A stretch of 64,000 nt of DNA from the NCBI GenBank assembly GCA_961205875.1, contig OY540813.1, forward strand, positions 26,817,001 to 26,881,000, read 5' to 3'. Every line of letters begins with the position of its first letter. Positions within the stretch are counted from its first letter, which is position 1. The stretch comes from Sialis fuliginosa. Its lineage: Eukaryota > Arthropoda > Insecta > Megaloptera > Sialidae. Shown here piece by piece: positions 1 to 64,000 of this stretch. The notes below the pieces were generated by a model. That model was given only the letters and a program-made list of their open reading frames with translations. It did no database searches and was not told where the DNA came from. The position numbers and the translations under genes are program-made.

Positions 1-500
1 GTCTACGCCCAAAACCGGGTATAGGTGTTATCAGGGAAACCCCCTCTACAACATATTTCAATATGAAGAAAATCGGAAAGAACAGGTTCAAGGGTTTCCC
101 TTGTTAGAAGAAAATTTTGATTAATCAAGCTAATAAAAATATTAACTTTATTTAAAATAATTTCAAATATACAGTGTATTTTAGCAGTAATATTAGTTGA
201 AGGAACGTCTTCATCAATATTTCAACCAAATTATAACTTAACATGAAAAATGTTAGCGATTTTTAAAATATCTCCCATATAAAACGTACGCGTATTTCAG
301 AATTAGTCCGACCATCAGAATTCATTGGATGTTCGGTATAATGTATATGAAGTGCAAAATATATCTTTTGTACGTGACCGAAATTTTATTTTCCTTCCAG
401 AACATATTTTACTAGATCCCTACAATATTTTATTCAGGTCAGTAGAAGGACGTCAATAAGAAACGAATATCAAAAGAATTATTCTATTTTATATTCATTC
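1..500. other. AT-rich sequence, nothing recognised
   Basis: I see no gene, RNA gene or clear repeat here. The last 100 bases lead into the target-site duplication of the hAT-like element that follows. Confidence 0.5.
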
Positions 501-1042
501 ATTAACTATAATGACCGACCGAAACCGATTTTTGAGCCGAAACCGAAACCGAAACCGAATTTCGGTTTTAATCTCAGTTTCGGCCGAAACCGAAACCGAA
601 ACCGAAACTTAAAATTTTTATAATTTTTTTATTTATGTTTTTGCTCATTTCTAGAAAAAATAATATAACATAGATAAAGAATAATTTAAATCCGCTTAAA
701 AATTCAACATTAATAGCTTAAAACGATAAAACTAAACTCAAAGCAATTACATATTTATATGTAATATATTATGAATATGTAATATAATTTATTATGAATA
801 ATTTATTATTACAACAAAAAAAAAGTTATATAAAATATCTTTTTCATAGAAAAAAAAAACATTATTTCTGCACAAGGAACATAAGATTACTAGAAATCAG
901 TGGAATCACATTTATTGGCATATATTTTCTATATACAGTTTAACATATCTACATATAAAGTCAATAATGTTAGTACGTAAAGTAGTTATTGATAAGTTAA
1001 TTATAGTCCAGTAATTTTAGATATTAAAACACCTAATCTGGG

Positions 1043-1392
1043 AAAAAATAGCAGATAGCTGAATTTTTGTATACACCTTCGTTACAGTGTTATAAATAAC
1101 GTGTAAAAAGTCCCCAAAGATATCGCGCCGGCGTTGCGAGATATTGAAGGTCTAACGTGACGAAAAACGGTTATTCGTGAATATCTCACTTCCTATGACT
1201 CGGAGGTCAATGGGGGTTATTATATAAAAAGTGTATTATTAAATTCTTAAGAAAAAAGGTTCTTTCCATTTAAAAAAAACAACAACCGTTCTCGTGGTAG
1301 AGCGCGGAGAAAGTATGGCTATATATTTGCATACGGTATGACGCACTCTATGGCAATTGACTATTTGCATATGACTATTTCTACGTGAAAAA
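1043..1392. repeat. Left inverted arm (350 bp)
   Basis: Pairs base for base with 2121-2470. The near identity implies recent insertion or ongoing gene conversion between the arms. Confidence 0.85.
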
Positions 1393-2120
1393 CTGGGGCC
1401 GAATAAGAATTGAGAGTGGCGCCACATATGCTTTTGAAGAGGAGAGATTGATGTACAATAATACCGAATTTCATGTTCCTATCTCGATGCAGTCCTTATT
1501 TTATAAAACAAAAAAGAATCCCGCGGACACCAATTTTCTTGTTATCGTCCAATATTTGTTGATTTTGACTTCCCATTACACGGAAAATATAAAATTTAGT
1601 AAAAAATAATTGATTGTTTATTATTCAAAATTTTATAGCGAATCTATTTTTTTAATTTTTTTTTAATTTGAAGGCTTGCATATCAAATAGGAGCTATCAA
1701 GAGATCCTGCGGTAGTATGAATAGAAGTTTTTCTAGCAAAAAAAATAATAAAAAACATGTTTGTAGCCCAAAAATATTTATAATTTTACTGTTTAGTCAT
1801 ATTTATAACATAAGTACACATAAAACTTTAAAAATGGTGCATTTTATAATAAAACAATTTTTTTTTCGATTTTTTAATTTTTGGCGTACCTATCGTTAAA
1901 TGCAGGCCAATTTAACACATTTTTTCTCTCTTTTCTACTCAATATGTCCTAAGCTTATTTTAGTAGAACCATTAAATAACTTTGCAAAAGCTTAAGTGTA
2001 GATTTTCAACACATAATTGAACAAGAATGGTAATTTTTCATAAATCACTATGTTTGTAGTTCTACTAAATGTGACTAAAATTGATTAAAAATGTTTTTAA
2101 TTTAATTTTTGTCCTGTAAT

Positions 2121-2470
2121 TTTTTCACGTAGAAATAGTCATATGCAAATAGTCAATTGCCATAGAGTGCGTCATACCGTATGCAAATATATAGCCATAC
2201 TTTCTCCGCGCTCTACCACGAGAACGGTTGTTGTTTTTTTTAAATGGAAAGAACCTTTTTTCTTAAGAATTTAATAATACACTTTTTATATAATAACCCC
2301 CATTGACCTCCGAGTCATAGGAAGTGAGATATTCACGAATAACCGTTTTTCGTCACGTTAGACCTTCAATATCTCGCAACGCCGGCGCGATATCTTTGGG
2401 GACTTTTTACACGTTATTTATAACACTGTAACGAAGGTGTATACAAAAATTCAGCTATCTGCTATTTTTT
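2121..2470. repeat. Right inverted arm (350 bp)
   Basis: Reverse complement of 1043-1392. An RNA crossing both arms could fold into a very long double strand. Confidence 0.85.
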
Positions 2471-2958
2471 TCGCAGTTGAAATCTAAAATTACTGGACTA
2501 TTATTAAATAAATCATAAAATGTAAAAAATATCTTTTTTGTAAAAAAAAATAATTCTAAAACTAAATTAATTCTTACAATTACAAATTACAATCCAATAA
2601 ATTAAAATTACACTATATTACTAGGAATTCTAATTACATTTATTTGGCATACATATATTCTAGAAATATCTACTTATAACTTATACAATACTTCTAGAAT
2701 ATATTCCATATAAATGTAATTATTTTATTGTTTTGAGAGGCTGACTAACTGATACACGCCAACACGCCAAATATTCAGTACGAATCGAGTGGAGTACATT
2801 CGAGCGCGCGGCGAAACCTGAAAACACAGTTTCGGCACGGCCGAAAGGTTCGGCCAGTTTTAGGCCGAAACCGAAACATAGCCGAAACACGGATTTTAGG
2901 CCGAAACTGGCCGAAACCGAAACCGAAACCGAACCTTCGGTCGGTCATTAATTAACTA

Positions 2959-5900
2959 TAAATATGGTTTCTTAAGATAAGTAACGTGTTTTCGATCAAC
3001 GATTTATCGTAAATTGCAAGTGAATACTTGAACAAAATATAATATTCAGTATTTTTGATCAAATGTAAATTTAACTTACATTACATAACTGTGGATATGA
3101 TATTTAATTTAAAACTAATTTATTTCCAAATTCAAATTAATTTCCTTCTTTCTAAAATACTTTCATTTTTGTTTAATTTTTTTAAACTTGTACATAATAG
3201 TGACAATAGAAATGAAAAAATCCAATTATTTATCATTTTTTTTCTTCTAGAATTAAAATATCTGCCATCAGTGTCACGGAACTTTCTTATACTATATTTG
3301 TACTGTACGCCAATGTGTATCTACTTGTATAAATAAGTTGTAAACAAAAGATGGAACATAAATTATGGAAAATAACGTTCTCCATATCTTCTATTTTAAA
3401 CAGTTTTATTTATTATTTATGCAAATACAATATTGATTATTTCCTAAAAAAAACATCTGAGAATAGAACATTTTTTCCTTAATATAAAATTTCACCCTTC
3501 TATGTTTGTTGTTTTTGAGTTACTATGTTACATACATCATGTTGACAATAGTCGAAATAGATGGAGGGAAGGTCAAAATAAATATTTCAATCAAAATTCT
3601 GATTTTATTAGTAAATTGTCGACAGTACTATAATTTCTTATACTTGTAGTACCCATAATAAACAAAAAAACTTATATCATATTTTTCTTGTATTTATCTC
3701 AATTATGATTTGTGGTAAGTAATTGGAAATGTCTAATGAACAATATACAATATTTATGATATAAGTTTTATGGTTATAATGTTTTTATTCAACAAGGATA
3801 TCAAAATGAAAGTTTTCATATATACATATGAAATATTTATAATGTTAAATAAATAAAAACCTATATGCATTAGCATTTCATTAATTACATTAATTTGACC
3901 GAGTTTTGAGCCAATCCTTAGCTATTATATAATAATTAGCTTTTATGTGATTTATATTTTGCAAAGTGATTTCTTTATACCACAATTTACTTTTTCTTTT
4001 ATACTATATCGGTAGAGAAACACTTACGTTCAAGTTTTAATAATTATATAAATATGATGACCAAGCAATGTGTCACTTAAATCAATTTTTTAAAGTCACT
4101 TAAACATTTTAGTTAATTTAATTTTAAGTGATTTCTTGTCTATATCAATCAATTATATTTTAAAAGTTGATTAATTGTAGACAATTATTTTTAGTAGTAA
4201 AATTTTCAAGTTTATAAATAAGTAGATTTAAATAATCATGCGTGAGTGCATTTTTGTCCGTAAGTATATTTTGAAGATAAAAAAAGTTATAAAAACTATT
4301 CAACTATTTTTTTAAATTTTGAATAATGCATAAATATAATAATCTAAAAACGACATTTTATATAAAATGTAACTGTGAGTCAGTGAGGGTGATCGTGAAC
4401 AAAAATAGTCAAACATCCAATGGTAGTTTACATATAACGTAGGTACTTGGTTAAATTTTTACCAAAGCTTCGTTACAGATTTTAAGATAATATTTAATAG
4501 TAAAAATTTATGATCGATATAAAAACGCTTTTATATTTCTATACCATCCTATTTATGTCTATTAAAAATAAAATATTAACATTATTAAAAAGAATAACCA
4601 TAAAACACGATCAGCTATTATAGAAAAAAATATATTTCAAATAAGCAGGAACTGAGTTGTTAAACGGGTCTGCCATGAAAACCAGATTTCCAGCATTATT
4701 CAGGTCAGGCTTTTACTTTACAGCCAGTTTGAGTATAAACAGTTATACAAATATACAACAACTCAAATCAGTACTATGAAGAAATACCAGTATTTACTTT
4801 TGTAATTAGTTTTGGTCATTTCTCAAGTCTTCAAAAGTTTAGATAACTATTATCGATTTGGATGGAGTCAGTTACTCTGTAGACATTTAAGATATTTGTT
4901 GTTTGTTCTACAAATGATGATGTAAATATTTGATCTATACTGTTTTGTTGTAGTCACTGTGAAAGTCATATTTTCTTACGGTTAGTTGAATAAAATAAAC
5001 GTCTCCTGGTCAGCGACATATTTCTTTCAAATTAAAAACCTCATAAACTATTAGATACGTATTCAAATTTCGAGTTATTTCGATGAACTTCATGTAGTAA
5101 CAACCATAAGAAAATTGCATTAAAATACTGATAAAAAATTGAAAAGGCCTTTTTATACTGAAATAATGGTTAGCATGGTTATTTTCTACAACATTATTTT
5201 AAACAACATTTCAAAAACTATTAGCAAACATAAAAAATTGACAAGAGTAAACATGCATTTCCAGTTTTGTGTACACATACAAGAACCTTAAATCCAAAAT
5301 TATATGTTTGTTAGTTAAAATCGTTTTGGCTGTACAAAACATTTAAAAATTGACAAAACAAAAAAATTGCCATAATGGATGTATACGTGATTCAGGAACT
5401 TTTAAAACGTGCAATTACTTTCATGTATAAATGTATATTAAAAAGTAAAAACCAGAGTACGGCAATAAAAATGACAATTTTCCAATGAATACCAAAACAA
5501 AAGTAACCAATATTGCATCTGATCATAATTAGCGATCGTAAATCAATATAATGTCAATGTAAATGACATTAACCTTGATTTCACTTAAGGCATCTTATAT
5601 AGATCCGCAAAGAACTTGTAGAAGATGAGTATTCACTTCCTTGTCTGTAGGCTACAGACGTAACGTATACGTCCGAGTGAGAGGGAAACTAAAAATAATT
5701 ACGAGGTGTTACCACCCACTTTTAATTTTACTGAGATCCAGTTTTTCATGAAGACTCCATTAAAATAAGTGTCTGGATATATTGAAATATTTATGTTCAA
5801 CATCTGTTGATAAATTCGAATTAAAAATAATATTTATAATCAAAACACTATGTACAATTAAAAACAACATATGTTATTATTTCAGCATTATATTAATTAA

Positions 5901-6084
5901 TAATAATGCGTATATCTATAGAAGTAAGTTTGGATTCAATTTGGAAATACTAATTTGTCTTGGTATTGTTATTAAAGCGTAATGTATGTATATTTATTAC
6001 AATAATATGAACATTTTAGACTTTGTCATATATGTAGTACATACGAGTATATTGTACTTATGACTTTTTTAAATTTTATATATA
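2959..6084. other. AT-rich sequence without recognised genes
   Basis: I find no coding gene. A 93-codon frame at 3055-3336 consists mainly of F, I, L, N and K, as expected from translated AT-rich DNA, and matches no family I know. A mildly GC-richer stretch near 5590-5760 contains a small palindrome around GACGTAACGTATACGTC but has no identity I can give. Confidence 0.5.
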
Positions 6085-6280
6085 TATATCTATATATAAA
6101 TGACGTCTATGTGTCTGTCTGTCGGTCTGTGAACACTCAAATTGTTTTATATTATTTGTGAAACGTTTCGTAATAATGAAAACTGTTCAAAATAAACATT
6201 GTAAAGAATATTGCTATCTATCTAATTTATGTTTATACATTTCCGATATTATTTATTTATTTATTTATTTATCAGCTTGA
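6080..6280 (-). repeat. TA and ATTT microsatellites next to a fragment of a GACA-tailed repeat
   Basis: The stretch begins with a TA run, followed by GACGTCTATGTGTCTGTCTG. This resembles the reverse complement of the GACA-tailed 3' end of the repeat at 40706-41601. An ATTT run lies at about 6255-6278. It is probably a truncated, reversed copy of that arthropod repeat type. Confidence 0.45.
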
Positions 6281-6582
6281 TACATTATAAAATTGTGTAA
6301 CATTGTCACGCAAAGAAATTTACAAAAATATTATAAAAGCAATTAAAAAACAAAGATACAGAATTCAAATAGTCATAAACTGGAAAAATTCATCTACAGA
6401 AAAGATGCAGTTTTCGAGTAAAAGAAAATTACGAACCATTTTCAAGAAAATCGTTTATGTTTAAAGATGTATAAAAAATCTTGTAGCCACAGCTATATTT
6501 TTGTTTCGTATTTTACTTGAAGAATACATACCCGGGAAAAAATGATAATATATTAGCATATATTATAAGAGCCAACCGGTAA

Positions 6583-7056
6583 GATATGCTGAGGGCTTCA
6601 TTTTGGCACGATCCAAGAATATATTGGTATATATTATATTATATTTTTATATATTGTAATGTATTAATATGTTAATATATATATGACAATATATTATTAT
6701 ATATATTTATACCTTGTTATATATGTTAAGATATAAATATATATCATAATATATAGTAATATATTCTCGGATCGTGCCAAAATCAGGCCCTCAGCATATA
6801 TTAGTGTATATTATAATATATACTTATATCTTGTTATATATGTTAAGACATTAATATATATCATAATATATACAAATATATTCTCGGATCGTGCCAAAAT
6901 CAGGCTCGAGCATATATTATCATATATATTTATACCTTGTTATATATATTAAGATATAAATATATATTATAATATATACTTATACCTTGACATATATAAT
7001 AATTTATTAAAATGTATTTTTATGTTTTGTAATATATGCTGGGGGATCCAACTAAT
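6583..7056. repeat. Left subterminal AT-rich minisatellite
   Basis: Units of about 117 bp carry TCTCGGATCGTGCCAAAATC near 6765 and again near 6882, separated by alternating ATATATTA sequence. A copy in the opposite orientation lies at 6583-6624, so the block holds both tandem and inverted units and can form cruciforms. Confidence 0.75.
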
Positions 7057-7316
7057 TATTATATATCCTGACACCCCCAACGGAAATCGTCCACACACAC
7101 GAACCTTGGAACTCGTACTGGACCTATAAATAATGAAAATAGAAAAAATGGGTTTTTTAAAATAAAAATACAAATTCCCTGAACTGAATTTATTATACTG
7201 TGAAAATATTCATAAATAATACCATACAAATCTACATTCATAAAGTTAGACATAAAAAAGTTATAATCTTAAAAACTAAAAAATACTGAATTTGTTTTTA
7301 ACTTGATTTATATCTA

Positions 7317-8017
7317 CACTTATCCAAAAAATTAAAGGAACAAACAATTACAACTTTTTTTTAAGTGTTTTTTGAAGAACTGTATCTCTGTGAAAAATGG
7401 TCATAAAAACACCTGGCAACATTAGTCTTCCCATCAATATTTGTAAAGTAGCGATAGATTTACTAAAAGACCATAAATAGTCAATTTTTTGTACTTTTTC
7501 AAACTAATGGTGAGGGTAAAAAATTTTGTTTTTTCTAAAGTCATGAAAGGGTCTTGTAGGAAATGTATTCAAGTTTTTAAAAGTGCCCTTAAATTTACTG
7601 TTTAATCATTAGTTGCTGATATATTGATAATCGAATACAAAAGAATCATTTTTCATTTAAAGTCAGATATCTCGGCAAAAAAAATTGAGAGGGACCAAAA
7701 CACAAAAACAAATTAAAGCTGAATAAACAAGTTAACTGACCAATGCATTGGTTTAACTAAAAAAAAATTTCCCGAGCCTGTGGACCCTTAAAAAAATTTA
7801 AAAATAGAAAAATTTTTGTGTCCCACTATTTCTTATGATTGCGTGATAACCGTAACTCAAATAAAATTATGCTAAAAAATCTCAAAACTAGAAACTTGAA
7901 GCTTTAAAATGCTTTTTTTTTAATTTCGATACGACCATTTTTCACAGAGATACAGCTCTTCAAAAAAACACTTAAAAAAATTGTAATTGTTTGTTCCTTT
8001 AATTTTTTGGATAAGTA
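7317..8017. mobile_element. Mariner-like MITE with about 100-bp inverted repeats
   Basis: The left end, CACTTATCCAAAAAATTAAA, is mirrored at the right end, which finishes GGATAAGTA at 8017. TA lies on both sides (7315-7316 and 8018-8019). The arms (about 7317-7415 and 7921-8017) also share the segment corresponding to CTGTATCTCTGTGAAAAATG. The roughly 500-bp centre has no transposase. TA target and end sequence suggest Tc1/mariner, inferred from the ends only. It sits inside the larger CCCGGG-ended unit and is therefore probably the younger insertion. Confidence 0.75.
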
Positions 8018-8149
8018 TATAAAAAAAAACTATGTTTTAATGGAATTCCATATATTAAAGCAAATACTCAATAATAATAAGTATTTAAAAAATATATCTC
8101 ATTTATATTAATAATTCAATAAAAGTAAAATATTATAAATACACACTAA

Positions 8150-8344
8150 CGTCCAATATTATAAAGGAGCTCGCAAAAATTTGCAAGCTTGCAAACACTT
8201 TCAAACGAGGTATCATACCTTTGTTTTTACTTCCTATGCAACTATTTGTCAAAATCTCCAATAGAACTGTCATATAAGTTTGATACCCCAATTGAAAGTT
8301 TTTGTAAGCTTGTAAATTAACAAGCTCCTTTATAATACCGGACA
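8150..8344. mobile_element. Harbinger-like MITE, copy 1
   Basis: This 195-bp element has inverted ends related to TGTCCGGTATTATAAAGGAG, with the first base changed on the left. TAA flanks both sides (8147-8149 and 8345-8347). It shares the internal block AGAACTGTCATATAA and both arms with the copy at 25602-25922. A 3-bp TWA duplication is the signature of PIF/Harbinger insertions, and two copies agree on it. Confidence 0.8.
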
Positions 8345-8377
8345 TAAGATAAATTCTTAATAACAAATTTTTTTTAA

Positions 8378-9151
8378 AAGGTACTGGCACCAGTCTAGGA
8401 CAACACAGCAGTGGTGAATATTTTAAAATTAAATGTACTGAAATAGAAATATCCGTTGATGTTTGATTACTGCCGTTACTGGATATTAATCTATATTTTT
8501 TAGAACTGTCTTACAGCGTAATTTGACAATTCATCATTTTGTTTAAAAATAGTGGACAAATAAACGGCAGACTATCAAGAAAAATGTATTTTTTATGTAA
8601 ATGATTAGTGAAGTGAATATATTTAAAACATTTTTATGGAATTAAAATAACTGTTATAATGAAATTAAGAATTTCTTTTATGATATTTATATTACAAATT
8701 TATCCACAAAGATGTAAAAAAATTAAGAAAAGTTGTTTAAGTTGATAAAATTAAATCAAATTATAATATTTAATAATTTGGATCGTCCCGTATTAACTTT
8801 TTTATATCAAAAATATACAAAGAAAGAAATGAAAAATTAGTGATCGGTATTTACGATTTTGTATGAATTGAGAGTAAAATTTAAAAAAAATTAATAACTT
8901 GATCAAGTGTTCACCACTGGGTGCCCATTACTGGTTTTATGTTGTTCACTATTGGAGAAAAAACATCAACGAAATAATAAGCTATAAAAAAAGAATATAT
9001 ATCTGCGGACTTTGGTAATTAAATTGATTTAATAAAGGGGTAGTTAGTTGTTTCATTAGTAACATGAGTTTATGAGAATTACAAAAAAGAAGTCCATCAA
9101 TCCCAAAAAACAGTAAAACTTGCTCTTAAAATGTCCCAGACTGGTGCCTGT
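8378..9151 (-). mobile_element. GGTACTGG-ended repeat, copy A (reverse orientation)
   Basis: The unit begins AAGGTACTGGCACCAGTC and ends CAGACTGGTGCCTGTAT, giving short inverted ends. Its right part is the reverse complement of the copies at 23418-23952 and 34900-35458; for example, the block corresponding to AAGAGCAAGGTTTACTG is shared. This copy is about 770 bp, against about 540-560 bp for the other two, so it has extra sequence or is nearer full length. No coding sequence is visible and the TSD is unclear. Confidence 0.75.
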
Positions 9152-10317
9152 ATATTTAAATTTATAATCTTTTCTTATAAATAAAAAAATATTAACTGTT
9201 ATAAATATTGACTTATCTTAATCGACACTACGAGTATCTCCCCTCTGCAAACAACTTGTATTAAAATAAAACTATGTTCCCTTATTACATATTCTTGCAA
9301 TGTTAATTGTTTATAATTTTCCACTGTATACTTGTTTATTTCTTTATATTGTTATAAATTTCCAATTCTTGTAATTAGTCCCTTCAACATTTCATTTGTC
9401 TTTATAAGTAATTATACATGTTTTATACTTTTAATAAAATTTGTACGCACTTAATGCATTCGCTGTCTCTTTTTTATTCACAAGTATTTAATGCACCATC
9501 TCTTTCTAACGCATCGCTTTCTATACTTCAAAAATGTTACTTCTTCTTGCATCATATTTCTGCTGCTCTCAAATATTTATTTATTCTTTAATCTTTATTA
9601 TTATACTTTTTTAATGATTTCACTTATATTTAATTCACTACATACATATATATATAATAATATTTACTTCTATATTCTATTACTGGCTTTTTCTATTATA
9701 TTTGTTTACACATAACCACTTTTCACGTTTTAATAAAACTACTTTTTATTATATTCACTTTTAAAATACTCTTCTTCATTTAATTTTAATTTCTTTACTC
9801 TTTTTTAACATTTATACACTTTTTAAAACTATTATTTATACTTCTTTTTAACATTATGTCTTAACTTAATGACAGCATTCTGATTATCTTGAAAATGGCT
9901 TCCCTTTGTCAACTACCGCACATGCGTCGAACTAATTTTATATGTACAACAGAAGTTTTAAACAAACATAACAGTGGTCTTTCAATCTTTCTGTAACTTA
10001 TTTACACAAATTTTGAAGATATGGCTGTAATGCAGTTTAATGCCCCTTCCATATTAATGTTTGATCTATTAATATCCCTAAAAAGTTTATTTCCTTATTG
10101 ATGTAAAACTATCCATTTAGAGAGTTGGGCATTATTTAGTAAATTTTTTTATTTGATTGGAAAATTGACGATTAACAATTAAATTGCATTTCTTATTTGC
10201 AACTAACGATTAATAACAGTATTTTGTAATTGCTTAATTTCAGATTTAATTAAAATAAAAAATTTACAGTTAAACTTTTGTCTGCCTGTACTTTAACGTA
10301 GTAATATAATTATGATG
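9152..10317. other. AT-rich interior sequence, no gene seen
   Basis: The stretch is pyrimidine-rich (many TTTATT and CTT tracts). The only longer frame, 9491-9715, is made of F, L, I and Y residues and looks like a compositional artefact. Confidence 0.5.
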
Positions 10318-10895
10318 CATAGTGGGAGGTTATTGAATTAATTTAAAAAAAAAAAGTTCAGACACGTATTAAGTGATATTTTAGGCCCGTATTGTTATAT
10401 TACAAATACATATATACTGTATAGAAAACTAGTTTATAATTTAATTAATTTAAAAAAATTGTGGAGAAGCGTATTGAGTGATATTTGAGGCCCGTGTATT
10501 AAATTAATTAATAAATTCATAACTCGCCCACTGTCACAGATGAACGGTTCTAATTGGTCTCAATCGATCCGGCGGGTAAAATACTTCGGGATTGTGGGGA
10601 TGTGGGAGGCAAAACAACCCTCTATCCAGTACAGGAGTCGAGATATTTACGATTTTCTGTAATGAATAAGTATAAGCGAAACAGAAAAATTAAATATTTA
10701 CAATAAATACAGCATAGAAACATAAGATATTATTATTAAATTTAATAAAATGAAAAAAAGACCAGACACGTATTAAGTGATATTTTAGGCCCATATTGTT
10801 AAAATAACAAATTCACATATACATATAATATATATAAACCTTGTTTATAATTTAATCCATTTAAAAGATAGAGGGTTGTTTTGCCCCCCACACCC
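10318..10895. repeat. Mixed direct and inverted repeat cluster
   Basis: A block of about 100 bp containing CACGTATTAAGTGATATTTT occurs at 10363-10455 and again at 10764-10865, with a shorter degenerate copy at 10469-10510. In addition, GGCAAAACAACCCTCTATC at about 10607 is inverted at about 10866 (GATAGAGGGTTGTTTTGCC). The second pair could be the ends of a roughly 300-bp MITE, with one direct repeat caught inside it. Confidence 0.6.
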
Positions 10896-11379
10896 TTTTA
10901 ATATTTGTTTGTTCTGAGGAAAGTTCTGTATTGCAAAATGTTTATTTTCCAGGGGGATCAACTTAAAAAACGATAAACTTTATTAGTTATTGAAGCTTAA
11001 AAAGTGTGTTTCAGCCATTTTTTCAGTATAGCGAATAAACAAATAATTTTTTTCAAAATGGATACCTTAAAAGTAATTATTTAAATGTTAAAAAAATATT
11101 TGCGGTGAACGAGATTGAAGTATAATTTTTTGTTATAGATGTTATAAAGTAAGCTTCAATGGCCAATAGGTTTTTTGCTGATATTTTTATTTTCCTAGCT
11201 AATAGTTTAAAAAACCGTTGAAAAATACGGTTATATAAATTACATATCCATACTAACATTATGTTTTATATTTATTTATGATATATTCTAAATTAGAGGT
11301 TGGTAACATTTAGAAGGGCACTAACAACAAAAATAAAAAAAAGTAGTATGAACAATATACATATTTTCTGAACTTATGG
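10896..11379. other. AT-rich sequence, nothing recognised
   Basis: No gene or repeat identified. The 60-codon minus-strand frame at 11077-11259 has no recognisable features. Confidence 0.45.
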
Positions 11380-11399
11380 CTGATATATTTATTATGTAT

Positions 11400-12260
11400 A
11401 TTATTATTATATTATAATGTATGATTATCTATTATCATATATATCTATGTGCAAATATATATAACAATATATTTTCGGAGCTGAGGGTTAATATATGTTA
11501 AGGTATGATAATATATTATCAGATATGTCTATATATTAATATATATAACGATATATTTTGGGCTCTGAGGGTTGATATATATATTAACACATCGCTACAT
11601 ATTATCAGATATGTCTATATATTAAAATATATAACGATATATTTTGAGCTCTGAGGGTTAATATATATATTAAGACATCGCTATATATTATCAGATATGT
11701 CTATATATTAATATATATAACGATATATTAATATACATAACGATATATTTTGAGCTCTGAGGATTGATATATATATTAAGACATCGATATATATTATCAG
11801 ATATGTCAATATATTAATATATATTACGATATATTTTCAGCTCTGAGGGTTGATATATATATTAAGACATCGCTATATATTATCAGATATGTCAATATAT
11901 TAATATATATTACGATATATTTAGAGCTCTGAGGGTTTATATATTTATTAAGACATCGCTATATATTATCAGATATATTAATATATAAATATATATTATA
12001 ATATATTCTTGCATCTGTAGACTGATATATACTGATATATTACTATATATTATGAGATATATTAATATATTAATATATATTTAAAATAAATGTATATTAA
12101 GACATAACCATATATTATCAGACATTTCTTTGTATAAGTATATATAACAATATATTTTAAGCTCTTTATATTAAGATATTACTATACATTATCAGACATA
12201 TCGACATATAGTAATATATTTTTGGCTCAAAAATTAATATATTACCATATATAACGATAT
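11400..12260. repeat. Right subterminal AT-rich minisatellite, about 86-bp units
   Basis: The CTGAGG landmark recurs near 11480, 11565, 11651, 11757, 11842 and 11929. The period is about 85-87 bp, with one unit lengthened by about 17 bp through an internal duplication of the ATATATAACGATATATT segment. Each unit carries GAGCTCTGAGGGTT, then AAGACATCGCTATATATTAT and CAGATATGTC. Units decay toward the right end of the enclosing element. Confidence 0.85.
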
Positions 12261-12311
12261 GCGAACATATCTTATAATATATCGTTATATATTATCATTT
12301 TTTCCCGGGTA

Positions 12312-13379
12312 TATACAAATGTCCACGCATTTTTTTAGATTTTGCACTATATCAACATTACAATTTTTAATATAAAATTATTTTAAGTTTTCGTGTGCCA
12401 ACATTTTTTTGTGTGTAATTTTTATAATGAAATTTTCAAAACATTTACAAAATATATATATCTAAATATGTTTTATAAAATATACATATTTTTAGTCTTA
12501 CTCGTGTTCTGAATTCTAAATATAACCATATAATAGGGTTATTAAATTTATTATAAAATTAAATCCCAATTTTAACTTTTTATTTTGTTTCAAAACCTGT
12601 TCGTGTATAACGATTGTTAAATGTAAGTTAAGTGACAACAATGGTAGTGTATGTGTTAATGCGTGTACAGTCCATCCTTAGGTCAAGTTACTATGCGTGT
12701 TGTAAAGGTATTTGTTAACACGCAAACCGTGTGGCCTGTGTCTTAATTTTTATTAATTACAAATCGGTGTTATACGTTTAACTGCATGCGATTCTTTATA
12801 ATATGTATGTATAATATGTTGTTGGTATAAGAAGAAGTAGGTATACTTTATAATATTACTTTCTGTGTTTATTGTGGTTGTATATTTTTATAAAAGGCAA
12901 TTCATATTATCATTATTATTAAAGAGTGAAGTATGATATATAAAATTATATACATTATAATGTTCTTTAGTGAATGAATGAAAAACAAACAAAATCTAAA
13001 GTGGTTCTCTACTACAAGAAAAAATGCTCCGATAGTACTTGTTATTATATTTTTCAAATAATAGGTATAAATAGATACATTTAAAAATGTAAACTACGTT
13101 AAAAATTACTAAAAATTTCTGTTATATTTAGGTTCACAATTTACAGAATTTTACCGGATCGGTTTTTGCTCTGATTTTGCATTTTTAACGGTTCGAACCA
13201 CCTCCGTTAATTTATGCCACAATTGGCATGATGCCAGTAACAAAGTATCACTGAAATTATGATTTTAAATAATGAAATAAGTTAAAAAGATTCTAAAAAA
13301 TGTATTTATTTTTATATTAATAACGAGATTAATATGATTTTTGTTAAAATAAAAACGCAAAATACAGCAATCCGCCATG
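12312..13379. other. AT-rich sequence, nothing recognised
   Basis: No gene is visible. The GGTTCGAACC motif near 13190 resembles a tRNA T-loop, but there is no cloverleaf around it. Confidence 0.45.
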
Positions 13380-13384
13380 TTTGA

Positions 13385-13640
13385 TAAAACACCAATCAGA
13401 GTGGATGACGTCGCGGCTACGTAAACGTCATTTTTGTTTCATTAATATTTGCACTGTTTATAAATTATTTTGTGGTTTTAATAAAAAATCAATTTGCTCA
13501 GTTTTGTGTTACCAAAAGTAAAACCGAAAAACATTAGCGATGGAACAAGGATTTATTATAGTTGACAAAGAGTGTTTACATAGGCGTGACGTCAAAAATG
13601 CGCCATGACACCTGCGAGCGTTTTGGCGTCAAATTCAAAA
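13385..13640. repeat. Imperfect inverted repeat, possible MITE
   Basis: A block around TGACGTCGCGGCTACGTAAA near 13405 is matched in reverse complement by a block near 13580 (TGACGTCACGCCTATGTAAA when read on the minus strand). The arms are less AT-rich than their surroundings and several positions differ. The outer limits are uncertain, and no TSD was found. Confidence 0.5.
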
Positions 13641-14760
13641 TTAGTTTTAAAAGGGTAAATTTTCGTGATTAAACCTTTATTTTCTGCAGAAATAAGCATT
13701 TTTTTGGAAATAATAGACACGTAAGATCATCATAAAATAGTTTTTAAAAATAAGGCATCATGTCTCATATATTTACATATATTCGGTTCGATTAGTTTTC
13801 AATACTCATTTTTAGTTTATTTCGGTTTACTGTATCTTCTCTAATAACTAATGTATAATAGTATATGCATATATTGTTATTTGTAGTATTGTGGTATGCA
13901 AATAGGGCATAAGATCTTTATATTATTTAAAAAGGTCCATTAGTTTTAAACGGACGATCTATTTTAATGAATCTTTAAAAAATCATTAAACTCAACCGCT
14001 TTAGTTTACAAAAAATAATTGACTGAACATAATTAGCATAACAATAACAATAAAGTTAATTTAATTAATTAGAATAATAAACTTAATTTACTTGGAAAAA
14101 ATCTAACATTTAACCAATGTGTAAAAACAAAGTATGTATATCTGACACTATATTGTATCCAGATTAAATTCAAGGCAGAAATGAAGCTTCAAAATGAGCC
14201 TATTAAAAGTAACGACATTTATGGTAGACGGTTATAGGTTTTCTAGGCAAATGAGATACGGAAAAACTAATTTTGATTATAATTTTATTTTATCTCTTTT
14301 CTGTATTGAAACAATGTTGTTGTTTTTAATGTATACGAAAAATGTAGTACCATATGCCAACAGATTTTTATTTTTATTATACAACATTGTTTTTAATAAT
14401 TTGGTTTAATCTGATTTTTATTTTACCTAGAGCTCGTAAATAATGAGCAGTATTAATTTTATTACTTATAACGATTTATATATTAATTTAATGATGGCGA
14501 TTAACGAAACACTTTAGGGCAGATTTTCGTGTTGTGTTTTGTAAACTGATATAATATTATATTATTTAAATATGTTTTATATTAACTGGTATTTTTTAGT
14601 CTGTGAAATATGTATAAACCGTTACTCAGCTATTGAAAATATAAAATTTATATTCGTTTTAAATCAATTCAATTAGTAGATATTAATTTCATTTAGTATT
14701 ATGGATCTATTTTGTTACAATATTCATACTCTAGTCAAATTAACGAATTTTTTAGTTCCA
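13641..14760. other. AT-rich sequence, nothing recognised
   Basis: The 71-codon frame at 14194-14409 resembles no known family. No repeats identified. Confidence 0.4.
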
Positions 14761-14762
14761 TA

Positions 14763-15440
14763 ATGCAAAAATTCTACACTCAGTTTTTACATGTGGTATT
14801 AGTAGGAGGGTGCTTCTTGAGTATAAAACCAAAATGTTGACCTTGTAGGGCATCTGCGTTAGCCACCATATTGGAGAACAGTATTTCGCTATTATCTCGG
14901 AAACCGTTGATCCTATGATAAAATGATTAGAGATCTACATATTTTGTTCAAAACTAATTTTCCCATTTCTTTTTACTAAAACTTTTTTTTGTCTTTTTTT
15001 TAATAGTCTAAATTATTTATTTATAATTATTGTAATTGAAATATACTTTTTTAAATTGTTTAATAAATTGATCACAATAGCTATAAGTGTATTTGGTATG
15101 CAATTTAATGCGCTTGTGCACCTAGTGGAGACATTTGTCGCGCTGTAAATCGTAAACTATTAAACCTACAATAAAAAACTCTAGATGATAATTTGATAGT
15201 TTGTGATATAATTTGAAAAAAAACATTTCAAAAAAACTTTAAACCTCTTTAATTCAAAAACTATTTTACAAAAAAAAGATTTCAGTAAAGTTCTGAACAA
15301 AACAAGACCCCAAATAATAGCGAAAAACTGTTCTCCAATATGGTGGCTAACGCCCTACAAGGTCAACATTTTGGTTTTATACTCAGGAAGCACCCTCCTA
15401 CTAATACCACATGGGAAAACTGAGCGTAGAATTTTTGTTA
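14763..15440. mobile_element. TIR MITE with about 135-bp arms
   Basis: The left arm starts near CAAAAATTCTACACTCAG and runs to about 14900. The right arm, about 15311-15440, is its reverse complement. Both include GTTGACCTTGTAGGGC and GCCACCATATTGGAGAACAG equivalents. The left arm has a 6-base insertion (CATCTG) and a few substitutions. Possible TA target copies are at 14761-14762 and 15441-15442. No transposase is visible. A mariner relationship is possible from the TA but unproven. Confidence 0.75.
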
Positions 15441-15739
15441 TAATTTTTTTTTATTTGACTGCAGTATTATACTTTTGACTTAATTAAAAACATCTGCCAA
15501 GTAAATTCACAGTGCTTCCTCGTGTTAAATTCATCAAAGGTAGTTAATTATTGAACAATTTAAATAAAAACCGATAGTGTTTAGATAAATTGCCTGGAAT
15601 TGGTTAACTATTTATTTTTATACAATTTTACTAAAAAATATTAGTTCGAAGTTTTTCTTAAAACGCACCTGATATAATTAATTAGATATATAATTTAAAA
15701 TTTTGAATTCGGAGAAAATTTTTTTTTGTCTCAATCTGA

Positions 15740-16030
15740 AACGATCACAAAGGTTCTCGTATCTTCGATATTGCGAGGAAGCAAAATGTGTGTTCAAACA
15801 TTACCTACATATAATATGTACAAAATGTATATACACAAACAGGTAACGCGATCAGAGACGGCTGCTGTTAGAGACAAACGACGGATGGCACACGTCACTT
15901 TGATCCTTCACAGGACATCACACACTGCGCTGGCTGCTGCACCGCCAGACAGACGGACCACCCGACCTCTTACAGACATAATCGTTATAACTTGTTTTGT
16001 ATGCGAACACCTGACGTCTACGATCATGTA
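15740..16030. other. GC-richer island with a 101-codon open frame
   Basis: The base composition is near balanced between about 15840 and 16020, unlike the surrounding sequence. A frame of 101 codons (15726-16031, + strand) covers it, but it begins with TTG rather than ATG and its sequence matches no family I know. CAG|GTAACG near 15840 could act as a 5' splice site. It might be an exon, a decayed element or a conserved regulatory block. I would not call it a gene. Confidence 0.3.
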
Positions 16031-16060
16031 GTCATTAGCCTTTTAGTAAAACTTTTATTT

Positions 16061-17880
16061 ATCATACACATGCAGGGGCGTAGCTATTATATAGTAAGGA
16101 TATGCAAATAACTCCTTACAAGTAAATGAAAATATAACCACCAATTTAAAACATTTTCTGTTCTTTTGATTCCCATAGTCCCCTCTAAAATATGCATTTC
16201 TTTTTTAAGATTCATCTTAAAACAGAACACCTATTTACGAAACTTTTTTGTCTGCTGGACCGATTGACCGGAAATTTAGAATATACAAAAAAATACGCCG
16301 AGATTTAAAAAAAATAACGTCACGATTTTTTCTCACAAGTGGGGTACCAAACTACGCATTTTGTTGAGCTTATTTTAAAAATATATTCATTTACCCACGA
16401 ATTCGCACATTGTATTTAATATAATATTAATCACTTTTTGTTAATTTAAACATACTTTATATTTTGTGTTCCTTTAAAACATTGTAGAATATTTACGGTA
16501 TATAAAAAGTGTCATTCTAATTTAAAAAAAACTGATATAACGACCTAAATTTAGTTTATTTTTAGATCTAAAACCTGTCCGAAATAAAACATTTTAAATT
16601 CTACTGGTTTCGAAGATAATAAATGTTTAATTACATTTTATCTTAATCATTCATCAAATATTACAAAAGTACGTCAATATACTGCTTGTATAGAACAGAT
16701 ACTATTACAACTAATTGCATTTTTATCAGGTTTAATCTCAATCAAAAATTATTATTCGAATCATGATTATCATTATATATATATAATTATATTTCTGATG
16801 ACATATTTAGATCACATACTGATAGCTACCATTGTATTAAATAATACAAATCAGAGTTTTGAACGATTGTTTATATCTAATAAATTATTGTTTATTATTG
16901 AATTTGTATTGCCAGATATAATTACATGACACGTTCAGAAACAAGAATGATTTACTCTACTTATGATCGATTTTGTAAAGTGGGTATTAAATACAGTGGC
17001 GTGTTTTGAAAGTTAGGAGCCTCAGACAGAATAAATATTCGGAGGCCCCATTTTTTCAAATAAAAAACTTTAAGACATGCTTTTCTACGTCAAAAAGACC
17101 GCTAACTTGTGCAATGTGTCCTTATATATCTACATGTTATTTATAAGAGATTATTTTAGTATTTATGGCAAAACAAAAATAGAAAATATTAAGTTCTTTT
17201 ACAAAAAAAATAGTTTGCTGTAATATGAATGTGAGTGCAAATATTTGCATGTATCTGAAAAATAATTGATTTGGCTATGTTTCGTAGTCAAATTATATGT
17301 ACATGCTTTATGTTATTCAATTGCTCAATAAAACATTATTTAGTTTAAATATTAAGCAATGTACATTTATAGCTGAAATAATATAATGCAATCCAGTAAG
17401 TAATAGAGTTCGTGTTAGCATCCTTACATTCACCACACAATCAATAATAAAACTATTTATAGTGGTCCTATAAAAAGGCTATAAATTAATTTGTTGTGAC
17501 AATATAATCTGTACTCTGACCCTATGTAGTACATAGTATTGTGTTCCATTACAAGAGGCCGCCACGCATTTGCTCAATGTTGCGTTGAAAACTTAAACTA
17601 ACATGCTCATCCTTTGGTTGCAAAAGTTTCAATCCCTTATACAACATTAAATCCGTAATTTAATTAATAGTGTGTATTAAATTAATCTTAATTAATTATT
17701 AAACTGTTTTAGCATCGCTACCCACGCATACTCAATTATCATATACAACTGGCAGTTTGTTTTGTCATGTGTGAATTTCGTTAGGAAAGGTCTTGTTAAA
17801 TTTAAATTTTATGTTCTAATTCGGAATTTGTTTTGTTCCTTGTATCTGTACGTCGTGGACGTATATAGGGGGTTTATAGA
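16061..17880. other. AT-rich sequence with isolated hAT-end-like motifs
   Basis: CAGGGGCGTAGCTA near 16073 and CAGTGGCGTGTTTTG near 16995 look like hAT terminal sequences. I could not find matching opposite ends, so I treat them as relics at most. No gene is visible. Confidence 0.35.
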
Positions 17881-17949
17881 TTACACCAGAGGTTTACAGA
17901 CTGTTTACCTTTGAAGCCTATTTAAAACTGCTGTAGCCGCCACGAGGAT

Positions 17950-18060
17950 TTTTTATACATAAACAAATATCTTGAAAACTGTTCGTTATACCGTAAAATG
18001 GACAGAACATAAATTTTAGATATTAATTTTTTTTCGGCCCATTTCAAAAATAAGAGGTGC
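17950..18060. repeat. Dispersed repeat fragment, copy 1
   Basis: The motif ATATCTTGAAAACTGTTCGT followed by TATACCGTAAAATGG is closely matched at 21487-21525. The two share an arrangement of about 60 bp around a cruciform-poor, AT-rich context. The family is not identified. Confidence 0.45.
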
Positions 18061-18229
18061 ACATATATTTTATAAAAAAAACTTTAAGATTAAAAATATT
18101 GATATATATATTAATATTAATAAATAGAGCATCAAAAATGAAAGGTTTTCATCGTCTGTACTAAAAACACTTACTGCAGAATGTAGAAGCGAAACATAAA
18201 ATAAAAAAAAGCACCATTTCCTTATATAA

Positions 18230-18375
18230 AGCCAGATTCGTCGAGTTTCGAGGTTTTCTGAGGCATGATAGGAAAGGGAAGCAGGACGACGACGGCACGC
18301 GACCATCACAACATCACCACCCCCTGACGTCTCTCGCCCCAGGAAGTCCCAACCCCCCGCCGCCTGCTCTGGCGC
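18230..18375. other. GC-rich patch, C-rich on the + strand
   Basis: The patch includes CACCACCCCCTGACGTCTC and CCAACCCCCCGCCGCCTG. It has no convincing frame: the 79-codon minus-strand frame there runs into plain AT-rich translation. It could be a conserved non-coding block or an old insertion. Confidence 0.3.
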
Positions 18376-18930
18376 ACTTTGTGTAACGATATCTCAGATT
18401 AACAATACCGAAGTGGTGTTTCTTGTTTCACCTTGTTCGGTCGTCTTTTTGTTTGTTGTTTATCACAAAAAAGATATTAATTAGGGAAGAAAACTCATTT
18501 ATGTCATTTATTTTTATTCGTTTCTTATAAAAGAATGTTCGTGTTGGTTTTCTGAAATTTTATGCAAAATGTTACTATTTTTTTCAATTGTTGATAAATG
18601 AATTTTGAATTTTGTATAATGGAGGAACGGTTTAGATCAATAGTGCACGATATTTTTTTTTTTTCGAAATACTAAAATGTTTATTTTAATCCGCCACAAA
18701 GCGAGTTTTAACCTTACATTTTTTTGTTGTGGAGAGTAGTAATGACAAAACTGGGTTTATTATAATTAATATTTTATATACCATCATCTATCTTACAGAT
18801 CATATTTAGAGCATATATTATATGTTGCTGTTTTGTCTTTCTAGTCTTTAAATTAAAATCGCGGTTAGTAAACTGATCATGTATTGACCGTCCTTATTTT
18901 CTGATTTTACCATCCGCTATTACAACTTTC

Positions 18931-19114
18931 AGCCTTGGCAGTTTATAGAAACGGTCTACGTCACCGTTTTGACCTTGTAAATCTATTACATTTTAACTGC
19001 GTCAAAACGCAACGCCGTTTCGACGCAGCTAACATGCCACTTGTATTGAATCACGCATAATAGATTGCTAGGTCGAAGCGGTGACGGAGACCGTTTCTGT
19101 AAAGTGCCAAGGCT
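18931..19114. mobile_element. Small palindromic MITE-like element
   Basis: AGCCTTGGCAGTTTATAGAA at the left end is matched in inverted orientation at the right end, which finishes TGCCAAGGCT at 19114. The arms are about 45 bp and also carry ACGGTCT and GTCACCG matches. A second, nested hairpin sits in the centre (CTGCGTCAAAACG against CGTTTCGACGCAG, 19000-19031). There is no coding capacity and I found no clear TSD. The whole unit can fold into a long branched hairpin. Confidence 0.7.
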
Positions 19115-20386
19115 TTAAAATACAATTATATCCTACATTAAACAACTAATATAATCAGCATACACATGTGTATGTACATAATAATCAATTTACAGTTGTT
19201 TATACATACATTGTGTATTGATAGTCGGTCTGACAATGAGGTAATATTTGATCGCATATGATATTCACTTTCTTACTGCAGAATATCATCTGTTAACACT
19301 TCGTACATTAACTCCAGTCAGTTCTACCAACGTACTCGATGTTTATAAACCAACGAAGAACTTCTGAACAGGTGTTGATTGTCTGCAAACGTTGTCACAG
19401 TCTAACCACCCACAACATGGTCTATAATCACAGTCTAACACTCCCACAACAGATGTTATGTTCAACACAGGCGTGGACTTATTTATTTCGACGTTAATTT
19501 CGTTTAAAATCAGCCACACTTGTTATTTATTTGTAAGGTGGAACTGACGTTGAATAATAATATCTTTATTTCATATTTCGTGGGCTGTAATGTATGATTG
19601 TTTGTTTTTTTTACAGTTTAATTATTCAGGGAATTATATTGAAAAATTACTCTCCTTTGTTGTAATCCATATTTTATAATATGTTTTTATATAAATTTTT
19701 AATTAGTATTTTTGTTTACTTCATTTTAATTAGGATTTATTAAAAAAAAATTCACATGTATATTAAATTTTTTGTCTCGAGCGTAAATTATTAATTTTGT
19801 ATTAATTTTTGATTGTTTGTAGACATGTATGACACACAAAAAATATTAATAAAGAAAAAAAATCAGAACATTCTAAAACTTTCATAACTCATATTTAAAA
19901 TAACAATATAAAAGCTAATGTATTTAAATGTATGTAAATAAATTCGTATAGTTTAATAGTATATACATTAATTAATTACTATACATCATATAAAATTCAA
20001 TGCACTACTAGTATTGATAACGTGATGTTAACCCAGAGGCATTTAACATTTCTCAGAAAACTTTAAAATTGTACCCTTTAGCATACATTATGAATAAAAA
20101 CAATATTCTTATTATAAAAATCATCTGAAATTTAAAGAATCCTACATTATTAATTCCAAATCTTACAAAACAGTACCAATTGTTGATATTTTAATATTAA
20201 TTTACACATTATTATTTATTTACTAGCTATTGATTGGGTGGATGTCGGAATATTAATTTTGGTATATCTGGTACTTCTGTCAGCGTATCATATTCATTAT
20301 ATTTGTTAAAGATACTTGCTTTCACGGAATTTTATAAAAAACTAAACTTTTGATATAATATGTAGTAACTCTTACTTTTTTGGCTT
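19115..20386. other. AT-rich sequence with a short tandem duplication
   Basis: CACAGTCTAAC occurs twice about 33 bp apart (about 19397 and 19430), each followed by a CCACAACA-like stretch. This is a local imperfect duplication. Otherwise nothing is recognised; no gene. Confidence 0.45.
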
Positions 20387-20389
20387 GTG

Positions 20390-20485
20390 CAACATTTTTG
20401 TTCACTGCTCAACCCTTGATAAGATAGCATGATATGTGTTTTCATGCTATCTTATCAAGGGGTTGAGCAGTGAACAAAAATGTTG
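20390..20485. repeat. Near-perfect hairpin with 43-bp arms
   Basis: Positions 20390-20432 are the reverse complement of 20442-20485, apart from one extra G in the right arm (ATCAAGGGG against the expected ATCAAGGG). The loop is about nine bases (TATGTGTTT). The stem is longer and more perfect than a usual insect pre-miRNA, so a minute palindromic transposon, a hairpin siRNA source or a recent inverted duplication are the options. It is not part of any larger element I can define. Confidence 0.85.
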
Positions 20486-20489
20486 TCAC

Positions 20490-21415
20490 TTCCGGAATTT
20501 CAATGAATACTTCAGTGAATTTTTTTCAAAATCGGTTCACTAATTTTTGCAATTGTCGAACATACATTGTCAAACTCACTATTTTAGGTTATATTATAAA
20601 AATTTGATTCACACTATTTCGACTATTAAAAAATATTTTCCTATTCTAAAGTTTTTCGTACTGTACCAAAATATGCTAATTTACATTTTAAGAAATGCTG
20701 TTCAAGCATTAAACATTTTTTCGATATTATCATAACAAATATATTCGCGATTCTGACAAACCATTAATTAGCTGGTATGGTTAATTATATTTTAAAATAT
20801 TTCAAGTGATAATAAGTAGGTGTGGTTGCTAATCAATCATTAAAATATCTAATTCATTTAATTATAATGTACGAGACCAGTTTTGATTTTATAACTAAAA
20901 TTTATTACAAAATGTGTGCTCGATATAAAATTTTACTATGTTATTAAAATATGGTCACTATAATTAGAAGGTTTAATGTTACTAAATTTAGCTATTTTTG
21001 TTAAATCGATAGAAATATAAAATATTCATATATTTTTTGTTCTTATTGTTAGTAAAAAAAACTACGTTTTAGTAAAATATATAAAGAGTTTAATTTAAGA
21101 GTATTTGAAATTATCGTTAAGAGTAATTTGAAATTATCGTTTCTTTTTTATTATTAGGTATATAAATCATATATGTAACAAATAGACATACTATGAGAAA
21201 TAACTTACTTATTTTAATAAATATTAAGAGAAACATTAAAATAAATTATTTTTTTAATATTTTTAAATAAATATAGTCAGTGGTGCATTATGATAGTCAA
21301 GAATCTCAGGGAAGGAAAAATTTCGAAACCTCCTTTTTTGCTCTTTTATTTTTCAAAACATGCAAAAAAACGGTCTTCACCAATATTAATTTTAAAAACA
21401 TACTTTTTCACTCAG
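20490..21415. other. AT-rich sequence, nothing recognised
   Basis: No gene or repeat identified. A TTAG|GTATAT sequence near 21158 with upstream pyrimidines is a weak splice-like site. Confidence 0.4.
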
Positions 21416-21430
21416 CCCCCCCCCCCCCCC
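21416..21430. repeat. C15 homopolymer
   Basis: Fifteen consecutive C bases lie in AT-rich sequence just upstream of the second copy of the ATATCTTGA...TATACCG repeat. The tract length is likely to be variable or misread. Confidence 0.9.
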
Positions 21431-21464
21431 TTCTTTCACTTCGGTACCCTAAGCAGTTGTTTTT

Positions 21465-21600
21465 TATACATCATTATAAAGAAACGAATATCTTGAGAAC
21501 GATTCGTTATACCGAAAAAATGGTTAAACATTAATTGCAAGTATAATCGTCGTATTGGCTACAGAACATTCACAGACAGACACACAGACATCATTGGAAA
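21465..21600. repeat. Dispersed repeat fragment, copy 2
   Basis: ATATCTTGAGAACGATTCGT, then TATACCGAAAAAATGG, parallels 17968-18001. A CAGACAGACACACAGACATC tail follows, similar to the GACA tail of other arthropod repeats in this window. Confidence 0.45.
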
Positions 21601-22160
21601 TATGTTTTCATGATATCGAGTATTTTATTATACAAAATTAAAAAGTAACTTACTTAGGACATTATACGTTATTTTTTAAACTTATTTGTTTTATAAAATA
21701 CATGTATTTTAAAGTTATGAGATAATATTTATAAAAATATTAAGATGTAATGAACACAAAACAAGTTTTCTTAAACTCATCCATCAAACAAAAACCAGAA
21801 TAGAGTTGATGTGCTGTCGACTAAAATTCTAATCTTTCTTTATATACAAAATTCTTCCGATAATTGGCATATTAACTTGAACATACAAAACAATAATAAA
21901 TTAGAAGAGACTTAATTAAAAATCCCATTAGCATGCTGTGGAAATAAAATAAAAATTTTGACAACGAAAATAAAACAAATGTTGTTAGAAACTTAATTGG
22001 ACTCTGAGATTTTAATGAGGGATTTAAAATGTTATAACATGTTATATTAAAAAAGTTTGTTATGGAATACTTTTTGTAGACAACTTTTAACTAATTTAAC
22101 CAGTCCCTTTTAAATGCTTTTATATTTTTATAACTTATTATAATAGTTCATTGTATGTTT
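21601..22160. other. AT-rich sequence, nothing recognised
   Basis: No gene or repeat identified before the splice-like cluster at about 22169-22231. Confidence 0.4.
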
Positions 22161-22168
22161 TTTGCAAA

Positions 22169-22233
22169 ACTGATATTTATTTTTCTGTTACAGGTACGTT
22201 TCATACAAAGAAAAAAATAGACCAGAATCAGGT
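22169..22233 (+). promoter_or_regulatory. Candidate recursive splice site or 38-nt microexon
   Basis: On the + strand a CTGAT branch-point match (A at 22173) and a T-rich tract lead to TTACAG ending at 22193. This is followed at once by GTACGT at 22194, so a 3' and a 5' splice site share one junction. A second 5' site, CAG|GTAAAA, lies 38 bases on (GT at 22232-22233). Recursive sites with a downstream exon-defining 5' site are known from long introns of Drosophila and vertebrates. Alternatively the 38 bases are a microexon: one frame reads YVSYKEKNRPES without a stop. I do not recognise the peptide. The signal is seen; the function is inferred. Confidence 0.4.
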
Positions 22234-23417
22234 AAAAAATAAAATTCAAACATTCAGAATTTAGAAGCTTTGGAGATACATACATTTTAATATAAATAAA
22301 TAATGATTTAATTTCTGTATTTAATCGAAATTGTTAATTCCAATATAATTGTTTGTTAAATACAGAAGTTAAATATTATAATGATGATATAAAACACAAA
22401 CTAATTACTTTGATATCATATTTCAAATAAATAAATTTTCTAAAATGAAAAGATATATTTGTTTTATAACTTGTAATAAAAAATACTTTTTTTTAACTTT
22501 TAACTATAAAAAGTGAGTTAATATTAAAATCAATGTAATTTAAATCAATATAACTCCGGTACCAATAATTAATCTCAAACTTATATTAAAACTTAAAATC
22601 TGGCTACGTGCCTGTATAAACTAAATCATATATATTGCAGACAGAAAATATATTAATAAATATTTAAAAAAATATATAGGTAGATACATTTAAAAATATC
22701 CCCTTTACATATTTAAATCTAAAAATATGTATTACATTAAAATTGCTAATACCGTGGTGTCACATTTATAGTTTATGATAACCACATAAATCTTAAAACT
22801 GGTATATGTATTTTTTTCTGCTGGACGAGTTTTTGTTCCTGACGTTACTCCAACAAACTAATGGACTAATTTATCAAACAGTCATCACTAATAATGCATT
22901 GTTAATTTTTCATACAACTCAAAGGTCAAGGGTAAACAATATATTTATTGTTGACTTCCGTTCTTTACCCTCATTAAACCGACATCCGTTCCGAGAATTG
23001 GTTATTATTGTTATGAATTACTGTTTGCTTTTCAATAATTAGGAAACATCTTATATATTACAATATTGCTTTATTTATTAAAATCGCACTTAATTAAAGT
23101 ATTATTCCGTATTTTCTTTTACTTAGTGCATATTGTTGAATTTTATATTAATTTAAAAATTGCGTCATACAATGTACCCTATACAGATTGATAAATAAGT
23201 TATTTTAATAAATTATTTTAAATGTTAACAATATATCCTAACTCTCAAGATATCCTAACCTAAAAGTTTCTAAAATGACAATTTTAAACATATTTATTAA
23301 TATATTACCAAACAGGCAATTTTTTCTAAAGTTTTCGTTCACGGTAACAAATAGTACTGTCTTTTTTCATTAAAATTAACTTTTCTTTTTGACTTTACGT
23401 TTTTTTTATCGAGATAT
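22234..23417. other. AT-rich sequence, nothing recognised
   Basis: The 78-codon frame at 22806-23042 matches no family I know. No repeats identified. Confidence 0.4.
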
Positions 23418-23952
23418 AAGGTACTGGTACCAGTTATAACCGCTGTAAGAGCAAGGTTTACTGTTTTTGTGATTGACGGGCTTCTTTTTTTATAATTCTC
23501 ATGAACTCATATTACTAATAAAACAAGTAACTCTTTATTTAACCAGTTTAATTACCAAAGTCTGCAAATATAGTTTGTTTTTTAAATTAAAGATTTATTT
23601 TGTTTATATTTTTTCTCTAGTAATGGATAATGTAAAACCAGTAATGAGTACGCAGTGATGGATACTTGCTAATGATTACAAAATAATAAGTACTGCAACA
23701 CAAAAGATATAAAAGAAAGAATTGTGAAATTTGAAACAATGTAAAGCTTTTGCTAAGATAATATAATATTTAATAAATAAATTATACTAATAATTAATTT
23801 AAATGTTCAACATTTTGACACCTATTGGCCGATTGTCATCAAATCACGTTGTAAGACAGTTAAATATGTAGTAGATTAATATTCAGAAATGGTAGTAATC
23901 AAATATCAACAAATATTTCTAATTCAGTCATATCCAAGACCGATGTCAGTAC
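23418..23952 (+). mobile_element. GGTACTGG-ended repeat, copy B
   Basis: Begins AAGGTACTGGTACCAGTTA and ends near GACCGATGTCAGTAC. It aligns with 34900-35458 along its whole length, apart from a short extra block near the right end of that copy, and in reverse with part of 8378-9151. The interior repeats the motif ACCAGTAATG. The short frame at 23473-23658 lies wholly inside the repeat and is not a gene. Confidence 0.85.
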
Positions 23953-25570
23953 ACTCAAATTTTACAACTCACCTTATTTTCTAATTAGTATATCTCGGCG
24001 AAAAAAATTATATAGTTTAAAGTTAAAGTTCATTTTAAATGGGAAAGATTTAGAAAAAAAATCTTGCTTGATAATACATTCATAAAAATAACCACAATCG
24101 TCATTTTTGGCCATTTTAGGTTAGGATATCTCAAAAACCTAAATTAATTGAGCGATTTGGACAGCATATTCGGTTTCAGCACGCCAAAAATCTTCGGAAT
24201 CGTCTATTCAGGTATCAGCAGCAAAATCGATGTTGAGATATGTTGTTATTATACCATAACTCTGAAGTATGACCATTTAGTTGTTGCTATATTGTTAAAG
24301 TAGATTCAATAATATTAGTATATACATTTATATCCAGAATAAAATCTATAAAAAAACATAAGATAATAAAATAGCAAATAGTAATACCTAATGTAATGTA
24401 CATTATTAAAATATTTAATTTCCACCATAAATGATTAATATTTGTATGATATATGGTATAAACATTATACATACATAGAAGAAGAAACTATAGAATTAGA
24501 TTATATCATAGAGATTCATTAGGATAATAGCACCGTAACTATAAATCAAAGTACAACAAAATTATGGGTGTGGCATGAACTTTAACTTGATTATATTTTT
24601 ATTTTTTATTAAAATCTGATAGATGTATAATTATATACTCAATAATCTTCCCTCTCCCATCATTGGCTAAGATCAGTACATACATATACAGTGACGGTAC
24701 AGTGGTGGTCCCTACATTGGAGTAAACGGGTAACACTTTGTATTTTTTACTCTATCATAATTTGTAACTTTTAAGAGCATGTCGAATACAAAAATATTAT
24801 AATTATCGATATAAAAGTAATAAAGAACAAAAATATCTGGAGATAATAATAATAATATTGTAAAGTAATGTAAAAAATTGATACGCAGAAAAATATCCTA
24901 TAGATAGACATACCTTAAGATTTGTACCATAAGACGCCACTGTGCGTCTGACTCTATACTTCCTCTTATATTTAATCGTTCCCATGACTATATTTTTAGA
25001 CGAAGAACTTGTTTTTCTTGTTACTGCATATTGATAACTATCAATAATACACAAAATAACGTATAATTTGAACAGTGATTATAATGTAGAGAAAAATTAA
25101 ACAAAAAGAAAGAACATTTATTTTTTATTACCATTATAGTAATTCTTATTATTTTCTTGACATCAGAAACAAAATATTAGTTAATAAATTCATTGTTGTA
25201 TACATAAATTCTTACGAACTTTTTTGTTCTTGTTTTATTTTTTCTGTTTAGTATTGTTTCTTTTTATCTGATTTAAAAATCTGGTATTCAATACACGTTT
25301 GAAATTTACCGATGAAACTTTTTTATTTCGTTTATCGGTTGTCTTCTAAATTGATTACATTTTCTTTTGTTTGAGTTTTTTGTTCAGCTTTTTGTATAAA
25401 TATTGTGTAATTTTTGGTTAAAAATAAAACGACAATATTACTTTCTTTTATCTACTAAACATATATATTTAATGTCAAATTAATCAGTATAATATACATT
25501 AAATAATAAAGAAATATTAATAATTATACAAAAATTCATTTCTAATACATTTACCTAAAAAGTTTAAATA
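23953..25570. other. AT-rich sequence, possible old repeat at 23995-24245
   Basis: The 23995-24245 stretch (TATCTCGGCGAAAAAAATTA, GATATCTCAAAAACC, GTTGAGATATG) has the look of a dispersed insect repeat, but no second copy is present here to prove it. A minus-strand frame at 24803-25054 ends near a 5' splice-like AAG|GTATGT but has no supporting 3' site. Confidence 0.35.
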
Positions 25571-25601
25571 TAGAGGAGAACGGGGTAATTCCGAACACTT
25601 A

Positions 25602-25922
25602 TGTCCGGTATTATAAAGGATCTAGCAAAATTTGCTAGCTACCAAGCACTTTCAAATGGGGTATTAATTCTGTACTAGTATCTATGGAATTTAGAGCAGT
25701 GACACTTCAACCAATTGTAACACAGTTGGCATCTTTCACCGTACAAAATAATTTTCATAATATCACCACTGTTTTAATACCGTTGGTATTTACCTACAAC
25801 GCGTGCGCGAAACTTGTCAAAATCTTCAACAAACTCCAAAAGAACTGTCATATAAATTTGATATCTCATTTGAAAGTGCTTGCTAGCTAGCAAATTTGCT
25901 AGCTCCTTTATAATACCGGACA
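25602..25922. mobile_element. Harbinger-like MITE, copy 2
   Basis: This 321-bp element has inverted ends TGTCCGGTATTATAAAGG and the complement CCTTTATAATACCGGACA. TTA flanks both sides (25599-25601 and 25923-25925). The subterminal block contains stacked AGCAAATTTGCTAGCT palindromes. It shares AGAACTGTCATATAA and TTGTCAAAATCT with copy 1 at 8150-8344 but is about 125 bp longer in the centre. It is non-coding, and the 68-codon frame at 25684-25890 lies within it. Confidence 0.85.
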
Positions 25923-26140
25923 TTAAGGGAGATATCAACTAAATTAAAACACTGAGTAAGAAACTAATAGATGTATTGTGTATTTTTATTAAATAATATA
26001 TTATCTAGTTATAAATTTTCAGTATCAATTTTGATAAAATATAAAAATAAAATTAAAATTAAAGACAAAAACAAAACCCTATTTGTTCGTAATTAAACCC
26101 GACTAGCACGGGGTAATCACGAACAGTGGAATAATTAAAC

Positions 26141-26344
26141 CTAATTAGTACAAAATTTACAGCACAAGCCTCTGGATGTACTTTGACCACTGGTACACTT
26201 ATCATGTGCCCATAAATTGCACTTGAAGCACATTATTATTATTTTCCATTATAATAACTAAATAGTTATTTTCTTTATCAACATCTTCGTTTCTTCTTCT
26301 TTTTTACTTGGCCTTCTCACACTTTTTCCAGTTTTACTTTTCAT
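26141..26344 (-). pseudogene. Transposase C-terminal remnant with zinc-finger motif (pogo/JERKY-like)
   Basis: On the minus strand, 26233-26141 reads as a short frame ending in a stop. It contains CFKCNLWAHDKC, nine residues rich in S and T, then CCKFC: a C-x2-C, W-x-H-x2-C, C-x2-C pattern. A W-A-H-x2-C finger close to the stop is typical of the C terminus of pogo/Tigger-type (DDE_1) transposases in arthropods; the family link is from memory of that pattern, not a search. Upstream, to about 26344, lysine- and arginine-rich codons (KRRRNEDVDKENN in one frame) suggest more of the tail, but stops and a frameshift break it. The N-terminal and catalytic parts are absent. It lies inside the decayed element at 25571-27711, which supports a transposon origin. 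Confidence 0.6.
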
Positions 26345-26611
26345 TGGAATTGCCCCCATTTAATATGTTCGTCATTACCCCACGAGCTTGAAAAAAATAT
26401 TTTTTTCTTGAGGTTAGGATCATATAATAAACAATTCGGGCGACATCAAATACTGTTTGATCGAGGCTTACTTGGGCATAAATATGAATCACATTTATAT
26501 TAATTACATATCAATTATTACATTACTTTTATTTTAATAAAAAATTAGATGAAATATGATATAAAAATGGAACTATGTAAGTATACTTTGTACTGTGAGC
26601 ATGATCTATAC

Positions 26612-27565
26612 CAGGGCTGGGCAACCTGCGGCCCGCGACAACATATGAACAAATTATGTTTTTATAATGTTTATTTTAAGTATCAGGTGTTTCAGAATGA
26701 CTGAGGTTGATTTAAATTTTCCATTGATTTCTTTAAAATATTGTTCTATTTATGTGACATAAATAATCATTTTAATTGATAATTTTGTTTTATAATATAA
26801 CACAAGATTGGAATTTGAAATATTTTTGTGAATAAATCAAACCCATATTTATTAGTATTTTCAATATTTGATATACATATATATTTTGTTGTTGATAAAA
26901 TTTTTTTTTGTAATTTACTATGATTGAACACTTGTGCTTATTTTTCTCTTCGGATCGTATGAGATCAATTGCAACCCTTTATCTGTGACGGGGCGAAATA
27001 TTGAGATTTTTTTTCGATATTTATTTATTATACAAAATCGTAATTATCTCGGTTTCTATGCGAGGCAGTGGGTAATTTTTCCCCAAAACTCCTGTAGAAT
27101 TTTTCGCACCGGATCGAATAATATCAATTACTAGCCTTCATCTGTGAGATGGGGTGAAATATTGAAAGTCGGCTATATGTATAAAATCATATGAAAATTA
27201 GCTCTACATTTTTTATGCTAATACATTTAAGAGTTTAGCGATGGGGGGGGGGGGGGGGTAAAAGTCATTATATTATAAAACAGATTGTATAAGCTATCTA
27301 TTGGCTTTTTATTTATTGCTCTATGATTATTAGTTCCGGAGATATAAGCTTTCAAAATGTGACATATTTTCGTTACATTCGTGTTTCCGAGGTTATTCCT
27401 TAATATTGCCGGCGAAGACGTAGTTCTACTTAAAAAAATGATTAGAAAAAAATTCAAAACCGGAAAATCTTAATTTTTTTACAAAATTTCTTATTTATGT
27501 GTGGCCCTCGGAAAATTTAAGGTCGTCAATGCGGCCCGCGGTGCAATTTGGGTTGGCCAGGCCTG
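26612..27565. mobile_element. hAT element, non-autonomous
   Basis: The ends are CAGGGCTGGGCAACC on the left and GGTTGGCCAGGCCTG on the right, followed inward by GCGGCCCGCG in inverted orientation. This is the familiar arrangement of many animal hAT elements. The flanking 8-mers ATCTATAC (26604-26611) and ATATACAC (27566-27573) agree at 6 of 8 positions, a worn TSD. A degenerate direct repeat lies inside (GGATCGTATGAGATCAATTG near 26952 and GGATCGAATAATATCAATTA near 27112, each followed by ATCTGTGA and GGGG). A G16 tract sits at 27243. No transposase frame remains. Confidence 0.8.
27243..27258. repeat. G16 homopolymer
   Basis: Sixteen consecutive G bases inside the hAT element. The length is likely variable, and it is a possible polymerase block. 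Confidence 0.9.
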
Positions 27566-27711
27566 ATATACACTAACCTTAAACGTCCGATACTAGACGT
27601 TAGGTCCAATTATCGGTAAGTGCAGAGAGAACATTAGCTTTCCTCTTCTAACATACTGAAACCACTGAATTCGCGATTACCCCGCGTTCGTGATTACCCT
27701 ACTCTCCTCTA

Positions 27712-30700
27712 CTAGAGTATATTATTTTTACCTACGTCTTTAATAGAGTAAAATAGTCATCAACGTTTTCTCACAATCAGTATAATATAAAATGTATTGT
27801 AAAACGATAATAATTTAGAAAATACAAAGTGCCGTTAAGTGTAATTTATTTCTTATAGAAAATAATATATTCAGATCTTATTCGATTATAAATAATGCAG
27901 TTATATTTATTGTATGTCTGATGTAGATTACAGTTTCAGATAAAGTCGAAATAAATTATTAATATTTTTTTCTTTCTACATTCTAAATATTAATCAATCA
28001 GAAATTTCCGTCTCGTTTGTTTTAGATGTCAGTGGATATTAATGTTTTAATTACTCTGAATTATTGTTTATGTGTTGATTGTTTTGGTGATAAGTAGCCG
28101 AATGTTATATTTTATTTTATTTTATTTTCAAATTACTTTTACTTTAGTTTTAGATGAACGAATAAGTGTATTATTATTATTGTTACTTATTGATTATAAT
28201 GCAGTTAAATGAAAGTGGGGAGTGGGGTATATCCCCACCTGAAATTATTTTCTTTCCTCTATTTCTATCAGTTGCAAATTAATTTTAGAGAGAGAAGTTT
28301 GAGAAAATACACCCACAAATAATTGTTATCGTTATTTTATACAATTTCATAAATCAATAACTTCATTAAAAGTTACCATGTAATTATAAGTTTTATTAAA
28401 GTTGTTTTCTAAATATTGGATCTAATAAATTTCCTTAGTAGTTTATTTACAATAAGTTCTGTGAAAGTTACGTGAAATTATTTGACATTTCTTTTTTCTC
28501 AACAATTTGTGCCCGATTTCTCTTAGCCTGCAGCGAATATATATAAAGTTTATTTATTTTTAAAATTAATGTACTAGCAGCTCAACAATTGTTTGACTTT
28601 TAATTAAAATTTAAATGTCTTTTATAAAGGAAATGTGAAAAGTTTACGATCACAATAGCTTAAAAAATTCTAGTTGCGAATAATGAATACATAAATATAA
28701 TTATAGAAACAGTATTTGTTATTATATTTCAAAGCACTTCATCTACATTTCTATAACTAGATCTTCTTTGAGTACCTATGCTTGCCTTGACTACTCCGAT
28801 GTCATTCTGCTACCGCCTGTAATCTTTGGTAAATATAATTTATAATTTGATTGTGTTGTTCGTATAATATGTTGTACTTTATCTTATTTATGCAATGGGG
28901 CAGTAATTATTTTTCTTACACCCCTGATTAAAACCTGTTCAACCCTTCATTACTAAAAGGTCGCTGAACAACTGGAATCTACTCCAAGGTCAATGTAACA
29001 GCTCTAACCTGCTACCCAAGTAAGGGACTCATATAGTAGGCCAAGTAATCTATTTTATTTATAGTAAATAATATCAAGGAATATTATTCAATTAAGACTT
29101 TGACGCAACAACAATTTATATAATTTACCGAGTTACCATGTTATACTTTATAGCAATCTGTTATTTAAATTAATTAAACACTTCTCTGAAAACTAAAGAA
29201 AAGCGTTACCATTGCATTTATTTAATTATTTAATTGTCCCAAATATTTATTGTCAATGTTATAAATCGTTACATTTTGTTAAAAATAATATATAAATAAT
29301 ATTAACACAAGTGATTCAAATAGGTGCTGAGATTAATATCTTTTTTTTATAATTTTAACTGTCTCTAATTGAAAGATAATGATTAAACTTCAATGCATTA
29401 ATGTGTACATACTTTCTAAATAATATAAAATATACTCTTTCAATTTTATAATGCATCATGTTTTTTATTACTTTTCACTAACATTTCATATACTTTTGGT
29501 ATCAATTTATTAATTACGACAAATAATAATCATCAAGAAAATACCAAAAATAAAATACATAATTAATTAAGAATTTTTGCTTCCTGTCAATATTACAAAA
29601 ATAGCATTGCTTGGCCATAAAATGTAAACCCCTTAAACTTTTTAAAATGTATAAATTTAATAAGGTTGTCAACTTTGTCAATTAATTTTTTAAATTAAGT
29701 TTTTTTTTTTTTAAAACAATGGATATTACTAGTAATAATAATGATTATGTAACTACATTTGAAAACATAATACATAAATGACATAGCCTCACTTAATAAT
29801 TATATTTTTTTACATCGATCCGTCACAAAAGAATAAATAACTGCATACACTGGAAAAAGTATTCCTCAAATAATATAAAATACATTTATCATAATACGTT
29901 AATCCTACAATTATATTTTTTTTATGAACCTCCGTACTATCTATTTCACGATAAAAATTTTTTTAAATATGAAACAATTTTTAAATAAACTGCAAATTTT
30001 TTTATTTTTAATTATCCGATTTGGTTGAATTTTAATAGGGTTCTATTCTGAGAATAAATGAAGTGAATTCAAAAGAATTGCTGTAAATTTATTACGTTTT
30101 GCGACCTGTAGTGTGTCGCCGTTGCTTAAAAATGAGATGAAATCGATAAATTGAACATATACAGTTTTATAAAAGAAAATTAAAACCAATCGATGTTAAA
30201 CTAAGTAAATATGGAAACTGTAATGTTCTTTTTCAGAAAATGTAAACTTTTAAGTGGATTACTGAAGAAATTTAATATATAATGCTCATTTTACAATTTT
30301 AATAAGAAAATTTTTTTAGGACGAGAATAGAATACACTTCGAAGCAAAGTCTGCTTGGGGTGTGTTACGTTTTTGTTATATTTTGAAGCAAGAAAACACT
30401 AATTTTTAATTCCAGTCACGATTTTGATCGTAAAGATCAAAAAAAGTTATTAACAAATTGGAGAAAATAATTTCTTCTTTAGACTTTTGGGGTCATTAGT
30501 CATTATCTATCTATATTAACTTGGCTGAATTAAGGCTTGTTGTCCACGTTGTAGCGTTAATTTTTTTGACGCTTGGTGTCTTCTTTAGTATTTTAAACAA
30601 TTATAAGTATAAAATATACCTTAAATGTTAAATTGTTAGTTATTAATAAATTAGTAAAGTTGTAAAACAATCCAAAAAATCATATGTTATTTATAATTTG

Positions 30701-31290
30701 TTAATAATTGCTTGGGACTTCTTCTAGTGATTATGGACAAACTGGAGCTCGCAATTTAAAACGAATGGTAAATAAGGCTTAAGTTTAAAATTTACAAACA
30801 AAAATGTATTTACAAGTTTCTTATAATATTAACAAGACAGCAAATATTTACATTTATCTAAAATATCATTGATTTCCCTATAGTTAAATTCTACATCATA
30901 TACATATGTATGTGTATAAATAATATGTAGAATATGATCTAACATTCATTGAAATTATGATTGTTTTATGCTATCATAAATATTTTTATCTATGTAATAA
31001 TATTAATGACTGTAATTTTAAGAGCAGTAATTTGCTAACAAATAATTAAAATATTTTCTCAGAAGTTAAAATAAAATTTATTTACAAACGTCTTATAATT
31101 TACACTTCATTTATTTTAGAGCTATGAACTCATGTTAAACAATTTAAGTTGTCTTTGTTGTAATTATGTTTAAGTGCAGTTTAAATAACCTAATGCTACT
31201 ACACCGTCACTTTATTTTGTTTTATATACATATTTAACTTTATGAATATGTGTGTGTGTGTGTGTATGAAAGATAGTCTTCATTGTAGTG
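27712..31290. other. AT-rich, repeat-poor sequence
   Basis: I find no gene and no repeat pairs. TTTTA repeats occur at about 28110-28130. A stretch at about 28780-29040 is less AT-rich and has no frame or known motif. This is the start of the longest part of the window without an identifiable transposon. Confidence 0.45.
31243..31264. repeat. TG microsatellite
   Basis: About ten TG units, interrupted at the end by TATG. Confidence 0.7.
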
Positions 31291-31295
31291 CTAGC

Positions 31296-31352
31296 TCATT
31301 TTATCTTACAGGAATGATAATTACCCCTAGGTATCTTGTAAAGATAATAGGT
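31296..31352 (+). promoter_or_regulatory. Weak candidate 39-nt microexon
   Basis: A pyrimidine tract ends in TTACAG at 31311, and TAG|GTAAAC follows 39 bases later (GT at 31351-31352). The 39 bases have one open frame (MIITPRYLVKII) with symmetric phase. It also contains a small ATCTT/AAGAT hairpin. The peptide is not recognised, and chance is quite possible. Confidence 0.2.
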
Positions 31353-34189
31353 AAACAGTTGTATTACAAGTTTGGTTAGTTAACAGACTTTTAGTATAAA
31401 TGTGGTCAACTTTTTTGTAACTAACAGGTTTTTTTATCATGTCTCAAAATAGTATTTTAATTTCCTCTTTCCAACATTTATTTAATCTTCATAGTATTAT
31501 TTTTTAGTTTGGATATTTTTATCTATTTATAAAATGAAGAAGTTTTTGTTTATTTATTTGAATAAATATAAATAACTATTGGCTTCACCCGCGTTATTTC
31601 CATTTTTATGAACATTTATCTAATATCTTTTCTGTTGTACATCTGGAATTTTTTTTATCTTAAATTTAAAGTAGAATATTTTTACCTAAAATTCACCTAT
31701 AAAATATACACAGTTATGCAGATTATTATTATTTTTTAAGTTCAATACCCTTTCTTCATCCTCTAGGGATTGAATTTTAGAAAATCTTAGGTGGGTGTTA
31801 TAATGAGTAAGTCACTCAAGACTAGCAAAAAATAATAATTTAGAATCATCTATAAAATTCAATTAAAATTGACATACATATTTGATATGAAATAAAATTA
31901 CTAATAAATATATATTTTGTTTACAATTATTTAATATTATGTTATTCATGTTTTTACTTAAAAATGCAACTAATGTGATAAAAGTTAATTTAAATATCCC
32001 ATTATATTATGTTTTGCATCTATATTATAGCTGATATAACATTTATGTTAATAGAAACATTTGCATATTTATATGTGAAACGAGAACTTGTGTTTATTCT
32101 CTTTATTTTTTGTTACGGAGTGATGATTTTATTAACAATATCTGAATATTCAATTATATTAAATTTGATTATTTAAATAAGGTTTTTGTTTGTTATTACT
32201 GCAATAAATTGTTATAGCGTGTTTATAATTTATAATTATAAAATGCGAAGAAACGTGTATATTACTAATTTATAAATATAGGTTGTGTCTATACAATTTA
32301 AATGTTTTTGATTTTTTTAGTCTACACATTTTATAGGCAATATATAGTAGGTACTATAGTTTTTAAAATATGTATTATCAATGAGTCTGTTCCGAAAACT
32401 TTCAGTGTGAAAGCCTAAGATCCTATAATTTGATTTGACCCTAGAATAATCGAATTTTGACAAGCCCTTACTAAGGAATATTTACAATTAAATTTACTCG
32501 TAAGTAGATAAAAAATCAAAAGTTGTGATGTTGTCAGGTCAGATACAATACAATTAATATTTTCTAAATAATAATAATAAATATTGATGTGATGTAGTGG
32601 TATTTATGTATTAAACCATATATTTATGTATATTCGGCTGGAACCTTTCCATTAAGAAATCTAAAAAAATATGACAAAAAAACTTGATGACCCCGCCCTC
32701 CCCTTAATCCCAAGCTCCCAAATTAGAGATTTGTCGCCCTCCCCCTTTTGTGGGAGCTATGATTAAATATTTAGGTTGGTATTTTGTAATAAAATTTTTA
32801 TAAAAACAAAAAAGATTTCGTAAAATTGAATTGAAATAATTTATTTAAAATTTAGTTTAGTTTTTGGATATGTAGAGTCGCATCCAGAAGTGGTCGACCA
32901 GTTTTCATTCAAAGCTTATCACAAACTTAGTAGGCTCTTTCTATTTGATAATTATAATATTTACGAGAAAAATATTTCTCCATGTACCAAACAAGGCAGA
33001 TATTTTAAAAATAATTTGCTAGTTAAAGAAGTACTATTCGTTTATAGTAACTCATATATATTAGTACGATTAAATTATTATGTTATCTGTTGAAAATTGT
33101 GTAAGTAAATTTTGTAGTAATAAATATTTGATATTCCGAATTTTAGTTTTTAAATATGTTAAACTTGATACAAAATTAATTAAATCTCCGCCCTGGAAAA
33201 AGAAAACCGATGATAATTGTTTTAATATTATCTAATCTGTTGTAAGTGATTCTGACCTTTAGGGTGGTAAACGACTTCTGAAGTCCATTGTACGTAACAT
33301 TTGAATTATACAAAATATAATAAATGTTTTCATTTCTTTTTTTGGATTTTAATATGAAGTCTTACATACATAAATGAATTTATAACCAAGTTTATTTTCA
33401 TATTTTTATACATACGTACAAATACAATTTCGTTATGAGAAAATCAAAAAAATAAAACATAAAGGAAAATGAAGAAAATACAATCTTCATATTTGAAGCA
33501 ATATGTAATTTTCTTTATTAAATTCATAATATTTTCCTTAAGACGTAGTACTCTCCATGTAAGGATAATAATATTTTTCAATTTTATATCAAATAAAATA
33601 TAATGAAATGAAATTGATGCAAATTCTACAGCCGTGACCTCTCATAAAATTACTATTAAATAGAGGAAATGATTTGTTTGAAGTTTAAATTGCTTTGAAA
33701 TGTGTATTGCAGTCGTTTATTTAATAAAATCTATTCCAATTTACTACATGAATGTGTGTGTGTGTCTGGATAAGTGTGTTAGTGTGTTCTTGCGAACAGA
33801 CTTGTGTGTGCCAAAGTAAATTCGCGTTTCATTTAAACTTTCCTGGAGTTTGTTTGTTTTCGGTTCCACTTGTCTGCAATTTAATCATTTTTGTTGATTC
33901 TACTCTGCAATTTTCGCAACTCATACGATTTTCTTTGTGAGAATGTAAATGTGTGTTGACAGAGAAATTCAATTATTTGTTGTATAGATGAATACATGCT
34001 TACATATGTACATACTTATATGTATCAAATGTATTTTAAACTTATGTGTATGAATATATTATAAGATTATTCCATGTATTTTCGTTAGAAAGATATTTTA
34101 TTTTCTATAGAATTTACATATTAGATATGTGGAAATTGACAATTTTTTTCATGAAACATATTAGGAGAAAAATTATCTACAATCTCGTA
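31353..34189. other. AT-rich sequence, no recognised gene
   Basis: The 67-codon frame at 32890-33093 and the 62-codon frame at 33752-33940 show no family features. A TG run lies near 33752. A short C-rich piece near 32690-32750 (GACCCCGCCCTCCCCTTAAT) resembles the GACGCCCCTCCCT stretch at about 48262 and may be a related relic. Confidence 0.4.
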
Positions 34190-34402
34190 AGAGGCTGTCC
34201 ATTAACTTCGTACGTATGACAACGTGTGACGAAGGAGGGAGAGGAAATCAGATAATATGTGACGTCACATTACATTTTATTTAGGAGGGAGTGCGTGATA
34301 TTATGATGTTATATTATAAAAGGTGTTCATAAGATTATGACAAGGAAATGAGAGTAGGTCGAAAATAACAAAAGATACCGTGACGTAGTTTATAGACTTA
34401 TC
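34190..34402. mobile_element. Possible small MITE
   Basis: The left end AGAGGCTGTCCATTAACTTC and the right-side GTGACGTAGTTTATAGACTT are roughly inverted (CCATTAACTTCGT against AAACTACGTCAC). The body is GC-richer and purine-rich, with a GTGACGTCAC palindrome at about 34260. GGCTGTCCATTAA-type ends occur in insect MITEs from memory. Boundaries and TSD are uncertain. Confidence 0.4.
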
Positions 34403-34654
34403 ACAACCTGAAATAGCGATACTATTTCAAGATCGTCCTTAATTAATGGAATATAAACGACTGATAAGAATAGTTTTTTTATAACTATTTTAAACATTTT
34501 TTCTATATCACACCGTTTCAAAAATTGACAAGAGTATAATGTTACGTCTACAGAAATTATTCAAATTGAGGAATCTCAATTTCAAAAATGTTCTTACTCT
34601 ATTACTTCATAATATATAAGATCTTATAAAAAAGTAAAATATTAGGACTACACA

Positions 34655-35645
34655 CTAGACAAGATAAAAGATATGTTTCATCTTGTCTTGGTTTTTCTTA
34701 CTTAAGTCTATTCTTTCTTCTCAGTTTCGTCTCGCGAAAATGGAAGCTATCTCGTCTCGTACACTTAATCAAGATTTATTATGAGACCAAAAAATTTTAG
34801 ATCTCATATAATTAATTTTATTTTTCTAAAAAAATATTTCTTCCATCTATTTTTATGTAATAAACTAAGAAATATAACGAACCATATGTACATATAAAAT
34901 ACTGGCACCAGTTATAGCCGCTATAAGAGCAAGGTTTAATGTTTTTGTGATTGACGGGCTTATTTTTTGTAATTCTCATGAACTCATGTGACTAATAAAA
35001 CAAGTAACTCTTTATTTAATCAATTTAATTACCAAAATCCGCAAATATAGTTATTTTTTATTTTGTTTATGTTTTTTTTTCTCCAGTAATGGATAAAGTA
35101 AAACCAGTAATGAACACGCAGTGATGGACACTTGCTAATGATTATAAAATGATAAGTACTACGGCACAAAAAATATAAAAGAAAGAATCATTAAATTTGA
35201 AACAGTATAAAGCAGTTGCTATGATAATATAATAATTAATTAATTAATTATACTTACTAATAATTAGTTTAAATATCCACCATTTTGACACCTATTGACC
35301 TATTGTCATTAAATCACGCTGTAAGACAGTTAAATGTATATAGATTAATATTCAGAAATGGTAGTTATCAAATATCAACAAATATTTCTAATTCAATACA
35401 TTTAATTTAAAAAATATCCATTATTGGGGTCATATCCAAGACTGATGCCAGTACCTTATTTTATTTTACTTTAACTATACTGATAGTAAAATTTATTTAT
35501 TGATAATCCTTTAAACAGAGAATCGGCGAGACTCTCGATAAGACTTAAATAAAGTTGATATCGTTTCGTCTCGTCTCATCAAAATTGTAGACAGTCTCGT
35601 CTCGTTATAATTCAGCTGGTATCATCTCAATCTCATCTCGTCTGA
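34655..35645. mobile_element. hAT-like relic with TCTCG subterminal repeats, host of a nested repeat
   Basis: TCTCGTCTCGT motifs occur on both sides (about 34724-34770 and about 35565-35645, with CGTTTCGTCTCGTCTCATC near 35564) around a complete GGTACTGG-ended repeat. Arrays of short direct repeats under both ends resemble the CCGAAA arrays of the element at 509-2950. No clear terminal inverted repeat or TSD could be fixed, so the outer limits are approximate. Confidence 0.45.
34900..35458 (+). mobile_element. GGTACTGG-ended repeat, copy C
   Basis: Begins TACTGGCACCAGTTATAGCC and ends GACTGATGCCAGTACCTTA, giving inverted ends TAAGGTACTGGCAYCAGT. It is collinear with 23418-23952. It keeps a block before the right end (CCATTATTGGGGTCATATCC) that is partly missing from that copy. 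It lies inside the TCTCG-repeat element and is therefore younger than it. Confidence 0.85.
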
Positions 35646-36440
35646 ATTTAAGCCAATAATCTTGACGTGCAGCTCAAGTAAAATTTGTTAGTTGTTTTGG
35701 CTCGTGAACGACTAACACGTATAAAGTACTTTATTAAAATCCATACAAATACAACCGGTAGTTGTTTCTTACTTAACACGGACACAAGTAAGTAAACTGA
35801 CATCGTTTTTGCATTAAAATCAATTAGTCGTATATTTTTGTTCGGTGGAAAAAATAAAATAAAACATAGATTTTTATCCAAACACGGTCTTCCGTGTCGT
35901 GTGCTCGCAGATGACATACGGCAACAAATTAACATGTGCTACAAAATACTGTTCAAACACCTTTTGTAGTTTTAATTAACTAATTCTATACATCTGTTTT
36001 CTATCGGTTTACATAAATCTTAGCTAATTCGTTTAATCTTAAAATGTACTTGTAACCAGATTTGTGACATTTTTATATTAAAATTTGTATTATTTTTACT
36101 GATTTTATGTATTCCGCAGAAATATAGGATTTTTAAGTGTTGATTTTGGTTAATATTAATTGACTTTGTAAATTTTTTAAAATTATTTAACATATTTCAG
36201 TTTCAAGTTTTTCCATCGTCTTTATAAATAAACTTATTATTTGGAGGAGACATATATTGTAGTTTGTTAATTAGCTAGTTTACATTAGCGAATATAACAC
36301 ATGTGCATATTATTTAGTTATTATTATAATGTATGTATATTCAACATTCCTTGAAAATTGATGAAAATCTATAAATACATATTATACAAAAATATTATAT
36401 GAATTTTTTTGTTAATTTTTCAATAACAAAAGACCCCAGA
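35646..36440. other. AT-rich sequence, no recognised gene
   Basis: The 95-codon minus-strand frame at 35648-35935 matches no family I know. Nothing else seen. Confidence 0.4.
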
Positions 36441-36444
36441 TTAA

Positions 36445-37168
36445 GGGGAGGTTCTCATCTAGCGACCCAAAAATTACGTGATTTTCGCGATTTTTTTTCT
36501 TATGGATGGAAGTAAATAAAGTAGTCAAGTTTTTTGGTACTTATTAAGTATGTTATTAACTACTTTTACAAATTTTTATGAACAAAAATACCGAATAGTT
36601 TATTAGTTATATGCATTCAAAGATAGTCATCGAAAAAAAAGACACCTCCACGGGCGGCAAGGTAACGCATCCAATTTTGGTCTGAAATCAAAAAATCAAA
36701 GTTTTTTTATAAAATAGAAGACATTTGCTGGATCCTGCACTAAAATCACTAAGAAAAGTTAAAAATCAACAAAATGGCGGACTTGCAAAAAAAAAAATTT
36801 TTTTTTCGCACTTTTTTTGGCTCTAAAAAGTGCTGTAACAATAAAAATAATGATTGTAAAATTATGATTTTAGTTCAAGATCCAGAAAATTTAATTATCT
36901 TTAAAATAAAAAAAAATTCATATCGATATCTATAGTAGTTTTTGAGATATCTTGCCGCCTCAGAAAACATGGTTTCGAGAAATACGCGTTTAAAGTTTTA
37001 GTACAACATGTATATATGTGTGTGTATGTGTGTATATATTGACTATAACTTTAAAAAAAATTGAATTCGGCAAAACGGGTTTCACGAGCGTATTCTACGA
37101 GACATTTGCCAACTTTTTAAGCAAAAAAAAAAGTTGATTTTTTGGTCGTGCTTGATGAGAACCTCCCC
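36445..37168. mobile_element. TTAA-flanked TIR element (piggyBac-like MITE?)
   Basis: GGGGAGGTTCTCATC starts at 36445 and its reverse complement ends at 37168. Both ends abut TTAA (36441-36444 and 37169-37172). The inverted similarity continues through AGCGACC/GGTCG. The 724-bp body has no transposase. A TTAA duplication is typical of piggyBac-type insertion, though the GGGG start is not the common piggyBac terminus, so the superfamily is tentative. The body holds a TG-rich stretch near 37015 and A/T homopolymers. Confidence 0.75.
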
Positions 37169-37184
37169 TTAAGCCAGGATGAAA

Positions 37185-37525
37185 CAGGACGATATTACTT
37201 ACTACTCGCCGTAGAATTTACTTGCTATTTTTAAACTAGCCGCATGTAATTGCGTTAGTTCGTCACTCGCTTTACGCCAGCGAGTAAAGTTCAATATCGG
37301 GCTACTTCAATAGCTACTCGCTCTTATTTTACCTTCTGGCTACTGAAATCGTAGACCAAGTAAAGTAATAATTATCGAAATATCGAGAATAACCGCTCGT
37401 ATGAAAACTGTTTTTGTTGTAACCTTTTGCCGCGCTAAAATAAAACGAACAACACTCGCTGAGCTTTCCTAAACACGCTGACTAGCGCACGAGTTTACAT
37501 GCTAGCGAATAGCTTATAATAATCT
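37185..37525. repeat. GC-richer palindromic block, possible MITE
   Basis: The block directly follows the TTAA element. It carries repeated CTCGC/GCGAG motifs, including the hairpin ACTCGCTTTACGCCAGCGAGT at about 37265. Its ends are loosely inverted (CTACTCGCCGTAGAATTTAC against the reverse complement of GTTTACATGCTAGCGAATAG). No TSD was found. Confidence 0.45.
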
Positions 37526-38766
37526 TGATCTATGTAATCTAAACTTTATCCGGGGGTCGCAAGTTATGAAAAAATAATAATACATTTTTTAAATAACTAC
37601 ACAAATATTAATATGATATTTTTAAATAAAATGCGCGCGTGGAATATATGTAAGTTATTTATGGAACTAAATCCGAATCAATTTATTCCATACGACCCAA
37701 AATGGTCGAGAGTCAATATGTTATTTTAAATATTTCTGTGGTTACGTTATATTCAATGAGCATGCGCATTTATAAAGAGGAATTAGTGTATAATAATTCA
37801 AGGTTCAAGTTAAAAATTAATGGTAACTATATATATATCTTTCTTCCGGTGTATTACAGATTACCCGTATCCGGCTATTTTGATAACGTCTGATAAAAAT
37901 AAAATACAAAAGTAAAAAATATTGTATTTAGATAAAACAGGTTTATTATCTAACAAACTATATATTATGGGTGAGTGCAAACATGGGTTTATGTAATTTC
38001 TTCGAGAGCTTTATTTATATTATTATAACGTGTATTTATTTATATGCATGTATTATTATGGTTATCAGTTAAAGTTAACATGTCTGATAAAGTATCATTT
38101 TTTATTAGCTGTCAGTCTCTAGAAAACTATATAATAACTCCATCTATTATGTAGAAATAAATATGCTTTGATCGTATATGTATTACAACTGATTTAATCA
38201 TCTTTTTTTCGCTATTATAATATTATTTAGAAATGAAAATACCCAAGCAAACCCGTTATTTAATGAAATATATTACTTTATTTAATATAACATAAACCAA
38301 AATATGTCATATGTGAACAAAATACATATGCCAAAAAAGAATTTAATATTTTTTCCCTAAAAGGCACTGACCAACAAAAGAAGCTTTTAACACTACCATT
38401 AATTTTTTAACCGTAATAGTATTCTTTGTGCGAGCATAGTAATGCTTTCAACAATTTACGGATGAAATAACCCAAATTAAAATCTGCCTCATTATACTGC
38501 ACGATTAATTATAATTATTTTAATAATAAAAGTTGACACAAAATTGTGAACCACACAACGAAGAGAGAGGCAGAGGACGAGTGGGAGCGAGAGAGAGAAA
38601 GAATAAACCTATTATTACATTTCCTAAAAGCAAAATAAACCCGAAGCACAGCAATAAATTCTCAACTTCGTTCATGAAAATTACATTAGTATCTCGTACA
38701 GGCTTGTTCCTCATGCCATATATATGAGTAAAAGAAGAGAAATATGTATTTTATTATTATGTGATA
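37526..38766. other. AT-rich sequence, no recognised gene
   Basis: The overlapping frames at 38520-38727 on both strands cover a purine-rich GAGAGAG/GAGGCAGAGG stretch at about 38562-38602 and are compositional. No repeat pair identified. Confidence 0.4.
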
Positions 38767-38768
38767 TA

Positions 38769-39667
38769 CAGTGAGGCCTATATATATTCCTGAGTTACGT
38801 TCCACAAAAATAATGCAATAACCAAACATGCGAATAAGAAATTCGAAATTGGAATAAAATATCGACGAGGTTCAAGCCAAAAGGCGAAACCCTCATAATT
38901 CATTTTTTAAGCCTGATTTTTTTCAATTTTTGAACAATTTTACTTGATGGCCCTAAAATTTTGCGATACACTTGTATTTTTTTACTTTATCAATAAAACC
39001 AACTTAGACAAAACCTTAAATACTATATAAAAATCTCACACTGCAAACATTAAAGTCACTAGAAGTTACCAAAATATTAACAGACAAATAGAACAGTTCT
39101 GGCTTGACGATGCAACATTCTGAAATCGAATTTTTTTTAATACTATTAAAGTAGATCGAGGCAAATAGGATCAATTTTTCTTCAGTGACAAAAAAGTAAT
39201 CAAAAACAAGTTTTATTATTAATTATTAACCTATAGAACTTTAGCTGAAGTTTCATACAATAAAATAATAGAAAAACATAAAAATTATCATTTCACAATG
39301 AAATTCATAACAAAATTCGGGACGAATTGGATGACTGTTTAAAATCTCTTAGAAAATATCGTATTTTTATGTGAGCTGTAAAATTCCTTCATGCATTCAA
39401 ACTCTTTCCGCTTGCATAGCTAGTCAGCACTAAACATTACGCAATATGACTTTAAAAGCGATTTTTTCAGTGCGTAGAGAGAGTACAGAGGTGACTCATA
39501 TAAAAAATATGTAGAAACAATCCAAAACGATCTCAAAACTTCTTTGGTCATATTCGCAATCGATCTCGCCTACATATTATTATGTATGATATAAAATGTG
39601 ACCACAAATATGCACTTCTAACCCACAATTTCGGGATGCAAAAACCACAAATAAGGAAGTTTAAGTG
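38769..39667. mobile_element. Possible pogo/Tigger-like non-autonomous element
   Basis: TA|CAGTGAGGCC at 38767-38769 and the right-side AAACCACAAATAAGGAAGTT…GTG|TA (TA at 39668-39669) resemble the start and the complemented end of Tigger-type ends (CAGT…CC, then CTTATTTGTGGTTTTTGCAT on the reverse strand). Inverted similarity between the two ends is weak, so this rests mainly on recalled end patterns. No transposase frame is visible. Confidence 0.35.
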
Positions 39668-39669
39668 TA

Positions 39670-40705
39670 ATGTCAATGTCATATTTTAATAAATACATCA
39701 TTCGGTGTATATTAATGTTGTAAAAAATATATAATGTTAATAATTGTAAACCATATCAGATATTACACTTAACCGCAATTTTTATGAAATTTTATTGATG
39801 ATAAAAATACTTTATCGCGGTTTCCTAATGTAGATATATATATAGACGTGTGTTTTATACAGGGTAGTATCTAGAAATATTGGATACAATAATGTTTACA
39901 ATTTTCAAATGATTACTTCATTTAATTATGGTATTATTGATTAATTTTACTGGGATGTGTTGGATTGGAAAAGCATTTTAAGCTATAAAGTTTTATTATA
40001 TTAGTTTGTCAAAAAAATCCAGTACAATAAATATGGAAGTATAACAAAAATTGTATCAAATATGTCGATATAATAAATGAAAACATAAACATAGAGAGAA
40101 ATGGTGTACCTTGAAAATCCAGACCAACCTTTTTACAAATTACACCTTCGTAAAATAGTTTGAAATCACTTGTTTTTATTTTACACTTTATTCTGTGAGC
40201 TTTAACTTAAATTAGACAATGTAAAACATGTTTTACGACGTGCAAGAGGTAGATGGCTTTTATATTGGATCGTAAAGCTTGGATATATGACGCAAACAAT
40301 GTGTAGGGGACTCGACTATTCCCCGCTCGAAAATATGTTGCTATTGTAAAAAAATATGTGCAATAATACAACAAACATTATATTGTTGTTATGTTTAATG
40401 CCCGTGGTGGATTGAAAAAAGTGTTTTGTAACAAAGTTATAGTCTTTATTGAGAAAAATATGTGAAACTTGGATTTATAATTTATTTCCAACTGAAACTT
40501 TTTTATTTTTAGATTTTATCACTAAAAAGCAGTGTTGGCAACCGAAAAAAATTTACGGTTACATGTATTTATTTGTTCGATGCAATTACATAACGTAAAA
40601 AATAAAATGTGACGTTACTCATACATATCGTTAGAATTTTTTTGGTACTTTCTTCGTCAAAGCTCAAAAATGTTCATGTTTAATCACTTATATATTTTTA
40701 TTTTA
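39670..40705. other. AT-rich sequence, nothing recognised
   Basis: No gene or repeat pair identified. Confidence 0.4.
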
Positions 40706-41536
40706 CTACTAGCTGGGCCCACGCGGCTTCGCTCGCGTAGACTACGGAATTATTGTTTAGGATTTTTGAAAAATATAGTTTAATTAATTAAGTACAAACA
40801 CGATTAGTTATTATTGTAATAATAATTTATCAATACCTAAATTACCTAACAAAAACGAATCAGAAGAAAAAAGTACAAATAATTTGTGTTCTGTTTAAAT
40901 TTAAATGTTAATTATTGAAAACAAAATAAACACAAACGATCAGCCGAGGGACTCCGAATATCTACCGAGCGTACGCGAATCCAGTCTGATGTACTCGCTT
41001 CGATGCGGCACGACACCATACATTTAAGATGTTACCTTTATAAATATATTTTAAGATATTTTCTAAACTATACGACCAAATTGGATGCTGTAAAGGGCAA
41101 ACTATATCTACATTAAGTGCTTATGACGATGAAATCATTTATTTCGATATGGATTAATGTTTTGCAGGTCATAAGTCCATGTAAACAGAACCCAAATATT
41201 TTATGTTTTTTTTGTAACATAAAAGCAGTCATTGTGGCTAAAATATAAAAGTTAGACATATGGTGTCGCGGACTTAATTGAAGAACTTTTGATTCTACAC
41301 AATTCTTTATTACATTATTTTGTTCTATATTGAACGGTTTAGGCAGCGTATTACAAAACAGCGCGCCGACGGCAAAAATTTTTCCGACTTGATTTACTAT
41401 TATTGTCACTGCTTAGTTGTTATGTTATCTAACCTAAAAAAATATAGCCTATAACCTGGCCAGAGAACGTACCTATGAATTAAAAAAAAAACACATCAAT
41501 CGGATAAGTGGTTCTCGAGTGATAAGGTAACTAACG

Positions 41537-41570
<34 letters not shown>

Positions 41571-41601
41571 GAGACGTTGAGCTTTATATATATTAAGGAT
41601 T
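40706..41601 (+). repeat. Arthropod-type dispersed repeat with GACA tail
   Basis: The unit starts TACTAGCTGGGCCCACGCGG and CTTCGCTCGCGTAG and ends with a run of GACA units (about 41535-41570), followed by TTTATATATATTAAGGATT. Units with a CGGCTTCGCTCGCGT-like head, a TGGTTCTCGAGTGATAAG-type block and a GACA tail are common in arthropod genomes, but their class (SINE-like or DNA element) is not clear to me. A 98-codon minus-strand frame (41113-41409) lies in its body and is not recognised. Related tails appear reversed near 6100 and near 21570. Confidence 0.6.
41535..41572. repeat. GACA microsatellite
   Basis: About eight GACA units form the tail of the preceding repeat. Confidence 0.85.
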
Positions 41602-42724
41602 ACACGGAAAAAAATATTTCATAACAATCACTCAATTTTTAAAGAATTATTACTATTTGATTCAGTATTCTTAAAACGGGAGACAATTTTGTAATTCTTC
41701 CATATTAATGACAATATACATAGATTGTAAAGAATCTGGTGAAGTTTTATTATGCGGTATCTTAAAATTAAACGTTGTATTGTATACTTATAAAAAATAT
41801 TTGTTGAGACAAGTCTACCTATCTTTGTTCAGCAATGGACTGTATGGACACATCTCTCTCTCTCTCTCTCATACACACACACACAGACACATCCACACTA
41901 TCCTCACTATGTATATAGTTGCACTGATGGTGGAGGATCTGTAACAAAATTCATATAAATAGGTATGTATACTTTAATAACTTCCCATTTATTTCGTTTT
42001 TCTAAGATGTTCTACTTACAAAAAGCAAACTGAAAACACAGTACTGACAAGAGTTAACTTGCGTTTATTTCTATACATTGCTAGGCCACGTGTTACAAAA
42101 ATTACAATATGAATAGTAATTTTTGCGTGCAGGATCGAAATCTATATTATTAGTATAGTTTAATTTGTTATACCAATAAAAAATATACTATTAATATAAT
42201 TAATTCTACACAGTCGTAGTATTTATTATATTGTCTTTTAATTAAAATTTAAGTATCGAATAGAAAAATATACTAACAATTGAAATGAAATAATTTGTAT
42301 AGCACTTAACAAATAATTCAACTTAAGAACAATCAGTTGAATAAATTATGTAAATGATATTTACGAATATAGTAAAAATTGCGTATTATAAAAATTACAT
42401 TGGAGATTGTAAAAGTTACGAATTGACAGTACATGTTAGAACTGTATTTTTTGATACAAAATTGAAATATTTAATCGGCAACTTTAATTTTTATTAAAAA
42501 ATCGACTTCATTTTTCTCCGTGTACTAATAATTTACTTTATTTATTTTAGAAAAATAGATTTTTATTTCGTATAATAAACGTTATTGTACCATAATAGAA
42601 ATATACTGTAAAGTTAACCAACACTGGTAAAAAAATAGATTATATGAAAACTATGTAAAAGTAAGTTGAATACCACTGTTTTAAATTCCTATAGAGAATA
42701 TCACAGAATTTATACCTCGTGCAT
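41602..42724. other. AT-rich sequence with TC/CA microsatellite
   Basis: A TC run passes into a CA run at about 41852-41886. Part of a 78-codon frame lies over it and is not a gene. Nothing else recognised. Confidence 0.45.
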
Positions 42725-42729
42725 AGTAC

Positions 42730-42772
42730 TTGTTAGTTAACAAATTTTGTTTGCTCCTTTATAATACATGAC
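42730..42772. mobile_element. Fragment of the Harbinger-like MITE
   Basis: GTTTGCTCCTTTATAATACA followed by TGACATAA matches the right end of the elements at 8150-8344 and 25602-25922 (CTCCTTTATAATACCGGACA plus TAA). The left half is missing. Confidence 0.55.
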
Positions 42773-45700
42773 ATAAATAAATAGATATTATATTGATATC
42801 TACTTGTAAGCGGGTTGAGTTAGTATCTACTGATAATAAATTAATAATTTCTAATATATATTAATGATCCTCTTCTGATATGACGTGTCAAGCTCTCATT
42901 AAAGCTCGACACAAATTACGTAAATATGAAGCAAAATTAATGAAAACTAATAAAAATGTTAAAGACGCGCCATCAGTGTTTCCATTACATTGAAAATGTA
43001 ACATTATTTATATATATATTTTGTACGGAACTTCTACAAAACTCAATTCAAAAATTGTATGAATATTTCATAACGCACCGAAATTACGAAAATAAAAACA
43101 CGATAAACATCAAATAAAACTCTGAAAAAATACCATTTTCATATGTATGTAAAACAATATTTGCATTTCATAAATGGAAAAAATAATATTTCCATCGTAA
43201 AAATGGGGACGAAAACCGGTCTTTTATGGCATAGAGTTCTGAATAAAACATGACATAAAATAATATTTACTTAACAATTTTTAAATATATTTAAATTAGT
43301 TAAATCAACAAAATCTAACCGTAATTTTTGTTTGTGTAAGTATATGCGTATATGCATGTTTCTGTGTATTAGTGTGAACATGTATTAAACCACATACTGT
43401 ATATTTTTGTGTTTTGTGTGCACAATAATTATTAAATGAAATAACAGCCTACATCTTCAATTTTTTGTAATCTAATTTTCTTTTTAAAATAAATTAAATA
43501 ACGAATTTTGACTTGAAAATAATTATTATTATATAATTACAATAGGCACTGGGTATTGTGTATATTGATTAATATAATCCTATTATATGTATATTTCATC
43601 GGTTCTTAGAATTACGTTACCAATTATATTATCATCAAAAATTCACTTTGCTCTTATATTTTGAAACGTATTAACAAAGATATATTCCATCGTAAATAAA
43701 ATCACTATCACTAAATACCCAGTATTTATGATCAAACCCTTTTATTTAATTTTCTATTGTATAAGTTATCTACTGTGTAGTCATTTTTATTTAAATATTG
43801 ATAATTTGGTATTATCGGTTAATAGAATCGTCTCTAATTAGACTGAAACTCATGATGATTACAATAATTGTAACTTGTCTTTGTTTTATATTAGTTTATG
43901 TCATGACAATATGTCTTACTTACTATACTAAAAATAAAGATATTTGAAAGAAATCAATGAGATCATATTTAAAGTTGCCAATAAATGAATTAAGACGAAA
44001 CACCTCTAGTTTCAAAAACACATTCTCTGTGAATATTACATGTATTTTAGTCGAATATATTTTTAAACACATTTTTAATATACGAAAGAGATATTGGCGT
44101 AGGACGGTTTCATAAACATAATATAATGTAAACATTTTTGTGATATATTATGATATTGCTTACATTTTTATTTTGAGATTAACTTCGCTAAGTTTGCTTT
44201 GAAAGCTCGTTTATATTTAATATGTAATATATGGGAAAACTTCACAATGGAACAAATCGGCTCAGGGGAGTTTCGCCTCTAAACTTGCGTATTTAATATC
44301 CTTCCAACGCTTTCAGGTGTAAATAATTCGTAGTCTAGAGTTGTAAAGGCCATATTTGCAAATTCCATCCTCTTTTGTATAGAGCTTGTTTGTTTTCATA
44401 TCTAAATTATGGCAATAATTTCAAAGTAAGTAAACAATCTATAAAACGCGATTCTTTCCCTTTACCTCTCGCCCTCTTTAATATCTCAATGTATTCAGTG
44501 TTACCTACCCCCTAACTTCTTTAAACTGATTGCAAGGTAACGAACCTTACTATGCCTTTTCATTGAAAATAATTTATATATATTTATGGTTTTAACTAAT
44601 TAATTAAATTTGCATTTACCTGTTCTCTCTATATTAATATTTGAATGTTTTTTTTATGAAATATATTTTTGATTTTAAAACTTTTTTTAATTTAAAATAA
44701 AGTAACGCTAACATTTTCATACTAACGTTACATTACAATTTCTTTTAATGGTATAAATTACAATCAAAAAAATAAGTATTTTAGTTAGTTTTTTTTATGT
44801 ATATTTTCGATTAGGAATGTAATCCAATTTTATTGCACGATAAATTAATGTAATATCTTGATAACAAAAACGAATAAAAGTTTAATTCAGCAATTTTTCT
44901 GTACATGAAATAAGTGTATAATAACTTCATAAATTTCAATATAAACAAAAAGTCCACAAATCTAAACTTTTTGAATCAAAGTTATTAGTTATGTAAACCA
45001 ACTTCTTGAACAATCTTTATGCATTATAAATGTTTCGAGTGAATATAACTGCGGTAATTTATAGTCAAAGTTAGAGCTTTTAGAGAAGCAATACTATGCC
45101 ATTATTATTCAGTTTCATCTTCATACCCACCCCATTCTTACTCCTTGTGTTTCTTTCATCTTCTCCTACTATATTCCTCTACCCTTTCTTCGTCACACAT
45201 ACATACATATATATATAGATACAGTGGTGTCACATATGTATATATGGCAACTTCATTTTATTAGATATTCACCATTATAATTAATTTTATTATAATAATT
45301 ACAATTTATTTCGTCAATTTTTTAAATTTGATAGTTGCATACAATTTGTCTGTAACACTGTTATAAAAAAATATTATTTCATTTGATTTTTCCATTTTTA
45401 TGTATTTAATATTTCTGCTGAACCGATTTTTGACTGTTAGAAAACCTAATATCCTAGAATTATTTAAAATTATATAATAACTGATTTAATGCAGGCCCGT
45501 ATTAAGAAAAGTGTACAAATTTGCTGTTATAAATAAATATATATAAAAAGAAAATCATTATTGAAGTAATTAAACCAACATGTACGAGTATAATAGACAA
45601 TTAGATCAGACAAAACAATTGATAAGATGTCAAACTGGTTTTGAACTACAAATGAGTAAAGCTGCGAGGAAATTCTAGTTTATTATAAAGATAATTACTT

Positions 45701-48066
45701 ATATTTCTATATTTTTCCTAAGATTGAAAAAATATTTTTCTTTAAAAAAAATAATTCTTTTTATATCCACAGCTTTTGCAAATAAATAAAAATCAGTAAC
45801 GCCACCACTGAGAGCTTTCATATACACATACAAGTACATCTATTACAAACACATGAACACTTTGGTGCATGTACATTACACATACAGCGACGCGAAGATC
45901 TCTTGGAACAAAACAATAGATGAATACAATGGCTGGTACATTCGTCGACTGTTGGGGATCAATAACATATTATAAATGTGTGTTCTATTCAAATTGATCA
46001 ATAGAAAGAGTGAGTGTGTGAGAGAGATGAGCGTACTTTAAACTCGCAAAGGGGAGATGAAAATTAGTTTACTATATATCCCTCTTTTATTGTTGAAAAT
46101 AGTTTTAAATTCCGTGGATTTTTATATTCAATATCAGCAATGTAGGGATTTTTTAATATAAAGTTTCACATTGAAATTGGGTCATATTAAAATCATTTTA
46201 TTAGTTTCTGATGTGACTATAAATAATTTTAAACTGTAAAGTATTTGGCAGTTAATTGAAATTTTTTCAGAGTTACTCTTTTAAAATTAAAATATCATAA
46301 TAATTACTATAATAACAAAATAAAAGATTGCTACAATTAATAATAGATATTATATTAATTATAATTTAGATTAGAAAATAATTAGAAATTATTTTCTCAT
46401 GGAAAGCAAACGCTAGATGACACGTTGCGTCATTTCATCTGCACCTGATTATTAAATACCAAGTACCGTTACTCGTAGCGGGACGTTAAACAAATCTACG
46501 CCCTTTAGACCTGTGGTTCTAAAAAGCTATAGTCAAAAATGTCTTTTAGCAAGTTTCCAAGTTTGAAATATGTTATAGTGACTTTTGGTTATTGGATAGA
46601 AGTCGTGTTTATGTATGATTCAATTTTTATTACGATTTCAATGATTAGTACCTAATGTCACCATAATAATAATAATATTTTAAGATATAAAAAATATTCA
46701 CAAAAAGTAGTACATTCGAGTATTTTGTTTTTTAAGCTGGAGGTCAAAAGTTATTTGAGAACTGCATTAATCCAACATTTAATGAATGTATTTATTCCGT
46801 TTAGAAAATACTCTTCTTTTTTTCCTTCAGATGCGAAAGATCGTGTGCTATAAATATTATTATTTTTACTATTTTTAACTTTCATCGTTATGATGTTTAT
46901 ATTTGTACATCCGGTAGTAAATTATATCTACATTTTTTGTGTCACTAATATCGTAGTTACATAAAATGCATATTTATAATTTCTAATAACTTTTCTTTAG
47001 TTGCATCTTGACTTTAACACCTTATTATCCAAGATTTGAAACATCGGGTATTTTTTTCAAAAACAGCTTAACATTTTTATTCAGCAAGAAAGCATCTTTC
47101 CAAAAAATGTAAAAATAGTAAAATAAAAAAAAATACAGTTGATTGATTCATATATGTCATCAAAAACATGGCGAAAAACCCTGAAAAATGATCTCAGATC
47201 TCTAAATTGAGCCGTTTATGGAAAAATTACCTTGCTCTTCGAAGCTGAAATGGCCTGTATATAAAATGAAATATTTAACTCAATTCATAAAAAAACCTTA
47301 AAATATGGATATAAAGATTAATTAAGAGGATACTTAATTAATTAAAATTATCGTACAGAATTATCATTAATAAAAAAGAGCAAAAAATAGTAACCATCTC
47401 ACATAAATTAATAATGAAAATTGTTAAAACAAATTTAAATGACATAATTGTTTTAAAGTGGGACAATTCATAATGAAGAGTTATTCGTACAATATGAATA
47501 TTAATACTTCCTCAATGACCTTTGCTTGACCTTCATGCTTGTATCCTCCTTAACCCTTTTAGTAAACTTTCAACGGGTAATTTAATCCATATTGTTATTT
47601 ATGCCTCATTAATTTGATTTTTTTCATTTGAAAATGACTGCTACTTTCATCCTAAAAATAAATTAAAATGAAACATACTTATAATAAATATAATTTATTT
47701 ATATACGTTGGTACCGCTTATTGATTATTGATATTAGGTACACAATTGTATAATGACATTTTAAGTATCTTCATTATAGTCACATTAACTCACCATTTAT
47801 ATTTATTTATTTATCTTTAAAATTAAAGTTTCTACAATAACTTTTATAACATTCGTAACATCTGTAATATGAAAATAAAGACAATCTGAGCTATGCATGT
47901 ACTTAAGTACTTTACTTAACACAATACACGTAAATAAGTATACATACAAACATGTCCTTAAATACTTTTTCAAAAATAGCAATTTTTACTTGTATATATA
48001 ATATATGTATTGAAAAGTAATTGTACTTATGTAGGTACTTTTATATTATGCATCAAAATTTAACTC
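42773..48066. other. AT-rich, mostly unique sequence
   Basis: No gene is identified. Less AT-rich pieces occur near 44240-44360 (CTCAGGGGAGTTTCGCCTC), 45830-46030 (CA- and GA-rich) and 46420-46530 (GTTACTCGTAGCGGGACGTT). None gives a frame or structure I can name. A strong 3' splice-like sequence (TTTTTTTCCTTCAG at 46829) is not followed by a good 5' site. Confidence 0.4.
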
Positions 48067-48650
48067 AAATTATAATAATTCGAGCAAGACATACACGACT
48101 GTATGCCATAAGGGTTCCGAAGTACGTACTACGTGGAATGTTTGGAACCACTTACAAGTGCATTTTTAAGTTACAAAAATATATAAAAAAGTGTAAAGTT
48201 CTACTAATTTAGATCTATATTTTGACACCCCACTTGCCTAGATATCAAAATAAAAAATTATATGACGCCCCTCCCTATAATTCCAAAATTTAAAAATAAA
48301 GTACTGCTTTTAACTCCCTACATGCGCCATTTTTAAGTTAAAAAAAATATGGTCAAATTCTACTAATTAAGATGTACATTTTGACATGCCACATGTCTTG
48401 GGATACAATTTTTTTTACAAAGGGTCAAATTCCGCTTGTTTGGTTATACATTTTAACGTGCCACATGCCTTGGTATCAAAAAATAATTTTTTTTACCTAG
48501 CTTTAGCTTCTTATTGCCCCCCCTGAAAAATTATTTATTCAATAAATTTGTACATATTTTACTAGAGGGTGTCATTTTACATGTTCAGTAAAAATTTCAA
48601 GTTTCTAGTGAGATTAATAGGGTTTCTTTGGAACCCTAAAAAGTACTTAT
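48067..48650 (+). repeat. Dispersed repeat with internal tandem units, copy 1
   Basis: The sequence around CGACTGTATGCCATAAGGGT is repeated in inverted orientation at 50150-50353. Inside, a unit containing TACATTTTGACATGCCACAT (or GACACCCCACTTGCC) occurs three times with decay. The right end, TTTGGAACCCTAAAAAG, is inverted to the left GGGTTCCGAAG, so this may be a TIR element. A 63-codon frame over its start is not a gene. Confidence 0.6.
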
Positions 48651-49940
48651 GTTTGTATAATTTTGTATAAAGGACTTGTATACGTACATACATAAGTCAG
48701 TTCATGAAATACAGTTTCGTTTTAATACATTTAAAATACTCCATAAAACAATATCGATCGTAACTTTAATATATACCAAACACAAAAATATATTATATCA
48801 TTTGTATAAGAAAATTAAAATAAAGATCTGAAATAAAATACAAACTTGAGCAATGAAAACAAGATTTGTGCAGCCGTTGGTTTTATTACACGACCCTCCT
48901 ATAAAGAAATACATAAAATTTTGTTTTGTTTACTGATTTTGATTGGCTGGCACATTACGCGTTTTGCTGTTTATAAAATGTATGAATTACATTAGTAATT
49001 AAGATCGATGTGATAAAACAGTAACATTTTTTTTATTCTTTTTATTGCACGTAATTAACGGTTTATTGCATGTAGCACAAATGACACGCTTGATAATGAA
49101 AAGTGAATTTTCATATTTGTTTTAAGTTATGTTGATAACAGTAAATTTAAAAAATATATATTTTGTTAACTGAACTGTCAACTAATTAAAATTATTAATT
49201 ATTTAAATTGATAAATATACATTGGTCAATTAATAGAGCTTGATGATTCAGCAATCGAAATGCTTAACTCACATAATAAATTATACTATTCGGAAAAAAT
49301 TGTTTCATTTGTAAATCCCCCTCCCCTTTCTTCCAAAAAATGACTATCACTTTGTCAATTAACTTTGAGTTCATCTCTGTTTCACCGTCACGTATTTCTT
49401 CAATTATTACGTGTCAAGTAATAAGGCATCAACAACTAAATGCCGTTTTTAATAGACATGTAAATTACTTCGTAATATTATATCAAGCATAAATATTCTC
49501 GACCAATCATTAAAATATTAATACAAAATAATAATATAATAAACGAGCCATAAAATCTTTAGCAATGACCGTTTCTGTCAATGGTTATGTTTACAATCCA
49601 TTGAGAAGTTTCTCAGTCCTATCCGGTGACCAAATTGACCCATTAATTAGCCCAGTTGATGTTGTTTAAAGAGACTTGATGTTGAAATACATGTATGACA
49701 TCACACAGCCTGGTTTTATATTACACTCTTATTAATAATATAAAATTCCATGTCGAAGTTAAAACAAACATCTCTGTTATTAGTTGTCCGAATGTTTTTC
49801 CTTTTATCGACCTATTTATTCTTTTCTGTCTTCAAAAGATCAGATTATTAAAGTAAATAAATTAGGTTCTTCATTAAACAAGATATACAATTGTGTTGTT
49901 TTAACAAAACATATATTATATATTAAAATACTACTACAAA
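48651..49940. other. AT-rich sequence, nothing recognised
   Basis: No gene or repeat pair seen. The 61-codon frame at 49784-49969 is not recognised. Confidence 0.4.
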
Positions 49941-50100
49941 CCCGGGAAAAAATTACAGATCTGAAGTGATCAAATCAGATCGTGATAGATCTGCATTTTG
50001 AGACATCATATTTTTTCACTGGTTTTTGATCTGTGAAGATCTACAAGTTCCTATAACTTGGTAATTACTGGCTCAAAAAATCTGAAAAAAATTAGTAACG
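49941..50100. mobile_element. Isolated CCCGGGAAAAAAT end with AGATCT palindromes
   Basis: CCCGGGAAAAAATTACAGAT repeats the first 13 bases of the ends of the 6531-12309 element. It is followed by several AGATCTG/CAGATC motifs instead of ATATATTA repeats. The opposite end was not found. It may be a solo end or the start of an element truncated at about 50100. Confidence 0.5.
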
Positions 50101-50149
50101 AGGCTTTGGTGGGACGACAAATACTAAAATCAACAATATACTTTTAAAT

Positions 50150-50353
50150 TTTGGACTAATAGGGAGGGGCGTCATAGAATTTTTAATTTTAATTTTTATA
50201 TCTAGGCATATGGGGTGTCGAAATGTAGATCTCAATTAGTAAAATATGATCTTTTTTTTCTAACTCAAAAACCTATAAGTGACTCCAAACAGTGCACGTA
50301 GTACGTACTTCGGAACCCTTATGGCATACACTCGTGTATAGCTCGAATTATTT
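50150..50353 (-). repeat. Dispersed repeat, copy 2 (inverted to 48067-48290)
   Basis: Carries GGGAGGGGCGTCATAGAATT, the GTAGTACGTACTTCGGAACC block and the complement of GACTGTATGCCATAAGGGTT. It is collinear in reverse with copy 1 for about 200 bp. Together the copies form a 2.3-kb spaced inverted repeat. Confidence 0.75.
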
Positions 50354-50369
50354 CTATCTTGTAAATTAG

Positions 50370-50750
50370 ACAAATATGAAGTTACGTCAGTAACGCAATA
50401 GCCAAATTAGGCAGTTGTTTTGAACCCCGAACAAAATTGGAGCCATATAAATAATGGTCGTGTTTTTTTTTGTAAATGAAATCCTCAGACACTTTTAAAA
50501 ATAATTGTCTTTTTTTAGAAAAAATCAATAATCTCGGGAAATTTTTTTTTTAAATGAGGCCCAATATTATTTTCTTCCTAGAGCCCGCGCATCACTGAGT
50601 TACGCCATGTTCTTGAAACAGCAATGATGTGCACCAGTTCAAAAAAAAAAATTAAATGCGAAAAAAATTTGTTCAATTGCAATACACTTTGATAAAAAAA
50701 GCAAACGAATTGAATAGGTACGAGTAACCTCAAACGATACAACGTATCAT
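50370..50750. other. AT-rich sequence, nothing recognised
   Basis: It contains A/T homopolymers and a short GC-richer piece near 50580 (AGAGCCCGCGCATCACTGAG). No gene. Confidence 0.4.
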
Positions 50751-50770
50751 ATCTAAAACATACTAAAACA

Positions 50771-51110
50771 GTGCGATATAATCTCTTTCGTGAAAAACCC
50801 CACACACGCACTGGCCGACCATACAATAGATATAGATATGCGTACGACGCTAATCAAAGTTTTACACACGTATTATCTGGGATATTCACAAATCATTTGA
50901 CCGGAGATCCGTCATTGATTCGGTCACAGCTTATTTACTACAATCCATTAGTTTCTACGTATCGTTGTCCGCGCCGTTTTTCCGAGGCGCCCAACCTCGA
51001 CGATTATATGTATCATTAGTCATTGCAATCACATATTGACACATGCAGCCAGTGCGTGGTTGGGTGGCTTGCGCGGTGTGGGTGGCTTGTGGTGTCTGTA
51101 TGCCTGTCTG
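50771..51110. other. GC-richer island with overlapping 82-codon frames on both strands
   Basis: The + frame 50771-51019 and the minus frame 50578-50826 overlap only at the left edge. The + frame has balanced composition and mixed residues but no motif I recognise. It is followed at about 51055-51095 by a G-rich stretch in which GGGTGGCTTG occurs twice. This may be an exon, a conserved block or an old insertion. Confidence 0.3.
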
Positions 51111-54100
51111 GTTAACAGATCATTTTTTACGAACCGTTGTGTTTTTATGATATCGTATATATTTGTTAGAACATATTATCGGTAGGTCGTTTACGATGAT
51201 ACTTTTGATTGAGTATGGTTCGTGATTTTTTTTTGTTATCAATACTAATACCTACATATATTTTGTAGACTCTATCTTTACATTTTAATTTTTTTAAGTC
51301 GATAAATTTTTATATTTTTTTAAGTTTTTGATTATTCCGGACTTTTTAAGCTCACTGTTCAGAAATAAAAAATTAGAATTTATATTTATTTATTATAAAA
51401 ATTGATATTTAATTTTATATATATATTGATGTTAAATAATTAAACAATTAATTTAATTAGGTCAGGAATGTATTAAGAATAAATTACAATTGTTATTTTC
51501 TAATAAAAACGATAAAAAAATAAAAATAAATTATTTTCGAAACAAACGTGAGCGAATCGGTTAAAAAAAATAATTTACTGTTTATTACTGCTGATTTCGT
51601 ATGAACTAATTATCCATTAACTTTCTTGGTCTCATTTACTAGACAGAGATGTGACTAATCTCATTTTAAAAAGTATTTTAACTAGATATTTAAAAAAAGG
51701 TCGTAAAAATGTACAAAGACAATATTCTTCATTGTCTTCTAAACAACTCTATTAATACGTATGTAATAAATATCCCAATTAAATATTATAATTGTATGTA
51801 TTTAGGTTTGATATAAAATCTAGCAAACTGAAAACAAAACATCTTTTCAACTGAACAAATACGCCCTTACAATCAAAATAAGTAAGTAATCATAACACAA
51901 AACCAATATTTCAACTACTACTAAAAGTATATTGGCAACGAATACTCTTCACACACCCCATAACTTATTTCTCTTTAGGCCATGTTCTGTTAACAAGTTG
52001 TAATGGAAGCTGTATTGTGTACCACCCTTGTTTAACAGAAACCACCCTCCCCCTAATTCCTTGTGAGTTGTGTGTAGTTTTTAATTATAAAACTTGTTGT
52101 TTGAATTTTATACACCTACTTTAAAATATTTACGAATGATGCATTTACTAAAATTTGAAAATTGGTGAGAATGTTCTCTTTAGCATTCTAATATAATAAG
52201 CAAAATATTAAATTGATATTTTCTAAACGGTTCGATAGCCGTTTTGATTTCAATTTAACATGTGTTCTTATGAAAAACTGATATTTTTCGACATTTTTTA
52301 GATAAAACAAATTGATGAAAATATACCGATTTTCTAATGTTTTGAGGGAGTATAGTATTTGATTAGTTGAACTTTTATGCAAAGTATTATTAGTATTCAC
52401 CAAACCGTTTTTGAAAAATTAATTACAATATAACAAAAAAAATTTCCCGCTCCGCGAATATTTTTGCGTATATTTGACAACAACGTATTTTTTGCAAATC
52501 AATTATGAAAGATCATTGTTTTTTATAATTTCGTCATATTTTATGTTTCTTATAAAAAATTAGAGAAATGTTTAGTACATAGTGCAATTAAATGTTCATT
52601 AATAATAGAATATCATGATTATTCTATTATTGTTTGACAGCTGTGTTTACCAACTTGAAAATGTTTACATCGTTGCTAAAATGATATTATATATTTAGGT
52701 CAATTATAATTAATTTCAATAATTGTTGTATTTATAATCCAGGGTTGCGTTTTTTTATTAATTATACGAGTATAAACTATATTTATTAATCTGCAGTAAT
52801 AAATAACGTAAATAATATTTAAAAAATATTTTTATTAAGTGGAATCTACCGTATAGTTTGTGTTAAAAATATGTTATATTATATTAAAATCTTTACAAAA
52901 AACCAAAATAGTCATAGGAGAGGAAAAATTAGCTTCAAATATGTAAGTAAAAAGACTATTTGTGAATTTTAAAACTTAGCTACTTTTGTCTCCGATTGTA
53001 TCTCCCATTCCTCCTTTACGTTTATATTATTTATTTAATTATTTTCCGTTATAAAGTCCGCAACTCAAATCAGAAATTCCCCAGTTATTTTTTTCGAAAT
53101 CAAAACTTTTTCATTTTTATACAATTTACTAAAAAATATCAATTTTATTACATTAACATCAAAACTACTATTGATTTATCCTTTCGTTTTTATACGATAT
53201 GTTTTCGTGTCAAAAATAAAAAAGTATTTATGAACTCAAAATATTTACGTTATACAGACAAAGCCTACAAAATATATTAAATTGATTAATTTCTTGAAGA
53301 TGTTGTGTACTGATTGGTTAAATAATATTTTTTTGTTTATTTTTGTGATTCATATTCCCCTAATTAAATATATTAGCCATGTGCAGTTCATTCAATTATC
53401 CGCAGAAATTACCAGAAAAATCTACGAATTACTATTATTTACAAATTAGTACATAATAATTAAAATACAATATTTATTCTCACTTTGAACTTGTTTAAAA
53501 TATTTTACACAAGCACTAACTACTTATAATGAAAAGTCAACAAAAACCTTCATTTGAATACGTTTAAATTTATTATATTTGCTTTTTTTAGAAAGTGGTA
53601 AGCGTTATTAAATTTCCCTCATTACTGTATTGATTGGATATTTACCAGTATTTACTTTAATAGTGTTGTTTACTACTAATTAACAACAAATTCGAAGTAC
53701 ATGAATATTTTGTTTCCAATTGAGCGATTTGTTATATAAATCAAATTTAAATTATGAACTTGTAGATTTAATACAAAATTATTAATTAACCATTATTCGT
53801 CGAGCTCTTTTGATAATGTAATTTACTGAAAATGAAGTTAAAGACTTGTGTTTATTTAGTTTATCAATAATTAATTATATAATATCTAAAATAATATTGA
53901 AATAAATTTAACTTACAATTAGTATATTTTGAAAATAACAAAATAATATAAGATATAACTTGACAGTTTAATTTAACCACCTCCTTCCCCACCCATACAT
54001 ATACATCACAAAACGTTCATAATTACTCAATTAAATCGAAATATAATCTATATTTAAATTATCGTATCCTTGAATAATATTTTGATGTGTTTAATATGGC

Positions 54101-54299
54101 GATCGAAGATTGCGATCCTTTCTTATACATATATTCTATATAACCATATCGGGGAAATCTACTTTCATATAAAGAAAGCCACATTGAAATCAGTTGATGC
54201 ATTCGAGAGCTATAAAGGAAGGTATAAACATACAAACAAATATATGAACCAAACGCATCGAGGGCTACAAAATCATAGATATATATAATATGTACAGTG
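51111..54299. other. AT-rich sequence, no recognised gene
   Basis: The 94-codon frame at 52996-53280 is rich in Y, F, I and K and fits chance at this composition. No repeat pair identified. Confidence 0.4.
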
Positions 54300-54301
54300 T
54301 A

Positions 54302-55110
54302 CAGGTTGTCTCGTAAACATACCGACAAACTTTCAGGAGTTGACACTAAACAATCGCTTTTTGTTAATAAACTCATGTTCGCAAACGAGTCGTTCAAAAG
54401 AAAGGACCCCGCACAAAAGCAATGGACTTTGCTTTTTGGTTGAAATTTTTTATAACTTAGGAAAATGATAGTTCAAAGTATGCTGATCAAAAGTTGTAAT
54501 GGGTGCAACATACGAAAATCCATAATTTCTGCTCCGAAGGACACCCAAACATTCTATGTTTATGTTTATTTCTATGTTTATCTCCTAAAGGATAAATTAA
54601 ACTTTTGAAAAGAATAAAGAGTTGTTAAAACTAGTCAAACAATGTAAAGAAAAAAATTTTAGAATTTTTTATAACATTTATTGATTTTATAAAAAGTGCC
54701 CAACCAAAAATCTAAAAAATGACGTCAAAGGTTCTAAATTAAGTATTTGTATTCATTTACTAATTTGAAGCACTTTTTATTCTTTGCAAATTTTTCCAAA
54801 AGTTGACCCTTTAGGACTAGGAGATAAAAATAAAAATAAATATAAACATAAATCATGTAAAAACATACAATACTTGGAGCACAAATAATGGATTTTCATA
54901 TGTTGCACCCTTTACAACTTTTGATCAGCACACTTTGAACTATCATTTCCACACAAAAAGTCAACCAAAAGGTAGAATTAATTACTTTTTGTAGGGTCTC
55001 TTATTTTGCTCTACTGCCAAATTCTGGCATGGGTTTACTAACAAAAAACGATTGTTTTGATGTTTTCTACAATTCCTAAAAGTTTATCAATATGTTAACG
55101 GTACATTCTG
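54302..55110. mobile_element. Mariner-like MITE with about 340-bp inverted arms
   Basis: The left end CAGGTTGTCTCGTAAACATA and the right end, complement CAGAATGTACCGTTAACATA, are flanked by TA (54300-54301 and 55111-55112). The inverted similarity then runs inward for several hundred bases, including AAACTTTCAGGAGTTG, CTGATCAAAAGTTGTAA and the TTTATGTTTATTT blocks. The arms have diverged clearly, so this is an old insertion. The CAGGGTGTCCCGTAAAC-type end is typical of mariner-related insect MITEs. Short frames across the left border (54059-54397) are chance. Confidence 0.85.
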
Positions 55111-55112
55111 TA

Positions 55113-55385
55113 TATTCACTCATAATATTACTTTTGCGAATTCTTAGATTACATGTTTAACATAATTAATGAATGTTATAAGTTAATATAACAGTTTATA
55201 AAACAAATATATGTATAATTTCTTCTCTTTTTTCAAGTACCTACGTTTAATATTCTGATAAAAGCAATAAAATTTGCAAAACTTTCCTTGAAAAAGTCAT
55301 TTTACATAAACTTAATATTCTGTTTTAATATAAAATGCGGGAAAATATGCAATTAAAATATGAATTCATTTGTATGGTAATATAA
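55113..55385. other. AT-rich sequence, nothing recognised
   Basis: No gene or repeat identified before the splice-like cluster. Confidence 0.4.
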
Positions 55386-55387
55386 AA

Positions 55388-55460
55388 TTAATTTTTCCCT
55401 TCTCTTGTTTCAGGTATGCAGACTTATGGTCACACAATATAATAATATAATTTTTTGGTA
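55388..55460 (+). promoter_or_regulatory. Candidate recursive splice site or 44-nt microexon
   Basis: A TTAAT branch-point match and the long pyrimidine tract TTTTTCCCTTCTCTTGTTTC lead to an AG at 55412-55413, followed immediately by GTATGC. A good 5' site, G|GTAAGA, lies 44 bases on (GT at 55458-55459). The arrangement matches the site at 22193/22194 on the same strand, 33 kb upstream. One of three frames through the 44 bases is open (VCRLMVTQYNNIIF). I read this as a possible ratchet point of a long + strand intron; chance cannot be excluded. Confidence 0.45.
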
Positions 55461-58459
55461 AGATTTTAATTAATATTTTATTTAAATTGTTCGTTTTTGG
55501 AGTTATCGCTTCCATAGCACGCGATCGGTCCGACCAATTACATTTCTTCTAAAAGACTTCAAGGCCCCGTGCGTTCGTTAAGTATATCACACTGTCTTTA
55601 TCTATGATCTAAATATGTTTTAATGTATTCATTATTATGAATTAGTGAGATTAGAATATCCTTTTACCGTTATCGCAATTTAAAAGTATGACAAAAAGAT
55701 TTTAGTGAAATGTTGTTAGAGTAATTTTATGAACTATAAAAGTTCTAGAATATTTGAGTTTTAATTAAAATTTATAACTCCATTGTATAATTTTGTGTGA
55801 GTAGTTGTAATGCTAATTTTTCATCATTTTAAATTTTTTGTGAACATTTATTTGTAGTAAAACGCATACCATATAAAATTTTATAGTTGGAAACTTGATG
55901 ACACATTATAAAATATTTTATTATTTTAAACATACATATATATACATATTTGCTGTTATATATCTTCCTATCGAGGTTATACTGTATATACTTTTACAGC
56001 AATTAACTCTTAACCCTACAACGGCTGCATCAAGTCTCACATACTCTACGTATTTTCTTTATCGAATAATTTATTATTTTTTATTAAAATATCGTTGATG
56101 TAATTAAGTAACATTATTGCATTTAAAAGAATTCTGAAACTTAATAAAAGCTATTTATTTATACATGTAGGATGTAGGTAATTATAATACTAATATGATA
56201 AAAGTTTTACATCATTCATGTTATCTACTTCACAATTATGTTTTAATTTATTTTTGTTAAATTTTAAATAACAAATAAAACATTTACACAATAATAATAC
56301 TATTGTGACAAGCCCCTAAAATTTATTACATCTTAAAAATAAAGTAAATATTTTTAAAGAATCGTTGACATTAAATAATAACAGATACTCACAAAAAAGT
56401 ATTGGGCGCTAAAAACATATTTAACCACAAAAAAGCTCGCTGAATCCCAAAACTATTTCGTACATTTTTTTACAAGTAGTTTTTAATTTTTAACTAATAA
56501 TAAAATATACTTGAAATTATTACCAGTGCGGCACCACCGAAGGGTTGAAATAATAAATAAATGTAATATAGAGCTGAAATAAATAAAAACCTTTTTATAT
56601 TTCATTGCATAGAAAAACAAACATCAAATAAAAACTGCACATGACAAATGCAGCGTAAAGTTAAATATAATTACAGAAACTCAAAAAAAATAACAGGAAG
56701 TTGACGTTGACATAAATAAATATAACGAAATTAAAATTCATGACAACATAAATATAAATAAATACTTTAAAAATATTAAATGAAATGGGGACGTAAAGTC
56801 AACGTAATTAAAACAGTAATGAATATAAATGCGAATAAAGGATTAAAAAAGCGGCGTTCATGTTGTTACGTATCTTTGCGTCCTCAAACATCAAAGTCTA
56901 CTTTGAAATTGTAATCTTGATTACGTCAGGTGTGTCGCCGCCATCTCGCGGTTTTAAACTCAAACGTTTTGATTTCAATCCCAGACACATTTTTCTTATT
57001 GTTTAGCTAAATGTTCTGCTAATAAAATACGTTATTGTCAATAATAATGCAATGTTGTTTTTTGTAGGTAATCAAATATATATTATAGTTAAAGTTTACT
57101 TGAAGAAATACTACATTAACTTCATATTTTAAAAATATAATAAAATAAAACCAGTCGATTTCAATGGTCAATGAATTGGCTTCAAAAAGTGAAAATTTGG
57201 TTTGAGTTATTGAACGTTGAGTATGTATCTACTTCAAAATTGGGTTTAAATTGTGATACCAATACAGATTATTTATTGTAGGGAAGTGGTTATATTTAAG
57301 CACTCGATAATTGATAACGAGTAGAATGTAGCTAGTTTAAAAATCAATTCATTATTTACATATAATGTCTGTACTCTGTACAGTACATATAAATGATTAG
57401 TTTTGAAATTATTCTCTAATAAATAATTGCTATAGATCGTATTTACAAAACTATATAGCTTATGCTTACTAATGTGTAATAAGTAATACCCACAAATTAT
57501 AAATATCAACAAATCCATATATAATACATTTTTTAACGCTCGACCTAATTGTTAATAGACTTTAGTGTTTTTCAAATAATTATTCATTTAAATTCATTAT
57601 TTTGTATTTAAACGAAGTGCTGTTTTAGTTATATTCTTACATTTTTATTTGGTCATGATTATCTGTATTGATTAAATCTTAATTACCTTACTCACTATGT
57701 TTTTTTTTAAATTTTATCGTGACGAATACATAAACAATAAATAATTTTTTTTACAAAAAAATTATCCAACTAATTTCAATGTTTTTAATTGCTTTCTGTC
57801 AAGTTTTAATAAATTCATTACCTTTATAAATACATGATTCTGCTGCAATCGCCAACAATTAATTTCGCAATCAGTTTGCAGCGAACACGTTCACAATACT
57901 CGGCATGCATTGAAATTAAACGAATAATTAAATATCTAAAATTAAACATTATAAATCTGTCCTAATTTTACCGAAAATACACATTTGCAATTAATTCATC
58001 TGTATTGACGAAAGACTTTGTCGAGAGTTTACTTAATTAGATTTGATCTGGCCTCACTTACTGCCATGTTTATTTCAATTATGCAAATCCCTCTCTACAG
58101 AAAGAGCACCCCCAACCCCTTCAAACAAAACCCTTCTTTGCGAGCGTTCCCCCTCCCTGCCGAAATCCCATCTTAAATGCAAATTGAATTCCGAATCAGA
58201 GTGAGCGTTTACATAAGCCTTATAATTATGACGTGGAGTTATAATTCTGTGCGCTATAAATTGTTGTATTTGTTCTTAAGGCTGATAAATTGGTTATTTA
58301 TATTAATAATTTCATGTGACGTGATATTATATAGCCCATAAAATAAATCTTGTGTCGGATTTATGAACTTGTTTCCGCTACACAAGAGTTATGTGAAAGG
58401 GGAGAGATGCGCGCACATTATCGTCTCATTTCTAGTTTTTGTTCAAATACTCTTTTATG
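55461..58459. other. AT-rich sequence with a weaker AG|GTAA site
   Basis: GTTGTTTTTTGTAG|GTAATC at 57067/57068 on the + strand is a further, weaker juxtaposed splice signal. Less AT-rich pieces occur at about 56930-56960 (CGCCGCCATCTCGCGG) and 58090-58200 (C-rich). No gene is identified. Confidence 0.4.
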
Positions 58460-58948
58460 TAGTGGTTCCCAACCTTTTTAATGACAAGAAAACCAAAACC
58501 TTTATGGAAGTGTCAATGAAAACAAGCCATATCTATGAAAAATTTAGATGCTATATTTTTTTTAATCAAATCCGATTATCAATTCAAATTGACTTATTTT
58601 TGTACAAATTCACATATTGCACTTATTATACACTTATAAAAATCCATAAGTATTAGGCACTATTTATTATTTGACTCCTTCCCCTCCTGTATTTTCTTAC
58701 AAAAGTGTATTTTTATCAAAAATATTAAATTGACTTAATGAAAAACAGCCGAATCTGGTGTCAATTAACGTATTTTAAAATAATTAATTAGAAAAAACTT
58801 ACGTTTGTAACGTTTTTGACTCCCACGTAACTAGTTTAAGGTTTAACCCCCCCCCCCCTCCCTTCACCCCAAAAGCCGTTTGTAATTATTAGACTCTTTT
58901 AAACCCCTTTACATGTCACTCTTGGATTTCACAGATGAGGAACCGCTG
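58460..58948. mobile_element. hAT MITE, worn
   Basis: TAGTGGTTCCCAACCTTTTT at the left and GAGGAACCGCTG at the right are inverted, with the common hAT pattern CAGYGGTTCC. The flanking 8-mers CTTTTATG (58452-58459) and CTTTAATA (58949-58956) match at 6 of 8 positions. A C12 tract lies at 58847-58858. The body is 489 bp with no transposase. The 97-codon frame at 58363-58656 runs across its left border and is not a gene. Confidence 0.75.
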
Positions 58949-58956
58949 CTTTAATA

Positions 58957-60794
58957 GAAATCATGTTGTATCTAAGGCTTTTCTAATTGTTATTTTTATT
59001 AAATATTCATGTCCTACGTTTTATAAGTTACAGATAACAGAATCTACTACAGCTTTTATTGTATCCATCTATTTTTCAAAAAATAACCTATATTTAAAAT
59101 AGTCCAATCATGTAGGGAAATTGTTTTTAAAATAGAATAAAATATCAATTTATTTTATAAAGCAATAAGCATAAGTAATGTTGTGATCCGATATAACTTC
59201 AAAGAAAAGTTGCCATTATTAACAATTTCCAATATTGCACCACTCATATCCCCCTATTTTGTACAAAATTGCTTTTATATATTCAATAGTATAATGAAAT
59301 CTTGATAAAGAGAAATAATAGATTTCAATTTCTAGAATTGCTCTGTATCGAACCATGAACAATGAAAAAGGATAAATAACTATGTATCTATATTGTTCGA
59401 ACTAATATAAAAGAAAAAGTTTAAATACATAGTTTTTGTTTCATAAAATTATATACATTTTTCAATTTATTAAACTTCAAGTAAGTATAAATAAAAGTGG
59501 AATGTGATGATATACTTATTGAAGTTTTCATAATATAAAGTTTATTTATCTTCTCTTTATAATAATAACTATACATATAGATTCATAAATATTTCTACTT
59601 AATGTTTATTAATTTTTATAAATAAGCAATAAAATGAATAAAAATAGATACAGGAAACTGTTACATTTTCATCCTTTCAGTTTACTATAGTAAATTAGTA
59701 AAATATGAATACCGTAAATCATTCTCAAATATAAATAAAATGTTTTTAAAATATTTTTCTACCAACCTTCGTAATGATTATTTTTCTGTAACAAATACAC
59801 TCTAAAAGCATTCTTCTACTTTACATTATATTCTTGTAAGGTTTCATCTTAAATTCAATTACATATTACCGATTTTAAAATTTTATATGACTGGAGAATT
59901 CCCTGTGGTACTTTAGAGCGATCCACCCCTGAAAATAGATGTGTAGCAGGGATGCATTTGTGGGTGTAAAGTGAATGGAAGTAGAGGATAGAAGGTAGAC
60001 TAGGGCTGGGTTTGAAAGTGGATGTATTGGAATGAATAACATTAGTTTCCAAACTTTGCTTAATTTAAAAATGGTTCTGTTCTGTGTTACATATATCTTA
60101 TTAGTTAAGTTAAATATATTAGGACTTCATTTCATTTCGGATATTATAACCTTAATTTTTATATATAATTTAATTAAATTAATTAATCAATTAATTTTAT
60201 ACATTAAAAAACCTAAAGTTTCAAAATTCTTTTATCTTTTTGGTCAAAGTTCAAGCATATTTTAATCATGTCGCGTCTCTGCATAAAACCTTAAAAGGTA
60301 TTAAATTATTATTTATTATAAAAGGTAGATTTTCTTCGAAAAAATATCCCTCTAACAAAAAGCTTGCTACGTGTTTTACCTAAATACAATATTTTGCTCT
60401 TTTATTCTTTTTCTTATGATCGATATTTACTTATATGTTGAAGAATTCAATTTTCTGCCATTTTTCTTTACACTCCATATTCTGTATGTATAAAATAAAA
60501 AAATAAAAAAGATAATAATAATAAAGATAACTTAAGGGCCAAATTGAAAAAATCCATGATTTGAAAATATATATTAATAATTAAATTATCCCTAATAATA
60601 TTTAAATTGAAAGCCAGTCTGTTTGTGTATCAATCACGCAAAAAAAACTATAAATGGGATTAACTGAGGTAAATTTGTATCCGCGTATATTTGAGAGAAG
60701 CTGCGGAAATATTTTTAATTACTATAATAATTGGCTAGTACCTATTTATATAATTGAAAAAGTATAAAGAAGACTTATGATAAAATGAGTTAAT
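58957..60794. other. AT-rich sequence, no recognised gene
   Basis: The frames at 59855-60052 and 60032-60265 have no family features. No repeat pair found. Confidence 0.4.
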
Positions 60795-60802
60795 GTGTTT
60801 AT

Positions 60803-61442
60803 TAGGGTGTCAAAAAAATCGATATTTTTTCCTCGCTCTCGTTACGAAATAAGATAGCTTATACCCTGTAGTTCAATTTTAAGAGGTGTCACAAGGGGGG
60901 TCTTGTTTCCCATTTAAATAACATGGAAAAATTATTCTTTAGTACTAAAGTTGGTATTACTGATTTATGATAACTGATTAAAAAAATTTAAGATTATTAT
61001 TATTAATGCTAGTTATTGGCTTGGTCATTTTTCCGACAGCTCAGTAGAAGGGTAATATATTGCCATTTTATTGATATTTATAGAAAATTGACGTTAAAGT
61101 GTTGATTTTTGTAAAAAAAATATTTAAAACGCTTATAAGTTTTAACTTATTGCATTTACACCTATAGCTCTCTGAACTATTTTTATATAGAATTAAATTT
61201 CCTACAAAAATACCATTTATTCTGTGTAATTTTTCATCAGTTATCATTAATCAGTAATACGTAATACCAACATTATTACTAAAGAATCATTTTCCCATGT
61301 TATTTAAATGGGAAACGGGATCTCTCCTTGCGGCACCTTTTAAAATTGAAGTACAGAGTAATCCTTCGGCGAGGATTTATTTTAGGTCAAAAACTAACGT
61401 ATTTCGTAACGAAAGTAAAATATTTTCTTTGACACATCCCTA
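60803..61442. mobile_element. hAT MITE with perfect 8-bp TSD
   Basis: GTGTTTAT is present unchanged on both sides (60795-60802 and 61443-61450). The ends TAGGGTGTCAAA and TTTGACACATCCCTA are inverted. The similarity continues inward for about 190 bp on each side, including CGTTACGAAAT and CATTTAAATAACATGG (complement CCATGTTATTTAAATG). The element is 640 bp and non-coding. The intact TSD but diverged arms suggest that the family has long, loosely paired arms rather than extreme age. Confidence 0.9.
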
Positions 61443-61450
61443 GTGTTTAT

Positions 61451-64000
61451 TGAAGCGGGCACATCTGTTTGGTAAGCCCTGCGTCAATGTAGATTATGGA
61501 TGGAGTTCACAGCTATCTCGGAAATGCGATACTAATTGTGTCAAGTTGCGGAACTAAAGTTATATATCAACATAATAACTATCCACCAAATTAGATTTTA
61601 ATTGTTTGTTCAATAAGTGTATTCGGTCATTACATTGTAATCTCCTCATACGTTATCAATCATGTTTCGTGACTCGCGTTTCTTTTTTTGTATTTGTAAA
61701 ACGTTGTTCGTGCTACCGAAAGGTTATGTTGTTTAATGGAAATCGGGAATTGATGTTTTCCGCTGCAATATTAATTCTGCTGTTCTAAAAATACATTGTA
61801 AATGTTATCCGATGTTGTAAAATACGTTTTAATTTAATTGATTGTGCATTGGTGAATTGTGACGTTTTGATTATCCAATTAAATTAATTTGTTTTGATCC
61901 GAGTCAATATGTGTTGAAAATTGATTCTACTTGAAACTGATTTTATTGATTTTGATAAAACTTTTTGTTACTGTTATTGTTGTATAACAGATCGGAAATA
62001 GAAAGCATGGAAAATTATATGAATTATATTAGGTGTGTATAATTGTTTTAAATCTGTACTTTTTATTGTATTCTATAAAAACATTATAAAGTGAATTGTC
62101 ACTAAACAAAACTAAATAAAATAAAATTGCAACCATGCAAGGCAATAAAAATGAATGAGGAAATAAATTTAAAATATAAAATAACCAATTTGTTAATTCT
62201 TCATTCATATATAATTTCTATTATCATATTAATTTTGACCTTAAGCAAATTAAATATTAGTAAATGAATGAGTAAATACTGTGATTCTATATGTAAATAT
62301 AGTTAGTAAAGATGTCACGTGGTTTTCTTAGCAGAATATTGAGCTCAAGAGGTTAAAACAGTCATTACAATTAAGCATGATTAAGTTTACTTTTTAATCA
62401 CAACGAAAGTTTAATTGCAATTTCCTCGACTCTTGTATAAAGTTGTGCGAGGTGAGAATGAGGTAAAGAGGGTTGGAAAGAAATAAAATGTATTGTCTAG
62501 ACCGTGTTTCGAAATAAATGAGTTTAAGAACAATTTTAACAAGACTTAAATACATTTATTCTGTGTAATGAAGAAATCGATATACCTTATTGTTTGTTAT
62601 ATTTTTTTGTATAGCAGAAACATTAAGAATTAAGAATTATAAAACTAATCACGTAGCTATCTTTTTAACTTGGTGGAGGCTCGAAATTTAGTCTGTGATA
62701 TTTCTAAATGGGGCAATAATAAACCCAACTTTCCTATTTGTGTAATATATAATATATAATTATAAATTTTATAGTTTTTACATATTTTGTAATAATAAAA
62801 TAAAGTCAGATTATTAATAAAATACTTATGCAGATTTACTTTTATTTTCATATTTATGCATGCATTTTTAAAGAAAACATTTCACATTATACATAGATAG
62901 AAACGACGATAAAAAATAAACAGCCAATTAGCATCTGACGTCACTAACAAAATAAAACTCTTATTTAATCTATTTTAATAGACGAAATAATGGTACGCTA
63001 AACATATGATTCATTCTTAATTTCTATAACAAACATTTTCTTATTTGAATAGTACTGTACATAATTGTACATACTTAACAAATGATTATTTTTTAAATTT
63101 GTTGATACTTTTCATTATCCTATTTACAAAGTATGCTTATAAACTAAAAAAAATATTTTCTTGGTTTATGTCAGTTAGCATTTTTAGGTTTGAATATCTC
63201 GAAAACTGACATGATAAAGCAGCTTGCAAACACTGTAATCGTGGATCGTGAGTCAAAGAAAAGCAGTCGTGAGAAACTGTGCGTGATTACATGTTTGCCG
63301 GGCGTGAGTCCATGAATATATTACTTTAAAAATGTACTAATGCTTCGTTTTCTTTTCTTTTTATTTTCATGTTCTCAAAAAATTGTATATTGTAATACCG
63401 TCGAAAAATCGTGGCCAATATACGAGCAGATTCTGATTGTACTAACTTCAAAACGTAAAGAAAAGTTACTTTCCACATGGCAGCTGTGCGTGTATCTGTG
63501 TCTGTGCCTTTGTGTGTCTACTATAAAAATGCACCGATCTGAATTATTTTTAGAGAACATGTTTGTCTCAGTGAGTATATTGAATTTGGTGCTAATCGGA
63601 TTGGAAGGGTTTGGAAATATTCGAAATTTTGTAATTTTTATCGTCTAAAAAGTGAACGTTGCGAGTATTATTTCTTTAATTTTGATAAGGCTTGGTACAT
63701 TTGTAGTTCAGTTGAACCTTAGGGACATGTGTTAATTGTTTGTGCCTAGACAGCTATTGAAGGGGTGAAAACCGCCCTCAAAATTTGAATTTTAAATACT
63801 AATTAATACGTCACTAATTCATGTTTTTTTGGAAACAAATACAACTAAATTCTAATTGTCAAATTAGTTATTCTACGAATCTGTATTATGTTTTTGACAT
63901 CAGAACATTAGGAAACTAATATTTATATAAATAAATAAATCCCATTGAAATTTTTCATATATTAAAAATTATTTAATAAGATATTAAAGCACATGGAAAT
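61451..64000. other. AT-rich sequence, no recognised gene
   Basis: A 102-codon frame at 63340-63648 (+) starts with a hydrophobic stretch that could mimic a signal peptide (LRFLFFLFSC), but the rest matches no family I know. A frame of this size is expected about once by chance in such a window. No repeat pair was found. Confidence 0.4.

Follow-up and report, generated by a model that had tools for sequence, protein, structure and literature searches.

A candidate pair of ratchet-point splice sites with short putative RS-exons in a 64-kb stretch of AT-rich insect DNA

Background

Does the AG/GT junction at 55413/55414 of this DNA, which is preceded on the forward (+) strand by a long pyrimidine tract, mark a point at which one long intron is removed in steps? 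The question arises from the earlier note, in which the junction was described as the second of two sites that share a strand and a layout, tens of kilobases apart. In Drosophila, ratchet points are described as enclosing a cryptic RS-exon of variable length (~50 nt), generally out of frame and with its own downstream donor, which is the first to be recognised but in most cases is taken out again, the ratchet donor outcompeting the exon donor (PMC8605326). According to the description in PMC6110457, typical fly recursive segments measure 9-15 kb and fly ratchet sites generally score above 0.85. Recursive splicing is also treated in PMC13105047.

For insects other than flies, PMC2773006 was the one report on recursive splicing that we found among the papers listed, and others may exist. 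The densities given there for large introns are 2.2 RP-sites per 100 kb in the fly, 1.0 in the mosquito, 0.81 in the beetle and 0.48 in the bee, with 0-0.12 per 100 kb on the complement strand of those introns; for vertebrate introns the same source gives almost no RP-site excess. In mammals, PMC8605326 counts possibly more than 6,400 expressed RS-exons and few suppressed intronic ones. In this paper, we report a computational analysis of the junction at 55414 and of its surroundings in the window, by which we mean the whole stretch of 64,000 nucleotides from which the site was taken; all positions are those of the window.

Methods

Splice signals were scored with approximate insect-like matrices, which were not trained on this genome. 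The background-corrected score is a log-odds score against the base composition of the window itself (27% GC). A normalised score without background correction was modelled on the description in PMC6110457, with approximate frequencies in place of the published matrix. Since the frequencies are approximate, results with perturbed and alternative matrices are reported as well.

The randomised windows comprised dinucleotide shuffles, Markov sequences of several orders and shuffles inside blocks of 200 bp or 1,000 bp, the block shuffles preserving local T-richness. Whether a randomised window with a site as good as 55414 held one such site or more was read from the means of each set.

Results

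Across the junction the + strand reads TTTTTCCCTTCTCTTGTTTCAG followed directly by GTATGC, as read from the window, and a second donor, TTG/GTAAGA, has its GT at 55458, which leaves 44 nt (55414-55457) between the junction and this donor; the sequence and coordinates reported earlier for the site are thus right. The closest AG upstream of the acceptor is 117 nt away. Branch points follow the consensus YTNAY, of which a candidate match lies upstream of each of the two junctions listed in Table 1. The tract had been called the best in the window, which is nearly right: the acceptor ranks third among the 2,480 AG dinucleotides on the + strand, behind those at 46831 (14.7 bits) and 35087 (14.3 bits), and one of the 2,713 on the minus strand (33192, 13.5 bits) is also higher.

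The proposed partner, expected on the same strand about 33 kb upstream, we take to be the best other site of that strand, at 22194, where TTTTTCTGTTACAG is followed directly by GTACGT on the + strand, 33,220 bp 5' of 55414. This GTACGT is the top-scoring donor among the 3,225 GT dinucleotides of the strand. The AG-free stretch before the partner is 47 nt; before AGGT sites in general such stretches have a median of 17 nt and reach at least 40 nt at 23.6% of sites. Both sites are followed by a donor of at least 6.5 bits, 38 nt downstream at 22194 and 44 nt downstream at 55414, and a donor of this strength lies 30-60 nt 3' of 4.7% of + strand positions, which is the chance for each site under a cut-off and a distance range that were picked after the sites had been seen. 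Stronger donors follow further 3', at +155 of 55414 (7.8 bits) and at +319 of 22194 (8.6 bits), so that the choice of the end of each RS-exon is not forced.

Table 1. Splice signals and candidate RS-exons at the two sites (positions in the window)
Feature	Start	End	Strand	Score or remark
Candidate branch point CTGAT (partner)	22170	22174	+	24 nt 5' of the junction
3' splice acceptor, pyrimidine tract and CAG (partner)	22174	22193	+	11.3 bits
Putative ratchet-point donor GTACGT (partner)	22194	22199	+	12.4 bits
Candidate cryptic RS-exon, 38 nt (partner)	22194	22231	+	Not a multiple of three; two of three frames open
Putative RS-exon donor GTAAAA (partner)	22232	22237	+	6.6 bits
Candidate branch point TTAAT	55388	55392	+	26 nt 5' of the junction; matches YTNAY
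3' splice acceptor, polypyrimidine tract and CAG	55392	55413	+	13.3 bits (maximum 16.1)
Putative ratchet-point donor GTATGC	55414	55419	+	10.3 bits after CAG; intron part alone 5.7
Candidate cryptic RS-exon, 44 nt	55414	55457	+	Not divisible by three; one open frame out of three
Putative RS-exon donor GTAAGA	55458	55463	+	7.2 bits with TTG; intron part alone 7.3

The sequences of the two sites, their scores, the strand on which they lie and their rarity in randomised sequence are direct observations. With the corrected score, a strong acceptor and a strong donor are juxtaposed around the AG/GT at 55414 (19.0 bits), which ranks second among the 250 AGGT sites found on the two strands; 22194 is first at 19.1 bits, and the next are 41472 on the minus strand (15.2 bits) and 438 on the + strand (12.8 bits). 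A site as good as 55414 on either strand appeared in 4 of 300 dinucleotide shuffles and in 2 of 200 third-order Markov windows. In sets of 150 windows each, Markov orders 1, 3 and 5 gave 3, 6 and 1 windows at this level, and shuffles inside blocks of 200 bp and 1,000 bp gave 4 and 2 windows of 200. When all randomised windows are pooled, 22 of 1,350 held one site that good and none held two; the tally of two such sites on one strand was 0 of 450 for the Markov orders and 0 of 400 for the block shuffles. Across the six kinds of randomisation the expectation is 0.007-0.04 sites per window.

When the AGGT core was permuted under the same flank model, none of 2,958 sites with 11 other cores reached the flank score of 55414, which 2 of the 250 AGGT sites do. 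In the complemented window the flank score had a maximum of 6.3 over 135 sites, and in the reversed window 1 of 151 sites came just under 55414 (10.0 vs 10.3). Two 50-kb stretches of AT-rich phage DNA (27-28% GC, 578 AGGT sites) reached a maximum of 15.7 bits. Perturbation of the matrices with background correction left both sites at ranks 1 and 2 in 680 of 1,000 trials, and with a flat or a vertebrate-like tract model 55414 keeps rank 1 or 2.

The normalised score without correction gave a different order: 22194 scored 0.899, 41472 on the minus strand 0.872 and 55414 0.835, the third of 250. Measured against the fly level of 0.85, 22194 lies above and 55414 below, on approximate frequencies in place of the published matrix. 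Random windows hold 1.1-1.3 sites each at 0.835 or higher, compared with 3 observed, and 55414 is therefore not clearly above chance under this score. Perturbed matrices without correction placed both sites at ranks 1 and 2 in 108 of 1,000 trials, with the same outcome under stronger perturbation. The minus-strand site at 41472 ranks third with correction and second without it, and it too is followed by a donor-like GT, at +39, which is weak (4.7 bits).

The expectations about the site thus depend on the score that is chosen. That the minus strand holds no equally good site is true with correction, under which 41472 falls below 55414, but not without it, since 41472 then takes second place. 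Likewise, the comparison with shuffled AT-matched sequence leaves 55414 standing by the corrected score and comes close to refuting it by the uncorrected one. For AT-rich DNA we regard the corrected score as the better guide to chance, because T is cheap in such DNA and the C residues in the tract of 55414 are informative. The disagreement between the two scores is nonetheless real, and it counts against the finding.

The window as a whole has a GC content of 27% and an observed/expected CpG ratio of 1.15. No Rfam family was found in it at gathering score, and no tRNA. Of its 920 ORFs of at least 30 aa, 233 stop-to-stop ORFs (144 + 89) were scanned against Pfam and gave no credible match to a coding domain; the 13 families returned, with one row each and E values of 0.005-0.045, are at about the level of chance for 233 scans. 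The absence of a credible coding domain among the ORFs scanned fits what is expected inside a long intron, and the window has the look of a stretch from an AT-rich animal genome that lies in a long intron or between genes. A candidate exon on the + strand at 63175-63303 (129 nt, 41% GC) has fair splice signals and an open frame, and no match to it was found in Pfam or among solved structures.

Acceptors of at least 10 bits number 23 on the + strand and 9 on the minus strand (binomial p 0.02; 0.04 if the two sites are left out). In 60 third-order Markov windows the means were 14 on the + strand and 13 on the minus strand, and because the + strand count reached 26 in these windows, the excess is a weak hint. 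Base and strand skews are slight, and as their sign varies from one part of the window to another, they do not settle the strand. AATAAA occurs in similar numbers on the two strands (208 vs 223).

Repeats are present in several parts of the window. A perfect inverted repeat of 350 nt, with arms at 1043-1392 and 2121-2470 and 728 nt between them, resembles a young element of the fold-back or terminal-inverted-repeat type, and the ORFs scanned from 1043-2470 gave no credible Pfam match. AT-rich tandem arrays lie at 6619-7061 and 11405-12282; near 11.4-12.1 kb the arrays repeat with periods of 20, 86, 106 and 192 nt, and the word GAGCTCTGAGG recurs in them. A dispersed repeat of ~520 nt, probably a transposable element family, occurs at 23407-23926 and 34885-35395 and in the opposite orientation at 8421-9109, with pieces 84-98% alike and an inverted copy 72-86% alike; the strong + strand acceptor at 35087 sits inside one of these copies. 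A MITE-like element at 54463-54948, with 73-nt inverted repeats that are 93% complementary, ends ~470 bp 5' of 55414.

A transposon origin of the two sites was considered and rejected. Neither lies within any of the direct-repeat families reported (repeats of at least 40 nt; 25 of the 39 inverted pairs were listed), and their flanks, 400 bp on each side, share short matches only, of which the longest measures 17 nt and is in opposite orientation. An exact-match search for the site patterns found none in viral_contigs or genome_contigs.

Discussion

We consider it probable, with appreciable room for doubt, that 55414 and 22194 both act as ratchet points within a single long intron of the + strand and would be used through the known RS-exon mechanism. 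The intron, its strand, the use of the sites and the order of the steps are what we infer from these signals. Under this mechanism, the spliceosome would first recognise the short RS-exon, which has 38 nt at 22194 and 44 nt at 55414, through its acceptor and downstream donor, and the upstream exon would be joined to it. In the joined product a donor would be rebuilt where the RS-exon begins, GTACGT at 22194 and GTATGC at 55414, and this donor would serve the next step, in which the RS-exon would be removed together with the next piece of the intron. Because the rebuilt donor would be the one used next, the RS-exon would leave and the mRNA would carry no trace of it.

Such a course depends on the competition between the two donors of each RS-exon, the stronger of which mostly decided the outcome in the fly genes Bx and kuz according to PMC8605326. 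At 55414 the competition is close. The ratchet donor is ahead of the RS-exon donor by the full matrix after CAG (10.3 vs 7.2 bits) and after an exon end of the AAG type (8.9 vs 7.2 bits), and behind by the intron part (5.7 vs 7.3 bits) and by computed U1 pairing (-7.2 vs -8.0 kcal/mol); it is therefore the weaker by two of three measures and the stronger only where the upstream exon ends like CAG or AAG. For 22194 the matrix puts the ratchet donor clearly ahead (intron part 7.8 vs 2.0), while computed U1 pairing slightly favours the RS-exon donor (-7.9 vs -8.3 kcal/mol). The near balance at 55414 would suit either a ratchet point with occasional exon inclusion or an ordinary exon whose first two letters are GT. 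The 44 nt may at times be kept in the mRNA, which would change the reading frame if 55414 is in coding sequence.

The second of these readings takes 55414-55457 as an ordinary internal or alternative + strand exon (in a UTR, as a poison exon or in a long non-coding RNA) whose GTATGC is unused as a donor. The pairing of a 13.3-bit acceptor with a 7.2-bit donor 44 nt away, which places it among 10 candidate exons in the window that pass threshold, speaks for it, as does the advantage of the exon donor over the inner one by intron part and U1 pairing. It leaves the same-strand site of the same layout at 22194 unexplained, however, and a segment that is not a multiple of three, with one open frame, does not suit a coding cassette; we hold this explanation to be unlikely. 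Chance also seems unlikely. DNA rich in AT and in T-runs yields an occasional good AG/GT, the scan picked the best, and the region may not be transcribed at all; selection is to be expected when many windows and many kinds of feature are scanned. The uncorrected expectation of more than one such site per window, the higher rank of the minus-strand site and the near-equal flank score in reversed sequence all agree with it, whereas the corrected rates under six randomisations, the lack of paired sites in all 1,350 windows and the permuted cores argue against it.

A rather unlikely reading is that 22194 is the sole ratchet point, with 55414 a decoy or an unrelated exon, or that the two sites belong to different genes. 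In its favour, 22194 is high on both scores and has the strongest donor of the + strand, 55414 falls short of 0.85, the level above which fly sites generally lie, and a single segment of 33 kb would be long. Against this, 55414 has the better acceptor (13.3 vs 11.3 bits) and the stronger RS-exon donor (7.2 vs 6.6 bits). As this reading overlaps with both the ordinary exon and chance, the probabilities that we attach to the alternatives do not sum to one.

If the two sites are indeed ratchet points of one intron, they would provide a specific and testable pair of recursive splice sites with full RS-exon anatomy in an AT-rich genome, one of them with nearly balanced competing donors, and further evidence that recursive splicing through exon definition is shared beyond flies. 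The mechanism as known would stay unchanged. Recursive splicing is already an established process in flies, and for other insects it has been predicted by computation. We regard as improbable the further proposal that 55414 is a recursive splice site acting as a switch, through which a long intron regulates its gene in a lineage outside flies. In such a switch, the intron would be ratcheted out when GTATGC wins, and a frame-shifting exon of 44 nt would be kept in the mRNA, silencing the host gene, when GTAAGA wins.

Comparison with known systems

In human data, the sequence features of lariat reads, taken by themselves, gave more false calls than expected according to PMC10156609, and this caution applies to the present pair too. 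The sites resemble vertebrate RS-exons, cryptic or annotated, as described in PMC6224609, in that exon definition would be followed by a choice between the donor at the start and the donor at the end of the exon. According to PMC8605326 mammals may have many expressed RS-exons, whereas those proposed here are candidates drawn from sequence.

The mosquito, the honey bee, the flour beetle and the sea urchin offer a second comparison, since the excess of sites on one strand, in a long stretch where no coding is recognisable, is like that reported for these animals in PMC2773006. Two sites on the + strand of these 64 kb, and none on the minus strand, agree better with the sense strand of a large intron than with its complement or with intergenic DNA, the thresholds used here differing from those of that study. 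The counts given there come from annotated introns and were made with different matrices and cut-offs, with, as far as that description goes, no coverage of RS-exons; here the intron itself is part of the proposal.

The closest likeness is to the ratchet points of Drosophila, such as those of Ubx, kuz and Bx (PMC8605326, PMC6110457). Going by these descriptions, the pair departs from them in its donors, which are GTACGT and GTATGC where the fly consensus is GTAAGT, in the close or reversed donor competition at 55414 and in a spacing of 33 kb compared with ~9-15 kb. The present sites, which are predicted ones, also lie in an AT-rich genome. In common with the ratchet points described for Drosophila, they have an acceptor and a donor juxtaposed around AG/GT, a short exon that is not a multiple of three (38 and 44 nt here, ~50 nt in the fly) with a donor just 3' of it, and an arrangement of two sites on one strand tens of kilobases apart.
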